A stretch of 50,731 nucleotides of DNA from Candidatus Baltobacteraceae bacterium (GTDB lineage Bacteria; Vulcanimicrobiota; Vulcanimicrobiia; Vulcanimicrobiales; Vulcanimicrobiaceae). Positions within the stretch are counted from its first letter, which is position 1; each line of letters begins with the position of its first letter. Positions 1-50,731 of the stretch are shown here, one piece after another. The stretch spans positions 1 through 50,731 of the forward strand of contig DATBTN010000049.1 in the NCBI GenBank assembly GCA_036559195.1, written 5' to 3'. The position numbers were made by a program, and so were the translations under genes. Under the pieces are notes generated by a model. That model was given only the letters and a program-made list of their open reading frames with translations. It made no database searches and was not told where the DNA came from.

Positions 1-636
1 GGCGGTGCGGGACATTCGTTCCGGATGCCATTGAACGCCCAGGAGATAGGGGCCGGGGAGCGATTGCGTGCGTTCGAAGGCTTCGATCGTGCCGTCGGGG
101 GCGGCGGCCGTCGGGCGGAAGGGTGCGGCTAGGCGCTCGGCGGCTTGATGGTGTGAACTGTTGACGATCGAGCGCGGCGTTCCGGCCAGGGCGCCGACGA
201 GTGAATCGGCCGTCAACTCAACGGGGTGTTCGATATCGCGCTCGTCTGCGCTGCGATGACCCGCGAGGTCGGGAACAAGCGTGCCGCCGGCCCAGACGTT
301 GAGGAGCTGGGCACCGCGACAGATGCCTAGGACGGCCCGGCGCCCGCGATGGGCGGCGTCCAGGGCGGCCAGCTCGATTCGGTCGCGCCGCCGATCGACG
401 TCGAGGGCGTACTCGGCCGCATCGGGACGTCCGTAGCGGGCGGGATCGACGTCCACGCCGCCCGTCAGGAGGAGCCCATCGAACGAATCGTCGAGCGCCG
501 CCGACTCACCTGACGCGCTCGCCAGCCACACGAGCTCGACCTCGAGCCCGAGCTCGGCCGCCACCGAATCCAGGGCGGCGGGATACTCCTCGAATCGATC
601 GCCGGCCCCGGTATAGCTCAACGCGATGCGGATCAT
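1..636 (-). CDS. Class I glutamine amidotransferase-like hydrolase (peptidase C26 / gamma-glutamyl-GABA hydrolase family), 3' end cut by window
   Basis: The reverse strand reads MIRIALSYTGAG from an ATG at 634-636 and stays open to the window edge, so the C-terminus is missing. Seen in order: LLLTGGVDVDPARYG, then the nucleophile elbow LGICRGAQLLNV with its Cys, then GVQWHPE with the His-x-Glu of the triad. This order and spacing match the C26 branch of class I amidotransferases (PuuD-like), which hydrolyse gamma-glutamyl amide bonds in the cytoplasm. The exact substrate cannot be told from sequence; no polyamine genes are nearby to support a PuuD role. It is divergent from cca, and a parS-like site lies seven bases upstream of its start. 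Confidence 0.85.
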   Translation of the reverse strand, partial: MIRIALSYTGAGDRFEEYPAALDSVAAELGLEVELVWLASASGESAALDDSFDGLLLTGGVDVDPARYGRPDAAEYALDVDRRRDRIELAALDAAHRGRRAVLGICRGAQLLNVWAGGTLVPDLAGHRSADERDIEHPVELTADSLVGALAGTPRSIVNSSHHQAAERLAAPFRPTAAAPDGTIEAFERTQSLPGPYLLGVQWHPERMSRTA

Positions 637-642
637 TCCGGT

Positions 643-658
643 TGTTTCACGGGAAACA
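643..658. promoter_or_regulatory. parS: parS-like centromere site
   Basis: The sequence is TGTTTCACGGGAAACA. It matches the 16-bp parS consensus TGTTTCACGTGAAACA at 15 of 16 positions; the one change is a central T to G. ParB binds parS and spreads from it to build the partition complex. parA and parB begin about 1.7 kb and 2.5 kb to the right, as expected for a chromosomal partition locus. ParB occupancy has not been shown; the match and the context are the evidence. Confidence 0.85.
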
Positions 659-732
659 CGAGCTTCGCCCCTCCGGCGACGAGGAAAAGTCGTACGTCGG
701 GTACCGAAACGGGCGTATCCTGGGAAGAGATC

Positions 733-852
733 ATGTCGACGCACCCGCACTCGCCGTTCCCGTCTCACCCGCCCCGTTGGCTCCCGCATCTCGGATTTGC
801 GGTCTGCGCGCTCCTCGCGCTGGCGACCGTCATCACGCTCGCCCATCCGTAA
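733..852 (+). CDS. Possible 39-residue single-span membrane peptide
   Basis: An ATG at 733 follows the purine-rich stretch GGGAAGAG and opens a 39-codon frame ending in TAA. The product has a polar, proline- and histidine-rich N-terminus (MSTHPHSPFPSHPP), then one hydrophobic segment (LGFAVCALLALATVITLA). The pattern of ribosome site, short hydrophilic head and one membrane span is what a real small membrane peptide looks like. In a GC-rich intergenic stretch of this length it could also be chance. A TATCCT at 716-721 could serve as a -10 element. No family is recognised. Confidence 0.35.
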   Translation: MSTHPHSPFPSHPPRWLPHLGFAVCALLALATVITLAHP

Positions 853-892
853 CCGTTAAAGTAAAATCAGCGGTTACCTCTGGCGTGCGTGA

Positions 893-898
893 TACACT
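893..898 (+). promoter_or_regulatory. Candidate -10 element for cca
   Basis: TACACT lies 13 bases before the cca ATG, which would give a leader of only a few bases. No Shine-Dalgarno sequence is visible before the ATG, consistent with a short-leader transcript. No convincing -35 box was found; GTTACC at 873-878 is the nearest candidate, and its 14-base spacing is poor. Confidence 0.3.
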
Positions 899-911
899 AG
901 ACGACTAGGTT

Positions 912-2306
912 ATGTACGTGTCACACCCGCTCGACGAACGCTTGGCCGCCGTTCTGCCGTCCGGCAGCCTGTTTGCCGTTGGCGGGCGCGTGCGCGACGA
1001 GCTCCGGGCCGAGATCGAGCGCGTCGCCGTGGCCGGCAAGGATCGCGATTACGTCGTCGTCGGGCACTCGTTTGCCGAGTTGCGCGAGGCGCTCGAGCGC
1101 ATCGGCCGCGTCGACTTGGTCGGCGCTTCGTTCGCGGTTATCAAACTCAGCGTCGAAGGCGAGACCGTTGACGTATCGTTACCGCGACGCGAACGATCGG
1201 TCGGCGTCGGGCATCGTGACTTCGATGTTGAGAGCGGCCCCGACGTTCCGCTGCGCGACGATCTCGCCCGCCGCGACTTTCGCATGAACATGATCGCGCG
1301 CGCGCTTCCGTCGGGCGAATTGATCGATCCGTACGAAGGCCGAGCCGACATCGCGGCGCGCCGAATCGATATTCTAACGGGCGATGCGTTTAACGAAGAC
1401 CCGTTGCGAATGCTGCGCGCGGCGCAATTCGCGGCGCGTTTCGGTTACGGCGTCAGCGACCAAGCGCGCTCGGCGATGGCGGCGGCCGCGCCGCTCGTAC
1501 GAAGCGTCTCCGCCGAACGCGTCGCCGAGGAATTGACGAAACTCTTCGTGCGCGCGCCGCAGCCGTCGATCGGGCTCGAACTGTTGCGCGAAACCGGCGT
1601 ACTCGCGCACGTTTGGCCGGAGCTGCTCGAAGGCGACGGCATCGAACAGAACGAGTGGCACGCGCACGACGTGTACCGGCACAACCTCGCGACCGTCGAC
1701 GCAATCGCGGCCGGCGATTTGATCGCGCGCTTGGCCGCGCTCTTGCACGACGTCGGAAAGCCGCGCGTCAAAGACGGTCCGCATTTTTACCGGCACGAAC
1801 ACGTCGGAGCCGACCTCGTCGTGGCGATGCTGGAGCGTTACCGGTTTGCCGGCGACGTCGTGACGGCGACCGAGCACTTGGTTCGCCAGCACATGTACAG
1901 CCAGGATCCCGCACTCGGCGACGCGGCGATTCGCCGGTTTATCCGGCGCATCGGCGTGGCCAATCTCCGCCGGCAGTTCGCGCTGCGCCACGCCGATATC
2001 GCCGGGAGCGGACTGCCCAAGCGCGACGACAGCAACGAGCGCTTCGAAGCTCGCGTCTGGGCCGAGGTCGCCCGCAAGCCGGCCTTTTCGGTGAAAGATC
2101 TGCAGATCGACGGCGCCGCCGTGATCGACACGATGGTGCGTCGCGGGCAGGCGGCGCCGGGCTTTCGCGGCGATCGTCGCGTCGGCGAGGCGCTCGCGTA
2201 CCTCTTCGAGCAGGTCACCGATGCGCCCGAGCGTAACGAGCGCAACACGCTCCAAACGCTCCTCGAGCAGTACCTGGACGCCCATCGCGGCGCCGGACGC
2301 GCGTAG
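912..2306 (+). CDS. cca: CCA-adding tRNA nucleotidyltransferase with HD domain
   Basis: This 464-residue protein adds or repairs the 3' CCA of tRNA, or is a closely related poly(A) polymerase-family enzyme. The N-terminus has the class II nucleotidyltransferase signature: FAVGGRVRDEL, then DRDYVVVG carrying the metal-binding acidic residues, then RRDFRMN and the RRIDILTGDAFNEDPLRMLRA block. An HD domain follows (RLAALLHDVGKP, near residues 275-286), as in long bacterial CCA enzymes, where it carries phosphodiesterase activity. The ATG at 912 gives the normal N-terminus. It precedes parA with 12 bases between stop and start, so the three genes may share a transcript. Confidence 0.92.
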   Translation: MYVSHPLDERLAAVLPSGSLFAVGGRVRDELRAEIERVAVAGKDRDYVVVGHSFAELREALERIGRVDLVGASFAVIKLSVEGETVDVSLPRRERSVGVGHRDFDVESGPDVPLRDDLARRDFRMNMIARALPSGELIDPYEGRADIAARRIDILTGDAFNEDPLRMLRAAQFAARFGYGVSDQARSAMAAAAPLVRSVSAERVAEELTKLFVRAPQPSIGLELLRETGVLAHVWPELLEGDGIEQNEWHAHDVYRHNLATVDAIAAGDLIARLAALLHDVGKPRVKDGPHFYRHEHVGADLVVAMLERYRFAGDVVTATEHLVRQHMYSQDPALGDAAIRRFIRRIGVANLRRQFALRHADIAGSGLPKRDDSNERFEARVWAEVARKPAFSVKDLQIDGAAVIDTMVRRGQAAPGFRGDRRVGEALAYLFEQVTDAPERNERNTLQTLLEQYLDAHRGAGRA

Positions 2307-2318
2307 GAGCGTTGACGT

Positions 2319-3122
2319 TTGAACGGTTTTAGGGGGATTCCGAAGCTGTCGCGAATCATCGCGCTCGTAAATCAGAAAGGCGGCGTCGGCAAGAGCACGA
2401 CGACCGTCAATCTTGGCGCTGCCCTAGGCGTTCTCGGCAAAAAAGTGCTGGTCGTCGATCTCGATCCGCAAGGCAACACGACGACGGGGCTCGGCGTCAA
2501 CAAAGCGCACGTCAAGCGCGACATCTACGATATGCTGCTGCACCATTCGCCGATCTCGGACGTGCTCAAGCATACCGAGATCGACGGGCTGCATCTCATT
2601 CCCGCGACGATCAATTTAGCCGGCGCGGAGATCGAACTGGTTAGCGCCCTCTCGCGCGAGAACCGGCTCAAAGGCGTGCTCGCGCCGATCGCCGGCAACT
2701 ACGATTACGTGCTGATCGATTGCCCGCCGTCGCTCGGTCTACTCACCATCAACGCCCTTACCGCGACGCAAGAGATCATCATTCCCGTGCAAGCCGAGTA
2801 CTACGCGCTCGAGGGGCTCTCGCAGCTCACCGCCGTCGTGCGCCGCGTGCAAGAAGCGCTCAATCCGAAGCTGCACGTGTCGGGCGTTCTCGTTACGATG
2901 TTCGACGGGCGCACGAAACTCGCCATGGAAGTGCTCGATGAACTCAACGCCTATTTCCCGCGCCAAATGTTCAAGACGCAGATTCCGCGTAACGTGCGTC
3001 TCTCCGAAGCGCCGTCGTTTGGCAAGCCGGTGATCTTATTCGACGTCAAGTCGCGCGGCGCGCAGGCGTACCTTTCGCTGGCGCGCGAAATGCTCGAAGC
3101 GCAGAGCGGGGTGGTGGCATGA
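2319..3122 (+). CDS. parA: Chromosome-partitioning ATPase ParA/Soj
   Basis: The protein is 267 residues. It has the deviant Walker A motif KGGVGKST near residue 22, the A' region VLVVDLDPQGN, and Walker B YVLIDCPPSLG, which define ParA/MinD-type ATPases. It binds DNA non-specifically as an ATP dimer and moves ParB-parS complexes. The start is taken as TTG at 2319 because AGGAG at 2305-2309 sits at good spacing; no ATG is available before the conserved SRIIALVNQKGG. The stop overlaps the parB start (ATGA), so ParA and ParB are probably made in a fixed ratio. Confidence 0.93.
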   Translation: MNGFRGIPKLSRIIALVNQKGGVGKSTTTVNLGAALGVLGKKVLVVDLDPQGNTTTGLGVNKAHVKRDIYDMLLHHSPISDVLKHTEIDGLHLIPATINLAGAEIELVSALSRENRLKGVLAPIAGNYDYVLIDCPPSLGLLTINALTATQEIIIPVQAEYYALEGLSQLTAVVRRVQEALNPKLHVSGVLVTMFDGRTKLAMEVLDELNAYFPRQMFKTQIPRNVRLSEAPSFGKPVILFDVKSRGAQAYLSLAREMLEAQSGVVA

Positions 3123-3991
3123 CCGCGAACCAACGGCGCGGCCTCGGCCGCGGGCTCGGCGCATTATTAGGCGAGTCGCCGATCTCGATGGGACCCCGCA
3201 CCGAGGGGAACGTTCGCGACATCGCAATCGGCGAGATCACGCCCAACCCATTTCAGCCGCGCAAGAGTTTCGATCCTCAAACGCTCGACGAACTCAAGCG
3301 TTCGATCGCCGAGTTCGGCGTGCTGGTACCGGTCATCGTGCGCGAACGAAACGGCGCGTTCGAACTGATCGCGGGCGAGCGGCGGTGGCGCGCTTCCGCG
3401 GCGTTGCAGAACGCCACGATCCCGGCGATCGTGCGCGCGAGCGACGATCGCGACAGTCTCGAGATCGCGATTATCGAGAACTTACAGCGCGAAGATCTCA
3501 ACGCGCTCGAGGAGGCCGCCGGCATCGCGCATCTCATCGAGGAGTACAATTTCACGCAAGAGCAGGCGGCGGAGCGTTTGGGCCGGTCGCGCCCGGCCAT
3601 CGCCAATGCGCTGCGTTTGCTGGGGCTGCCCGAAGCGATCAAAACGATGCTCGTTGCGAGCCGGTTGACGGCCGGCCACGCGCGCGCGTTGCTCGCGGCA
3701 CCCGAGTCGCATCGGCTCGCGCTCGCCGAGCGCGCCGCGAACGAGGGGATGACGGTGCGGGCGCTCGAGCGATTGGCGATGGCCTTTAGCGCGCCGCCCG
3801 AACCCAAACCCGTCGTACTCGAGCGGACGCTCTCGCCCGAGCAGCGCGCGTTCGAATCGCAGCTGCGAACGAAACTCGGAACGCACGTCGCGCTGCGCCG
3901 CGGCGGCAAGGGCGGAAAGATCGAGATCCGTTACGGCAGCGAGAAGGACCTGATTCGCATCGCCGACCTGCTCGTGGGCCAGATAGACTAG
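3119..3991 (+). CDS. parB: Chromosome-partitioning protein ParB/Spo0J
   Basis: The 290-residue protein starts MTANQRRGLGRGLGALLGE, the usual N-terminal ParA-interacting region. It then shows the ParB/sulfiredoxin CTP-binding fold (PNPFQPRKSFD, LIAGERRWRA, IENLQREDLNALEEA), the helix-turn-helix (TQEQAAERLGRSRPAIANALRLL) that reads parS, and a C-terminal dimerisation segment. ParB nucleates on parS and spreads using CTP. A 15/16 parS match is at 643-658. The ATG overlaps the parA stop by four bases. Confidence 0.94.
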   Translation: MTANQRRGLGRGLGALLGESPISMGPRTEGNVRDIAIGEITPNPFQPRKSFDPQTLDELKRSIAEFGVLVPVIVRERNGAFELIAGERRWRASAALQNATIPAIVRASDDRDSLEIAIIENLQREDLNALEEAAGIAHLIEEYNFTQEQAAERLGRSRPAIANALRLLGLPEAIKTMLVASRLTAGHARALLAAPESHRLALAERAANEGMTVRALERLAMAFSAPPEPKPVVLERTLSPEQRAFESQLRTKLGTHVALRRGGKGGKIEIRYGSEKDLIRIADLLVGQID

Positions 3992-4030
3992 CCGATCGAT
4001 CCATGAATTCGCACGCCGCGGGAGGCTAAC

Positions 4031-4222
4031 GTGGTCAACTTCCAACGCGTCATCGCGCTGTTGATGGCGACGGTTTTCGTCTGCGTCTTTCTCGTTCCGC
4101 TGGCGTTCTCGCGCCATCAAGTCAAACTCGCGATCGGTTTGCTGGTGCTCTACTTCGCGTACGTTGCGTTCAACGCATACGTCTTCGTGCGCATGCGCAA
4201 GCGCGAACGCGAGCAATCGTGA
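4031..4222 (+). CDS. Small two-span membrane protein, function unknown
   Basis: A GTG at 4031 preceded by GGGAGG opens a 63-codon frame. The product has two hydrophobic helices (about residues 8-25 and 33-52), joined by a short polar turn (SRHQVK), and ends in a basic and charged tail (RMRKREREQS). It lies between parB and thiE, 39 bases after parB, and overlaps the thiE start by GTGA, which suggests it is translated as part of the run. No family is recognised. Confidence 0.7.
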   Translation: MVNFQRVIALLMATVFVCVFLVPLAFSRHQVKLAIGLLVLYFAYVAFNAYVFVRMRKREREQS

Positions 4223-4854
4223 GCCGCGCGTATTTGGCGCAGCGGCTGCACGGCATCTACGCGATCGTCAACGAAGGCTCGCCGGACCCCGTCGACCTGA
4301 CGCGCGCGATTCTCGCCGGCGGCGCGCACATCGTGCAGTACCGGGCAAAAACCGGAATCGTTCCGATGCACGCGCGCGCACTCCGCGACCTCACGCGCGC
4401 GGCCGGCGCGCTGTTCGTTTTGAACGACGCCTGGCGCGACGTGCTCGCGTACGATGCCGACGGCGTCCATCTGGGACCCGACGACGCGCGTCCCGACGAA
4501 CTCGCGGCGATTCGAACGGCGCTCTCGGACCGATTGATCGGCGTCTCCTGCGGAACGCTCGACGAAGTTCGGGCCGCAAATCGGCGCGATCTCGACTACA
4601 TCGGCGTCGGCAGCGTCTACGCGACCACTTCGAAGCCCGATGCCGGCGAACCGATCGGCCTGCGCGGACTGCGTGCGGCCACGGCCTTGGCGCGCGTGCC
4701 GGTCGCGGCGATCGGCGGGATCACGCGCGCGCGGCTGCCGGAGATCGCGTCGGCGGGCGCCGCGATGGCCGCCGTCATCGCAGAGATCGCGCAATCGGCC
4801 GATCCGCGGCGCGCCACCGCCGGCCTGGTGGAGATGTGGAAAGCCGGCGCGTGA
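4219..4854 (+). CDS. thiE: Thiamine-phosphate synthase
   Basis: The enzyme joins HMP pyrophosphate and thiazole phosphate to give thiamine phosphate. The 211-residue TIM-barrel protein shows the pyrophosphate-binding VQYRAK, the FVLNDAWRD and DGVHLGPDD strand ends with metal-binding Asp residues, the phosphate loop VYATTSKPDAG, and VAAIGGITRA near the C-terminus, all in normal order. It starts with a GTG overlapping the upstream membrane-protein gene, and its stop overlaps the thiD GTG. No TPP riboswitch is visible upstream; the 39-base gap before 4031 is too short for one. Confidence 0.9.
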   Translation: MSRAYLAQRLHGIYAIVNEGSPDPVDLTRAILAGGAHIVQYRAKTGIVPMHARALRDLTRAAGALFVLNDAWRDVLAYDADGVHLGPDDARPDELAAIRTALSDRLIGVSCGTLDEVRAANRRDLDYIGVGSVYATTSKPDAGEPIGLRGLRAATALARVPVAAIGGITRARLPEIASAGAAMAAVIAEIAQSADPRRATAGLVEMWKAGA

Positions 4855-5612
4855 GCGCGATCGTCGCCTCGATCGGGACGACGCATCCGTGGAATATCGC
4901 CGGCATCGGTTTGGATGTGCGCGTCGCCGCGGAGTTCGGCGTGCGCGCCGTCATTGCGATCGCCGCCGTGAGCGCGCAGGATGCCGGCGGCGTGCGCGCG
5001 TTGTTTCCGATCCCCGCCGACGTGCTGCGCGCGCAGCTCGACGCGCTCCCCGACGGCGTTGGAGCGTATCGCATCGGCGCGCTCGGCTCGCCGCAAAACG
5101 TCGGCGAGGTCGCGCGGTTCGTGCGCGCGCATCGGCACGTTGCGGCGGTGGTCGATCCCGTCTTCGCCGCGAGCCTCGGCGGCGCGCTCGCCGACGACGC
5201 GACCGTCGCCGCGTTCGCGGCCGAGCTGCTGCCCGAACCGTCGGTCGTGCTAACGCCGAATATGTACGAAGCCGCGCGGCTGTTGGCCGGGCCGATGCCG
5301 TCGCGCGCCGACGATCTGCTGGCGAGCGCGCGGGCGCTGCGCGCGCGCGGGCCGCAGGCCGTGCTGCTCAAAGGCGGCCATCTCGCCGGCGACCCGGCCG
5401 ATGCATTTGCCGCCGCCGACGAAGCCCGCCTCTATACGGAATCGCGCCTGCCGGGCTCGATGCGCGGCACCGGATGCGTCCTTGCGATGGCCATCGCCTG
5501 CGAACTCGCGCGCGGCCGTACGTTGCGGGCGGCCGTCGAGTCGGCGCGCGCGTTCGTGCGCGAGCGGATCGCGGCCCGCGCGATGCTCGGTGGATTGCAG
5601 GTCGCGTTTTGA
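4851..5612 (+). CDS. thiD: Hydroxymethylpyrimidine/phosphomethylpyrimidine kinase
   Basis: ThiD phosphorylates HMP and HMP-P to supply the pyrimidine for ThiE, encoded just upstream. The 253-residue ribokinase-fold protein begins at a GTG overlapping the thiE stop (GTGA). Visible motifs are VSAQDAGGVRALFPI in the substrate region, VVDPVFAAS, LTPNMYEAARL, VLLKGGH, and the anion-hole/catalytic RGTGCVLAMAIACELARG. The early IVASIGTTHPWNIAGIG departs from the common GSDPSGGAG pattern, so substrate handling could differ, but placement and the remaining motifs support ThiD. Confidence 0.85.
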   Translation: MSAIVASIGTTHPWNIAGIGLDVRVAAEFGVRAVIAIAAVSAQDAGGVRALFPIPADVLRAQLDALPDGVGAYRIGALGSPQNVGEVARFVRAHRHVAAVVDPVFAASLGGALADDATVAAFAAELLPEPSVVLTPNMYEAARLLAGPMPSRADDLLASARALRARGPQAVLLKGGHLAGDPADAFAAADEARLYTESRLPGSMRGTGCVLAMAIACELARGRTLRAAVESARAFVRERIAARAMLGGLQVAF

Positions 5613-5637
5613 GGCGCGTGAAACGAAACGGGCCTTC

Positions 5638-6645
5638 ATGACTGCCGTAACCACAGCCAAACGCCCGCGCGTGATGTCGGGCATGCGCCCCACGGGGAAA
5701 CTGCATCTCGGACACTACGTCGGCGTGCTGACGCAGTGGGTGCGGTACGCCGAGGTCGCCGACGCGTACTTTGAGATCGCCGATCTGCACGCGTTCACCA
5801 CCGAATTCGCCGATCCGCAAAAGATTCGCGCGGCTCGCACGGAGATGGTGATCGACTGGCTCGCGGCGGGCGTCGATCCGGCAAAGTCGACGTTCTATCT
5901 GCAATCCGGCATCCCGGAGATCTCGGAACTGCAGGTCTTGCTCGGGATGATCACGCCGCAGTCGTGGCTCGAACGGGTGCCCACGTACAAGGGACAGATC
6001 GAAGCGCTCGGCGGCGAGATCGCGACCTACGGTTTTCTCGGCTATCCGCTGCTTCAGCTCTGCGACATCGCGATCTTCCGCGGCGAAGAAGTGCCGGTCG
6101 GACGCGATCAAGTCGCCCATCTCGAGTTTGGCCGCGAAGTCGTTCGGCGCTTCAATTATCTCTACGGCGACGGCGCGCAGATTCTCGTCGAACCCCAAGC
6201 GACGCTCTCGGATTTTCCGGAAGTTCCGGGCACCGACGGGCGCAAGATGAGCAAGTCGTACGACAATTATATTCTGCTCGCCGACGACGACGAGACGACG
6301 GCGAAAAAAGTTCGTTCGATGCTGACCGATCCGCTTAAGGTTCGCCGGCACGATCCGGGCCGTCCCGAGATCTGTCCGGTCTTTCACCTCTGGAAGCTGG
6401 TCGATCTCTTGAAGATCGACGGCATCGCGCGCGATTGCCGCTCGGGAGCGCTCGGATGCGTCGCGGACAAGACCGCTTTTGCCGAGGCTCTCAACGCGTA
6501 TCTGCGGCCGGTGCGCGAGCGGCGAGCCGTTTTCGCGGGCGACGTGGCGCAGGTGGAGCGCATCGTTGCCGACGGCACGGCGCGCGCGCGCGAAGTCGCG
6601 CTCGAAACGATGGCCGACGTGAAGCGCGCGATGAAGTTGTGCTAA
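5638..6645 (+). CDS. trpS: Tryptophanyl-tRNA synthetase
   Basis: This class I synthetase charges tRNA-Trp. The ATG at 5638 gives a 335-residue protein of normal length. The HIGH-type signature is GKLHLGHYVG, followed by the typical EIADLHAFTT. PVGRDQVAHLE and the catalytic KMSKS in GRKMSKSYDN come later. The frame is open further upstream, but those codons overlap thiD and show no family similarity. It lies 25 bases after thiD on the same strand. Confidence 0.95.
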   Translation: MTAVTTAKRPRVMSGMRPTGKLHLGHYVGVLTQWVRYAEVADAYFEIADLHAFTTEFADPQKIRAARTEMVIDWLAAGVDPAKSTFYLQSGIPEISELQVLLGMITPQSWLERVPTYKGQIEALGGEIATYGFLGYPLLQLCDIAIFRGEEVPVGRDQVAHLEFGREVVRRFNYLYGDGAQILVEPQATLSDFPEVPGTDGRKMSKSYDNYILLADDDETTAKKVRSMLTDPLKVRRHDPGRPEICPVFHLWKLVDLLKIDGIARDCRSGALGCVADKTAFAEALNAYLRPVRERRAVFAGDVAQVERIVADGTARAREVALETMADVKRAMKLC

Positions 6646-6646
6646 C

Positions 6647-8236
6647 GTGACGAGCCGCTTCGTACGTGCCCTTCCGGCGATCCTCGCCGCCCTGCTCGCG
6701 ACGTCGAACGCGACGGCGTTTGCCGCAACCGCGCCGTCGCCGCTCGCCCGGCGCGTCGCGCAGATCGTCGGCCGGCCGGAGCTGCGCCACACGCAGATCG
6801 GCGTCGCGTTCTACGATCTCGATTCCAAGCGGCTCGTCTACGGATTGAACGAGCGCAAGTATTTTCTGGCGGCGTCGACGACCAAGACGCTGACGGAAGG
6901 CACGGCGCTCGCGCTTTTGGGAGGCGATTTCCGATTTACGACGCCCGTGTACCGCACCGGTCCGATCGGCGCCGACGGCACGCTCGACGGCGATCTGGTC
7001 CTCAAAGCCGGCGGCGATCCGGATCTTTCGAATCGGATCGAGCCGAACGCAACGCTAGCCTTCGAAAACGAGGATCACTCGTACGACGGGTCGCCCGACA
7101 CGAAGGCCGTTCCCGGCGATCCGCTGCAGGTGCTGCGCGAGTTGGCGCGAGCGATCGCGGCGAAAGGTATCAAACGCGTCAGCGGCCGGGTCGTCGTCGA
7201 CTCGACGCTTTTTCCGGAGGGCGCGCACGAAGCCGGCACCGGCGTGGTCGTCTCACCGATCGTCGTCAACGATAACATCGTCGACGTGACCGTAACGCCC
7301 GGCGCGAAGGCCGGCGATCCGGTCTCGATCGCGGTTTCCCCGCAGACGGCGTACGTGCGGTTCGTGAATCGAGCGACGACCGCGGCCGCCGGCAGCGATC
7401 GCACGATCGACCTGAGCGACGACGTTGCCGATGCAAACGGCGAGCGAACCGTGACGATCGCGGGCACCCTGCCGCAAGCGTCGCCGAGCATTCTCTATGC
7501 GTACGACGTGCCGTCGCCGCGCCGATTCGCGGAAGTGGCCCTGACCGAGGCGCTGCAGGATGCGGGCGTCGCGATCGCCATGCCCGGTGCCGACGCTCCC
7601 GCCGACGCATCGAAACTGGCCGCGTTTTATACCGACGCAAATGTGGTTGCGGTGCATACGTCGCCGCCGCTACGCGAGGACGTACGGATCACGCTCAAGG
7701 TGAGCGACAACCTACATGCGGATCTCATGCCATACGTGTGGGCCGTCTACAAAGCGCACGCGAGTGCGAACTATCTGCGCACCGCCTTTGCGATGGAGAA
7801 GGCGTTCCTGCGCGGCGGCGGCCTCGATCCGCAGGATTTCATTCAAAACGACGGTCTCGGAACCAACGCGTTCTATCAACCGGCGGTGATGGTGCGATAT
7901 CTTGAGTTTCTGCGCGCGCAGCCGTTCTTCGCGGACTTTTACGACGGCTTACCGATCCTCGGCGTCGACGGCACGCTGTTCAACATTCAAAACGGCACGC
8001 CCGGGGCGGGCAAGGTGCACGCCAAGACCGGCACGTGGGGCGCCGGCGATCGCTTGAACGATCGCAGCGTCATTACGTCCAAAGGACTGGCGGGCTATAT
8101 GACGACCGCCGGCGGGCGCCATCTCGCGTTCGCGCTCTATCTCAATAACTTGCCGGTCGAGCACGGAAAGGATGCGGCGCGCACCGCCGGTCAAGTGCTC
8201 GGCGAACTTGCGAACGCCGCGTACTCGAACCTCTAG
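6647..8236 (+). CDS. dacB: D-alanyl-D-alanine carboxypeptidase/endopeptidase, PBP4 type (peptidase S13)
   Basis: The 529-residue protein starts at a GTG one base after the trpS stop and opens with a signal peptide (hydrophobic core about residues 8-26, ending near TAFA). The three penicillin-binding motifs appear in order: S-T-T-K within AASTTKTLTEG, S-D-N within KVSDNLHAD, and KTG within HAKTGTWG. The long stretch between the first two is the insertion typical of the S13 family. It should act in the periplasm on peptidoglycan side chains and cross-links. Its stop codon overlaps that of the convergent aminotransferase gene. Confidence 0.9.
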   Translation: MTSRFVRALPAILAALLATSNATAFAATAPSPLARRVAQIVGRPELRHTQIGVAFYDLDSKRLVYGLNERKYFLAASTTKTLTEGTALALLGGDFRFTTPVYRTGPIGADGTLDGDLVLKAGGDPDLSNRIEPNATLAFENEDHSYDGSPDTKAVPGDPLQVLRELARAIAAKGIKRVSGRVVVDSTLFPEGAHEAGTGVVVSPIVVNDNIVDVTVTPGAKAGDPVSIAVSPQTAYVRFVNRATTAAAGSDRTIDLSDDVADANGERTVTIAGTLPQASPSILYAYDVPSPRRFAEVALTEALQDAGVAIAMPGADAPADASKLAAFYTDANVVAVHTSPPLREDVRITLKVSDNLHADLMPYVWAVYKAHASANYLRTAFAMEKAFLRGGGLDPQDFIQNDGLGTNAFYQPAVMVRYLEFLRAQPFFADFYDGLPILGVDGTLFNIQNGTPGAGKVHAKTGTWGAGDRLNDRSVITSKGLAGYMTTAGGRHLAFALYLNNLPVEHGKDAARTAGQVLGELANAAYSNL

Positions 8237-9423
8237 CCGCGAAACTTCGGGATCGTTTTAGCCATGCTCTCGAGCGCGTAGTCGATGTCTTCGAGCGACG
8301 CCGCGTACGAGAAGCGAAGGTAGCCTTGACCGGCCGCGCCGAACGCCGAGCCGCCCAAACACGCGACGCCGCCTTCGGTAAGGAAGAAGGCCGCGAGCGC
8401 TTTATCGTCGTGCGTGATCTTCGTGATATTGGGAAACGCGTAGAACGCGCCCTCGGGCATCGTGCACGAAACGCCGGGGATCGCGTTCAATCCGTTGACC
8501 AGACGATCGCGGCGCTGCCGGAATATCTCGTTCATCTCTTTGACCGCCGCGTCGGGGCCCTGCAGTGCCGCGATGCCCGCAACCTGCACGAACGTCGTCA
8601 CGCACGAGAACGTATTATTGTTGAAGAGCGTCACGTGCTTGGCGAGAGATTCGGGCATGATCGCGTAACCCAAACGCCAGCCCGTCATCGCGTAGGCTTT
8701 TGAAAAGCCGTCGACGATGATCGTGCGCTCCGCCATTCCCGGGATCGTAACGATCGAATCGAACTTCGAATCGAGATAGAAATTGCGGCTGTAGATTTCG
8801 TCGGCGATCACCCAGAAGTCGTACTTCTGCGCGAGCTGCGCGATGCGCTCGAGATCCGAGCGCGTCAATACGCCGCCGGTCGGATTGTGCGGCGAATTGA
8901 TCATGATCGCTTTGGTCTTGTTCGAAACGCGGCGCTCGAGTTCGTCGAGATCCATGCGCCAGTTCTTGGATTCGTGCAGCGGAATCGCGATTGGATTCGC
9001 TTCGAGATAGCTCGAGCACGATGCGTACGCCGGGTACGCCGGATCGAAGTACACGAAATCGTCGCCCGGATCGAGAATCGCGGAGAGAATGTTCCAAATG
9101 ATCGGCTTCGCGCCCGGTGAGACGACGACGTTTTCGCGCGCGAACGGCATGCCGCGGAAGTCGCCGGCGTAGGCCGCGATCGCGTCGCGCAGTTCGGGGA
9201 TACCGGCCGATGGCGAATAGTGCGTGTAGTTATCGCGGATCGCTTGGATGCCGGCTTCCTTAATGTGCGCGGGAGTATCGAAGTCGGGCTCGCCGATCTC
9301 CATGTGGACGACCCGCTTGCCTTGCGCTTCGAGAGCGCGGGCGCGAGCGAGGACTTCGAATGCGCTCTCGCTTCCGAGGCGCGAGAGAGCGGCGCAAAAG
9401 CGATCGGCGTTGGATGCGATCAT
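8233..9423 (-). CDS. Class I/II PLP-dependent aminotransferase (aspartate aminotransferase-like)
   Basis: The 396-residue protein begins with ATG at 9423, preceded by GAAAGG at good spacing. Fold-type I aminotransferase marks are visible: HMEIGEPDFDTP (substrate region), NSPHNPTGGVL, WVIADEIYSRNF with the Asp that contacts the pyridine ring, the Schiff-base lysine in VDGFSKAYAMTGWRLGY, and a late LRFSYA with the Arg that binds the substrate carboxylate. It transfers amino groups to 2-oxo acids; aspartate is the likeliest donor, but specificity cannot be fixed from sequence. It is divergent from the repeat-protein gene at 9517 and convergent with dacB. Confidence 0.88.
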   Translation of the reverse strand: MIASNADRFCAALSRLGSESAFEVLARARALEAQGKRVVHMEIGEPDFDTPAHIKEAGIQAIRDNYTHYSPSAGIPELRDAIAAYAGDFRGMPFARENVVVSPGAKPIIWNILSAILDPGDDFVYFDPAYPAYASCSSYLEANPIAIPLHESKNWRMDLDELERRVSNKTKAIMINSPHNPTGGVLTRSDLERIAQLAQKYDFWVIADEIYSRNFYLDSKFDSIVTIPGMAERTIIVDGFSKAYAMTGWRLGYAIMPESLAKHVTLFNNNTFSCVTTFVQVAGIAALQGPDAAVKEMNEIFRQRRDRLVNGLNAIPGVSCTMPEGAFYAFPNITKITHDDKALAAFFLTEGGVACLGGSAFGAAGQGYLRFSYAASLEDIDYALESMAKTIPKFRG

Positions 9424-9473
9424 CGAGAACCTTTCAGATACTATTACGTGGGAGGAAGTGCGCTTTGCATAAA

Positions 9474-9499
9474 CCGTCAAGGGGCCGAAAGGCCTACGG
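9474..9499 (+). promoter_or_regulatory. Leader hairpin capped by a GAAA tetraloop
   Basis: In the 93-base gap before the first repeat-protein gene, GGCC-GAAA-GGCC at 9483-9494 forms a perfect four-pair stem with a GNRA loop. The outer CCGT (9474-9477) and ACGG (9496-9499) can close around it across an asymmetric internal loop. On the + strand it would sit in the 5' leader, 17 bases before the ATG at 9517. A TACTAT further upstream could be a -10. I cannot match it to a known riboswitch class; a simple leader structure or chance is possible. Confidence 0.35.
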
Positions 9500-9516
9500 A
9501 AGAACCTCTCGCCGTC

Positions 9517-12500
9517 ATGCGCACCTTGACCGAAGTCTTCGCGCCGGGAGCACCGACACTGCCTGAGGGCCTCCGAACGCTCGTCGTTTCGCCCGAGCGG
9601 GAGTTGGAACCTGGGATGACCGTGCGCGCGTCCTTTACGTTTCGCAACCAGGGAGGGGCGCCCGCGACCGGCGTTCGCGTGCGCTTTAGCGTGCCCGACG
9701 GCCTCGTGTATCTGGTCGGCACGGGTCAGCTCGACGGCCACGAACTCGACGACGAGCAGGGGAACTCGCCCTTGCTTGCCCGCGGCGGCGCGCATATCGG
9801 CGACGTTGCGCCCGGGGAAGAACGCTGCCTGGAGATTTCGTACAGCGTCGCCGGCGCGATCGAAAACGGCTCGACCGTCGAGATTCAGGCGGCGGTTGCG
9901 GCCTTCGAACTGCAGCCGGTCGGCTCGAATATCGTACGGCTCGTCGCCCGCAGCAAACCGTCGCTCGAAAGTCCGCTCACGGTCGTCGCGATCGAGGGCC
10001 GCCCCGAACCCAATCCGGGTAGCGAGGCAACCGTAACCGTGCGCGTGCACAACGCCGGCGAGTCGAGCGCGCACGACGTGGTCGTCGTGGCGCCGATTCC
10101 GGAGCACGCGACGTACGTTTCAAACTCCGCCCGCGTGAACGGCCGCGAGATCGAGCGCGATTTGGGCGCGAGTTTCGAGCGCGCGCACGCGCCGGTCATC
10201 GTCAAGAACTTACCCGCCAGCGCCACCGCGACGCTGACCTATCGCATCCGCATCGACGAGCCGCTTCGCAGCGGCGTTGGAATCGTGGCCGCGGCTCGGG
10301 TCGCGTCGCAAGAAACGCCCGCGTTCGCACTCGAGCCGGCTTCGCTCGTCGTCGTGGCGTCGCCCGATTTTGACGACGACCGGACGACGTGTACGATCGA
10401 ACCGGCGCACGACGTCGCGCCCGGCACGCGCGTCGCGATGCGGGTCCGCGCGCTCAACGCGGGCACCGCGGCCGCCGAAAGCGTCACCGTTGCAATCGCG
10501 CTGCCGGAGGGTCTCGTTCCGGTTCGCGGCGCTGCGCGCGTCGAGGGGCGGCCGCTGCGCGATCGCAAAAAGGAAACGCTTCATTACGATTTGGGTCGCG
10601 TGGAGGCGCGCGCGAGCGCCGAACTGCTCGTCGAGGCGACCGTCGTTTCGCCGCTGCCCAATGGAACGCAGCTACCGGTCGCGGCGACCCTAGCGTGGCA
10701 ACCCTCGTCGGGTTCGGGGGCGGGAGAGCGCCGTTTCGAACGCGCGGTCGGCATCCGCTCCGAACCATTTCTAACGCCGCGGCGCAACGCGATCGAACGC
10801 GCGAACGGCGCCGTCGTGCGCCCGGGAGAAGAATGCGAGGCGACGATCGCGCTCGCCAACGACGGCAGCGCGGCCGCAACCGACTCGGTGCTCCAACTGC
10901 GCGTCGATCCGGCGCTCGACGATCTGCGCGTTTTCGATAAGAACGGCAAGATCGCGTTCGACGGCGACAGCATCGAAATCGGCTCGATCGAACCGTACGG
11001 CACGCGGCGGTTCACCTTACGCGCGCGCGTGCGCTCGCCGTATGCCGATCGAACGGAAGTGCGTATCGGTGCGAGTCTGCACGCGCACGAACTCGGCGAG
11101 ACGCCGTTGGGCGAGGCCTCCTGGCGCATCGACTCCCATCCCGCGTTCGCGCCGGATTCCTCCACGCTCGGTTTAACTAACGACGACGTCTTTCGCCCGA
11201 ACCAGCTCGCGGAGGTGATCGTGCGCCTGCGCAACGACGGTACCGACGCGGCGCAAAACGTGCGCCTGCGGCTGTACGTTTCTCCCGAGGCTCGTCTCGA
11301 GTCGGTCGACGGCGCGACGCGCGAGAAGTCCACGCTGCTCTTTGGCGAGATCGCGCCCGGCGCCGTCGCCGAAGGGCGCTTGGGGCTGCGGCTGCTCCGT
11401 AGTCTCGCCAAAGAATATCCGGTAACGCTCGAAGGCGTGCTCACGGCCGATGCCATGCTGCCCGTGCAGCTGCATCGTCTTACGCTCGTCACCACCGCCG
11501 AACCCGACTTCTCCGTCGCCACGTTTCGCAGCGCGCCGGCGGACGTTGTGGAAGTCGGCGAAACGATCGACTACGTGCTGCACGTTCGTAACGGCGGCGA
11601 CGGCCCGGCGCGACGCGTGCAGATTCACATCGATGCGAGCGATGCGTTGATCTACGTTCCGAACAGCACGTCGGTTAACGACGTGCCCGTGCGCGACGTG
11701 GGCGCTTCGGCGGCGTTTTTCTCCGAGCGCGGCATCGTGCTCAACGACGTCGATCCGGGCGTCGAGGCGACGATCCGCTGGCGCGACGTGGTGCATAACG
11801 GGTTGCCCGCCGGCGTTTCGATCGCGCGCGTGGCGCACGTGCGCTACGACGGCGACCGCACCGACGACGTGAGTTCGAACGACGTGAACGTGCGGTCGGC
11901 ACCGGCGTTTGCCAACAACATCACCGGCTTGCCGTTCGGATTAGACGGTATGGTGGGCCCGTCGCTCGGTGGCCAGCGCGCCATCGCGGGAAGCGAATTT
12001 CTCGAATTGCCGCCGGCGACCCCGGTCAACGGAAACGGCGACCGAACCTATCGGCTCGAAGATCCCGAGCCGCAGTATCTGCCGCCGCCGCACGAAAACG
12101 GCCACGCGCACGATGAAGCGCCCGGTACGCCGCTGCAGCTTTCGCTGAGCGCGGAACGATTGGAAAAGACGCTGCGCTTCCTGGACGAGGCCCGTTTCGG
12201 CGGGCTCGTGAGTCATCTCTTTGCGATCCGCGCGTTTTTTCCCGACGCGATCGGCGAGTCGGGCGCCCCGGCCCTGCAACGCGAAACGCTGCGCGAGACG
12301 CTCGACCGGCTCTTCATTAAACTGCGGTTGCCGCACTACGCGATCGCGCCGCGCGATCTGGAGACGAGCGCGTCGCGAGCGACGCTCGAAGCCTTTCTCA
12401 CGACCGCGCGCCTGGCCGGCGGAACGCCGCCGGCAGCACTCCCGGGAGCTCGGATGTTTGCCGGATCCATCGCGCCGCAAACGATTGCGGAGCTTCGCGC

Positions 12501-12735
12501 CGGCCTGCACGACGCGCCCTTGGCTACCGCGCCGCCGTGGTTCGCGCTCGCGCACTTCATTCCGGCCGCTTCGCCGGAGCTGCACAACTATCGCAGCGTG
12601 CTGCTCGCATCGCTCGGCGATCTCGAGACGCACGACGTGGAGGCCTTCATCGACGCCCTCCAGCGCAAGCCGTATCCGGTGCTCGACGCGGCATTGGATG
12701 TCGTACGGGCGAGCCTAGCAACGATTCGAACCTGA
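9517..12735 (+). CDS. Large six-repeat Ig/CARDB-like (DUF11-like) protein, cassette copy 1
   Basis: The 1,072-residue product begins MRTLTEVFAPGAP. It has no signal peptide or membrane span I can see. Six beta-rich repeats each start with a PG-type turn, then an alternating strand ending in N-x-G and an xATxVxV strand: LEPGMTVRASFTFRNQGG, PNPGSEATVTVRVHNAGE, VAPGTRVAMRVRALNAGT, VRPGEECEATIALANDGS, FRPNQLAEVIVRLRNDGT and VEVGETIDYVLHVRNGGD. This is the pattern of CARDB/DUF11 adhesion-like domains. A Pro-rich linker (about residues 847-872) leads to a helical C-terminal domain from about residue 874. The next gene overlaps its stop (TGATG). The gene at 13233 is a paralogue with the same order. 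Role unknown; a structural or scaffold role is inference. Confidence 0.8.
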   Translation: MRTLTEVFAPGAPTLPEGLRTLVVSPERELEPGMTVRASFTFRNQGGAPATGVRVRFSVPDGLVYLVGTGQLDGHELDDEQGNSPLLARGGAHIGDVAPGEERCLEISYSVAGAIENGSTVEIQAAVAAFELQPVGSNIVRLVARSKPSLESPLTVVAIEGRPEPNPGSEATVTVRVHNAGESSAHDVVVVAPIPEHATYVSNSARVNGREIERDLGASFERAHAPVIVKNLPASATATLTYRIRIDEPLRSGVGIVAAARVASQETPAFALEPASLVVVASPDFDDDRTTCTIEPAHDVAPGTRVAMRVRALNAGTAAAESVTVAIALPEGLVPVRGAARVEGRPLRDRKKETLHYDLGRVEARASAELLVEATVVSPLPNGTQLPVAATLAWQPSSGSGAGERRFERAVGIRSEPFLTPRRNAIERANGAVVRPGEECEATIALANDGSAAATDSVLQLRVDPALDDLRVFDKNGKIAFDGDSIEIGSIEPYGTRRFTLRARVRSPYADRTEVRIGASLHAHELGETPLGEASWRIDSHPAFAPDSSTLGLTNDDVFRPNQLAEVIVRLRNDGTDAAQNVRLRLYVSPEARLESVDGATREKSTLLFGEIAPGAVAEGRLGLRLLRSLAKEYPVTLEGVLTADAMLPVQLHRLTLVTTAEPDFSVATFRSAPADVVEVGETIDYVLHVRNGGDGPARRVQIHIDASDALIYVPNSTSVNDVPVRDVGASAAFFSERGIVLNDVDPGVEATIRWRDVVHNGLPAGVSIARVAHVRYDGDRTDDVSSNDVNVRSAPAFANNITGLPFGLDGMVGPSLGGQRAIAGSEFLELPPATPVNGNGDRTYRLEDPEPQYLPPPHENGHAHDEAPGTPLQLSLSAERLEKTLRFLDEARFGGLVSHLFAIRAFFPDAIGESGAPALQRETLRETLDRLFIKLRLPHYAIAPRDLETSASRATLEAFLTTARLAGGTPPAALPGARMFAGSIAPQTIAELRAGLHDAPLATAPPWFALAHFIPAASPELHNYRSVLLASLGDLETHDVEAFIDALQRKPYPVLDAALDVVRASLATIRT

Positions 12736-13151
12736 TGGCGGCGCTGCTCTGGCTGCTCGTCGCGCTCTTCATTCTGGGCGCGGCGATCGGCGCATACGCT
12801 CTGCTCGCCCCGCGCCGGAGCGTGCCGGCACTCCCCGCGCCCGCGCCGGAGCCGGCTCCCGAACCCCTGCGGCTTTCGACTTCGGAGTGGACTAGCGAGG
12901 CCGGCCACGAATTCGCCGGCCTCTCGGAGTCGGCACGCTGCGACCTGATCTTTGCGGTAGCCGCGCTCGAGGACGAGCGCTCGCATCGGCTGCTCGCCCA
13001 CGCGCTCGACGATCCGGCCGATCCGGTGGCGCTCGCCGCGGCGCACGCGCTAGCCCGAAACGGGCACCGCGAGGACGTGGTCGATTACGCGCGTACGCAC
13101 CCGGGCGTTCGTGCCGATACTCTAGAGAGAACGCTCTCGCTGCTCGACTGA
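12735..13151 (+). CDS. Small membrane-anchored helical-repeat (HEAT-like) protein, cassette copy 1
   Basis: The ATG at 12735 shares a base with the stop of the preceding large gene (TGATG), so the two are probably co-translated. The 138-residue product opens with one membrane helix (LLWLLVALFILGAAIGAYALL), followed by a Pro/Ala/Glu linker (residues about 32-48). The C-terminal region is helical: residues about 68-85 (LSESARCDLIFAVAALED), then RLLAHALDDPADPVALAAAH, resembling two HEAT-type helix pairs. The anchor faces one side with the linker holding the helical part away from the membrane. It is a paralogue of the gene at 16487. Function unknown; anchoring the signal-less large partner is a reasonable guess. 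Confidence 0.72.
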   Translation: MAALLWLLVALFILGAAIGAYALLAPRRSVPALPAPAPEPAPEPLRLSTSEWTSEAGHEFAGLSESARCDLIFAVAALEDERSHRLLAHALDDPADPVALAAAHALARNGHREDVVDYARTHPGVRADTLERTLSLLD

Positions 13152-13232
13152 AGCGGCAGTAAGCCCCGCGGGCTGCAGGGAAAGAGTTTCCAAACGCTGC
13201 GCGACCGGCGGCGTCCTTTGAAAGGCTGGCTT

Positions 13233-16200
13233 GTGACCGCACCTCATCGCGCGCTGGGAAGCACGTTGACGGGAATCTTCGCACCGGGCTCGCCGGCTCT
13301 CTTTGAGAGCTTGCGGACGCTGGTCGTTACGCCACGGCGTAACGTGACGCCGGGCGAAACGATTCGCGTCGAATTTAGTTTTTCGAATCTCGGCGGCGCG
13401 TCGGCGACCGGCGTGCGGGTTCGTTTCGGTCTCCCGCCGGGCGTTTCGCACGTGCCGGGTACCGACGCGGTCGATGCCACGCCGCTGCCCGATGGGATGA
13501 CGCTGGTTGCGACGGAAGGTGCGGCGCTCGCCGATCTCGCTCCGAACGCGCAACGCACGGTCGCCTGCAGTTTCCGCGTCAACGAACCGGTTGAAGACGG
13601 CACCGAACTCGCGTTTCAGGCCGCGCTCGTTGCCGAGCAGGCGTCGCTCGTCGCGTCGAACATCGAACGGCTCGTCGTGCGCAGCGCGCCGGTCTTGCAG
13701 AACACGCAAACGCTCGTAACGATCGTGGCATCCGACCACGCGAAGCCGAGCGACACGATCGCCGTGCGCGCGACCATCGCCAACACGGGGCAGTCCAGCG
13801 CCACCGACGTGGTGGTGATTTTGCCGTTGCCGGAGTACACGACCTACGTGCCGCGCAGCGCGCGGGTCGCCGGGCGCGCGCTTTTGGGCGTGGAGTCCGA
13901 ACCCTTCGATTACGCGAGCGAAACGATCGTCGCGCAGCGCCTCACGCCCGGTCAGTCCGTCGTCGTCGAATATCAGGCGACCATCGACGCGCCGCTGCCC
14001 GACGGCACGCGGCTGCGCGTGGCCGGCGTCGTTGCCTCGCGCGAGGTCGTGGAGTTTCCGATTCAGTCGTCGGAGATACTCGTCAACTCCCCGGTCGATT
14101 TTGAAAACGACGAAACCAAACTGACGCTGCATTGCGACGACATGGTAACGCCCGGAATGCGGGTTCCGATGACGATGCGCGCGGTCAATACGGGGACCGG
14201 CGGCGCGCAGCAGGTCGCGATGAGTTTCGAATTGCCGCCGGGCCTGGTCTACACGCCGGGTTCGGCCCACGTTGACGGCCAGCCGGTGAGCGACGAGAGT
14301 TTCGCCGAGAACGTGTTTTCGCTGGGCTCGCTGCCCGCGGGCCGCGTCGTCGACGTCGGGTTGTCGGCAACCGTCGCGGTTCCTTCGAGCGACGACGTCG
14401 CGCTGCCGGTTTCGGCAACGCTGCGGTGGAAAGGTTCGGCGGGGGCGGCGGAGCGCCGATTCGCGCGCCGTCTCAGCGTGCGCGTCGCGCCGCGTTTCAC
14501 GCGTGCGCGCAACTACATCGACGTCGATCGCGGCGTGGTACGCGCGCGCGACGAAGTGCTCTTCACCGCGCACGTCTTTAACGACGGGACGGCCCCGGAG
14601 CGCAACGTTAGCCTGCGCTTGATACCGGGCGCATTCCTCGAAGACGTGCGTATCGCGCACGTTCCCGATGAGTCGCTGCCGTATCTCGAACCGGTCGCAC
14701 TGGGTTCGATCGCGCCGCATTCGGAGCGCGTCTTTGCCATCACGGCGCGCGTCGCATCGCCGGTTCCCGATCGCTCGCAAGCGACGCTCGGTGCGGTGCT
14801 GGAGTTTGAAGCCGGTGATTTCGATCTCGGCGTCGGCACCATTGTGGTGCGTTCGCGCCCGCAGTTAGAAGCCGAATCGTGCACCTGGGAGCTCGTCGGC
14901 GGCGCGGATCTGCGGCCCGGGCAGTCGCGCGACATCGTCATTCGTTTTACGAACGGCGGCTCCGACGTGCTTCGCGACGCGCGTATGGAGCTTACGATGC
15001 CGGCCGAACTCGCGCTCGAACGGGCGCAGAACGCGCGCCGAGAGCTGCGCTCGCTGCATTTTGGCGACATTCCCGCGAATACCACGCACGAAGCGCACCT
15101 TACGGTGCGTCTGCTGGGCGCGCCTAAACGCGAGCGAGTACTCGTGCTTGCGGGATCGCTCGCGGGGCGCGGCGTGAGTCCGGTGCAATTCCATGCGCTC
15201 GAGATTCCCGTCTTCGCGGAAGCAAAATTTACCGCCGGCGCCGAGCTGCGCAGCAACCCGGCCGATCTGGTCAACGCGGGCGAACGCGTTACCTATGAAT
15301 TGCGCCTTCACAACACGGGCGACGGACCGTCGGAGCAGCTTACGGTGCGAACGATTCCGTCGAACCTCGCGGTTTACGTTCCGGGCAGCACGGCGATTAA
15401 CGGGCTAAACGTCGCCGACGACCTGGGCGCCTCACAGCTCTGGTCGCAGCGCGGCCTCATGCTCACCGACGTCAATCCAAACTTCGAGCTGCGCATACGC
15501 TGGGAGATGATCGTCATGTCGCCGCTGGCGGCGGGCACCGCGGTCGAAACGCGCGTCGTCGTGGATTGGGACGACGCGAAATCGGTGGCGCTCTCCGCGC
15601 CGACGCTGCGCGTCGTCTCCTCACCCTCGCTCGAAGCGACCGCCGCCGGTACCCCGATCTCGATCGCGCAGATCTTTCCGCAGTTCGACCCGCCGGCGCA
15701 GGAGATGCTCGCGCCGGAGCCCGCGGCCGAAGCCGTTACCGGCGCGGCGGCCGCCGAGCCTCAAGCCGAACCGGCGCGCGCTCCCGAGCCGGGCGTTCCC
15801 GTGGAAGACGTGGCCCCGTCGCCGACGCTCTTCACCGATTTTTCGCAAGAGCAGCTCGCGGCGATGATCCGGACGCTTGAGAAGAGCGATGCCGGCGGAC
15901 TCATGCAGCACATTTTCGCCATCAAAAACTTCTTTCCGCACCGCGTCGGCGCCGCGAGTGCCGACGTTGAGGCCAACGCGCAGACGGCGGCGCGCACGAT
16001 GCGCGCGCCGCTCGATCGCCTTTTCGTACGCCTGCATCTTCCGCGCCTAACGGTAACCGCTAAGGATCTCGAGGATCGCGACAGCCGTTACGCCCTGCGC
16101 GCGCTCGTCGACGACGTGATCGCCCGCGCGCAACCCGGTGCCGTCGGCGAACGCGCGCGCGAAACCGTTCGGCTGAGCGGCTCGATCGACGTATCCGCGT

Positions 16201-16484
16201 TGCGCGCGCTGGTAGCGCCGCTCGAGACGGCGCCGTTGGGCGCGGTCGTGCCGTGGATTGCGTACGTTCGATTGCTCGGCGATTCGATCGAATCGGACTC
16301 CGGCCGCACGCACGCGCTGGGCTCGTACCGCGCGGAACTGCTGCGCGTCTTCTCGCTGCTCGAAACGCTGCCGATTCCGGAGTTTCATCGCGTGCTGACC
16401 TCGAGCGTCAATCGGTCGCTCGACGCATCGCTGCAGACGGTGGTCGAAGAGCTGCGCGGCGTGGCGCGCGTCGCGGTCGACTAG
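13233..16484 (+). CDS. Large six-repeat Ig/CARDB-like (DUF11-like) protein, cassette copy 2
   Basis: The 1,083-residue protein is a paralogue of the one at 9517. The N-termini align (IFAPGSPALFESLRTLVVTP against VFAPGAPTLPEGLRTLVVSP). The six repeats line up one to one, for example VTPGETIRVEFSFSNLGG and VNAGERVTYELRLHNTGD. An Ala/Pro/Glu linker (about residues 820-861) precedes the shared helical domain (GGLMQHIFAIKNFFP against GGLVSHLFAIRAFFP). GTG at 13233 is preferred because GAAAGG lies seven bases upstream; a TTG at 13218 is also in frame. No signal peptide is visible. It lies 81 bases after the small gene of copy 1. Role unknown. Confidence 0.8.
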   Translation: MTAPHRALGSTLTGIFAPGSPALFESLRTLVVTPRRNVTPGETIRVEFSFSNLGGASATGVRVRFGLPPGVSHVPGTDAVDATPLPDGMTLVATEGAALADLAPNAQRTVACSFRVNEPVEDGTELAFQAALVAEQASLVASNIERLVVRSAPVLQNTQTLVTIVASDHAKPSDTIAVRATIANTGQSSATDVVVILPLPEYTTYVPRSARVAGRALLGVESEPFDYASETIVAQRLTPGQSVVVEYQATIDAPLPDGTRLRVAGVVASREVVEFPIQSSEILVNSPVDFENDETKLTLHCDDMVTPGMRVPMTMRAVNTGTGGAQQVAMSFELPPGLVYTPGSAHVDGQPVSDESFAENVFSLGSLPAGRVVDVGLSATVAVPSSDDVALPVSATLRWKGSAGAAERRFARRLSVRVAPRFTRARNYIDVDRGVVRARDEVLFTAHVFNDGTAPERNVSLRLIPGAFLEDVRIAHVPDESLPYLEPVALGSIAPHSERVFAITARVASPVPDRSQATLGAVLEFEAGDFDLGVGTIVVRSRPQLEAESCTWELVGGADLRPGQSRDIVIRFTNGGSDVLRDARMELTMPAELALERAQNARRELRSLHFGDIPANTTHEAHLTVRLLGAPKRERVLVLAGSLAGRGVSPVQFHALEIPVFAEAKFTAGAELRSNPADLVNAGERVTYELRLHNTGDGPSEQLTVRTIPSNLAVYVPGSTAINGLNVADDLGASQLWSQRGLMLTDVNPNFELRIRWEMIVMSPLAAGTAVETRVVVDWDDAKSVALSAPTLRVVSSPSLEATAAGTPISIAQIFPQFDPPAQEMLAPEPAAEAVTGAAAAEPQAEPARAPEPGVPVEDVAPSPTLFTDFSQEQLAAMIRTLEKSDAGGLMQHIFAIKNFFPHRVGAASADVEANAQTAARTMRAPLDRLFVRLHLPRLTVTAKDLEDRDSRYALRALVDDVIARAQPGAVGERARETVRLSGSIDVSALRALVAPLETAPLGAVVPWIAYVRLLGDSIESDSGRTHALGSYRAELLRVFSLLETLPIPEFHRVLTSSVNRSLDASLQTVVEELRGVARVAVD

Positions 16485-16486
16485 CC

Positions 16487-16840
16487 CTGAGCCTCACCCT
16501 CGGCGTCGTCTTCCTGGTCGGCGTGCTGCTCTTCGGCATCGGCTCGTCGCTCGTGCGCTCGTCGAAAGTGCGGCCGGATGCGGCGCGCGAAACCGTTGCG
16601 CCCGCACCCGGCGCAACGAGCGGTGCGACGGCGTGGCCCGCACTCGTCGACGAATCGCTGACGAATCTGAGCCTCGCCGAGCGGCGCGAAATGATCGAGC
16701 GTTTGGCGCTGGTTGGAAACGATTGGAGTCGCGAGATCCTGCGCGCCGCAACCGCCGAAGAGACCGACGCCGGGCTGCGAGCCGCGCTCGAGCGCGCGTT
16801 CGCAGGCGCGCCCGAAACCCACCCTACAGTTTTTTCTTGA
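16487..16840 (+). CDS. Small membrane-anchored helical protein, cassette copy 2, apparently starting at CTG
   Basis: The frame encodes a membrane helix (LSLTLGVVFLVGVLLFGIG), a Pro/Ala/Thr-rich linker, then a helical segment (LSLAERREMIERLALVG...ILRAATAEETDAGLRAAL) matching the small protein at 12735 in layout and position. No ATG, GTG or TTG exists in this frame between the large gene's stop and the membrane helix. CTG at 16487, two bases after that stop, is the only plausible start and gives about 117 residues. The 3' end overlaps the convergent mrdA gene by 17 bases. Confidence is from the parallel with copy 1; the start codon is inferred. Confidence 0.62.
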   Translation: MSLTLGVVFLVGVLLFGIGSSLVRSSKVRPDAARETVAPAPGATSGATAWPALVDESLTNLSLAERREMIERLALVGNDWSREILRAATAEETDAGLRAALERAFAGAPETHPTVFS

Positions 16841-18680
16841 AGTACTTCAACAAGATACTCTGCGCGATCGGCGCGGCCACGCTCGCGCCGTAGCCGCCGG
16901 AACGGTCGACAAAAACGGCCATCGCGAACTTCGGCCGATCGGTCGGCGCCCAGCAGACGAACCACGTCGTGTTCGGTCCCGATCCGCCGGCCGTTTCTAC
17001 CGTGCCGGTCTTGCCGGAGTAATGTAATCCGGGGATCGCGAGGCCGTACGCCGTGCCGCCGGGATCGGTCACCTTCGCCATGCCTTGGCGAACGGCTTCG
17101 AAGGCTTGCGGCGTTGCCGGAACGTGTTTGAAAACCGACGGCGCGTAGCGCTTGACGACGTTCCCGTTCGCATCGCGAATCTGCCACACGATGCGCGGAT
17201 GATAGAGCGTGCCGCCATTGATGACGGTGGCGGCGACGTTGGCGATTTGGAGCGGCGTGGCTTGCATGGCGCCTTGGCCGATGCCGAGCGAGCACACGTC
17301 GGCGGGCTCCATCGGGACGCCGAAGGTCTTCATGCTCCACGCGTTGGTCGGCCAATTCCCGGCGTTCTCCCCGGGAAGATCGATTCCGGATTTCTGTGCG
17401 AGTCCGTATGCGAGCGCCCATTTGCGCAGACGCTTGTTGCCGAGCCGCCAGGCCATTTGGTAGAAATATCCGTCCGACGACGCGGCGAGTGCGTGAACGA
17501 ACGCGGTGTCCCCAAGCCCGCCCGAAGCGATGTCGCGCGCGATGTAGCCGCCGCAGTTCCAAGCGCCGGAATCGTAGACGATCTCGGTCGGCGTCACCAC
17601 GCCGTCGCTGATCGCGCCCGACCCGGTCACCATCTTGAACGTCGATCCGGTCGGCGTGGCGGCCGCGATCGCGTCGTCGAAGAGCGGTTGGGCGGGATCG
17701 GTGAGATAGGCCGAAATCTTCTTGTAGTTATCGCTTGCAAACGCGTTGGGGTCGAAGTTCGGGTAAGCGGCGAGCGCCAGAATCGCGCCGCTGTAGGGAT
17801 CGATCGCGATCGCCGCGCCCGAGAGTTTGCGGCCGTGCCCCCACGACTTGATCCCGTCCGCAAGCGCCTTGTCGGCGATCGACTGCAGGCGCCAATCGAT
17901 ACTCGTTACCAAACTGTCGCCGGGCACCGGCTGTTTCGCGGGCAGCTTGACGGCGGAAACCACCTGGCCTTGGGAATCGACGACGATCCGCTGTCCTCCG
18001 GGTTGCCCGCGCAAGTATTGGTCGTACGCAAACTCGAGCCCGTCCTTTCCCACCACGTCGTTCGGCGAGTATCCGCGGTGGCGCAACGTCTTGTATTCCT
18101 CCGCGGTGATCGCGCCCACGTAGCCGAAGAGATGCGAGGCCGTCGTGCCGTACGGATAGTTGCGAATCGGCTGCGCCTCGAGATCGACGCCCGGAAGATC
18201 GTTGAGCAACTCGGAGATGCGCGCGACTTTGGCCACGGAAAGATCGCTCGCCAAAATCACCGGCCCGTAGGGTTCGTAGGTCGCGACTTGCGCGAAGTCG
18301 GTGTAGTTGACGCCGTGATGATGCAGCAAGCGATGTTCGAGTTGCGCCGCAGGAATGCCGATCGTCTGCGCGAGCACGCGCAACTCGCTCGCGACGTCTT
18401 TGACCTCCGAGGGGATGAGCGCTACGACGAACGACGGGCGGCTACGCACCAGCACTTTGCCGTAGCGGCCGTAGATCAACCCGCGCGGAGCCGAAACGGG
18501 AATCAACCGCACTTGGTTGGCTTGCGCTTCGAGCCGGTACTCTTGCCCGTGAACGATCTGCACTTGGATCAGGCGAAACAGGAGCGCCCCGAGCGCGAAC
18601 ACGGTTACCGCGATAAAGGCCCCGATGCGTAACGGCGAGCGCTCCCACGGCGTCTTGCGGCGCTTGTAATACGGAATCAT
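16824..18680 (-). CDS. mrdA: Penicillin-binding protein 2, elongasome transpeptidase
   Basis: The 618-residue protein has a short basic N-terminus, one membrane helix (FIAVTVFALGALLFRLIQV), then the dimerisation domain (APRGLIYGRYG) and the transpeptidase domain. The catalytic serine is in TGSTFKMV (S-x-x-K), the second motif is SSDGYFYQ, and KTGT is in HYSGKTGTVE. PBP2 cross-links side-wall peptidoglycan with RodA under control of MreC. The ATG at 18680 overlaps the mreD stop (ATGA). It is the last gene of the run that begins at rpmA; no rodA follows within the window. Confidence 0.93.
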   Translation of the reverse strand: MIPYYKRRKTPWERSPLRIGAFIAVTVFALGALLFRLIQVQIVHGQEYRLEAQANQVRLIPVSAPRGLIYGRYGKVLVRSRPSFVVALIPSEVKDVASELRVLAQTIGIPAAQLEHRLLHHHGVNYTDFAQVATYEPYGPVILASDLSVAKVARISELLNDLPGVDLEAQPIRNYPYGTTASHLFGYVGAITAEEYKTLRHRGYSPNDVVGKDGLEFAYDQYLRGQPGGQRIVVDSQGQVVSAVKLPAKQPVPGDSLVTSIDWRLQSIADKALADGIKSWGHGRKLSGAAIAIDPYSGAILALAAYPNFDPNAFASDNYKKISAYLTDPAQPLFDDAIAAATPTGSTFKMVTGSGAISDGVVTPTEIVYDSGAWNCGGYIARDIASGGLGDTAFVHALAASSDGYFYQMAWRLGNKRLRKWALAYGLAQKSGIDLPGENAGNWPTNAWSMKTFGVPMEPADVCSLGIGQGAMQATPLQIANVAATVINGGTLYHPRIVWQIRDANGNVVKRYAPSVFKHVPATPQAFEAVRQGMAKVTDPGGTAYGLAIPGLHYSGKTGTVETAGGSGPNTTWFVCWAPTDRPKFAMAVFVDRSGGYGASVAAPIAQSILLKYFKKKL

Positions 18681-19201
18681 CGAGCCGAAAGCGTTTCGCG
18701 ATATCGCAGCGCGAGCATCACTACCGCCACAAAGACGGCGTTGAGCAGTGCCTGCCACAGGCTCTGGTGCAAGTGCAGCGCCGCATACCCGGGCGGATAG
18801 CCCTCGAGCGCCATCACGATCCAAAACAGCAGACTGCGAATCAGCGTCGCGATGGCAACGATCGCCGTCGCGAGCGGCATCGAGTCGGCGAAGAATCCGC
18901 GCGAGAGCATGCCCGCGAGTATCGCGGTGATCGTCGTCGAGATCGTCCACGCGGCGCCGGTCTGCGCCGCTAAAATATCCTCGCCGAGCCCGGCGAGCAG
19001 CCCGTAGACGGCGGCCCGCTTGGCATCCACCCGAATCGAATACCAGACCACGACGACCAGCACCAAGCTCACTTCGGCATCGCGGAAACGGAAGAAATGC
19101 ATCAACTCGACTTGGACGAGCAGCGCTACCGCGAGATAGATTCCCGCGCGCCACCAGACCGGACCCGTAAAGGGCGTCTCCTGCGGTTTACTTCGGGACA
19201 A
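18677..19201 (-). CDS. mreD: Rod shape-determining membrane protein MreD
   Basis: The protein is a multi-span membrane protein (about five hydrophobic helices, including AGIYLAVALLVQVELMHFF, and later IVAIATLIRSLLFWIVMAL), as expected of MreD. It lies between mreC and mrdA. The conserved membrane part starts just after the mreC stop, where no ATG or GTG exists in frame. TTG at 19201 (or 19207), inside the end of mreC, is chosen; neither has a good ribosome site. The choice gives 174 residues, normal for the family. The stop overlaps mrdA. Confidence 0.82.
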   Translation of the reverse strand: MSRSKPQETPFTGPVWWRAGIYLAVALLVQVELMHFFRFRDAEVSLVLVVVVWYSIRVDAKRAAVYGLLAGLGEDILAAQTGAAWTISTTITAILAGMLSRGFFADSMPLATAIVAIATLIRSLLFWIVMALEGYPPGYAALHLHQSLWQALLNAVFVAVVMLALRYRETLSAR

Positions 19202-19949
19202 CGACAACGCGGTCGAGACTCGAAAGATCGACGGCGGGCTTGACGATCGCGGTTTCGTAGAGGCTCGCATCCGAGCGCTCTATCCGGACGATCGTGCCGA
19301 TGAGCGCACCGGAGTGAAAGGAACGGGCCTCGCCCGTGACCACGCGGTCGCCGACCCGCAGCGGGGCGTCCTGCGAAACGTATTCGAGACGCACGCTCGC
19401 CGCGTTCCCTTTGGCGATGCCCCAATAGCGGCCGCGCTGCACGATCGCGGGAATGCTCGAGGTGAAATCGGTGATCAACGCGACCTTGCTCGTGAACGGC
19501 CCGGCCTCGACGATCCGCCCGACGACACCGCCGGCCGCCAGCACCCCGTCGTCGCGGCTCACGCCGTTGCGCGTTCCGCGGTTGATGGTGACGCTGCGAA
19601 CTTCGTTCTCCGGCGGAAAGCCGATGATCCGCGCAGCGATCGCATTGCGATATTCGGCCATGCGCGGCGCGAGCGCGAGCTGTTGGCTGTAGGCGACGAC
19701 TTGTTCGTGTAAGCGGGCATTCTCTTGCTCGATCGCCGTATTTTCGGCGCGGAGCGCTCCGTTTTCACGTTCGAGCTGCGGTAGATCGACGAGCCCGCGC
19801 GAGCCGGCGCGGACGCCGCCGATGACGGCGCTCGCGGCCCCCTCCAGGAGTGCCGCGGCCGTCGTACCGGCAACGGTGATCGGGCTCGCGGAGCCGCTGC
19901 GGGCGGCGCTTACCTGGATCAGCGCAACGAGCGACATGACGATAATCAC
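19188..19949 (-). CDS. mreC: Rod shape-determining protein MreC
   Basis: MreC is the bitopic elongasome protein that links the cytoplasmic cytoskeleton to PBP2. The product has an N-terminal membrane helix (VMSLVALIQVSAA), a coiled-coil region (LERENGALRAENTAIEQENARLHEQV), then the beta-barrel domains with the usual VTINRGTRNGV and GDRVVTGE. GTG at 19949 gives 253 residues but leaves the helix with almost no cytoplasmic tail. The frame stays open upstream to the maf stop and encodes YRDERRLFAVIS, a good cytoplasmic tail, without any standard start, so the true start may be non-standard (see findings). No mreB is in the window. Confidence 0.88.
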   Translation of the reverse strand: MIIVMSLVALIQVSAARSGSASPITVAGTTAAALLEGAASAVIGGVRAGSRGLVDLPQLERENGALRAENTAIEQENARLHEQVVAYSQQLALAPRMAEYRNAIAARIIGFPPENEVRSVTINRGTRNGVSRDDGVLAAGGVVGRIVEAGPFTSKVALITDFTSSIPAIVQRGRYWGIAKGNAASVRLEYVSQDAPLRVGDRVVTGEARSFHSGALIGTIVRIERSDASLYETAIVKPAVDLSSLDRVVVVPK

Positions 19950-20012
19950 GCTGATTACCGCAAAGAGTCGCCGCTCGTCCCGATAGGTAAAGATGTCCGC
20001 TCCCGCCCTAGC

Positions 20013-20621
20013 TTAGGGGCTCTTCGCGTGAGGGTTCGCTACCGGGAACGTAAAACCCAGGCGGCGCAGCGACCGCACGAATCTCGCTAACGGAAAGCCC
20101 ATGACGGTGTAAAAGTCTCCGTCGATGCGCTCGACCAGCGTCGCGCCGTACCCTTGAATTCCGTACGCGCCGGCTTTATCCATCGGCTCGCCGCCGGCAA
20201 CGTACCGTGCGATCTCCGCGTCGTCGAGCGCGTAGAACGTGACGGCGGTGCTCGAGCACGCTTCGACGAGATCGTCTCGCTGCGGCACGCTCACGGCAAA
20301 CGCGGTGTGCACGCGATGCGTGCGTCCGGAAAGTATTTGCAGCATGCGTCGCGCGTCCAGCGCATCTTTCGGTTTACCGTACGCGAGCCCGTCTACATCG
20401 ACGACCGTGTCGGCCGCGACGACGACGTCGCGCGCGTAGGCGCGGCGCACGTCGCCGGCTTTGTTGCGCGCGTGCGCGACCGCGAGCTCGTGCGGCGCGA
20501 TGCCGGGATGCTCGGGCTCGTCGTACGCGCTCGGAACGACCGTGACGTCGAGGTGGAGCGAACGCAGCAGTTCCAGCCGTCGCGGCGATGCGCTCGCGAG
20601 TACGATTCGATCGAGATTCAT
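20013..20621 (-). CDS. maf: Maf-family nucleoside triphosphate pyrophosphatase
   Basis: The 202-residue protein begins at ATG 20621, which overlaps the stop of the preceding lipoprotein gene (ATGA). The Maf signature ASASPRRLELL is near the N-terminus, followed by VVAADTVVDVDG, GKPKDALDARRML and the C-terminal GGEPMDKAGAYGIQGYGA with its Asp-Lys pair. Maf proteins hydrolyse non-canonical or excess dTTP/UTP-type nucleotides and are often found beside mreBCD, as here. In-frame codons upstream of 20621 overlap the neighbouring gene and are not conserved. Confidence 0.92.
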   Translation of the reverse strand: MNLDRIVLASASPRRLELLRSLHLDVTVVPSAYDEPEHPGIAPHELAVAHARNKAGDVRRAYARDVVVAADTVVDVDGLAYGKPKDALDARRMLQILSGRTHRVHTAFAVSVPQRDDLVEACSSTAVTFYALDDAEIARYVAGGEPMDKAGAYGIQGYGATLVERIDGDFYTVMGFPLARFVRSLRRLGFTFPVANPHAKSP

Positions 20622-21007
20622 TGGTAGTGCGTTCCCCCGACCTCGATGTAGCCGGCCGGGTGGCGAAAACGCGGATCGTGATGCGTCCAATGGATGACGC
20701 CGTCGTTACATTCGTATTGGCCCTGCAACGCGATCGGTTCGCCGGCGCGCAGTGGGATCGGCCCGGTTATATCCGCGTTGTCTTCCACGCGCAGTTCGAT
20801 GCCGTTGAGGCGTACGACGAACCCTTCGTGGCGCCCGCTGCGCGATTCACGCGTGCCGAGCACGCGAACGACGGTGCCGGAATCGCGCACTTCCACGTGT
20901 GCCGCGCCGCGCGAACACGCATCCATCGCCGCGCGTACGCCGGGTGCGCCGCCCCCGGAACAGCCGGCGAGCAACATCGCGATCGCCGCGGTGAGCATCT
21001 TACGCAT
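20618..21007 (-). CDS. Small lipoprotein, DUF3465-like
   Basis: The 129-residue product starts MRKMLTAAIAMLLAGCSGG, a clean lipoprotein signal with a LAGC lipobox, so it should be lipidated and held at the membrane. The mature part contains a beta-rich domain with VLGTRESRSGRHEGFVVRL, PIALQGQYECNDGVIHWTHH and a late GYIEVGG. The IHWTHHDP segment resembles the DUF3465 family, whose members are small periplasmic proteins without a known reaction. It overlaps nadD upstream by eight bases and maf downstream by four. Confidence 0.8.
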   Translation of the reverse strand: MRKMLTAAIAMLLAGCSGGGAPGVRAAMDACSRGAAHVEVRDSGTVVRVLGTRESRSGRHEGFVVRLNGIELRVEDNADITGPIPLRAGEPIALQGQYECNDGVIHWTHHDPRFRHPAGYIEVGGTHYQ

Positions 21008-21617
21008 CGTCGGCGGCCGCGATACCGTAGAGATGGTGGGCGGAGATGTATTGCCACACCGGCTCGGGGACGAGGTAGCGCACGGACTTTCCTTGCGCGA
21101 GCAGCGTGCGTATCAGCGTGGCGCTCTCGGGAATCTCCGGCAGGTTCAAGGCTTTGACGCGATCGCGCAGGCGCTGGGGCAAGACGGCGATGGCGCGGGA
21201 GACGGCTTCCATCGCGATTCCCGCGCGCGGCGCCACCACGAAGGCATCGAGCGCGTCGACGACTTCCTCAAAGCGCACCCACGCATTGCTCGCGAGCGAA
21301 TCCGCGCCGGTGATAAACGTCAGCGTCGCATCCGGGTACTTCAGCTTGAGCCGCGGCAGCAGATCGGCGGTGTAGCCGGTGGCGTCGTCGCGCAGATCGG
21401 TATCGTCGAGCGCGAAACGGCGATTGCTCGCGATCGCGCCGAGGATCATCGCGCAGCGGTGCGCGCTATTCGCCCGCGCGCCGTCGCGGTAGTGCGTGTG
21501 ATTCGTCGGAACGAACACTACCCGATCGAGCTCTTCGAGCCGGCGAGCGGATTCGGCAACGAACAGATGCGCGTTGTGGACCGGGTCGAACGTTCCGCCG
21601 AAGATTCCGAGTTTCAC
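21000..21617 (-). CDS. nadD: Nicotinate-nucleotide adenylyltransferase
   Basis: NadD makes deamido-NAD from nicotinate mononucleotide and ATP. The 205-residue protein begins with GTG at 21617, overlapping the obgE stop (GTGA). Seen are the nucleotidyltransferase motif GIFGGTFDPVHNAHL, FVPTNHTHYR, FITGADSLAS and the late LIRTLLAQGKSVRYLVPEPV. The second motif position reads H-N-A-H where H-x-G-H is commonest. rsfS, often next to nadD, is absent here. Confidence 0.9.
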   Translation of the reverse strand: MKLGIFGGTFDPVHNAHLFVAESARRLEELDRVVFVPTNHTHYRDGARANSAHRCAMILGAIASNRRFALDDTDLRDDATGYTADLLPRLKLKYPDATLTFITGADSLASNAWVRFEEVVDALDAFVVAPRAGIAMEAVSRAIAVLPQRLRDRVKALNLPEIPESATLIRTLLAQGKSVRYLVPEPVWQYISAHHLYGIAAADDA

Positions 21618-22876
21618 GAGTACGTGAACTCGAAGCCCCCGATGCGAACCGTGTCGCCCTCTTTCGCGCCCAGTTCGCGGAGTTTTTTGTCGACGCCCAT
21701 CTTCGCGAGAATTTGTTCGAAGCGCGCGAGACCCTCGTCGGCGTCGAAGTCGGTCATCGACGCCAAGCGTTCGACGCGTTCGCCGGCGATGACGAAGACG
21801 TCGTCGTCCTTGGCGATCGTAAACGGCTCGTTCGGTTTGAGCACGATGCGCGGCGCTTCCGGCACGACCACCTCGGGCAGGGGCGTCGCCGCAATCGTCT
21901 TCCACGCGGCGAAGAGCATCTCGCGCACGCCTTCGCCGGTGGCGGAGCTGACGCCGCGAATCTCGGGGAAGCTGGCGCGCAGTTCGCCGAGGCGCTCTTG
22001 CGCGTCGGGGAGATCGAGTTTACTCACGACCAGCAGCGCCGGCTTCTCGCCGAGTTTGGGATTCCAGGCGACGAGTTCGCGTTCGATGATCTCTTTGTCG
22101 TGCAGAATCTCGTCGAGCGGTTTGCCGCCGTCGAGCAGGTGCACGAGCACGCGCGTCCGTTCGATGTGACGCAAGAATTGGTCGCCGAGACCGGCGCCTT
22201 CATGCGCGCCTTCGATCAATCCGGGCACGTCGACCATAACGAACGACTCTTCCTCGGAGATACGCACGACGCCGAGCTGCGGCTCGAGGGTGGTAAAGGG
22301 ATAGTCGGCGATCTTCGGGCGGGCCGCGGAGACGACCGAGAGCAGCGTCGACTTGCCTGCGTTGGGCAGACCGATAACGCCGCAATCGGCGAGCAGGCGC
22401 AGCTCGAGACGCAGCGCGCAACGCTGCCCGGGCTCGCCCTTCTCGGCGAAGTGGGGCGCCTGGCGCTTGCTGGTGGCAAAATGCTGGTTGCCGAGGCCGC
22501 CGCGGCCGCCCTTGGCGACGACGACGCGTTCGCCGGCGGTCTTGAGGTCCACGAGAAAGGCTTCGGGCTGTTCGTCGAGCGTACGGTAGACGAGCGTGCC
22601 GACCGGAACGAAGATGACGAGATCCTCGCCGGCCTTGCCCGACTTGTTGGAGCCGCCGCCGGCTCTGCCGGCTTCGCCGGCGAACTGGCGCTTAAAGCGG
22701 AACTCGACCAGTGTGGAGAGCTCGGGGGTCGCCTCGAGATAGACGGTGCCGCCGTGCCCGCCGTCGCCGCCGGCCGGGCCGCCCTTGGGCACGTACTTCT
22801 CGCGCCGCCAGCCGACGATGCCGTCGCCGCCGCCGCCCGCCGCCACCGTGATTGTGGCCTCGTCGATAAATTGCAC
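21614..22876 (-). CDS. obgE: GTPase ObgE/CgtA
   Basis: Obg is an essential ribosome-assembly and stress GTPase. The 420-residue protein has the glycine-rich N-terminal Obg domain (VAAGGGGDGIVGWRREK, GGPAGGDGGHGG), the G domain with G1 GLPNAGKST, G3 DVPGLIEGAHEG and a VSKLDLPD guanine-specificity loop, and a C-terminal OCT domain (DDDVFVIAGERVERLASMTD). It starts at a GTG with AAGG five bases before it. It follows rpmA, the usual partner, after a 74-base gap holding a hairpin. Confidence 0.94.
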   Translation of the reverse strand: MQFIDEATITVAAGGGGDGIVGWRREKYVPKGGPAGGDGGHGGTVYLEATPELSTLVEFRFKRQFAGEAGRAGGGSNKSGKAGEDLVIFVPVGTLVYRTLDEQPEAFLVDLKTAGERVVVAKGGRGGLGNQHFATSKRQAPHFAEKGEPGQRCALRLELRLLADCGVIGLPNAGKSTLLSVVSAARPKIADYPFTTLEPQLGVVRISEEESFVMVDVPGLIEGAHEGAGLGDQFLRHIERTRVLVHLLDGGKPLDEILHDKEIIERELVAWNPKLGEKPALLVVSKLDLPDAQERLGELRASFPEIRGVSSATGEGVREMLFAAWKTIAATPLPEVVVPEAPRIVLKPNEPFTIAKDDDVFVIAGERVERLASMTDFDADEGLARFEQILAKMGVDKKLRELGAKEGDTVRIGGFEFTYS

Positions 22877-22904
22877 GCCGACCTTACTTCCGCATCAAAT
22901 GAAA

Positions 22905-22923
22905 GAGGACCCTGAGGGTCCTC
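22905..22923 (-). terminator. Hairpin between rpmA and obgE: terminator or attenuator
   Basis: GAGGACCC and GGGTCCTC form a perfect eight-pair stem with a three-base loop, 28 bases after the rpmA stop. On the - strand it is followed by TTTCATTTG, a moderate T-rich tail. It could end or thin rpmA transcripts before obgE, so that L27 is made in excess over Obg. The tail is too weak to be sure that it terminates fully. Confidence 0.6.
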
Positions 22924-22950
22924 ACGTTCGTCGTTCCGATCGAAGCGAGC

Positions 22951-23232
22951 TTAGGCGGCCGCCGAGCGGACGTGCACGTGCTTGCGATTGCGATGCGTCG
23001 CAAACTCGACGGTGCCGTCCACCAAGGCAAAGAGCGTGTGGTCCTTGCCGATGCCGACGTTCTCGCCGGGGTAAAATTTGGTGCCGCGCTGACGAATCAG
23101 GATATTGCCCGCGACCACGACCTGACCGCCGAAGCGCTTGACGCCGAGGCGCTGCGCGTTGGAGTCGCGACCGTTGCGAGTGGAGCCGGCGCCCTTTTTT
23201 GAGGCAAAAAGCTGGAGATCGAACTGGAACAT
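22951..23232 (-). CDS. rpmA: 50S ribosomal protein L27 with cleavable-type N-terminal extension
   Basis: L27 reaches the peptidyl-transferase centre of the large subunit. The 93-residue product reads [20 protein letters not shown] and continues with [18 protein letters not shown], all characteristic of L27. The first nine residues are an extension ending LQLFA before SKKG. In Firmicutes and relatives the same kind of extension (LQFFA) is removed by the cysteine protease Prp. The usual upstream rplU is missing: the next gene on this strand is a phosphatase. A strong promoter sits just upstream, and there is no Shine-Dalgarno sequence. Confidence 0.93.
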
Positions 23233-23241
23233 AGCCGCAAG

Positions 23242-23270
23242 ACTATAACATCCGGGCCGCTTCGCGTCAA
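23242..23270 (-). promoter_or_regulatory. Sigma70-type promoter of rpmA, nearly leaderless
   Basis: On the - strand TTGACG (23265-23270) and TATAGT (23242-23247) are 17 bases apart, a close match to the housekeeping consensus in both boxes and spacing. The rpmA ATG begins nine bases after the -10, so the transcript should carry only about two to four bases of leader. This fits the absence of a Shine-Dalgarno sequence before rpmA. The promoter likely drives the run down to mrdA. Confidence 0.75.
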
Positions 23271-23336
23271 CGGCCGAAGACGCTCGGCAGGTCGCAGGTC
23301 CCCATTGGGTCGATCGGGGCTGCCCTTGCGCTGGTC

Positions 23337-24158
23337 TCAGACCGTCGTCCGTCGCAGGATAAAGATCGTCGAATCGTCGCGAAGCGGGGCCACGGCGTAG
23401 GATTTCACCGCTTCAAACATTGCCGTCGCGAGATCTTGAGCGCTCAGATGGCGCGAACGAACGAGTTCCTTCTTTAATCCGGCGATCGTGTACATCTCAC
23501 CGTGTGTGTCGGTCGCCTCGGTGAGTCCATCCGTGTAGAAGACGGCCGTGTCGCCAGGTCGGAGCAGGTACTCCTCTTGCCGATAGTCCGTCGTTTCGGA
23601 AATACCGAGGACGATATCGTGGCAATCGAGCGTGATGGTGTCCTGCGCATCGCGGGCGAGAATCAACGGCGGTTCGTGGCCGGCATTTACGACTCGAAGT
23701 TGGCCCGTATCGCAGTCGACCGCACCGAGTAGAAATGTAATGAAATCATCATCGGCCATGTCTTCATACAAGACGACATTTGCATGCGTAACGACCGAGA
23801 CGAGATCGTCGGCGTCTAGCGCTCGAACGAGTCCTCTCACGAGATAGCGAAGCATCAGCGAATTCAGCGCGGCGGCCAATGACTTTCCCGATGCATCCCC
23901 GAGGCCAAAGACGAGTGCGCCGGCCGGCGACTTGTAGAGATCGATATAGTCGCCGCCCACGAGACGCGCCGGCTCGGCACACATTCCCATATCGAATCCG
24001 GGTACGCTCGGAATCGCGATGTCCAACAGTGCATGTTGGATGCGCTGCGCGGCAAGCTCAAAATGCTGCTGTTCGTTCTCGCCGCGCGTGAGCGCCGATA
24101 TCGCCCTGCTCAGGGAGTGCACGGACGAGATGATTGGTGATGCGCCGGGGTCGCTCAC
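23337..24158 (-). CDS. SpoIIE/RsbU-type PPM serine/threonine phosphatase
   Basis: The protein carries the PPM phosphatase core of the SpoIIE/RsbU group: [10 protein letters not shown] and [14 protein letters not shown], with metal-binding Asp residues, then [23 protein letters not shown] and a late [14 protein letters not shown] at 24158 is preferred because AAGGA sits at good spacing; it gives 273 residues. A GTG at 24227 is also in frame but has a poor ribosome site. The segment before the core is helical, with no PAS, GAF or receiver domain that I can see. Such phosphatases usually act on anti-sigma antagonists in partner-switching, but no partner gene is nearby. Confidence 0.85.
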
Positions 24159-24322
24159 GTGTTGTTCCTTTTCGGCACCGTGCCCATAGCTGGGCGGAAA
24201 GAGAACGGACGATGCAATGAGCTGCACATCCTATGTATTAATAGCCGGTCGTCTCCAGGGCGGCCTGCCGTGAATAGAAGTTTTCGCTAAACCGGTTTTA
24301 GGGCTTTGGCGAAGCGGAGGGC

Positions 24323-24349
24323 GGGCGCTCGGGCAATTGCCCGGCGCCC
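24323..24349 (-). terminator. Strong GC hairpin downstream of the Asn-rich protein gene
   Basis: CGGGCAATTGCCCG is a perfect palindrome at 24330-24343, extended by GGGCGC and GCGCCC arms with one bulged T. It lies about 20 bases after the stop of the - strand gene at 24370. No T-tract follows on that strand, so termination is uncertain. The rest of the 24159-24369 gap has AAACCGGTTT at 24289-24298 and nothing else that I recognise. Confidence 0.4.
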
Positions 24350-24369
24350 GATGACTGCTTTCGACGCGG

Positions 24370-24957
24370 CTAGTTGATGCTCGTTGCGTAGAACGTGCCG
24401 TTGCTGTAGTAGCCGTAGGCCGTGATCGAGCGTCCGATCTCGATGCGTCCCGTGGCCTGGCGATCGAGCGCCGGCTGATCGTTAATGGTGATGCGGTGGA
24501 GCAGACCTTGCATGATCGTGACCTGGTTGCCGCTGACGCCGACGATTACGCCGCTGACGGTCTGATTGCCGTTCTGATTGCCGTTTCGGCCGTTGCCGTA
24601 ATAGCCGCCGTTGTTGTTGCAGTTGTTGCGGCCGCGGTTGTTGTCTTCGTTCTCGCCGTTGTTGTTGCCGCAGCGATTGTAATTATTGTTGTTGCAGTTA
24701 TTCCCGTAATAGCCGCAATTGTTGTTGTTATTGCGATGGCCGCGGTGATGGCCGCGATCCTTGTGGTTGCCCTGGTCGCCTTGCTGGTCGCCGTGGTCGC
24801 CGTGATTGTCGCCCTCGTCGGCGAGCGCGATCGATGCGCCGGCGCTGAGGAGGCCGGCGGAACCGGCCGTCGGATTCTGAGCCTGGTGCAGGCCGATCGA
24901 TGCGACGGAGCCGAGCCCGAAAGCCGTGGCGAGCAGTGCCGTGTGGAGTTTGTTCAT
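24370..24957 (-). CDS. Secreted Asn-rich low-complexity protein with C-terminal beta domain
   Basis: The 195-residue product starts MNKLHTALLATAFGLGSVAS, a signal peptide, with a strong ribosome site (AAAGGAG) before the ATG. The middle is low complexity: a Gly/Asp/His/Gln stretch (residues about 50-70), then many Asn with Tyr, Gly and several Cys (for example NNNNNCGYYGNNCNNNNYN). The C-terminal part (from VSGVIVGVSGNQVTIM to the end) looks like a small beta-barrel of the DUF5666 kind. The GC-rich codons elsewhere give way to AAT/AAC runs here. The protein is probably exported; the function is unknown. Confidence 0.75.
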   Translation of the reverse strand: MNKLHTALLATAFGLGSVASIGLHQAQNPTAGSAGLLSAGASIALADEGDNHGDHGDQQGDQGNHKDRGHHRGHRNNNNNCGYYGNNCNNNNYNRCGNNNGENEDNNRGRNNCNNNGGYYGNGRNGNQNGNQTVSGVIVGVSGNQVTIMQGLLHRITINDQPALDRQATGRIEIGRSITAYGYYSNGTFYATSIN

Positions 24958-25122
24958 TCTGCGGGACTCCTTTGAGGTGCGAGCCGGAACAGTTGCCGAC
25001 GCTCGTCCTGGTTAAAACGCGATGAGGGCCGCGTTTGTTCGCAGGAAACCGCTCGCTCGCCGCCTCTCCCGAGAGGTTCCCGTCCCGGGTCGCCGTAACT
25101 CAGGTGCGTTTTGGACGATTCG

Positions 25123-26379
25123 ATGAATGCACGCCCCGCCCGGCGGCGCGTGGTGGTCACCGGCCTCGGGGCCGTGACGCCCCTGGGAAATAGTACCGGC
25201 GAGTTCTGGCGCCGGCTGGTCGCCGGCGAGAGCGGCATGGGCCCGATCACGGCGTTCGATGCGAGCGATTTTTCGACGCGTTTTGCCGCCGAAGTCAAAG
25301 ACTTCGACGGTGAGACGCTGATCGGGAAAAAAGAGTCCAAGCGAATGGATCGCTTCGCGCAGTACGCACTGGTCGCGGCCCGCGAGGCGATCGAAGATGC
25401 GCGCCTGCCCGACGACGAGGCTTTTAAGGAACGGGTCGGCTCGGTGCTCGGCACGGGGATCGGCGGCATCCTCACGTTCTGGCACAATTCCGATATTGCC
25501 AATAAGAACGGAACCTGGGCGAAAGTGACGCCCTTCTTTATTCCGATGCTGATGGCCAATGCGGCGCCGGCGCACATCTCGATGCAGTACGGATTTCGCG
25601 GTCCGTTCTTTTCGGTGGCCAGCGCTTGCGCGTCGGCGAACGACGCGATCATCACCGCCTACAATTACATCGTCAACGGCGACTGCGACGCGATGGTCGC
25701 CGGCGGCACCGAAGCGACGATCTCGCCGCTGGCGCTGGGTGGTTTCTGCACGATGAAAGCGCTCTCGACCCGCAACGACGAGCCGACCAAAGCCAGCCGG
25801 CCGTGGGATAAGCAGCGCGACGGCTTCGTACTCGCCGAGGGCGCCGGGATTCTGATTCTAGAGGAGTACGAACTGGCGCGGCGGCGCGGCGCGACCATCT
25901 ATTGCGAGGTACTCGGATACGGGCAATCCTCCGATGCATACAACCTCGTCGCGCCCGATCCGGAGAGCCGCGGCGTGGAACTCGCGATGCAGCGGGCGCT
26001 CGCGCGCGCGGGCATTGCCGCCGGCGACGTCGATTACATCAACGCGCACGGCACTTCCACGCCGCTCGGCGACGTCGCCGAATCGGCCGCAATCGCGCGC
26101 GTCTTCGGTCCGGAACCGCGCGTTGCGGTGAGTTCGACCAAATCGATGCACGGTCACGCGCTCGGTGCGGCCGGCGGTATCGAAGGCATCGCAACGGTGC
26201 TTGCCGTGCGCGACGACATCATGCCGCCAACGATCAATTACGAATTCCCCGATCCCGAGTGCACGCTCGACTACGTGCCCAACGTGGCCCGCAAGGCGAC
26301 GGTGAACGTCGCGCTCTCCAACGGCTTCGGGTTCGGCGGGCATAACAGCGTGCTCGTTTTCGGCAAGCTCAAGCAGTAG
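25123..26379 (+). CDS. fabF: Beta-ketoacyl-ACP synthase II
   Basis: FabF condenses malonyl-ACP with acyl-ACP in fatty-acid elongation. The 418-residue protein has RRVVVTGLGAVTPLG at the N-terminus, the active-site Cys in SVASACASANDAI, and the two catalytic histidines in NAHGTSTPLGD and MHGHALGAAGG, followed by the late NGFGFGGHNS. ATG 25123 is chosen over an upstream TTG at 25111. rnc and smc follow in the common order, but acpP, which usually precedes fabF here, is missing; the gap to the left is too short to hold it. CCTCT and AGAGG at 25063-25076 could form a small leader hairpin. Confidence 0.93.
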   Translation: MNARPARRRVVVTGLGAVTPLGNSTGEFWRRLVAGESGMGPITAFDASDFSTRFAAEVKDFDGETLIGKKESKRMDRFAQYALVAAREAIEDARLPDDEAFKERVGSVLGTGIGGILTFWHNSDIANKNGTWAKVTPFFIPMLMANAAPAHISMQYGFRGPFFSVASACASANDAIITAYNYIVNGDCDAMVAGGTEATISPLALGGFCTMKALSTRNDEPTKASRPWDKQRDGFVLAEGAGILILEEYELARRRGATIYCEVLGYGQSSDAYNLVAPDPESRGVELAMQRALARAGIAAGDVDYINAHGTSTPLGDVAESAAIARVFGPEPRVAVSSTKSMHGHALGAAGGIEGIATVLAVRDDIMPPTINYEFPDPECTLDYVPNVARKATVNVALSNGFGFGGHNSVLVFGKLKQ

Positions 26380-26385
26380 CTGCAG

Positions 26386-27081
26386 GTGGCGGGCGAAAGC
26401 CGTCGGCGCCGCATGCGGGCGTTGCTGGAGGTTGCGAATCTGCCGTCCGGAGCCCTCGAGGTTCTCGAACCGGCCTTCGTGCACGAAAGTGCGGCGCGCG
26501 AAGGCGGAATCCCGAGCAACGAACGGTTGGAGTTTCTCGGCGACGCGATTCTCGGCGCGATCGTTGCCGGCTGGCTCTATGCGAACTACCCCGACGATAA
26601 AGAAGGCACGCTCGCCAAGCGCAAGGCCGCGATCGTGAGCGATCGATCGCTCGCAACGAGCGCGCGCCGGCTGGGATTTAGCGAATTGCTGCACGTCGGC
26701 GCCGGCGAGCGAGCCCACGGCGGCACCGAACGTACCTCGATCCTGGCCGACTGCTTCGAAGCGTTTATCGCCGCGGTCTACGGAACGTACGGACTCGAGC
26801 CCGCGCGCGACTTCGTCGTGCGGGAACACATCGCGTTCGTCGATCACGCCACCGCCAATCTCGCCGACTCGAAGACCCAGCTTCAGGAGCTCTCACAAGA
26901 GCGTTTCGCCTGCATGCCGGTCTATCGCGAAGAAGGCCAAGGCCCGGCGCACGAGCGACGCTTTACCGCTACCGTAAGCGTGAACGGCGAATTGCTCGGA
27001 ACCGGCAGCGGTCCGTCGAAGAAGGACGCCCAGCAAGCGGCCGCGACCCAAGCACTAACCACCCTACAGGCACGAGTATGA
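26386..27081 (+). CDS. rnc: Ribonuclease III
   Basis: The enzyme cuts double-stranded RNA in rRNA processing and mRNA decay. The 231-residue protein has the RNase III signature NERLEFLGDAILG with the metal-binding Glu and Asp, then DCFEAFIAAVYG with the second acidic pair, and a double-stranded RNA-binding domain at the C-terminus (DSKTQLQELSQERF and GSGPSKKDAQQAAATQAL). It starts at GTG, six bases after fabF ends, and its stop overlaps the smc ATG. Confidence 0.93.
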   Translation: MAGESRRRRMRALLEVANLPSGALEVLEPAFVHESAAREGGIPSNERLEFLGDAILGAIVAGWLYANYPDDKEGTLAKRKAAIVSDRSLATSARRLGFSELLHVGAGERAHGGTERTSILADCFEAFIAAVYGTYGLEPARDFVVREHIAFVDHATANLADSKTQLQELSQERFACMPVYREEGQGPAHERRFTATVSVNGELLGTGSGPSKKDAQQAAATQALTTLQARV

Positions 27082-30000
27082 AATTAAAGAGACTCAAGAC
27101 GTTTGGTTTTAAGACCTTTGCCGAATCCACCACGCTCGATTTTTCGGGCGGGATTACGGCCATCGTCGGTCCGAACGGATCGGGAAAATCGAATCTGATC
27201 GACGCGTTTCGCTGGGTGCTGGGCGAGACGAGCAGCAAGAGTCTGCGCTCGGGCAAAATGGAAGACGTCATCTTCGCCGGCAACGAAAAACGCAAGCCGC
27301 TCGGCCTGGCCGAGGTCTCGCTCACGTTCGATAACTCGGATCGCACGCTGCCGATCGATTACACGGAAGTCGAGTTGACGCGCCGCGCCTATCGCGCGGG
27401 TGAGATGGAATACTTCATCAATCGCAATCAGTGCCGTCTGCGCGACATCTTGGAATTGTTGATGGGCACGGGCCTCGGACCCGGCAGCTATTCGATCGTC
27501 TCGCAGGGGCAGATCGATGCGATTTTAACCAGCAAGCCGGCCGATCGGCGCGCGCTTTTCGAAGAGACCGCCGGCATCGCGAAATTTCTCGCGCGCAAAA
27601 ACGAGTCGATGCGCCGCCTCGAACAGACCGAGGCCAACGCCATTCGCATCAACGACTTGATCCAGGAGCTCGAGCGCCGCATTCCGGAACTCGACACGCA
27701 GGTGCGCCGCGCGAAGCGCTATCGGAAATTGAGCGCGCGCGTGCGCGACATCGAGATCCTGGCGTACATTCGCGCCAGCGCGTCGCGGCGAGCGGAACGC
27801 GATCGTCTCCGCGTAGACCTCGAGAAAAACGACGAAGTGCGCGGCGCGGCGGCCGCCAAATCGGCCTCGCTCGGCGCCGATCACGCCGCCCTGCGCACGA
27901 GCGTCTACCAGCACGAACTCGCACTCGAGGAATTTCGCACCCACAGCCAGCAGCTTCGCGCGCAGCTCGCGCGACTCGAAGCCGATTACGCCGGCGCCCT
28001 AGCGCGGCGCGAAGCGCTGGAGTCGCAGAGCACGCAGACCTCCGAAGACGTCGCTCGCGTGCAGGCCGAGCGCGAGACGCTCGCCGCGAGTATCGCCGGC
28101 CTCAACGCGCGCATCGAGCCGCTCGCGGGCGCGCTCGAATCGGCGCGCGAGCGCGAACTAGCCGCGCAGACCGAACTCTCCGGCGCGCGCGGCGAGCTCG
28201 ATGCGATCTTTACCAAGCTGCGCGAAGTGGAATCGGCGGCGGCCGAGTTCGCCGCGAAAAAAGCGGAACGCCGCGCCCAAGGCGAGCACGCGCGCGCCGA
28301 GGCCGAACGCCTCGAGGGCGAAGCTCAAGCCGCCAACGGCCGCGCGGACCAGATGCAGATCGCGGCCGGCGCCGCGCTGCACAAACACGCCGAGCGCGAG
28401 ACGCATCTCACCTCGCTCGAGACGACGCTGCTCGGCGCGCGCGGACGCTTCGAAGACGCGGAACGTGCGATGGCGCAGGCGCAGGGCGAACTCGCGCACG
28501 CGATGACCGCGGCGCGCGATTATTCGGGCGAACTTAAAGCCGCCGAATCGCGGCTGCACACGATCGAGGAACTCGAGGCGTCGCTCGAGGGACACGTTCC
28601 GGGCACCCGCGCCGTGGTTGAGGCGTGGCAGCGCGGAGAGCTGCGCGGCATCGAAGGCATCGTCAGCAACCTCATCACGACCGACGAACAATACGCGCGC
28701 GCGATGGACGTGGCGTTCGGCGCGCGGCTTTCGAATATCATCACGAGCAATTCCGAAGATGCCGAACGCGCGATCGAGTATTTGAATGCAAAGGAGAGCG
28801 GGCGCGCGACCTTTCTGCCGCTCGACACGCTGGCAAATCGGCCCGGTAAGGAACTGACGGCGGACTTGCGCGGCGTGCGCGGCGTGATCGAGTACGCGCA
28901 CGCGCTGATTCGCACCCAGCCGCAGTACGAAGGCGTCGTGCGCTTCTTGGTCGGCAACGTGCTCGTGGTCGACACGCTGCAGACCGGCATCTATCTCGCG
29001 CGCAATCGCGGCTTCCGCGACACGATCGTCACGCTTTCGGGCGAACAGATCACCGGCGGCGGCGCGATCACCGGCGGTCGTTATCGCCGCGAGAAGTCGA
29101 TTCTTTCCCGGCGCGTGCAGGCGCAGACCCTGCGCGAGCAGCTCATCGAGATGCGCGTCAACTTGGCGTCGCTGGAAACCGCCGTTACGGCGGCGAGCGT
29201 GCGCGGCGAATCGGCGCTTGCCGAACGCGAAGCGGCCAACGAAGCATCGCGCAGCGCGGAAGTCTCGCTCACCGAAATGCGCGGCGAAATGAGCAATCTC
29301 GCATCCGACGCGCAGCGCATGCGCTCCGAGTACGAGCTCGCGCGATCGCGCGTGAGCGAATTGCACGCCGCCGCGCAAGCGGCCCGCCTGCGCGAGCGGG
29401 AGCTCGAGGGCGCGGGCGCCGGAGAGCTGCGCAGCGATGAAGATCGCGTTCGGCTCGAAGCCGAACTCGCACAGGCCCGCGAGGCTATCGCGCGCGCCGA
29501 AGGCGTGCAGACGCAGGCCGCTTCGGAGGCCGGCGACCTGCGCGAGCGCTTCGCGGCGCTGGGTGCGGAGCGCGACGGCGCGAAGGCGCGGTTGGGCATT
29601 ATCGATGCGGACGGCGAGCGCGCGCGAACCGCGCGGGAGACGATGCTCGCCGAAATCGGCGACCTCGTCACGCAGACCGACACGGCAAGCGCGCAGCTCG
29701 AACGGCTGCGGACGGCGGTTCGCGAGGCCGACGCGCAATTCGACGCCGCGCGCAAAGAGCGCGAGACGATGAGCGAGCGGCTTACGTCGCTCGAATCTGA
29801 CGTGCGCACGGCCGAGATCGCGGAGCGCGAAGCGGCCGCGGGCGGCGAACGCTACCGTACGCGCTTGGCCGAGATCGAAGCCGAACTCGGGATGCTCGTT
29901 TCGCAGTTCGCGCAGAATCCGGCGACCGAAGACGAGTGCCGCGAGGTTGAGGGGCGCTACAAAGACGAGCCCGATGCAATCGCCGACGAATTGCCGCGTT

Positions 30001-30647
30001 TGCGCGAAGATTTGGCGCGTCTTTCGAACGTGAACTTAAACGCCGAGACCGACCGAGACGAACTCGGCGCGCGCGAGGCCTTCCTCAAAGAACAGCTCGA
30101 CGATCTGGCGCGGGCGCGCGAAACGCTGCTGCAGTCGATCCACGAGATCGAGGCGCAGACGCAAGTGCAGTTCAACGAGACCTTCAATGCGGTCTCCGAG
30201 GCCTTCACCGATATCTACGCCAAGCTCTTTCCGGGCGGTCTGGCAAAGATGTGGCAGACGAACCCCGACAATCTTTCGGAGACCGGCATCGAGATCTCGA
30301 TTCAACCGCCGGGCAAGAAGCTGATGCCGCTCGCGACGCTCTCGGGTGGCGAACGCGCGATGACGGCCGCGGCCCTGATCTTCGCGCTCATTCGCGTGCG
30401 TCCGGCGCCGTTCTATCTGCTCGACGAAGTCGATGCGGCCCTCGACGACGCCAACGTCGAGCGCTTCTCGAAGATGGTGCGCGAACTGGCGAGCGACTCG
30501 CAGATGATCATCGTTACGCACAACAAACAGACGATGGAGCTGGCCGATCGTATGTACGGCGTCACGATGGGCGAAGCCGGAATCAGCACGCTGATCTCCG
30601 CGGAACTTACGGCGCGCGACCGCGAACCGGAGCCTGCCCTTGCCTAA
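27078..30647 (+). CDS. smc: Chromosome segregation ATPase SMC
   Basis: The 1,189-residue protein is the bacterial condensin. It has Walker A (VGPNGSGKSNLIDAF) near the N-terminus, two long coiled coils rich in Glu, Ala and Arg, a hinge around residues 510-670 with its GGGAITGG glycines, and at the C-terminus the ABC signature (LSGGERAM) plus Walker B (FYLLDEVDAALDD). It works with ScpA/ScpB, is loaded by ParB at parS, and so links to the left end of the window. The ATG overlaps rnc. scpA and scpB are not here. Confidence 0.95.
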   Translation: MKLKRLKTFGFKTFAESTTLDFSGGITAIVGPNGSGKSNLIDAFRWVLGETSSKSLRSGKMEDVIFAGNEKRKPLGLAEVSLTFDNSDRTLPIDYTEVELTRRAYRAGEMEYFINRNQCRLRDILELLMGTGLGPGSYSIVSQGQIDAILTSKPADRRALFEETAGIAKFLARKNESMRRLEQTEANAIRINDLIQELERRIPELDTQVRRAKRYRKLSARVRDIEILAYIRASASRRAERDRLRVDLEKNDEVRGAAAAKSASLGADHAALRTSVYQHELALEEFRTHSQQLRAQLARLEADYAGALARREALESQSTQTSEDVARVQAERETLAASIAGLNARIEPLAGALESARERELAAQTELSGARGELDAIFTKLREVESAAAEFAAKKAERRAQGEHARAEAERLEGEAQAANGRADQMQIAAGAALHKHAERETHLTSLETTLLGARGRFEDAERAMAQAQGELAHAMTAARDYSGELKAAESRLHTIEELEASLEGHVPGTRAVVEAWQRGELRGIEGIVSNLITTDEQYARAMDVAFGARLSNIITSNSEDAERAIEYLNAKESGRATFLPLDTLANRPGKELTADLRGVRGVIEYAHALIRTQPQYEGVVRFLVGNVLVVDTLQTGIYLARNRGFRDTIVTLSGEQITGGGAITGGRYRREKSILSRRVQAQTLREQLIEMRVNLASLETAVTAASVRGESALAEREAANEASRSAEVSLTEMRGEMSNLASDAQRMRSEYELARSRVSELHAAAQAARLRERELEGAGAGELRSDEDRVRLEAELAQAREAIARAEGVQTQAASEAGDLRERFAALGAERDGAKARLGIIDADGERARTARETMLAEIGDLVTQTDTASAQLERLRTAVREADAQFDAARKERETMSERLTSLESDVRTAEIAEREAAAGGERYRTRLAEIEAELGMLVSQFAQNPATEDECREVEGRYKDEPDAIADELPRLREDLARLSNVNLNAETDRDELGAREAFLKEQLDDLARARETLLQSIHEIEAQTQVQFNETFNAVSEAFTDIYAKLFPGGLAKMWQTNPDNLSETGIEISIQPPGKKLMPLATLSGGERAMTAAALIFALIRVRPAPFYLLDEVDAALDDANVERFSKMVRELASDSQMIIVTHNKQTMELADRMYGVTMGEAGISTLISAELTARDREPEPALA

Positions 30648-32202
30648 AGCGGCGCTCTTCTCACTCTCGGATAAAACGGGTGCCGCCGAGGTGGCGGCCG
30701 CGCTCGTCGAGCGCGGCTACTCGATCTACGCGACCGGCGGCACGCGGACGTTTCTCGCCGAAGCGGGCATCGACGCGCGCGACGTTGAGGATCTGACCGG
30801 CTTTCCGGCGCTCTTCGGCGGTCGCGTGAAAACGCTGCATCCCAAAGTGTTCGGAGCGATCTTGCGCGACCGCGCCGCCTCGGACCATAACGCGCAGGCC
30901 GAGCACTATCACATCGCCGATCTTTCCGTGCTCGTGGTCAACCTCTATCCCTTTGAGGCCACCGTCGCCAAAGATGGAACGACGCTCTCGGAAGCGATCG
31001 AACAGATCGATATTGGCGGCGTCTCGCTGCTGCGCGCCGCCGCCAAGAACTTTCACGACGTCACGATCTTGAGCGATCCGTCGCATTACGCGGCCTACCT
31101 CGCCGCGCTTTCCAACGGGGGGCTCGATGCGAACGCACGCCGCCTGCTCGCGATCGCCGCGTTCGAGCGAACCGCCGAATACGACGCCGCGATCGCCCAC
31201 TATCTCGCGAGCGACGGCGAACTCCTACCGAGCGAGCTGCCGGGTTCGCTGACGTTGACGCTGCCGCTCGAACAGCGGCTGCGCTATGGTACCAACCCGC
31301 AATTACGCGCGGCGTTTTATCTCGCGCGCCCCGAGCGTTTGCCCAAGCAGCTCCACGGCAAGGCGCTCAGCTACAACAACCTGCTCGATCTCGACGCGAC
31401 CCTCCGACTGCTGGCGCGTGCGCCGTTCGGGGCCCGCTTCGGTTCCGAGCACGAACGTTTCGTGCGCGCCGCGATCGTCAAACACACGGTGCCGTGCGGC
31501 GTCGCGCAGCGTTCGAGCGTGGGCAAAGCCGTTCGCGACGCGCTCGATGCCGATCCGGTCTCGGCGTTCGGCGGGATCATCGCCGTCGACGCGCGCATCG
31601 ACCTCGAAGCCGCGCAGGCGCTCGCGCAGTTCTTTTTGGAGATCGTCGCCGCACCGGAATTCGACGACGACGCGCTCGCTCTATTGCGTAAGAAAAAAAA
31701 TCTGCGAATCATGCGGTTCGATGCAGCCGCCCCCGAAGAATTGCAGCGCGAATTGCGCGTACGCAGCGCGCTTGGCGGCGTGCTGGCCGAAGAAGAAGAT
31801 CCGCATTTCGCGCCCGAAACCTGGCGCACGGTGAGCGCGCGCGAACCGCTCGCCCAGGAGTGGCACGATCTCGCCTTTGCATGGGACATCGTGCGCCACG
31901 TGAAGAGTAACGGCGTGGTCATCGTCAGAGGGGGCGCGACGCACGGCATCTGCGCCGGCCAAACCAATCGCGTGAGCGCGGTGAAGATCGCCGGCATTCG
32001 AGCCGGCGCGAAAGCCGCCGGCGCCGCACTAGCGAGCGACGGGTTCTTCCCATTCGCCGACGGACTCGAAGCCGCTGCCGCCGCCGGCATTACCGCGATC
32101 ATCGCCCCCGAGGGGTCGGTACGCGACGCCGAAGTAATCGCCGCCGCCGACCGCCTCGGCGTCTCCCTCGTCTTCTCAACCCACCGCTACTTCCTCCACT
32201 AA
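30640..32202 (+). CDS. purH: Bifunctional AICAR transformylase/IMP cyclohydrolase
   Basis: PurH does the last two steps of IMP synthesis. The 520-residue protein has the N-terminal MGS-like cyclohydrolase domain (ALFSLSDKTG, YATGGTRTFL, GRVKTLHPKVFG) and the C-terminal transformylase domain (LRYGTNPQLRAAFY, VKHTVPCGVA, DPVSAFGGI with catalytic residues, and the late SDGFFPFADGLEAAA). The start is TTG at 30640, inside the end of smc. No other purine gene is in the window. Confidence 0.94.
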   Translation: MPKAALFSLSDKTGAAEVAAALVERGYSIYATGGTRTFLAEAGIDARDVEDLTGFPALFGGRVKTLHPKVFGAILRDRAASDHNAQAEHYHIADLSVLVVNLYPFEATVAKDGTTLSEAIEQIDIGGVSLLRAAAKNFHDVTILSDPSHYAAYLAALSNGGLDANARRLLAIAAFERTAEYDAAIAHYLASDGELLPSELPGSLTLTLPLEQRLRYGTNPQLRAAFYLARPERLPKQLHGKALSYNNLLDLDATLRLLARAPFGARFGSEHERFVRAAIVKHTVPCGVAQRSSVGKAVRDALDADPVSAFGGIIAVDARIDLEAAQALAQFFLEIVAAPEFDDDALALLRKKKNLRIMRFDAAAPEELQRELRVRSALGGVLAEEEDPHFAPETWRTVSAREPLAQEWHDLAFAWDIVRHVKSNGVVIVRGGATHGICAGQTNRVSAVKIAGIRAGAKAAGAALASDGFFPFADGLEAAAAAGITAIIAPEGSVRDAEVIAAADRLGVSLVFSTHRYFLH

Positions 32203-32228
32203 CCCGCAGCAACACCCCCCTTTCCCTT

Positions 32229-32288
32229 GTCATCCTGAGCTTGTCGAAGGACAGAGCTTGTCGAAGGACAGAGCTTGTCGAAGGACGG
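32229..32288 (+). repeat. 17-bp tandem repeat cluster of the GAGCYTGTCGAAGGAC family
   Basis: GTCATCCT is followed by three copies of a 17-base unit starting at 32237, 32254 and 32271; each reads GAGCTTGTCGAAGGACA or differs by one base. The same unit, with C for T at one position, occurs three times at 43143-43193 and once before 43444. I know this sequence class as an intergenic repeat in many bacterial genomes; its function is unknown. The last copy contains AAGGACGG five bases before an in-frame ATG (32294) of the next gene. Confidence 0.85.
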
Positions 32289-32308
32289 ACCACATGCGCG
32301 CAAACGGG

Positions 32309-32314
32309 TATACT
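32309..32314 (+). promoter_or_regulatory. Candidate -10 element, leaderless VOC gene
   Basis: TATACT, preceded by GGG, ends six bases before the ATG at 32321. With a usual start point the transcript would begin at or next to the ATG, which has no Shine-Dalgarno sequence. No good -35 box is seen. The alternative is translation from ATG 32294 using the repeat-derived AAGGACGG. Confidence 0.45.
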
Positions 32315-32320
32315 AGCCGC

Positions 32321-32722
32321 ATGCCGCGTTTTTTGCATACCTCGATCTTCGTTAACGACATGCAGGCGACGATCGACTTCTATACCCAGAAGCTCGGAAT
32401 GAAGCTGCTCGACGGTCCGTACCATTATCCCGGCAACGCCGACATGGCGTTTGTCGGGAACGATTGGAATGCGTACATCGAGCTGGTCTACGATCTCGAA
32501 GAACACCCGCCATACGAACTCGGGAATCGCTACGAACACCTCGCACTCGAGGTCGAGGGCGATCTGCAAACCTACGTGGGCGGTCTGCGCGATCGCGGCG
32601 TAAAGATTCTCAAGGACGTCTACAAGTCGCCGGGCGGCACGCGCGCGATCGCGTTCGTCGAAGATCCCAACGGCATTCCGATCGAACTGCTCGAGCCGCG
32701 CACGAAAGACTCGCCGTCTTAA
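32321..32722 (+). CDS. VOC-superfamily (glyoxalase-like) protein
   Basis: From ATG 32321 the product has 133 residues. Two beta-alpha-beta-beta-beta units are visible: FLHTSIFVNDMQATIDFYTQ with the N-terminal metal-ligand His, then GNRYEHLALEVEGDLQTYVG with the second His, and finally AFVEDPNGIPIELLEP with the C-terminal Glu. This is the layout of glyoxalase I-like metalloenzymes; lactoylglutathione lyase is the best single guess (symbol withheld). The Glu after the first unit lies in YIELVYD. ATG 32294 is an in-frame alternative that adds nine residues. Confidence 0.8.
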   Translation: MPRFLHTSIFVNDMQATIDFYTQKLGMKLLDGPYHYPGNADMAFVGNDWNAYIELVYDLEEHPPYELGNRYEHLALEVEGDLQTYVGGLRDRGVKILKDVYKSPGGTRAIAFVEDPNGIPIELLEPRTKDSPS

Positions 32723-32738
32723 GAACGTTTTCCGTCCG

Positions 32739-32750
32739 TACTACGTAGTA
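32739..32750. promoter_or_regulatory. Perfect 12-bp palindrome upstream of a small secreted-protein gene
   Basis: TACTACGTAGTA reads the same on both strands and lies five bases before the first ATG at 32756, in the 33-base gap after the VOC gene. Its place would let a dimeric regulator block translation start or transcription. There is no partner site or regulator gene that I can point to, and a 12-base palindrome can arise by chance. Confidence 0.3.
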
Positions 32751-32755
32751 ACGGT

Positions 32756-33109
32756 ATGATGATGCTTGCGCTAGCTACGCTCGCCGCCACGCTCGCTTTG
32801 CCGCTGCGGAACCACGCGGGCGCCGCGGTTCAATTGTCAACCGCGCAGAAGGGCCGCACGATCGCGGTGCCGCTCGGAGATTCGGTCCTCGTCGCGATGC
32901 GCGACGGCCGCACCTGGCGAGTTGCCAACGCCGACCCGACCATACTGGCGCCGCGCATCGGTGTGATGTGGATGCGAGGAGTTCAAGGCGGCTATGTGAC
33001 AAAACGAATCGGCCGCGATACGTTGCGTTTATCCGCACCTGGCGCACGTCCGGTGATCTTTCGTGTGAATGTCATCGCACCCGAGTCCCGACACGCGCCT
33101 CACTACTAA
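32756..33109 (+). CDS. Small secreted protein, unknown
   Basis: Three ATG codons follow each other (32756, 32759, 32762). The first gives a 117-residue product with a signal peptide (MMMLALATLAATLALPL, about 24 residues). The mature part is a short beta-rich domain with GDSVLVAMRDGRTWRVAN, ending in a strand (PVIFRVNVIAPE). The length and strand pattern recall small chagasin-type inhibitor domains, but the hallmark loops cannot be seen, so I do not assign it. It faces the convergent ABC cassette 25 bases away. Confidence 0.6.
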   Translation: MMMLALATLAATLALPLRNHAGAAVQLSTAQKGRTIAVPLGDSVLVAMRDGRTWRVANADPTILAPRIGVMWMRGVQGGYVTKRIGRDTLRLSAPGARPVIFRVNVIAPESRHAPHY

Positions 33110-33134
33110 ACCGCAACGAGTCAGTCGACGACCC

Positions 33135-33827
33135 TTAGCCGGCCATCACCGAAAGCGGCCCGTTGACCAGCTGCCCATCGAGGAGGCAGATCGTGCGCTT
33201 GGCGTGTTTGGCGAAGCGTGAATCGTGCGTCACAATGACGATCGTCGAGCCTGAGTCGTTCAGCTCGCGCAGCAGCTCCATAACGGCCTCCCCATTGCGC
33301 GTATCGAGATTGCCGGTTGGCTCGTCGGCCAACATGATTGCAGGGTCGCCAGCGAGAGCGCGCGCCACTGCCACGCGCTGTTGCTCGCCGCCCGAGAGCT
33401 GCATCGGGTAGTGCTTGGCGCGGTGGGACATTCGCACGCGCTCGAGGACTTCGGCCACCCGCGTACGGCGTGCGCCTTTCGTCATACCGGCGTACACCAG
33501 CGGCAACTCCACATTCTCGTAAATCGAGAGGTCGCCGATCAAATTGAAACTCTGAAAAATAAAGCCGATTGCCTGATTGCGGATTCGAGAACGCTCGCCT
33601 GAACTTAATTGCTCCACGGCCGTTCCATCCAAGAAATACTTCCCTCCGGTGGGCACGTCGAGAAGGCCGATGATCGATAGCAACGTCGATTTTCCGCAGC
33701 CCGACGGTCCTTGGATTGCAACGTATTCGCCGCGGCCGATCTGCAACGTGACGCCGCGTAACGCCCGGGTCTCGACTTCGTCGGTAAGAAAGCTCTTCCC
33801 GAGGTCTTGAAGTTCAACAAGCGCCAT
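33135..33827 (-). CDS. ABC transporter ATP-binding protein, MacB/LolD type
   Basis: The 230-residue ATPase has Walker A (GPSGCGKSTLLSIIG), a Q-loop (FIFQSFNLI), the signature LSGGEQQRVAVARAL, Walker B (IMLADEPTGNLD) and the switch His in IVTHD. The EP-TGNLDT stretch and the short length place it in the MacB/LolD/FtsE group, which works with FtsX-like permeases. A strong ribosome site (AAAGGAG) precedes the ATG. It is the last gene of the cassette padR-permease-adaptor-ATPase. Confidence 0.9.
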   Translation of the reverse strand: MALVELQDLGKSFLTDEVETRALRGVTLQIGRGEYVAIQGPSGCGKSTLLSIIGLLDVPTGGKYFLDGTAVEQLSSGERSRIRNQAIGFIFQSFNLIGDLSIYENVELPLVYAGMTKGARRTRVAEVLERVRMSHRAKHYPMQLSGGEQQRVAVARALAGDPAIMLADEPTGNLDTRNGEAVMELLRELNDSGSTIVIVTHDSRFAKHAKRTICLLDGQLVNGPLSVMAG

Positions 33828-33839
33828 AGTTCATCTCCT

Positions 33840-35141
33840 TTAGTTCAGCGTGACTTCGGGCTGGTTGAGGTAGCCGGACATGTCCGAGACGATCACCACG
33901 TCACCCGGCTCGAGGCCGGAGAGCACTTGCACGCGGTTACTCGATCCCTGTCCCAGGCGCAAGCGAATGCGCACGGCTCTCTTGCCGTTGTCGATCTCCT
34001 TGAACAAATCGATTGTGCTGTTGTCGGAAGCGCCGGCCGGGCGCACGATCGAGAGCGCATTCCGCACCGACGCGATCTCGATCGCGCCGTCGACGTTGGC
34101 ATCGGGGCGCGAGCCCGGCGGCGGTGGACGACGGAAGGTCACGTCAACGGCGACCGTTCCGTTCTGCGCGGCTGGCGCGATGCGCATAACCTGGCCCATG
34201 ATGATGCCGTTACCGGTGTCGATTCGAACCGGCATGCCGATCGTAACAGGATGCACGTCGCTCTCGGCGACCTGCAGAATTGCTTTGAGATCGTGCATGG
34301 CGGCCACGCGTGCGATTTCAGTGTTCTGTGCGATGCTCGCACCTGGATCGACATCGACCGATTGCACGATGCCACTTGAGGCGGCACGCACGGTGAGCGA
34401 CGCGACCTGCGCACCTTCGGCGGCAAGCACCGCCGCCGTCTGCTCCACCTGTGCCTGCGCTGCCGCGACCTTCGCTTGCGCATCGGCCGCGCTTACCCCG
34501 ATCTGTATGCGACTGTCGCGGAGATCGTTGCTGCTCTTCGCGGCTTCAATCGCCGCCTTCTGGTAATCGACTGTACTGATCAAGCCCTGGCGGTGGAGCG
34601 ATGCAAACGATTCGGCCTGCAAATGATCCTGCTGCATCTGCGCCTGCGTGTCGGCGAATGCCGTTTGCGCAGTCAAAACGGCCGCGCGAGCTTGCTGTTT
34701 GGCGCTGGCAAGGTTGGCTTGCGCCACTTGCAGGGCGGCCTGTTCTTGGGTCACTGCTGCTTCGATCTGCGGATTTTCCATGCGCGCGATTACCGAACCG
34801 GACTCGACAAATGTGCCGGCCTTTAGCAAGACTTGCTCAACGACGCCGCTCTGTGCCGCCGAGACGACGCGCACGCGCTCGGGCGCGAAGACGCCCTGTG
34901 CAGTCACCGATCGTACGAACGTGCCGCGCCGTACTACATCGGTGACCAACGTTGACTTATCGACGGCCGTGCCGGCGGAGCCGGCCTTTGAAAGAGAGTT
35001 CACGGCCCAAAGCGTGAGACCAACGAGCAGCGCAATTGCGGCAAGGGCATACAAGGATTTCGGTATCGCGCGACGGCGCTCGCGCGCCACGTCCATCGGG
35101 GCGGCTGGCGTTACCGATCGCGGTTGAACGACGTTACTCAT
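33840..35141 (-). CDS. Periplasmic adaptor protein, MacA/HlyD family
   Basis: The 433-residue protein has an N-terminal membrane helix (LYALAAIALLVGLTLWAV), a lipoyl/barrel-sandwich half (VLLKAGTFVESGSVIARM), a long alpha-helical hairpin rich in Ala and Gln (about residues 115-240), then the second lipoyl half (SSGIVQSVDVDPGASI) and beta-barrel domains. This is the membrane-fusion protein of tripartite efflux. It would bridge the FtsX-type permease to an outer-membrane channel; no TolC gene is in the window. Its start overlaps the end of the permease gene. Confidence 0.88.
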   Translation of the reverse strand: MSNVVQPRSVTPAAPMDVARERRRAIPKSLYALAAIALLVGLTLWAVNSLSKAGSAGTAVDKSTLVTDVVRRGTFVRSVTAQGVFAPERVRVVSAAQSGVVEQVLLKAGTFVESGSVIARMENPQIEAAVTQEQAALQVAQANLASAKQQARAAVLTAQTAFADTQAQMQQDHLQAESFASLHRQGLISTVDYQKAAIEAAKSSNDLRDSRIQIGVSAADAQAKVAAAQAQVEQTAAVLAAEGAQVASLTVRAASSGIVQSVDVDPGASIAQNTEIARVAAMHDLKAILQVAESDVHPVTIGMPVRIDTGNGIIMGQVMRIAPAAQNGTVAVDVTFRRPPPPGSRPDANVDGAIEIASVRNALSIVRPAGASDNSTIDLFKEIDNGKRAVRIRLRLGQGSSNRVQVLSGLEPGDVVIVSDMSGYLNQPEVTLN

Positions 35142-37701
35142 AGCTCAAAGCTATCGCCGGCTGCACGCGGGTCGCGCGTAGCGCGGGCACGTACGCCGCA
35201 AATAGACTCGAAAGGACCACGAGTGCGATCGCGGCCCCGAACGTCAGCGGGTCGAACGGCGAAGTTTGGAAGAGGATCGTCGTCAGCAGTCGTGCGCCAA
35301 GAGCCGCGACGGCCAGTCCCAGGGCAATGCCGAACGCACTTATCCGCAGCGCGCCAATCAAGACATCGGCAAGAACTGCGCGATCGCTTGCGCCGAGCGC
35401 TTTTCGGACACCCAATTCGCGCGTGCGCTGCTCCACACCGTATGTCGTTATGGCATAGATCCCCGCCAAAGCCAATACGAGCGCGATCAGCGCGAACACG
35501 CCGAAGAGCATCGCCGCGACCCGTGCGCTTCCAGCGTCCTCACTAAAGAGTTGCCGATACGCCCGAACGCTCGGCGCGGGGAAGAGTGGATCGACATTAC
35601 CGTACGCGCGTGCGACCGCCTGTGCTAGTTCACCGTCTTGCCCGTTCGTCCGGATCACGAACTGGGCGAATATGCCGGGAACCTGCTTCGTGGTGAGATA
35701 TTGCACGGGCGCAATCGGTGCGTGGAAACTGTTCCGCGTATCGCCGACGACGCCGATGATTGTCCGGATCTCCCGGCCTTTCCAGCCGATATGCGGGTGA
35801 TACGTTCGCCCCAGCACCTCAAGCGTGCCAAAGTAACGGCGGGCGAAGGCCGCGTTCACGATCGCAACTTGTTCGGATGTAAGCCGATCGCGCTGATCAA
35901 AATCGCGGCCACGTAACAGCGGGATGCGCATAGTTTTGAAATAGCGCGCTGAGACCACGTTTAAGTCAACCGGCTCCGACGCCAAATGATCCGGAAAACT
36001 CGTGTAGGTATTCTCCTCAGCCAGGAACGGCGGCCCGGATGTAATGGCGACGGCCTGCACGCCGGGTATGCCCTGCAACTGCATTGCGATACGGTCTACA
36101 GCGCGCAAGCCGGCCTCGTGGCTTGGATAGCGCGAGCTCGGCAGACCGGGTGCGTCGGCTGCATAGAGATTCTGGCCGTCGAAACCGACCGGGACCTGCA
36201 TCAGCGCGATAAAGCTGCGCACCACCAGCCCGGCGGAGAGCACGACCGCGAGGGCCAACGCGATCTCGGCAATTACGAAGCTAGAACGAAGCGCTTTGGA
36301 TGCGGCAACGTCGCCGGATCGGCCTGCGGCTTTCAAGCCGGCCACCAGGGTGTGCCGCGAGGAGAGCGCCGGAATAATTCCGGTAGCTATAGTGGTGAGC
36401 ACGAGTACGCCGACGACGTAACCGAGGACCGACAGGTCGACGTGTACGCCTTCCCAACGTGGCAATATCCGTGAGGCAGCCGAGCTAAAGATTCGCAGCG
36501 CTCCCCAGCCGAGCGCAAGTCCTGCTACTCCGCCGATCGCCGAAAGGAGTGCCGTCTCGGAGCAAAGCTGTGCGGCCAGTCGCGTGCGTGAGGCACCAAG
36601 CGCGCCACGAATGGCGAATTCGCCTCTACGAGTTGTGGCTCGCGTCAATGTCAGGTTTATCACGTTAGCGCAGGCGATGATCAGCAGCAGCAAAACCGTC
36701 GCGTAGAGGAGCCAGAGCATACTGCGAACGGGGGCCACGATCGTTTCCAGCGCTGGACGAAGGAGCGGCTTACCCCAACCTTCGTGAACGACGGGGTAGC
36801 GCCGAACGATTTCGCTCATTGCGCGGTCGACGTCGGCTTGGGCAGAAGCGAAGGAGGTGCCCGAACGCAGCAATGCCCAGCCGTTATAGGTAATAGTGCC
36901 GCGAAAGAGATTATTTTGCACTTGCGGATCGGCAGCGGTCCAATAGTCTCGCCGCACGAGACCGATCGGCGTCACGTCGCGAAACCGCGCTCCCATGACG
37001 CCGACGATCGAATAGGTCGCACCGTCGAGTTGCATCGTGCGACCGAGCACGGCGGGGTTCGCGTTGAAAAACGTGCGCCACAGCCGGTCGGAGATGATGA
37101 CGTGATGCGTACCGAGGTCGGACGCTAAGAAAACGCGCCCGAGTGCCGCACGTGCGCCGAGCACGCGAAAGTAGCCCGCATCGACATCGTTCCCTTGCAG
37201 GATGACGGGCCGCGCGATTCCGCTCAGCGTCGCGGTGGCGTCGGGCGACGAGATGCCAAAGGCCTGCAGTGTGTTGCCCGTCGCCGCACCAAGGTCGCGC
37301 GCGTCGAGATACGAAAACGGCGCGTTCGTTAGGTTTTGTGCGCCTGAGGTAACGGAGGCTATCCGCTCGGCACTTGGATAAGGTAACGGGCGCAGCAAAA
37401 TGCCGTTGAGCACGCTGACAACCGCAACGTTCGCGGCGATTGCGAGCGCAATGGCAATTGCCGCAACGATCGTGTACGTTGGCGATCGTGCCAGCGTACG
37501 CGCTCCATAGGCAATATCCCGCGCCACGCTCTCGGCACGCATGACGCTGCCTTGGTAGATCAAATCGAGCGCGACCAGGACGAACGAGATCCGGCGTTCC
37601 GACGCGTCTCGAGCTATGGCGTTTCCGTACCTATCGCGAAAGTCGCGTGGACAGGACCAGAGCGCAAAGCGCAGCAATGGGTGCATCGCCGGGTCGCTCA
37701 C
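35134..37701 (-). CDS. FtsX-like ABC permease, acidobacterial duplicated orphan permease (ADOP) type
   Basis: The 855-residue protein has a short N-terminal region with PRDFRDRYG, typical of ADOP permeases, then two MacB-type halves. Each half has a membrane helix, a large periplasmic domain and an FtsX core of three helices (first half near LLYATVLLLLIIACANVINL, second near VAAMLFGVFALIALVLALAG). The motif RTRELGVRKALGAS marks the coupling helix. The protein would move a substrate, or transmit force, across the envelope with the neighbouring ATPase and adaptor. GTG at 37701 overlaps the padR stop (GTGA). Confidence 0.88.
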   Translation of the reverse strand: MSDPAMHPLLRFALWSCPRDFRDRYGNAIARDASERRISFVLVALDLIYQGSVMRAESVARDIAYGARTLARSPTYTIVAAIAIALAIAANVAVVSVLNGILLRPLPYPSAERIASVTSGAQNLTNAPFSYLDARDLGAATGNTLQAFGISSPDATATLSGIARPVILQGNDVDAGYFRVLGARAALGRVFLASDLGTHHVIISDRLWRTFFNANPAVLGRTMQLDGATYSIVGVMGARFRDVTPIGLVRRDYWTAADPQVQNNLFRGTITYNGWALLRSGTSFASAQADVDRAMSEIVRRYPVVHEGWGKPLLRPALETIVAPVRSMLWLLYATVLLLLIIACANVINLTLTRATTRRGEFAIRGALGASRTRLAAQLCSETALLSAIGGVAGLALGWGALRIFSSAASRILPRWEGVHVDLSVLGYVVGVLVLTTIATGIIPALSSRHTLVAGLKAAGRSGDVAASKALRSSFVIAEIALALAVVLSAGLVVRSFIALMQVPVGFDGQNLYAADAPGLPSSRYPSHEAGLRAVDRIAMQLQGIPGVQAVAITSGPPFLAEENTYTSFPDHLASEPVDLNVVSARYFKTMRIPLLRGRDFDQRDRLTSEQVAIVNAAFARRYFGTLEVLGRTYHPHIGWKGREIRTIIGVVGDTRNSFHAPIAPVQYLTTKQVPGIFAQFVIRTNGQDGELAQAVARAYGNVDPLFPAPSVRAYRQLFSEDAGSARVAAMLFGVFALIALVLALAGIYAITTYGVEQRTRELGVRKALGASDRAVLADVLIGALRISAFGIALGLAVAALGARLLTTILFQTSPFDPLTFGAAIALVVLSSLFAAYVPALRATRVQPAIALSYE

Positions 37702-38042
37702 TCAAGCACCGGCAGAAGACGGCGAGTCCGCGCGATACGCACGAGGCGATCGAGTCGTTGCGCTTCGGCCTGCGCGACGCGTTTGCCGCGCGCCGTCAGG
37801 CGGTAGTATTTGCGGCGACCGTCGTTGTCGTCGGTGTCACTTTCGATGATCCAGCCATCGTTCGACATTTGCTTGAGGTAACGATAGAGCGCCCCGGGCA
37901 TTAGGCGAATGGCGCCGTTGGTAGTCCGCTCGACCTCGTCGGCAATGTACGAGCCGTGATGTTCGTCGTCAGCCAACGCAAGTAGGATATGAAATGCGCT
38001 GGCACCCAGCGGGTGAGCGCGGTCTTCTGAGGTACCAAGCAC
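37698..38042 (-). CDS. PadR-family transcriptional regulator
   Basis: GTG at 38042 follows GGAG by six bases and gives a 114-residue protein, normal for short PadR proteins. A winged helix is visible: FHILLALADDEHHGSYIADEV, then the recognition part PGALYRYLKQMSNDGWI and the wing (NDGRRKYYRLTARGK), with a C-terminal dimerisation helix. PadR proteins usually repress a neighbouring export operon and themselves. It is first in the cassette and overlaps the permease gene; a palindrome in its promoter is the likely target. Confidence 0.9.
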   Translation of the reverse strand: MLGTSEDRAHPLGASAFHILLALADDEHHGSYIADEVERTTNGAIRLMPGALYRYLKQMSNDGWIIESDTDDNDGRRKYYRLTARGKRVAQAEAQRLDRLVRIARTRRLLPVLE

Positions 38043-38082
38043 GAATGTCTCCAGACATATCTCAAATGCGCTATTGTTTGTT

Positions 38083-38111
38083 ATACTATATCGCACGTGC
38101 GATATTGTCAA
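38083..38111 (-). promoter_or_regulatory. Promoter of the PadR-export cassette with an 18-bp palindromic operator in its spacer
   Basis: On the - strand TTGACA (38106-38111) and TAGTAT (38083-38088) are 17 bases apart. The sequence between them is almost exactly the perfect palindrome ATATCGCACGTGCGATAT (38088-38105). A protein bound there would cover both boxes. PadR dimers bind palindromes of about this size, so self-repression is the natural reading. A second, imperfect palindrome, ATGTCTCCAGACAT, lies at 38045-38058 over the ribosome site. Confidence 0.82.
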
Positions 38112-38138
38112 CTGCATTTCAACTTCCCACGCGCGCCC

Positions 38139-39281
38139 TCAGCGGTAAACGAACGGGTCGGCTGGGGGCGCGATCCGCTCGGCGCTTGCAACGCGCAGGC
38201 GCAATCCGTCGGGTGCGTTGACGAGCGTGCCGCGAGCGCGCATCCAGCCGCGCGTTTCGCGCGGCGACGATTCCAAACGCAGGACGATCGGCGCGGCGTC
38301 CGCGCGGCAGCACGTAATCGCGTAGCGCACGAGCGAGACGGCGGCGCCGCTGCGCGTTACCTCGCCGGTAAAATCCACGACTTCGCCGGGGAATGCGTCG
38401 CTCAACGTCGTTTCGCTCGCGCGGTACGTTGGCGCGGGCGCGCCGAGAACCGCACCCGCGAACATGATCGCGGGCGCGAGCCAGACGTATCGTGCGCGGC
38501 GCGCGCGATGCCGCCATGCGAGCGATGCGAAGGCGATCGCGCTGCATGCAAGCGCGAACGTGAAGTGCGGATGCACCAGCGCGTCGCCGCGACGAACGGC
38601 AACGAGCCCACAGGCAAGCGCGCCGATGACGTACGCGCACGCGTCGTGCGACGTGTCGGGCGCGTGCGTTCGCACTCGTAGTGCCAGGCGCAAATCGGCG
38701 ATCCCGGACGTGCACAAGAAGCCCGCCGCCACGAGCGGCGCGCTGGTCCGCAACGCGCCGGCAAAGCCGGCGGCGCCGAGCGCGCAGGCCGTGCCGACGG
38801 CTCCGAGAACGGCTCCGCCCGCAAACGCGAGCGCGTGTGGAAGGTGTGCGAGCGTCAATCGCGGCGCGATGAGTTCGCCTGCGATCGCGGCGGCAACGCC
38901 GAACGGCACGATGGTTTGTAACTGCGCCAACGGAGCGCGCGCGTGACCGCATTCGCGCCCCGTTCGATCGACGGCGCGGGCGACGAGCATCGCCGCTGCG
39001 AGCCGCGCACCGGCGACGAGCGGCCCGAACGCCAAGGCGACGGCAATCGCCGCCGGCAGCGATCGCGCGACCGGTCCCGCCCCGCACCCGCATCCGAGGT
39101 ACGGAACCAGCCGCGCACCCCACCGCCTCGAGACCGCAAGCAGTCCCGAGCCGGCAAGAATGAAGGGCGCGCTTTCCAGCAGCGTGGCCGCGGTCGAGGC
39201 CAGCAGCGAGCGAGTTGTATCCGCCGGCAGCGATGCGATCGCGAGCGTCGCGGCGAGAATCGGCAGCACGCGCACGCCCAC
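38139..39281 (-). CDS. Fused membrane permease: YcgR-like (DUF318) N-terminus and YcgQ-like (DUF1980) C-terminus
   Basis: The 380-residue product starts at a GTG and has many hydrophobic helices. The N-terminal two thirds contain LLESAPFILAGSGLL, PYLGCGCGAGPVA (Cys cluster) and a second set (GAVGTACALGAAGFAGAL), as in DUF318 permeases. The last 110 or so residues show GEVVDFTGEVTR, LVRYAITCCRADAAPIVLR and RGWMRARGTLVN, the pattern of the extracytoplasmic YcgQ/TIGR03943 domain with its Cys-Cys-x-Ala-Asp. In Bacillus these are two separate adjacent genes. The transported substrate is unknown; the Cys-rich motifs suggest metal handling. It is divergent from hisS across 62 bases. Confidence 0.7.
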   Translation of the reverse strand: MGVRVLPILAATLAIASLPADTTRSLLASTAATLLESAPFILAGSGLLAVSRRWGARLVPYLGCGCGAGPVARSLPAAIAVALAFGPLVAGARLAAAMLVARAVDRTGRECGHARAPLAQLQTIVPFGVAAAIAGELIAPRLTLAHLPHALAFAGGAVLGAVGTACALGAAGFAGALRTSAPLVAAGFLCTSGIADLRLALRVRTHAPDTSHDACAYVIGALACGLVAVRRGDALVHPHFTFALACSAIAFASLAWRHRARRARYVWLAPAIMFAGAVLGAPAPTYRASETTLSDAFPGEVVDFTGEVTRSGAAVSLVRYAITCCRADAAPIVLRLESSPRETRGWMRARGTLVNAPDGLRLRVASAERIAPPADPFVYR

Positions 39282-39343
39282 CCATCACGACGAGGCGGCG
39301 TTTGGCAAGAATACCGGGCGGCTCTGCGAACAGGGCTCAAGCC

Positions 39344-40618
39344 ATGGCATCGAAGATCGCCGCCCCGCGCGGCACCCAGGACCTCATCCCGCCGTTCTCC
39401 GGGCGCTGGCAGGAGCTCGAAGCGCGCATTCACGCGCTCGCCCATCGCTATGGGTATGGCGAGATCCGCACGCCTATTTTCGAAGCGACCGAGCTCTTCG
39501 TCCGCGGCGTCGGCGAAACGACCGATATCGTCGAAAAAGAGATGTACACGTTTCTCGATAAGGGCGAACGCAGCATGACGCTGCGCCCCGAGTGGACGGC
39601 GCCCGTCATGCGGGCCGCGCTGCAGCACAACCTCTTCGCGACCGGCGCGCAACGCCTCTACTACGTGGGGCCGATCTTTCGGTACGAGCGCCCGCAGGCC
39701 GGGCGGTACCGGCAAGCGCACCAGTTCGGCGTCGAGTGCATCGGCTACAAGGGTCCCGAAGCCGACGTTGAGGCGATTGCGCTAGCTTGGGATCTGCTCC
39801 AATCGTACGGGCTGAGCGACGTCGTGCTCAACGTCAACTCGATCGGCGATCGGGTCTGCCGCCCCAACTATCGCGAGGCGCTGCTCGCGCACTTCCGCCC
39901 CCACGTGGAGAGCCTCTCCGCGGATTCGCGACGGCGCCTGGAACGCAATCCGCTGCGGCTGCTCGATAGCAAAGCCTCCGAAGACAAGCCGTACGTCGAC
40001 TCGGCGCCGACTTTTGAAGATATCCTCTGCGGCGATTGCCGAACGCACTTCGAGGCCGTCAAGCGATATTTGATCGCGTTGGGGATCCCGTTTGTGGTCA
40101 ACCCGCGCATCGTGCGCGGCCTCGATTACTATACGCGAACGGTCTTCGAGTTTATCTCCGGCTCGCTCGGCGCGCAGAGCACCGTCTGCGCGGGCGGCCG
40201 TTACGACGACCTGGTGGCGTCGTTGGGTGGTCCGGACGTTCCCTCGGTGGGCTTCGGCCTCGGCCTAGAACGCTTCTTGATGGTGGTCGAGGCCGCGGGC
40301 GGCACCGGCGAACCGGCGCGCGCCGGCGTGCAGGCGGTTGCCCTAGGCGCCGACGCGCGCGAACGCCTGGTGGCGCTCGTTGCGCAGATTCGCCGCGCCG
40401 CCAATCTGCCGGTCTTCATGGACTACGAAGAGCGCAAGGTGGCGGCGCAGCTCAAGATCGCCGATCGCAACAACGCGCGCTACGCGCTGATCCTGGGGAG
40501 CAACGAGCTCGCCGAGGGTACGATCGTGCTGCGCGACCTCGTCTCACGGACCGATCGGAGCCTGCCGCTCGCGACCGGAAAAGACGTCGTGGCAGCTCTC
40601 GTTGAAGTGGAGCGTTGA
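39344..40618 (+). CDS. hisS: Histidyl-tRNA synthetase
   Basis: This class II synthetase charges tRNA-His. From ATG 39344 the protein has 424 residues, the normal length. Motif 1 (GYGEIRTPIFE), motif 2 (LYYVGPIFRYERPQAGRYRQ), the histidine-specific RGLDYYTRTVFEF and AGGRYDDL, and motif 3 (GFGLGLERF) are all visible, followed by an anticodon-binding domain. Codons open upstream to 39215 overlap the divergent gene and are not conserved. The stop overlaps the accB start (TGATG). Confidence 0.95.
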   Translation: MASKIAAPRGTQDLIPPFSGRWQELEARIHALAHRYGYGEIRTPIFEATELFVRGVGETTDIVEKEMYTFLDKGERSMTLRPEWTAPVMRAALQHNLFATGAQRLYYVGPIFRYERPQAGRYRQAHQFGVECIGYKGPEADVEAIALAWDLLQSYGLSDVVLNVNSIGDRVCRPNYREALLAHFRPHVESLSADSRRRLERNPLRLLDSKASEDKPYVDSAPTFEDILCGDCRTHFEAVKRYLIALGIPFVVNPRIVRGLDYYTRTVFEFISGSLGAQSTVCAGGRYDDLVASLGGPDVPSVGFGLGLERFLMVVEAAGGTGEPARAGVQAVALGADARERLVALVAQIRRAANLPVFMDYEERKVAAQLKIADRNNARYALILGSNELAEGTIVLRDLVSRTDRSLPLATGKDVVAALVEVER

Positions 40619-41067
40619 TGGACGAAACCAAAACCCTACAGGAACTGCTGGAGATCATGCACGAGCACGATCTCGATGCGATTAAAGTGAAGGTCGGCGA
40701 GCAGATCTTCGAATTGGTGCGGCGCGAAGGCAATGCGGTCGCGTACGCGCCCGCCGGTGCGTTACCGGCTTCGGCGGCCGCGACCAACGCGGGCCCCTCC
40801 GGGACCGCTCCGGCGGCCGCTTCGGCCAACATCAAGAAGGTCACGGCGCCGCTGGTCGGCGTGTTCTATCGCTCGTCCTCGCCCGATGCCGAATCGTTCG
40901 TGCAAATCGGCGATCGCGTTGAGGTGGGCCAAGTGCTCTGCATCCTCGAGGCGATGAAACTCTTCAACGAGATCACGAGCGATTACGCGGGCGTGGTTTC
41001 GCGCATCGTTCCGGAGAACGGCGAGCTCGTTTCGCTCGGTCAGGAGATGTTTTGGATCGAACCGTAG
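40618..41067 (+). CDS. accB: Biotin carboxyl carrier protein of acetyl-CoA carboxylase
   Basis: The 149-residue protein carries biotin for acetyl-CoA carboxylase in fatty-acid synthesis. The biotinyl lysine is in ILEAMKLFNEI. It has an N-terminal helical segment, an Ala/Pro-rich linker (about residues 43-72) and the barrel-sandwich domain (KKVTAPLVGVFYR to the end). A TTG one codon before the ATG is an alternative start. accC is not adjacent, which is unusual; hisS precedes and gmhA follows. Confidence 0.9.
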   Translation: MDETKTLQELLEIMHEHDLDAIKVKVGEQIFELVRREGNAVAYAPAGALPASAAATNAGPSGTAPAAASANIKKVTAPLVGVFYRSSSPDAESFVQIGDRVEVGQVLCILEAMKLFNEITSDYAGVVSRIVPENGELVSLGQEMFWIEP

Positions 41068-41645
41068 ACATCAAGGGCAGGCGCGGTTTCGAAGAATTGA
41101 TGGCCGACCGCGATGGTATTTTCGATGCGACGCACTACAAAGTGCAAGTCGAGGCGATCGCCGACGCGATGGTCAAGGCCTTGCGTCGCGGGAACAAAGT
41201 GCTCTGGATGGGCAACGGCGGCAGCGCGGCCGAGGCCCAGCACATGGCCGCGGAACTGAGCGGCCGATTTCTGCGCGAACGTCCGGGCCTCTATAGCGAA
41301 GCGCTCAGCGTGAACACATCCACGCTGACGGCCGTCGGCAACGATTACGGCTACGATCACGTCTTTCGCCGGCAAGTCGAGGCGTTCGTGCAGCCCGGCG
41401 ACGTGCTGATCGGCCTTACCACCAGCGGCGGCAGCCCGAATATCGTGCTGGCCTTCGAAGAGGCGCGCAAACGCGATGCGGTAACGGTCGCGATCACCGG
41501 AAACGGCGGCGGAAAAGTCGCCGAGATCGTCGATCTCGTGCTGCTGGGTCCCACCGGCTATTCGGCGATCGTGCAAGAAGTGCATCAGCGCATGTGCCAC
41601 ATCATCTGCGACCTCGTCGAACAACGCATCATCTTCGAACGCTGA
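41052..41645 (+). CDS. gmhA: Sedoheptulose-7-phosphate isomerase
   Basis: GmhA turns sedoheptulose 7-phosphate into D-glycero-D-manno-heptose 7-phosphate, the first step toward ADP-heptose. The 197-residue SIS-domain protein shows VLWMGNGGSAAEAQHMAAELSGR and GDVLIGLTTSGGSPN, with His and Glu residues that fit the zinc-dependent active site. TTG at 41052 is used because AGGAG sits five bases upstream; ATG 41100 is an alternative. It overlaps accB and is followed by both heptose kinase and adenylyltransferase genes. Confidence 0.85.
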   Translation: MDRTVDIKGRRGFEELMADRDGIFDATHYKVQVEAIADAMVKALRRGNKVLWMGNGGSAAEAQHMAAELSGRFLRERPGLYSEALSVNTSTLTAVGNDYGYDHVFRRQVEAFVQPGDVLIGLTTSGGSPNIVLAFEEARKRDAVTVAITGNGGGKVAEIVDLVLLGPTGYSAIVQEVHQRMCHIICDLVEQRIIFER

Positions 41646-42628
41646 TGGAGCATACGGTACTCGCTCCGCCCGACGCCCGCACGCTCTTCGCGCGCATGCG
41701 CGGCCGCAAGATTCTCGTCGTCGGCGACGTGATGATCGACGAATGGATCTGGGGCACCGTCACGCGCATCTCCCCCGAGGCGCCGGTTCCGGTCGTTGCG
41801 GTCACCGATCATTCGTTCACGCTCGGCGGCGCCGGCAACGTTGCGAACAACCTGCGCGCGCTCGATGCGGCGGTGGATTTCGTCGCGGCCGTCGGTACCG
41901 ATTCGTTTGCCGAGAACGTGCGCGAACTGCTCGAACGCGAGGGCGTCGCTGCCGGCGGCTTACTCGCGCTCGACGATCGGCCGACCACGCGCAAGACGCG
42001 GGTGGTCGCGCACAATCAGCAGGTCGTGCGCGCGGATTGGGAGTCGGCCGCACCGCTCGCGCAGGCCGATCGCGAACGCCTCTGCGCCGTCGTGCGCGAG
42101 CACGCGCCGCACGTCGATGCGATCGTGCTCAGCGATTATGCCAAGGGATTGCTCTCGCGCGAGATTGCCGAGGCCGCGCTCGTGTGTCCCATCGTGCTCG
42201 CCGATCCGAAGCCGCAAAATCTCGCGCTCTTCACCGGCGTGACCTGCGTGGCGCCCAACGCGCACGAAGCCGCGCAGGCGACCGGCGTCGCCATCGTGGA
42301 CGACGCATCGCTCGAGCGCGCGGGTGCGTTACTGCTCGAGCGTTTGGAGTGCCGGTACGTCGTCATCACCCGCGGCGAACACGGCATGGCGCTCTTCGGG
42401 CGCGACGGGGAACGTTTGCATATCCCGTCGGTCGCGCGCAAAGTCTTCGATGTCAGCGGCGCGGGCGATACCGTCATCGCCGTGTTAACGCTGGCGCTCG
42501 CCGCCGGCGCGCGAATCGAACTTGCAATGCAGTTGGCGAATTTCGCCGCCGGTGCCGTGGTCGAAAAGCTCGGCACGGCGACCGCGTCGGCCGAGGAAAT
42601 CATCGGACTGGTCGAACATGGAGCCTGA
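41645..42628 (+). CDS. D-glycero-beta-D-manno-heptose-7-phosphate kinase (RfaE domain I)
   Basis: This 327-residue PfkB-family kinase phosphorylates heptose 7-phosphate at C1. Seen are the N-terminal ILVVGDVMIDEWIWG, the substrate site LGGAGNVANNL, VLSDYAKGLL, LADPKP and the catalytic C-terminal SGAGDTVIAVL with its Asp. In E. coli this is the first half of HldE; here it is a separate gene. The ATG shares a base with the gmhA stop and the stop lies inside the adenylyltransferase gene, so all three are probably co-translated. Confidence 0.9.
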   Translation: MEHTVLAPPDARTLFARMRGRKILVVGDVMIDEWIWGTVTRISPEAPVPVVAVTDHSFTLGGAGNVANNLRALDAAVDFVAAVGTDSFAENVRELLEREGVAAGGLLALDDRPTTRKTRVVAHNQQVVRADWESAAPLAQADRERLCAVVREHAPHVDAIVLSDYAKGLLSREIAEAALVCPIVLADPKPQNLALFTGVTCVAPNAHEAAQATGVAIVDDASLERAGALLLERLECRYVVITRGEHGMALFGRDGERLHIPSVARKVFDVSGAGDTVIAVLTLALAAGARIELAMQLANFAAGAVVEKLGTATASAEEIIGLVEHGA

Positions 42629-43115
42629 GAACCTTTTCGGACGGGTGCTCGATCTCGACTCGGCGATCGCGTGGCGCGAAGCGTTGCGCGCGCAGTCCAA
42701 GCGCGTCGTGTTTACCAACGGCGTGTTCGACGTTTTGCACGCCGGCCACGTGGCCTATCTCGCCTGGGCTCGCTCGCAAGGCGACGCGCTGATGCTGGGC
42801 CTAAACACCGATGCGTCCGTGCGCGCGATCAAAGGCGACCTCCGGCCGATCGTGCCCTTCGACGAACGCGCCCGCGTGCTCGCGGCTCTGCGCAGCGTCG
42901 ACGCCGTCGTCGCATTCGGCGAACGTACGCCCGAGGTGCTGCTCGACCGAATCAAGCCCGACGTCCACGTGAAAAGCGCGCAATATCGCGAAGACGAACT
43001 GCCCGAGCGCGACGTCGTCATCGCCGGCGGCGGAACGATTCTGCTCGCCCCGCACATCGAAGGCACGTCGACGACCGACACGATCGCCCGCATCATCCAA
43101 CGCTACGGCAGCTAA
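42618..43115 (+). CDS. D-glycero-beta-D-manno-heptose-1-phosphate adenylyltransferase (RfaE domain II)
   Basis: The 165-residue protein has the nucleotidyltransferase motif VFTNGVFDVLHAGHVAYL, with the H-x-G-H pair, and GLNTDASVRAIKGDLRPI, which match HldE domain II. It adenylates heptose 1-phosphate to ADP-heptose. The later VKSAQYREDELPE, with no kinase part, shows it is a stand-alone domain. It overlaps the kinase gene by 11 bases. GmhB and HldD, which complete the pathway, are not in the window. Confidence 0.9.
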   Translation: MEPENLFGRVLDLDSAIAWREALRAQSKRVVFTNGVFDVLHAGHVAYLAWARSQGDALMLGLNTDASVRAIKGDLRPIVPFDERARVLAALRSVDAVVAFGERTPEVLLDRIKPDVHVKSAQYREDELPERDVVIAGGGTILLAPHIEGTSTTDTIARIIQRYGS

Positions 43116-43135
43116 CCCGTTGTGTGCGGATTATG

Positions 43136-43193
43136 TCATCCTGAGCCTGTCGAAGGACGGAGCCTGTCGAAGGACGGAGCCTGTCGAAGCAAC
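43136..43193 (+). repeat. 17-bp tandem repeat cluster, GAGCCTGTCGAAGGACG
   Basis: GTCATCCT is followed by three 17-base copies beginning at 43143, 43160 and 43177; the third ends in GAAGCA in place of GAAGGACG. This is the same element and the same period as at 32229-32288. Together with the array at 43224 it fills the 328-base gap between the heptose adenylyltransferase and the LpxB-like gene. No gene is supported in this gap. Confidence 0.85.
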
Positions 43194-43223
43194 GGTATCG
43201 AGGACAGCGATGTGCGACGCTCG

Positions 43224-43400
43224 TGGTTCGACAAGCTCACCATGACAATGGTGCGGCGCTCGTGGTTCGACAAGCTCACCATGACAACGGTGTGGCGCTG
43301 ATGGTTCGACAAGCTCACCATGACAATGGTGCGGCGCTCGTGGTTCGACAAGCTCACCATGACAGCGGTGTGGCGCTCGTGGTTCGACAAGCTCACCATG
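43224..43400 (+). repeat. 39-bp tandem array, five copies, inverted form of the same element
   Basis: TGGTTCGACAAGCTCACCAT starts at 43224, 43263, 43302, 43341 and 43380, exactly 39 bases apart, with near-identical filler (ACAATGGTGCGGCGCTCG and variants) between copies. The core is the reverse complement of the GTCATSSTGAGCYTGTCGAA element, so the gap holds three direct copies, five inverted copies and one more direct copy at 43416-43440. As 39 is divisible by three, the array makes open frames on both strands; none looks like a protein. Confidence 0.9.
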
Positions 43401-43415
43401 GCGGCGTTGCCTCTT

Positions 43416-43440
43416 GTCATCCTGAGCCTGTCGAAGGACG
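43416..43440 (+). repeat. Single direct copy of the repeat, touching the next gene's ribosome site
   Basis: GTCATCCTGAGCCTGTCGAA and then GGACG end three bases before the ATG at 43444. AAGGA at 43434-43438, inside the repeat, lies at proper spacing to be the ribosome site of the LpxB-like gene. Confidence 0.8.
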
Positions 43441-43443
43441 CTG

Positions 43444-44652
43444 ATGCGCATCGCGTTTACCTGTAACGGGCCCGGGGAGATGGCGGGCTGGGCTCGGCCG
43501 TTGCTGCGGCGACTCTACGCGCTCGCGCCGCAGACCGAGGTGCATCTCTTCTTCGTTCCCGACGACTATGCCACGGGCAAAGAAGCCGATCTCGCGCGCG
43601 CGCTCTTTCCAAACGCGCACGTCTACGATCCGAAAACCTACGTGCGCGTCGCGCTCGGGCGCGGCGTTGCAGGCTTGCCCGCTGCCGTCGATGTGGTCCA
43701 ATATCTCGGCGGCGATCTCATGCACGTCGTTCGGCTGCACAAACGTCTGCGGGGGATCGCGACCGGCTACAAGTTCTCGCGCGCGAATCTCGCGCGTACG
43801 TTCGAACGGGTCTTCGCCGTCGACGATCGCAACGTCGAGCAGCTGCGCGCCTGGAATACTCCGCCCGAACGCATCCGCAAGATCGGAAATCTCGCCATCG
43901 ACGGCGCCCTGCTCGAAGCGCAGAACCCCGTCGAGGCCGGCGCTCCGCACGACGGCGTGCTCTTCATGCCGGGTTCGCGCCGGTACGAAGTCGAGCATCT
44001 GATCCCGTTTTTCTTTACAAGTGCCCTCTGGATGCGGCGCGACGATCCGGCGCTGCCGATCGCCTTCGGCATCTCGCCCTTCACCTCGCTCGACGCCGTT
44101 CGGCGCGCGATCGAAGCGGGCGGCCACGAGCGTATCTGGGCCCAGAAGGGGCGCCTGATCGAAGAAAACGGCGCCGCGTACCTGGCAAGCGTCGACGGCT
44201 CGCAGCGCTTTCCGATCCTGCGCAACGCGCTTTCGGCGACGACCGTCGCGCGGCTGGTCGTAACGATTCCGGGCACCAAGACGATCGAAGTTGCGAGTCT
44301 GGGCAAGCCGATGGTCACGATCACCCCGCTCAACGCTCCCGAAGAGATTACGATCAACGGGCCGCTCACCTATGTGAACCGGATTCCGCTTATCGGCGTG
44401 CCGCTCAAGCGGGCGATCGCGGTCGGCGTCAGCCGGCGATTCACCTATCACACGCAGCCGAATATCGACGCGCAAGCGATGCTCGTCGCCGAACTGCACG
44501 GCACGCTGACCCCGGGGCGTGTGGCGCGCGTCGCGCTCGAGCGGTTCGCCGACCGGGCCTGGCTCGCCGCCACCGCGAAGAGCTTGGGAACGTTATATAC
44601 CGAACACGTGGGCGCGGCCGATCGCATGGCCCGCGACTTGTTGGAGCTGTAA
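43444..44652 (+). CDS. LpxB-like (lipid-A-disaccharide synthase-related) protein
   Basis: The 402-residue protein has the two-domain GT-B layout: an N-terminal IAFTCNGPGEMAGWARPLL, which resembles the LpxB start (sugar and lipid side), and a C-terminal LVVTIPGTKTIEVASLGKPMV, which matches the nucleotide-sugar site of LpxB (S/P-G-T-x-T-x-E). The middle (GVLFMPGSRRYEVEHLIPFF) fits LpxB's SR-x-x-E motif. No catalytic assignment is proven; LpxB-related proteins that are not true LpxB exist. Its place in a heptose and glycosyltransferase locus supports an outer-membrane lipid or glycan role. Confidence 0.7.
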   Translation: MRIAFTCNGPGEMAGWARPLLRRLYALAPQTEVHLFFVPDDYATGKEADLARALFPNAHVYDPKTYVRVALGRGVAGLPAAVDVVQYLGGDLMHVVRLHKRLRGIATGYKFSRANLARTFERVFAVDDRNVEQLRAWNTPPERIRKIGNLAIDGALLEAQNPVEAGAPHDGVLFMPGSRRYEVEHLIPFFFTSALWMRRDDPALPIAFGISPFTSLDAVRRAIEAGGHERIWAQKGRLIEENGAAYLASVDGSQRFPILRNALSATTVARLVVTIPGTKTIEVASLGKPMVTITPLNAPEEITINGPLTYVNRIPLIGVPLKRAIAVGVSRRFTYHTQPNIDAQAMLVAELHGTLTPGRVARVALERFADRAWLAATAKSLGTLYTEHVGAADRMARDLLEL

Positions 44653-44660
44653 GGACGGGC

Positions 44661-45530
44661 ATGCGCCTCTCGATCGTCATCGCCACGAAAGACCGCGCCG
44701 AATACCTCGATCGCGCGCTCGCGTCGTTCGGCAAACAGATCGGCGCGCCGCCGTTCGAAGTGATCGTCGTCGACAACGGTTCGACCGACGCGACGGCGCA
44801 GGTCGTCGAGCGAGCGAAAAAGGTTTGCCCGTTCGAGGTCGACTACGTTTTCGAGGAGCGGCCCAATCGCGCCGCGGCGCGCAACCGCGGCATCGCCGTG
44901 GCGCGCGGCCATCTCGTGCTCTTCTGCGACGACGACGTGTACGCGCCGCCCGGATTTCTAGCCGCGCACGAGGCGGCGCACACTTCGAGCAATCTGGTGG
45001 TCAACGGTCCGATTCTCAACGTGCCGTCGTATCACGATCGGCCCAAACCGAGCCCCGCCAATTACTCGCGCGCGTTCGTCTGCACGTGCAACGTATCGAT
45101 TCCGAAAGCCGCGCTCGATGCGGTCGGCGGCTTCGACGCCCAGTTTAATCTCTACGGCTGGGAAGATACCGATCTCGGGGTTCGTTTGCGCGACGTCGGC
45201 CTGCGCTGGAGCTTCGCATGGGACGCGTACATCTGGCACATCAAGCCTCCCCACGACGACACGCTCGAGGTGCAGCTTAGCAAGGCGATCGAGAAGGCGA
45301 AGATGGCCGCGCGGTTCGTGCGCAAGAACCCGTCGGCCCGGGTGCGCTCCGCGACGGGCGCCTATCGCTTCAATTTGCTGCGCGCGAAAGCACTCTCGCC
45401 GCTATTACCGGTGTATGCCGGCGTCGCGACCGACGAGCGCTTCCCCCCGGCGGTTCGCGCGATGGCGACTTCGCAATTACTCGACGGCGTCTACACGCAA
45501 GAACTCGCGCGCGCGCTCGATGGCCGTTGA
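44661..45530 (+). CDS. Family 2 glycosyltransferase
   Basis: The 289-residue GT-A protein starts RLSIVIATKDRAEYLDRAL, followed by VIVVDNGSTDAT, PNRAAARNRGIA and LVLFCDDDVYAP, with the D-D-D metal site. The later FDAQFNLYGWEDTDLGVRL holds the E-D acceptor motif. AAGGACGG before the ATG is a good ribosome site. Such enzymes add sugars in surface-glycan building; donor and acceptor cannot be told. It has no membrane span. Confidence 0.88.
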   Translation: MRLSIVIATKDRAEYLDRALASFGKQIGAPPFEVIVVDNGSTDATAQVVERAKKVCPFEVDYVFEERPNRAAARNRGIAVARGHLVLFCDDDVYAPPGFLAAHEAAHTSSNLVVNGPILNVPSYHDRPKPSPANYSRAFVCTCNVSIPKAALDAVGGFDAQFNLYGWEDTDLGVRLRDVGLRWSFAWDAYIWHIKPPHDDTLEVQLSKAIEKAKMAARFVRKNPSARVRSATGAYRFNLLRAKALSPLLPVYAGVATDERFPPAVRAMATSQLLDGVYTQELARALDGR

Positions 45531-46566
45531 CGGACGCGCGCTGTTGCTCTGCGCCGGCGGCGGTCTCGGCGACTCGCTGATCGCCTCGGTCGTCGCGCGG
45601 GCGCTGCGAACGCGATTCGCGCGGGTCGACGCCTTCACGCTTCCCGCGCATCGCGAACTCCTCGAGCGCGTTGCGGAGATCGACCGGGTTCACGTGGACG
45701 ACGGCGGCGACATGCGCGCGGCCGCGCAGGTGCTCCAGTCGTATGCGTACGATGCCTGCGTCGTTACATGGGCGACCTCGCGCACCGCGCGTCTGGCACA
45801 ACTGGCGGCGATTCCGATTCGCGTCGGACAATCGCGCCGGCTCTACTCGCATCGCTTCACACATCAGGTCGCGGTGCGCAGCGAACGCGGCGACGTCACC
45901 ACGCATTGGTCGCAGATCCTCCTGGATTACGCGCGCGCGATCGGTTGCGACGCGAGCGATTCCGTGCCCCGCGTAACTCCCACATCCGCCGACGAACGCG
46001 AGGCCGGCGCGCTGCTCGAATCGCTCGGAATTGCGGGCGCGTATGCGATCCTTCATCCCGCCAATGCCGTCGCCACCGAGCGCGGGCTGTGGCCGACCGT
46101 CGGGTGGAGCGCGCTCGGCCGCGCGCTGCGCGAACGATTCGGCATGCCGCTGCTCGTCAGCGGATCTGCCGCCGACGCGGAGATCGTCGCGGAGATCGCG
46201 CGCGACGGCGGCGGCATCGATATCGCGGGCCGAACCTCGATCGGCGCCTTCGCCGCTCTTGCGGGCCGGGCGCGCTTCTTTGCCGGCATTACGACGGGTT
46301 CGATGCACGTAGCGGCGGCCGCCGGCGCGCCGACCGTCGGGATCTTTCCGTTTCAAACCGATACCCCCGAGCGCTGGGGTCCGACCGGCGAACGCACGGC
46401 GACGGTGCGCGCGAGCTATCCGTGCCGGCCCGGCGAGCGCAAAGAAACCTGTCCCGATTACGCCTGCGTCGCCAACCTGAACGTCCCGCGGATCGTCGCC
46501 GCCGTCGAGACGTTGTTGGCGCGAAATGAAGTAGCTCGGCGGCAGGAGTCGAATCCGCTTGCCTAA
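45520..46566 (+). CDS. Family 9 glycosyltransferase (heptosyltransferase-like), copy 1
   Basis: The 348-residue protein has the GT9 N-terminal GGGLGDSLIASVVARAL, a middle YDACVVTWATSRTARL and the C-terminal FFAGITTGSMHVAAAAGAPTVGIF, which matches the D/T-S/T-G-x-x-H-x-A-A nucleotide site of heptosyltransferases. GT9 enzymes move heptose from ADP-heptose, the product of the upstream genes. The C-terminal RPGERKETCPDYACVANLNV, with two Cys, is also a common WaaC/F-type feature. The ATG overlaps the GT2 gene end by 11 bases. Confidence 0.85.
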   Translation: MAVDGRALLLCAGGGLGDSLIASVVARALRTRFARVDAFTLPAHRELLERVAEIDRVHVDDGGDMRAAAQVLQSYAYDACVVTWATSRTARLAQLAAIPIRVGQSRRLYSHRFTHQVAVRSERGDVTTHWSQILLDYARAIGCDASDSVPRVTPTSADEREAGALLESLGIAGAYAILHPANAVATERGLWPTVGWSALGRALRERFGMPLLVSGSAADAEIVAEIARDGGGIDIAGRTSIGAFAALAGRARFFAGITTGSMHVAAAAGAPTVGIFPFQTDTPERWGPTGERTATVRASYPCRPGERKETCPDYACVANLNVPRIVAAVETLLARNEVARRQESNPLA

Positions 46567-46593
46567 ATCGCAACAATCGCTGGAGGTGTAGCA

Positions 46594-46920
46594 ATGGTCA
46601 CGCGTTTGCGCAGCATGAACATCGTGCAATGGGCGCTGGTCTCGGGGTTGATCTATGCGTTTCTCGGCTTACTCATCGGCCTTTTTTGGATCCCGTTCGC
46701 GGCCACGATGGCCGCGTTTCCCACCGCGCGCGGCGGCCCGATGCCCGGCGCCGGGCTCGGTATCTTCGCGATCGTCCTCTTCCCGATTTTGTACTTCATT
46801 TTGGGTTTTATCTTCGGAATTATTTTCTCCGCGATCTACAATTTGGTCGCACGCTGGACGGGCGGCGTCGAGATCACGCTCGACTCGGTCGGCGCCGGCA
46901 CCGTTCCGCCGCTCGCGTAG
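46594..46920 (+). CDS. Small membrane protein, possibly DUF3566-like
   Basis: The 108-residue product has two membrane helices (VSGLIYAFLGLLIGLFWIPF and IFAIVLFPILYFILGFIFGI) and ends with IYNLVARWTGGVEITLD, a short conserved-looking tail like that of DUF3566 proteins. GGAGGTG before the ATG is a strong ribosome site. It sits between two glycosyltransferase genes on the same strand. A role in membrane organisation is a guess. Confidence 0.7.
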   Translation: MVTRLRSMNIVQWALVSGLIYAFLGLLIGLFWIPFAATMAAFPTARGGPMPGAGLGIFAIVLFPILYFILGFIFGIIFSAIYNLVARWTGGVEITLDSVGAGTVPPLA

Positions 46921-46934
46921 CGACCTAGGAGAAC

Positions 46935-47837
46935 ATGAAGGCGACCATTCAACTCTGCACGTACAATCGCGCCGTGCTGCTCGAGCGCGTGCTCGATGCG
47001 TGCTTCGAGCAAACGGCCGCCGCCGAAAGCTACGAGATCGTGCTCGTCAACGACGGTTCGACCGATGCAACGCCGGCGACGATCGCGCGCGCGAAGGCGC
47101 GCGCGACCTGCGCCATGACCGTGATCGATCAGCCCAACTCGGGGCTTGCGAAGGGGCGAAATGCCGGCATCGCGGCGGCAACGGGCGAACGCATCATCTT
47201 CATCGATGACGACGTGCTCCCGACGCCGCGCTTTGTTGAGGCGCACCTGCACTCGCACGAACGGCATCCGCGCGCGATCGTTCGCGGCGGAGCGATCAAC
47301 GTCGAATCGTTCGACGATCTGCCGCCGCCGGTCTGGAGTCTCAAGGATTACAGCGGGAATTTCTTCTGGACCACCAACGTCTCGGTTCCCCTAGCGACGA
47401 TGCGCGCGATCGGCGGGTTCGACGACAGTTTTGCCGAGTACGGGTGGGAAGATATCGACGTCGGGCTGCGCCTGCGATTTGGCGGCGTGAAGGCGGTCTT
47501 CAACAAGCGCGCGCTGGTCTATCATTACAAACCGCAGCCGCGCAGCGGAAACGTCGAGAATATGATGCGGCAAGCGCGAGCGCAGGCGCGCACGGCGGTG
47601 CAGTTGGCAAAGATCCATCCGCATTGGCGCACGTATCTCGCAACCGGCGACAACCCCGTGCAGCGCGCCTTGCATGCTTGGATGCGCGGCATCGACGCCG
47701 CTCGAAAATATCGCACGGAGCTCGGCGACCTTTCGACGGATCGCACGCTCTCGAAGCGCGAATTGCGTCTCGCGCGCAAGCTCGTCTCCGAAACGTACTT
47801 CGAGGAACTGGAGCGAGCGCGCGGCGCGGGCGACTGA
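46935..47837 (+). CDS. Family 2 glycosyltransferase
   Basis: The 300-residue protein begins KATIQLCTYNRAVLLERVL, then VLVNDGSTDATP, GRNAGIAAATGERIIFIDDD with the D-D-D metal site, and later FAEYGWEDIDVGLRLRFGG. It is close in layout to the GT2 proteins at 44661 and 48813. AGGAGA precedes the ATG. It ends in a helical, basic region (RARAQARTAVQLAKIHP) that could touch the membrane. The stop shares a base with the next ATG (TGATG). Confidence 0.88.
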   Translation: MKATIQLCTYNRAVLLERVLDACFEQTAAAESYEIVLVNDGSTDATPATIARAKARATCAMTVIDQPNSGLAKGRNAGIAAATGERIIFIDDDVLPTPRFVEAHLHSHERHPRAIVRGGAINVESFDDLPPPVWSLKDYSGNFFWTTNVSVPLATMRAIGGFDDSFAEYGWEDIDVGLRLRFGGVKAVFNKRALVYHYKPQPRSGNVENMMRQARAQARTAVQLAKIHPHWRTYLATGDNPVQRALHAWMRGIDAARKYRTELGDLSTDRTLSKRELRLARKLVSETYFEELERARGAGD

Positions 47838-48820
47838 TGCGTATTCTGCTCTCGCGCACCGACCGGCTGGGCGATCTCATTTTGTCGACGCCGGCGATCG
47901 CGACGGTTCGCGCATCGTTCCCCGCCGCGCACATCACGATGGTTTGCAGTCCGTACAATCGCGCGGTGATGGAGCGCAACTCCGACGTCGACGAGATCGC
48001 CGATTTCGACGGCGAGACGCCCGAGGCGTTCGGACGGCAGTACCGCGGGGCCACCGATATTGCGATCGCGCTCGCGCCGCGCGCGATCGACTTGCGGCTA
48101 ACCGGTGCCACGCGCGCCCGAGTGCGCGTCGGCTACACGTACGTACGGCGCTATGCGATGCGTTTGACCGCGCGGCTCTACGTTAACCGGCTGATGCTCT
48201 CGGAAGCGGACCCGGACTTAAGCGAGCGCGACCCGCACCGGCACGTGCGCCACGAGGTGGACCAATTGCTCGATCTGGTGGCCTTGGCCGGTGCCACAAA
48301 GCGCGTCGCGACCCTGCGCCTGGACGTAACGGGCGAAGACCGCGCCGCGATCGGCTACTTGCCCGACGCGCCCCTGGTCATGCATCTGGGGCTGCGATGG
48401 TTTCGCGACGGCAGCACGCTCGAATCGACGATCGCCCTGATTCGCGAACTCGGCGGATTTGGAATCCCGCTGGTCGTGACGTATGGGCCGGAGTGCGAGC
48501 AATTCATCGAACGCATCTCCGCCGAACGCGTGGCCGACGTGTTGCTGGGCGGCTTGCCCTTCTTCCGCTGGGCGGCGGTCTTCGAGCGGGCGCGGGCCGT
48601 CGTCACCGTCGATACCGGTGCGACTCACGTCGCAAGCGCGATGCGCAGGCCCACGGTCGTCGCCTTCGAACACCGCTACTTCCGGTTGAACTCGCAAGAA
48701 TGGTCGCCGTACGGCGTTCCGAACGTGCTGGTTCGTAAGCCGGCCGATGAATCTGACGAATCGCTCGCACGTTTTCGCGCGCAGATCGTCGACGCCGTCG
48801 CCCACATATTGCATGCTTGA
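47837..48820 (+). CDS. Family 9 glycosyltransferase (heptosyltransferase-like), copy 2
   Basis: The 327-residue protein starts MRILLSRTDRLGDLILSTPA, the classic GT9 N-terminus, and continues with ADIAIALAPR-type motif (TDIAIALAPRAIDLRL), then PLVMHLGLRWFRDGS and AVVTVDTGATHVASAMRRPTVVAF with the nucleotide-site D-T-G-x-x-H. The two GT9 proteins of the locus are only distantly alike, so they probably add different heptoses, or act on different acceptors. Overlap with both neighbours implies co-translation. Confidence 0.88.
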   Translation: MRILLSRTDRLGDLILSTPAIATVRASFPAAHITMVCSPYNRAVMERNSDVDEIADFDGETPEAFGRQYRGATDIAIALAPRAIDLRLTGATRARVRVGYTYVRRYAMRLTARLYVNRLMLSEADPDLSERDPHRHVRHEVDQLLDLVALAGATKRVATLRLDVTGEDRAAIGYLPDAPLVMHLGLRWFRDGSTLESTIALIRELGGFGIPLVVTYGPECEQFIERISAERVADVLLGGLPFFRWAAVFERARAVVTVDTGATHVASAMRRPTVVAFEHRYFRLNSQEWSPYGVPNVLVRKPADESDESLARFRAQIVDAVAHILHA

Positions 48821-49736
48821 ACTTTCCGTCGTCATACCGACGTACAATCGTCTCGATACACTCCGGCACGTCATCCCGACGCTGCTCGCTCAAACTATTG
48901 CTGCCGAGCATTTCGAAGTGCTGGTCTGCGACTCACTTTCGAGCGACGGTACGGCGGAGTATCTTGCCGGAGTTCACGCCGAGCATCCCAACGTGCGCCA
49001 TTTGCCCGGGCCCTATACGGGGCGCGCCGACGCGCGCAACGCCGGCATCCGTGCGGCCGCCGGGGAGGTCGTGCTCTTCAACGATGCCGACATTCTCACG
49101 TCGCCGGATTTGCTCGAGCGGCACCTGCGCCATCATCGCGAACGCCGCAATATCGCCGTCGTCGGTTGGGAAGTGCAGGTCAAAGACCTCGCCGACTACG
49201 CGTACAAGCGCGACCATGCGGAGGCGCGCGGCAGCCTGCATCCGCCTTCGCGCAAGACGCTGAGCTGGCTCTACTTTCTGACCGGCAACGCCTCGGTACG
49301 GCGCGACGACCTCTTGCGCGTGGGCTGCTTTGACGAGAATTTCACCGGCTACGGCCACGAAGATCTGGAGCTGGGCTACCGTTTGCAGCACGCCGGAATT
49401 ACGATCCTCTACGAACCGTACGCGGTGAATTACCACTGTCAGGACGTTCCGCACGACGACCAAAAAGAAAAGATGAAACTCGCCGGCCGATCGACGGTTC
49501 GGTTCTTTCGCAAGCATCCCAACTTCGACGTGCGGCTCAATCTCGGCATGACGCCGGTCTCGCTCGGACTGCACGGCGTGCTCACGCGTCTGCCGTGGCT
49601 GCTCGGGTATTTCGATCGGCGCGCCGATGACTCGAAGTTCGCACGCGACGTCGTACAGCAGTACTACTATCTTTCCGGCATAAAAAACGCTCTAGCCGAG
49701 AAGGACGCCCCGAAGGTTTCACACCATGACGGATAG
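48813..49736 (+). CDS. Family 2 glycosyltransferase
   Basis: The 307-residue protein reads MLELSVVIPTYNRLDTLRHV, then VCDSLSSDGTAEYL, ADARNAGIRAAAGEVVLFND with the D-A-D metal site, and FTGYGHEDLELGYRL as acceptor motif. This is the third GT2 of the locus. The second half carries a His-rich segment (VNYHCQDVPHDDQ). It overlaps the GT9 gene by eight bases and aspS by eleven. The ATG at 48813 is chosen because the conserved LSVVIPTYNR follows at once. Confidence 0.88.
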   Translation: MLELSVVIPTYNRLDTLRHVIPTLLAQTIAAEHFEVLVCDSLSSDGTAEYLAGVHAEHPNVRHLPGPYTGRADARNAGIRAAAGEVVLFNDADILTSPDLLERHLRHHRERRNIAVVGWEVQVKDLADYAYKRDHAEARGSLHPPSRKTLSWLYFLTGNASVRRDDLLRVGCFDENFTGYGHEDLELGYRLQHAGITILYEPYAVNYHCQDVPHDDQKEKMKLAGRSTVRFFRKHPNFDVRLNLGMTPVSLGLHGVLTRLPWLLGYFDRRADDSKFARDVVQQYYYLSGIKNALAEKDAPKVSHHDG

Positions 49737-50731
49737 CCGCCCACCCAAACGCTCCTGCGGTGCGTTGCGCGCCGGCGACGAAGGCGCGAGCGCCGAGCTC
49801 AACGGTTGGGTCAATCGCCGCCGCGATCACGGCGGTTTGATTTTCATCGATCTGCGCGATCGCGACGGAATCACGCAGATCACGTTCGATCCGCAGCAGC
49901 CGTGTTTTGCGCAGGCCGAGCGGCTGCGTCACGAGGATGTCGTGCGCGTGAGCGGGATCGTTCGCGCTCGCCCGGCCGGTACCGAAAACGCCAAGATTCC
50001 AACCGGAGCGATCGAGCTTGGCGTGCAGACGCTCGAGGTTCTTAACCGATCGCTCGTACCGCCGTTTCAAGTCAACACCGACGACGACGTCGACGAGAAC
50101 CTGCGACTCGAATACCGCTATCTCGATCTGCGGCGCCCGCGGCTGCAGCGCAATCTCACGATCCGCCATCGCATCCTCAAAGCGATGCGCGACTTCTTCG
50201 ACGCGCGCGAGTTTCTCGAAATCGAAACGCCGATGCTCATCAAGTCAACGCCGGAAGGCGCGCGCGACTACTTGGTGCCCAGTCGCGTCCACAGCGGCAC
50301 GTTTTACGCGCTGCCGCAGTCGCCGCAGCTGCTCAAGCAGATCTTGATGATCGCGGGCTTCGGGCGCTACATGCAGATCGCACGCTGCATGCGCGACGAA
50401 GATTTGCGTGCCGACCGGCAACCGGAGTTCACGCAGCTCGACGTAGAGTTGGCCTTCTGCTCGCAAGAAGACGTGCTCGAGACGATGGAGTCGGCGATGA
50501 GCTACGTCTGGGCGCAGGTGATGGAGACCGATCTGCCGGCCTTCCCGCGCTTGAGCCACCGCGACGCGATCGCGCGCTACGGCTTGGACAAGCCCGACCT
50601 GCGCTTTGGCCTCGAGCTGGCAGACGTGGGCGCCGCGTTCGTGCAGAGCGAGTTCGCCGTCTTCCGCGGAGCGCTCGATGCCGGGGGCGCCGTCGTAGGT
50701 TTGCGCTTCCCCGGCGGGGCTGGGCTATCGC
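49726..50731 (+). CDS. aspS: Aspartyl-tRNA synthetase, bacterial type, 3' end cut by window
   Basis: The ATG at 49726 opens a frame that runs off the window after about 335 codons. The N-terminal OB anticodon domain (LNGWVNRRRDHGGLIFIDLR), the linking YRYLDLRRP, motif 1 (EIETPML), TPEGARDYLVPSR and motif 2 (RCMRDEDLRADRQPEFTQLD) are seen; the insertion domain starts at the edge. His at residue 35 and Gly at 85 correspond to positions that separate non-discriminating from discriminating enzymes (see findings). It overlaps the glycosyltransferase gene by 11 bases, so it may share its transcript. Confidence 0.94.
   Translation, partial: MTDSRPPKRSCGALRAGDEGASAELNGWVNRRRDHGGLIFIDLRDRDGITQITFDPQQPCFAQAERLRHEDVVRVSGIVRARPAGTENAKIPTGAIELGVQTLEVLNRSLVPPFQVNTDDDVDENLRLEYRYLDLRRPRLQRNLTIRHRILKAMRDFFDAREFLEIETPMLIKSTPEGARDYLVPSRVHSGTFYALPQSPQLLKQILMIAGFGRYMQIARCMRDEDLRADRQPEFTQLDVELAFCSQEDVLETMESAMSYVWAQVMETDLPAFPRLSHRDAIARYGLDKPDLRFGLELADVGAAFVQSEFAVFRGALDAGGAVVGLRFPGGAGLS

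Follow-up and report, generated by a model that had tools for sequence, protein, structure and literature searches.

A bacterial protein with Ig-like domains in series is generally taken for an exported adhesin or surface protein, and the DUF11 proteins known so far are mostly exported. The closest described systems for the locus studied here are the DUF11/CARDB surface proteins (PF01345, PF07705; TIGR01451), the HEAT_2/PBS-lyase-like HEAT proteins (PF13646), and the cell-division membrane tethers EzrA and ZipA, in which a single N-terminal membrane span is followed by a cytosolic domain (PMC6126333). In our locus, large proteins (L) belong by profile to the same Ig-like domain family as the DUF11/CARDB surface proteins, differing from them in having no signal peptide and no wall or membrane anchor, and in possessing a private C-terminal domain (CTD) and an obligate small membrane partner (S). 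The small proteins resemble ZipA and EzrA in their predicted arrangement, i.e., an N-terminal span and a cytosolic domain, by which those tethers hold a cytoplasmic assembly at the membrane, but differ in carrying a HEAT-like domain and in having a giant partner of their own; no homology is claimed, and Pfam scans of L and S returned no ZipA or EzrA match. HEAT_2 matches 23 of 32 S proteins at E <= 0.01 (best 3.5e-8); unlike other members of that family, however, S proteins are short, membrane-anchored and nearly always located beside a CTD gene. All component types are known, with the exception of the CTD, for which no described family was matched. Our searches of published papers found no description of the L-S pair, and an earlier interpretation made from the DNA letters (hereafter the sequence-only reading) had likewise recognised no described system of this kind. 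We interpret the pair as a two-protein, membrane-tethered cytoplasmic scaffold whose conserved N-terminal tip would bind a partner, a reading to which we assign a probability of about 0.58.

The window, which is the whole stretch of 50,731 nucleotides that was analysed, corresponds to contig 49 of an Eremiobacterota (WPS-2) genome of 2.48 Mb with 97% completeness, from a lineage of soil bacteria that has been little studied. Four genes lie on its plus strand, namely L1 (9517-12735, 1072 aa), S1 (12735-13151, 138 aa), L2 (13233-16484, 1083 aa) and S2 (about 16488-16840), arranged between an aminotransferase gene (8233-9423, minus strand, divergent from L1) and the PBP2 gene (16824-19154, minus strand, convergent with S2), with the MreC and MreD genes located beyond PBP2. 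The tandem cassette of a large and a small gene that had been proposed from the letters, including its coordinates and protein lengths, was confirmed. At the L1-S1 junction of the window, the S1 ATG overlaps the L1 stop codon (TGATG), and at most L1-S1 junctions the S start either overlaps the L stop (TGATG, ATGA, GTGA, TTGA) or is found within about 12 bases after it. For the L2-S2 junction, most relatives display a TTG start a few codons inside the 3' end of L2; at this site the window has TCG, its S2 frame is offset by one base from that of the relatives, and ATG, GTG and TTG are all absent in frame near the start (16470-16500). The S profile places S2 at 16493-16792 (E = 1.3e-16), and its start codon is uncertain, the CTG at 16488 being the nearest plausible one; an assembly or sequencing error may account for this oddity. 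RNA folding around the L2-S2 junction was no better than that of shuffles (z = 0.11), and the possibility of a structured element or frameshift signal there was rejected.

The AlphaFold2 model of L1, obtained from a 43-row alignment (mean pLDDT 82), displays six beta-sandwich domains, a disordered linker and a helical CTD, with a pTM of 0.38 for the full model that reflects flexible domain placement. These elements correspond to Ig domains 1-6 (residues 15-795; 9559-11901), a low-complexity linker (residues 796-867; 11902-12117; pLDDT <50) and the CTD (residues ~868-1072; 12118-12732), with an N-terminal peptide (residues 1-25, MRTLTEVFAPGAPTLPEGLRTLVVS; 9517-9591) of low model confidence. L2 is a paralogue with the same architecture, and its CTD (15813-16481) matches the CTD profile at E = 1.3e-72. 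Both proteins exceed the curated DUF11 (PF01345) cut-off of 24.6 bits, L1 with 119.5 bits (E = 1.2e-34) and L2 with 82.9 bits (E = 2.7e-23), and an NCBIfam scan returned only the DUF11 repeat model together with a sub-threshold serine-peptidase model over the Ig region. Each Ig domain of L1 pairs with the Ig domain of the same position in L2 (diagonal scores 130-267, against 26-128 off the diagonal and <=49 in shuffled controls), which indicates that the repeats follow the same order and that the whole protein was duplicated. Thus, the six beta repeats in common order, the low-complexity linker and the shared C-terminal domain described in the sequence-only reading were recovered in the model, the domain matrix and the L2 CTD match.

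Orthologues of L1 are found in most genomes of the window's family. Mean identity among them peaks at 88% in the N-terminal peptide, a candidate docking motif, and at 82% in Ig1, and amounts to 47% in the CTD. When the full L1 model was compared to known structures with Foldseek, the best matches were chains of the eukaryotic axoneme central apparatus (E down to 6e-27, TM-scores 0.11-0.16), integrins and mastigonemes also being in the list. The axonemal central apparatus includes cytoplasmic chains of Ig-like ASH domains; given the low TM-scores, the likeness would lie in the repeat type and not in shared descent, constituting at most an analogy.

Modelled alone from 57 CTDs, the CTD reached a pLDDT of 96 and a pTM of 0.92, and its two halves are alike in secondary-structure order and by profile alignment (E about 5e-5, in a single comparison). 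The domain showed no consistent match in Pfam and no relative below E = 0.4 among PDB sequences, and the best structural matches of its model were not significant either with Foldseek (E = 0.56) or with VIA-align (Z = 4.5), although a domain with no matching family or structure does not prove a new fold. A phylum-wide search located the CTD in just two families, the window's own and its sister, beyond which only weak Ig-type matches were obtained.

Regarding the small partners, S1 starts with a hydrophobic helix that no positive charge precedes; behind it lie an Arg-rich flank, a Pro/Ala linker and a HEAT-like domain. S2 likewise displays a membrane helix and a HEAT-like domain. The composition proposed previously, i.e., one membrane helix, a Pro/Ala linker and a helical repeat, can be stated further, the repeat being HEAT-like according to the HEAT_2 matches; S1 of the window scores 16.1 bits against that profile, with a curated cut-off of 27.7. 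Most of the 32 aligned S rows have no Arg or Lys ahead of the helix and one to five behind it, three rows of the charge table being N-terminally truncated, so that the helix is not visible in them. By the positive-inside rule, this charge pattern, the basis of our topology, predicts an outer N-terminus and an inner C-terminus, with the HEAT domain in the cytoplasm. Longer S proteins occur in the sister family, as well as in one genus of the family to which the window belongs; alignment with them suggests that S1 retains their first and last repeats and S2 the first only.

We then assessed whether CTD and S occur together by running both profiles on 99 genomes of the family, with cut-offs set on the listed matches (CTD E <= 1e-11, S E <= 1e-6). 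Both were present in 68 genomes and neither in 26, with CTD only in 4 and S only in 1 (Fisher p = 1.4e-18, a value that treats genomes as independent, which they are not). Most of the five mismatches can be explained by contig ends or by S genes that the search had missed: among the CTD-only genomes, the contig of G032 ends just after L, the match in G119 is a contig-end fragment, the S gene of G060 was recovered with a separate S profile, and G005 has a short membrane-HEAT ORF directly after the CTD gene, while the S-only match, in G073, is a fragment at a contig start. Large and small genes were hence not found apart in relatives, and the pairing suggested initially holds across the family. 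At the locus level, 119 CTDs were identified in the window's family and the sister family, 3 of them at contig ends, and 105 of the 116 evaluable ones have S just downstream on the same strand. The other 11 comprise eight CTD2 fused to S1, one inverted S2, a locus where L2 has lost S2 (L045) and a very divergent CTD (L065). The inverted S2 (L083, 7030-7356) lies on the strand opposite to the CTD2 gene, unlike in every other genome seen.

Several rearrangements bear on which part of the system is conserved. In one genus, S1 is fused in frame to CTD2, yielding a single membrane helix-HEAT-CTD2 protein in 10/10 genomes with the locus, probably as one evolutionary event; in another genus, L2 has no Ig domains and CTD2 is kept beside S2. 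Furthermore, divergent L3 proteins retain the CTD and a downstream S (S3). In three genomes with no L, a protein of ~360-395 aa resembles the CTD weakly (E 1e-8 to 2e-5), begins with a short N-terminal part of another kind and has no Pfam match; next downstream is a protein of 310-368 aa that includes a HEAT region similar to that of S, with a membrane helix clear in two of the three. These pairs (L200 864-3009, L201 743-2604, L202 4863-7026) belong to genera devoid of L1/L2. Given the fusion, the Ig loss and the divergent pairs, CTD and S can be read as the conserved core of the system, with an exchangeable N-terminal part, and would form a modular unit kept through ancient duplication, domain loss and gene fusion.

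The duplication itself is, as judged by sequence divergence, ancient and not recent. L1 and L2 share about 35% identity, and in the L tree the L2 proteins group together as a single clade (support 100/100), the L1-type proteins and the remaining L proteins being placed on both sides of a midpoint root (the true root is not known). L and S distances correlate beyond two neighbouring control genes, with partial r values of 0.49 for CTD-S and 0.73 for Ig-S. No CTD-specific coevolution with S was found: the CTD-S partial r drops to 0.03 once Ig is included.

With the integration of these findings, S would act as a bitopic inner-membrane anchor oriented N-out/C-in, with a flexible Pro/Ala linker leading to a cytoplasmic HEAT-like domain. 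L would be produced from the same transcript by coupled translation and would dock through its CTD onto the S HEAT domain, a contact that we infer from the fusion and the joint retention of both parts, the mirror-tree signal not being CTD-specific. The disordered linker and the six Ig domains would then constitute a long arm into the cytoplasm, at whose tip the N-terminal peptide and Ig1, the most conserved segments, may bind a partner. CTD-S would thus be the fixed anchor, and the exchangeable N-terminal part could consist of six Ig domains, of divergent or fewer Ig domains, of a short beta module, or of nothing. The earlier conjecture that the large protein may stay in the cytoplasm, tethered by the small one, is supported by directly computed features (protein anatomy, co-occurrence, translational coupling of the genes, fusion and absence of an export signal) and by the predicted S topology. 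A broader proposal, which we advance tentatively and hold at somewhat less than even odds, is that L-S represents a new class of bacterial intracellular scaffold, in which the S anchor and a CTD of an undescribed family display exchangeable modules at the inner membrane, facing the cytoplasm. The module would most often be a six-Ig arm, and the whole would serve as a cytoskeleton-like or organising system specific to the Eremiobacterota lineage. The cultivated Vulcanimicrobium alpinus WC8-2 possesses both L-S and a divergent L3-S3 pair, making localisation, binding and partner identity directly testable.

The cellular location of L is the point at which the main alternative arises, namely that L is exported to the envelope or surface by an unconventional route, with S, its HEAT domain outside, serving as export or retention partner. 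DUF11/CARDB/NEW3 domains are typical of exported proteins, and two other DUF11 proteins of the same genome carry N-terminal signal sequences. In contrast, none of the 43 L proteins examined has a signal peptide or membrane helix, in agreement with the absence of a signal peptide remarked on earlier for the window's two proteins; the highest 19-residue Kyte-Doolittle mean within their first 45 aa is 1.31, and in several of them upstream stops 2-13 codons from the L start leave no room for a signal peptide. Nor was any C-terminal membrane or wall anchor detected in these 43 proteins, whose maximum 19-residue hydropathy mean anywhere is 1.83 and which end in the soluble CTD; the DUF11 match is not accompanied by an export signal of the adhesin type. 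The composition of L is also nearer to that of cytoplasmic proteins, charged residues amounting to 22% against 13% and 21% in the two signal-peptide-bearing DUF11 proteins, and the S charge pattern places the HEAT domain inside. We consider export unlikely; the missing export signal together with the predicted S orientation favours a cytoplasmic L. An automatic annotation of L as a surface protein would be misleading, as the findings speak for a cytoplasmic protein held by a membrane anchor of its own.

An association with cell shape was also considered, since most genomes of the family that possess L have L-S located between the PBP2 and aminotransferase genes, beside MreC. Under this explanation, L-S would be a dedicated part of the elongation machinery (MreC/MreD/PBP2), controlling rod growth from the cytoplasmic side, with which the morphology of V. 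alpinus, whose cells are rods or filaments that reach 92 um in length (PMC9758169), would be compatible. Nevertheless, MreC is present in 96/99 family genomes, whereas L is missing from roughly a quarter of them. Among 18 inspected genomes with no L or with L elsewhere, 17 keep mreC, PBP2 and the aminotransferase gene together without L, and the contig of the other ends at PBP2; in two of these 18, V. alpinus and one further genome, L is found at a different locus, which in V. alpinus is near 2.04 Mb, with the PBP2 block near 3.44 Mb. L is likewise away from the mreC-PBP2-aminotransferase block at L057, L097 and L098, and in the sister family it is found beside the aminotransferase gene and not beside PBP2. 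Because the block remains intact without L and L occurs elsewhere in V. alpinus, the neighbourhood provides no argument for a role in rod shape; the link to the adjoining cell-shape genes that the sequence-only reading had tentatively suggested is unsupported, the adjacency looks positional, and we regard an elongation role as improbable. That the large and small genes are mere neighbours with separate functions, brought together by a gene order that is conserved anyway, is very improbable, considering that the association of CTD with S persists at other loci (V. alpinus, divergent L3-S3), after the loss of Ig domains, in the divergent pairs of genera devoid of L1/L2, and as a fused protein in one genus.

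Returning to L itself, short remnants in some genomes suggest that L has been lost there; these comprise the N-terminal 33-34 residues or a weak Ig fragment (G061:C176:5553-5654, G033:C27:2-100 and L197 2040-2219), and the G033 remnant may be an assembly duplicate. A defence function was discarded, as PADLOC returned no match. Elsewhere in the window, two ORFs (20694-22169, 491 aa; 43444-44652, 402 aa) have no Pfam match, the former lying opposite Maf/Obg genes and possibly being no gene. Genes resembling tig, clpP, clpX and priA, named by eye from their sequence starts, are located near the divergent L3-S3 pairs (L174 7753-10826 and L156 8257-10776) of V. alpinus and a relative. Off the main locus, G020 carries an additional gene resembling S, separated by about 4 kb from an Ig-type ORF of 729 aa (L204 5041-5571 and 9275-11461), and S-like matches similar to that of G020 are also present in G090 and G091.
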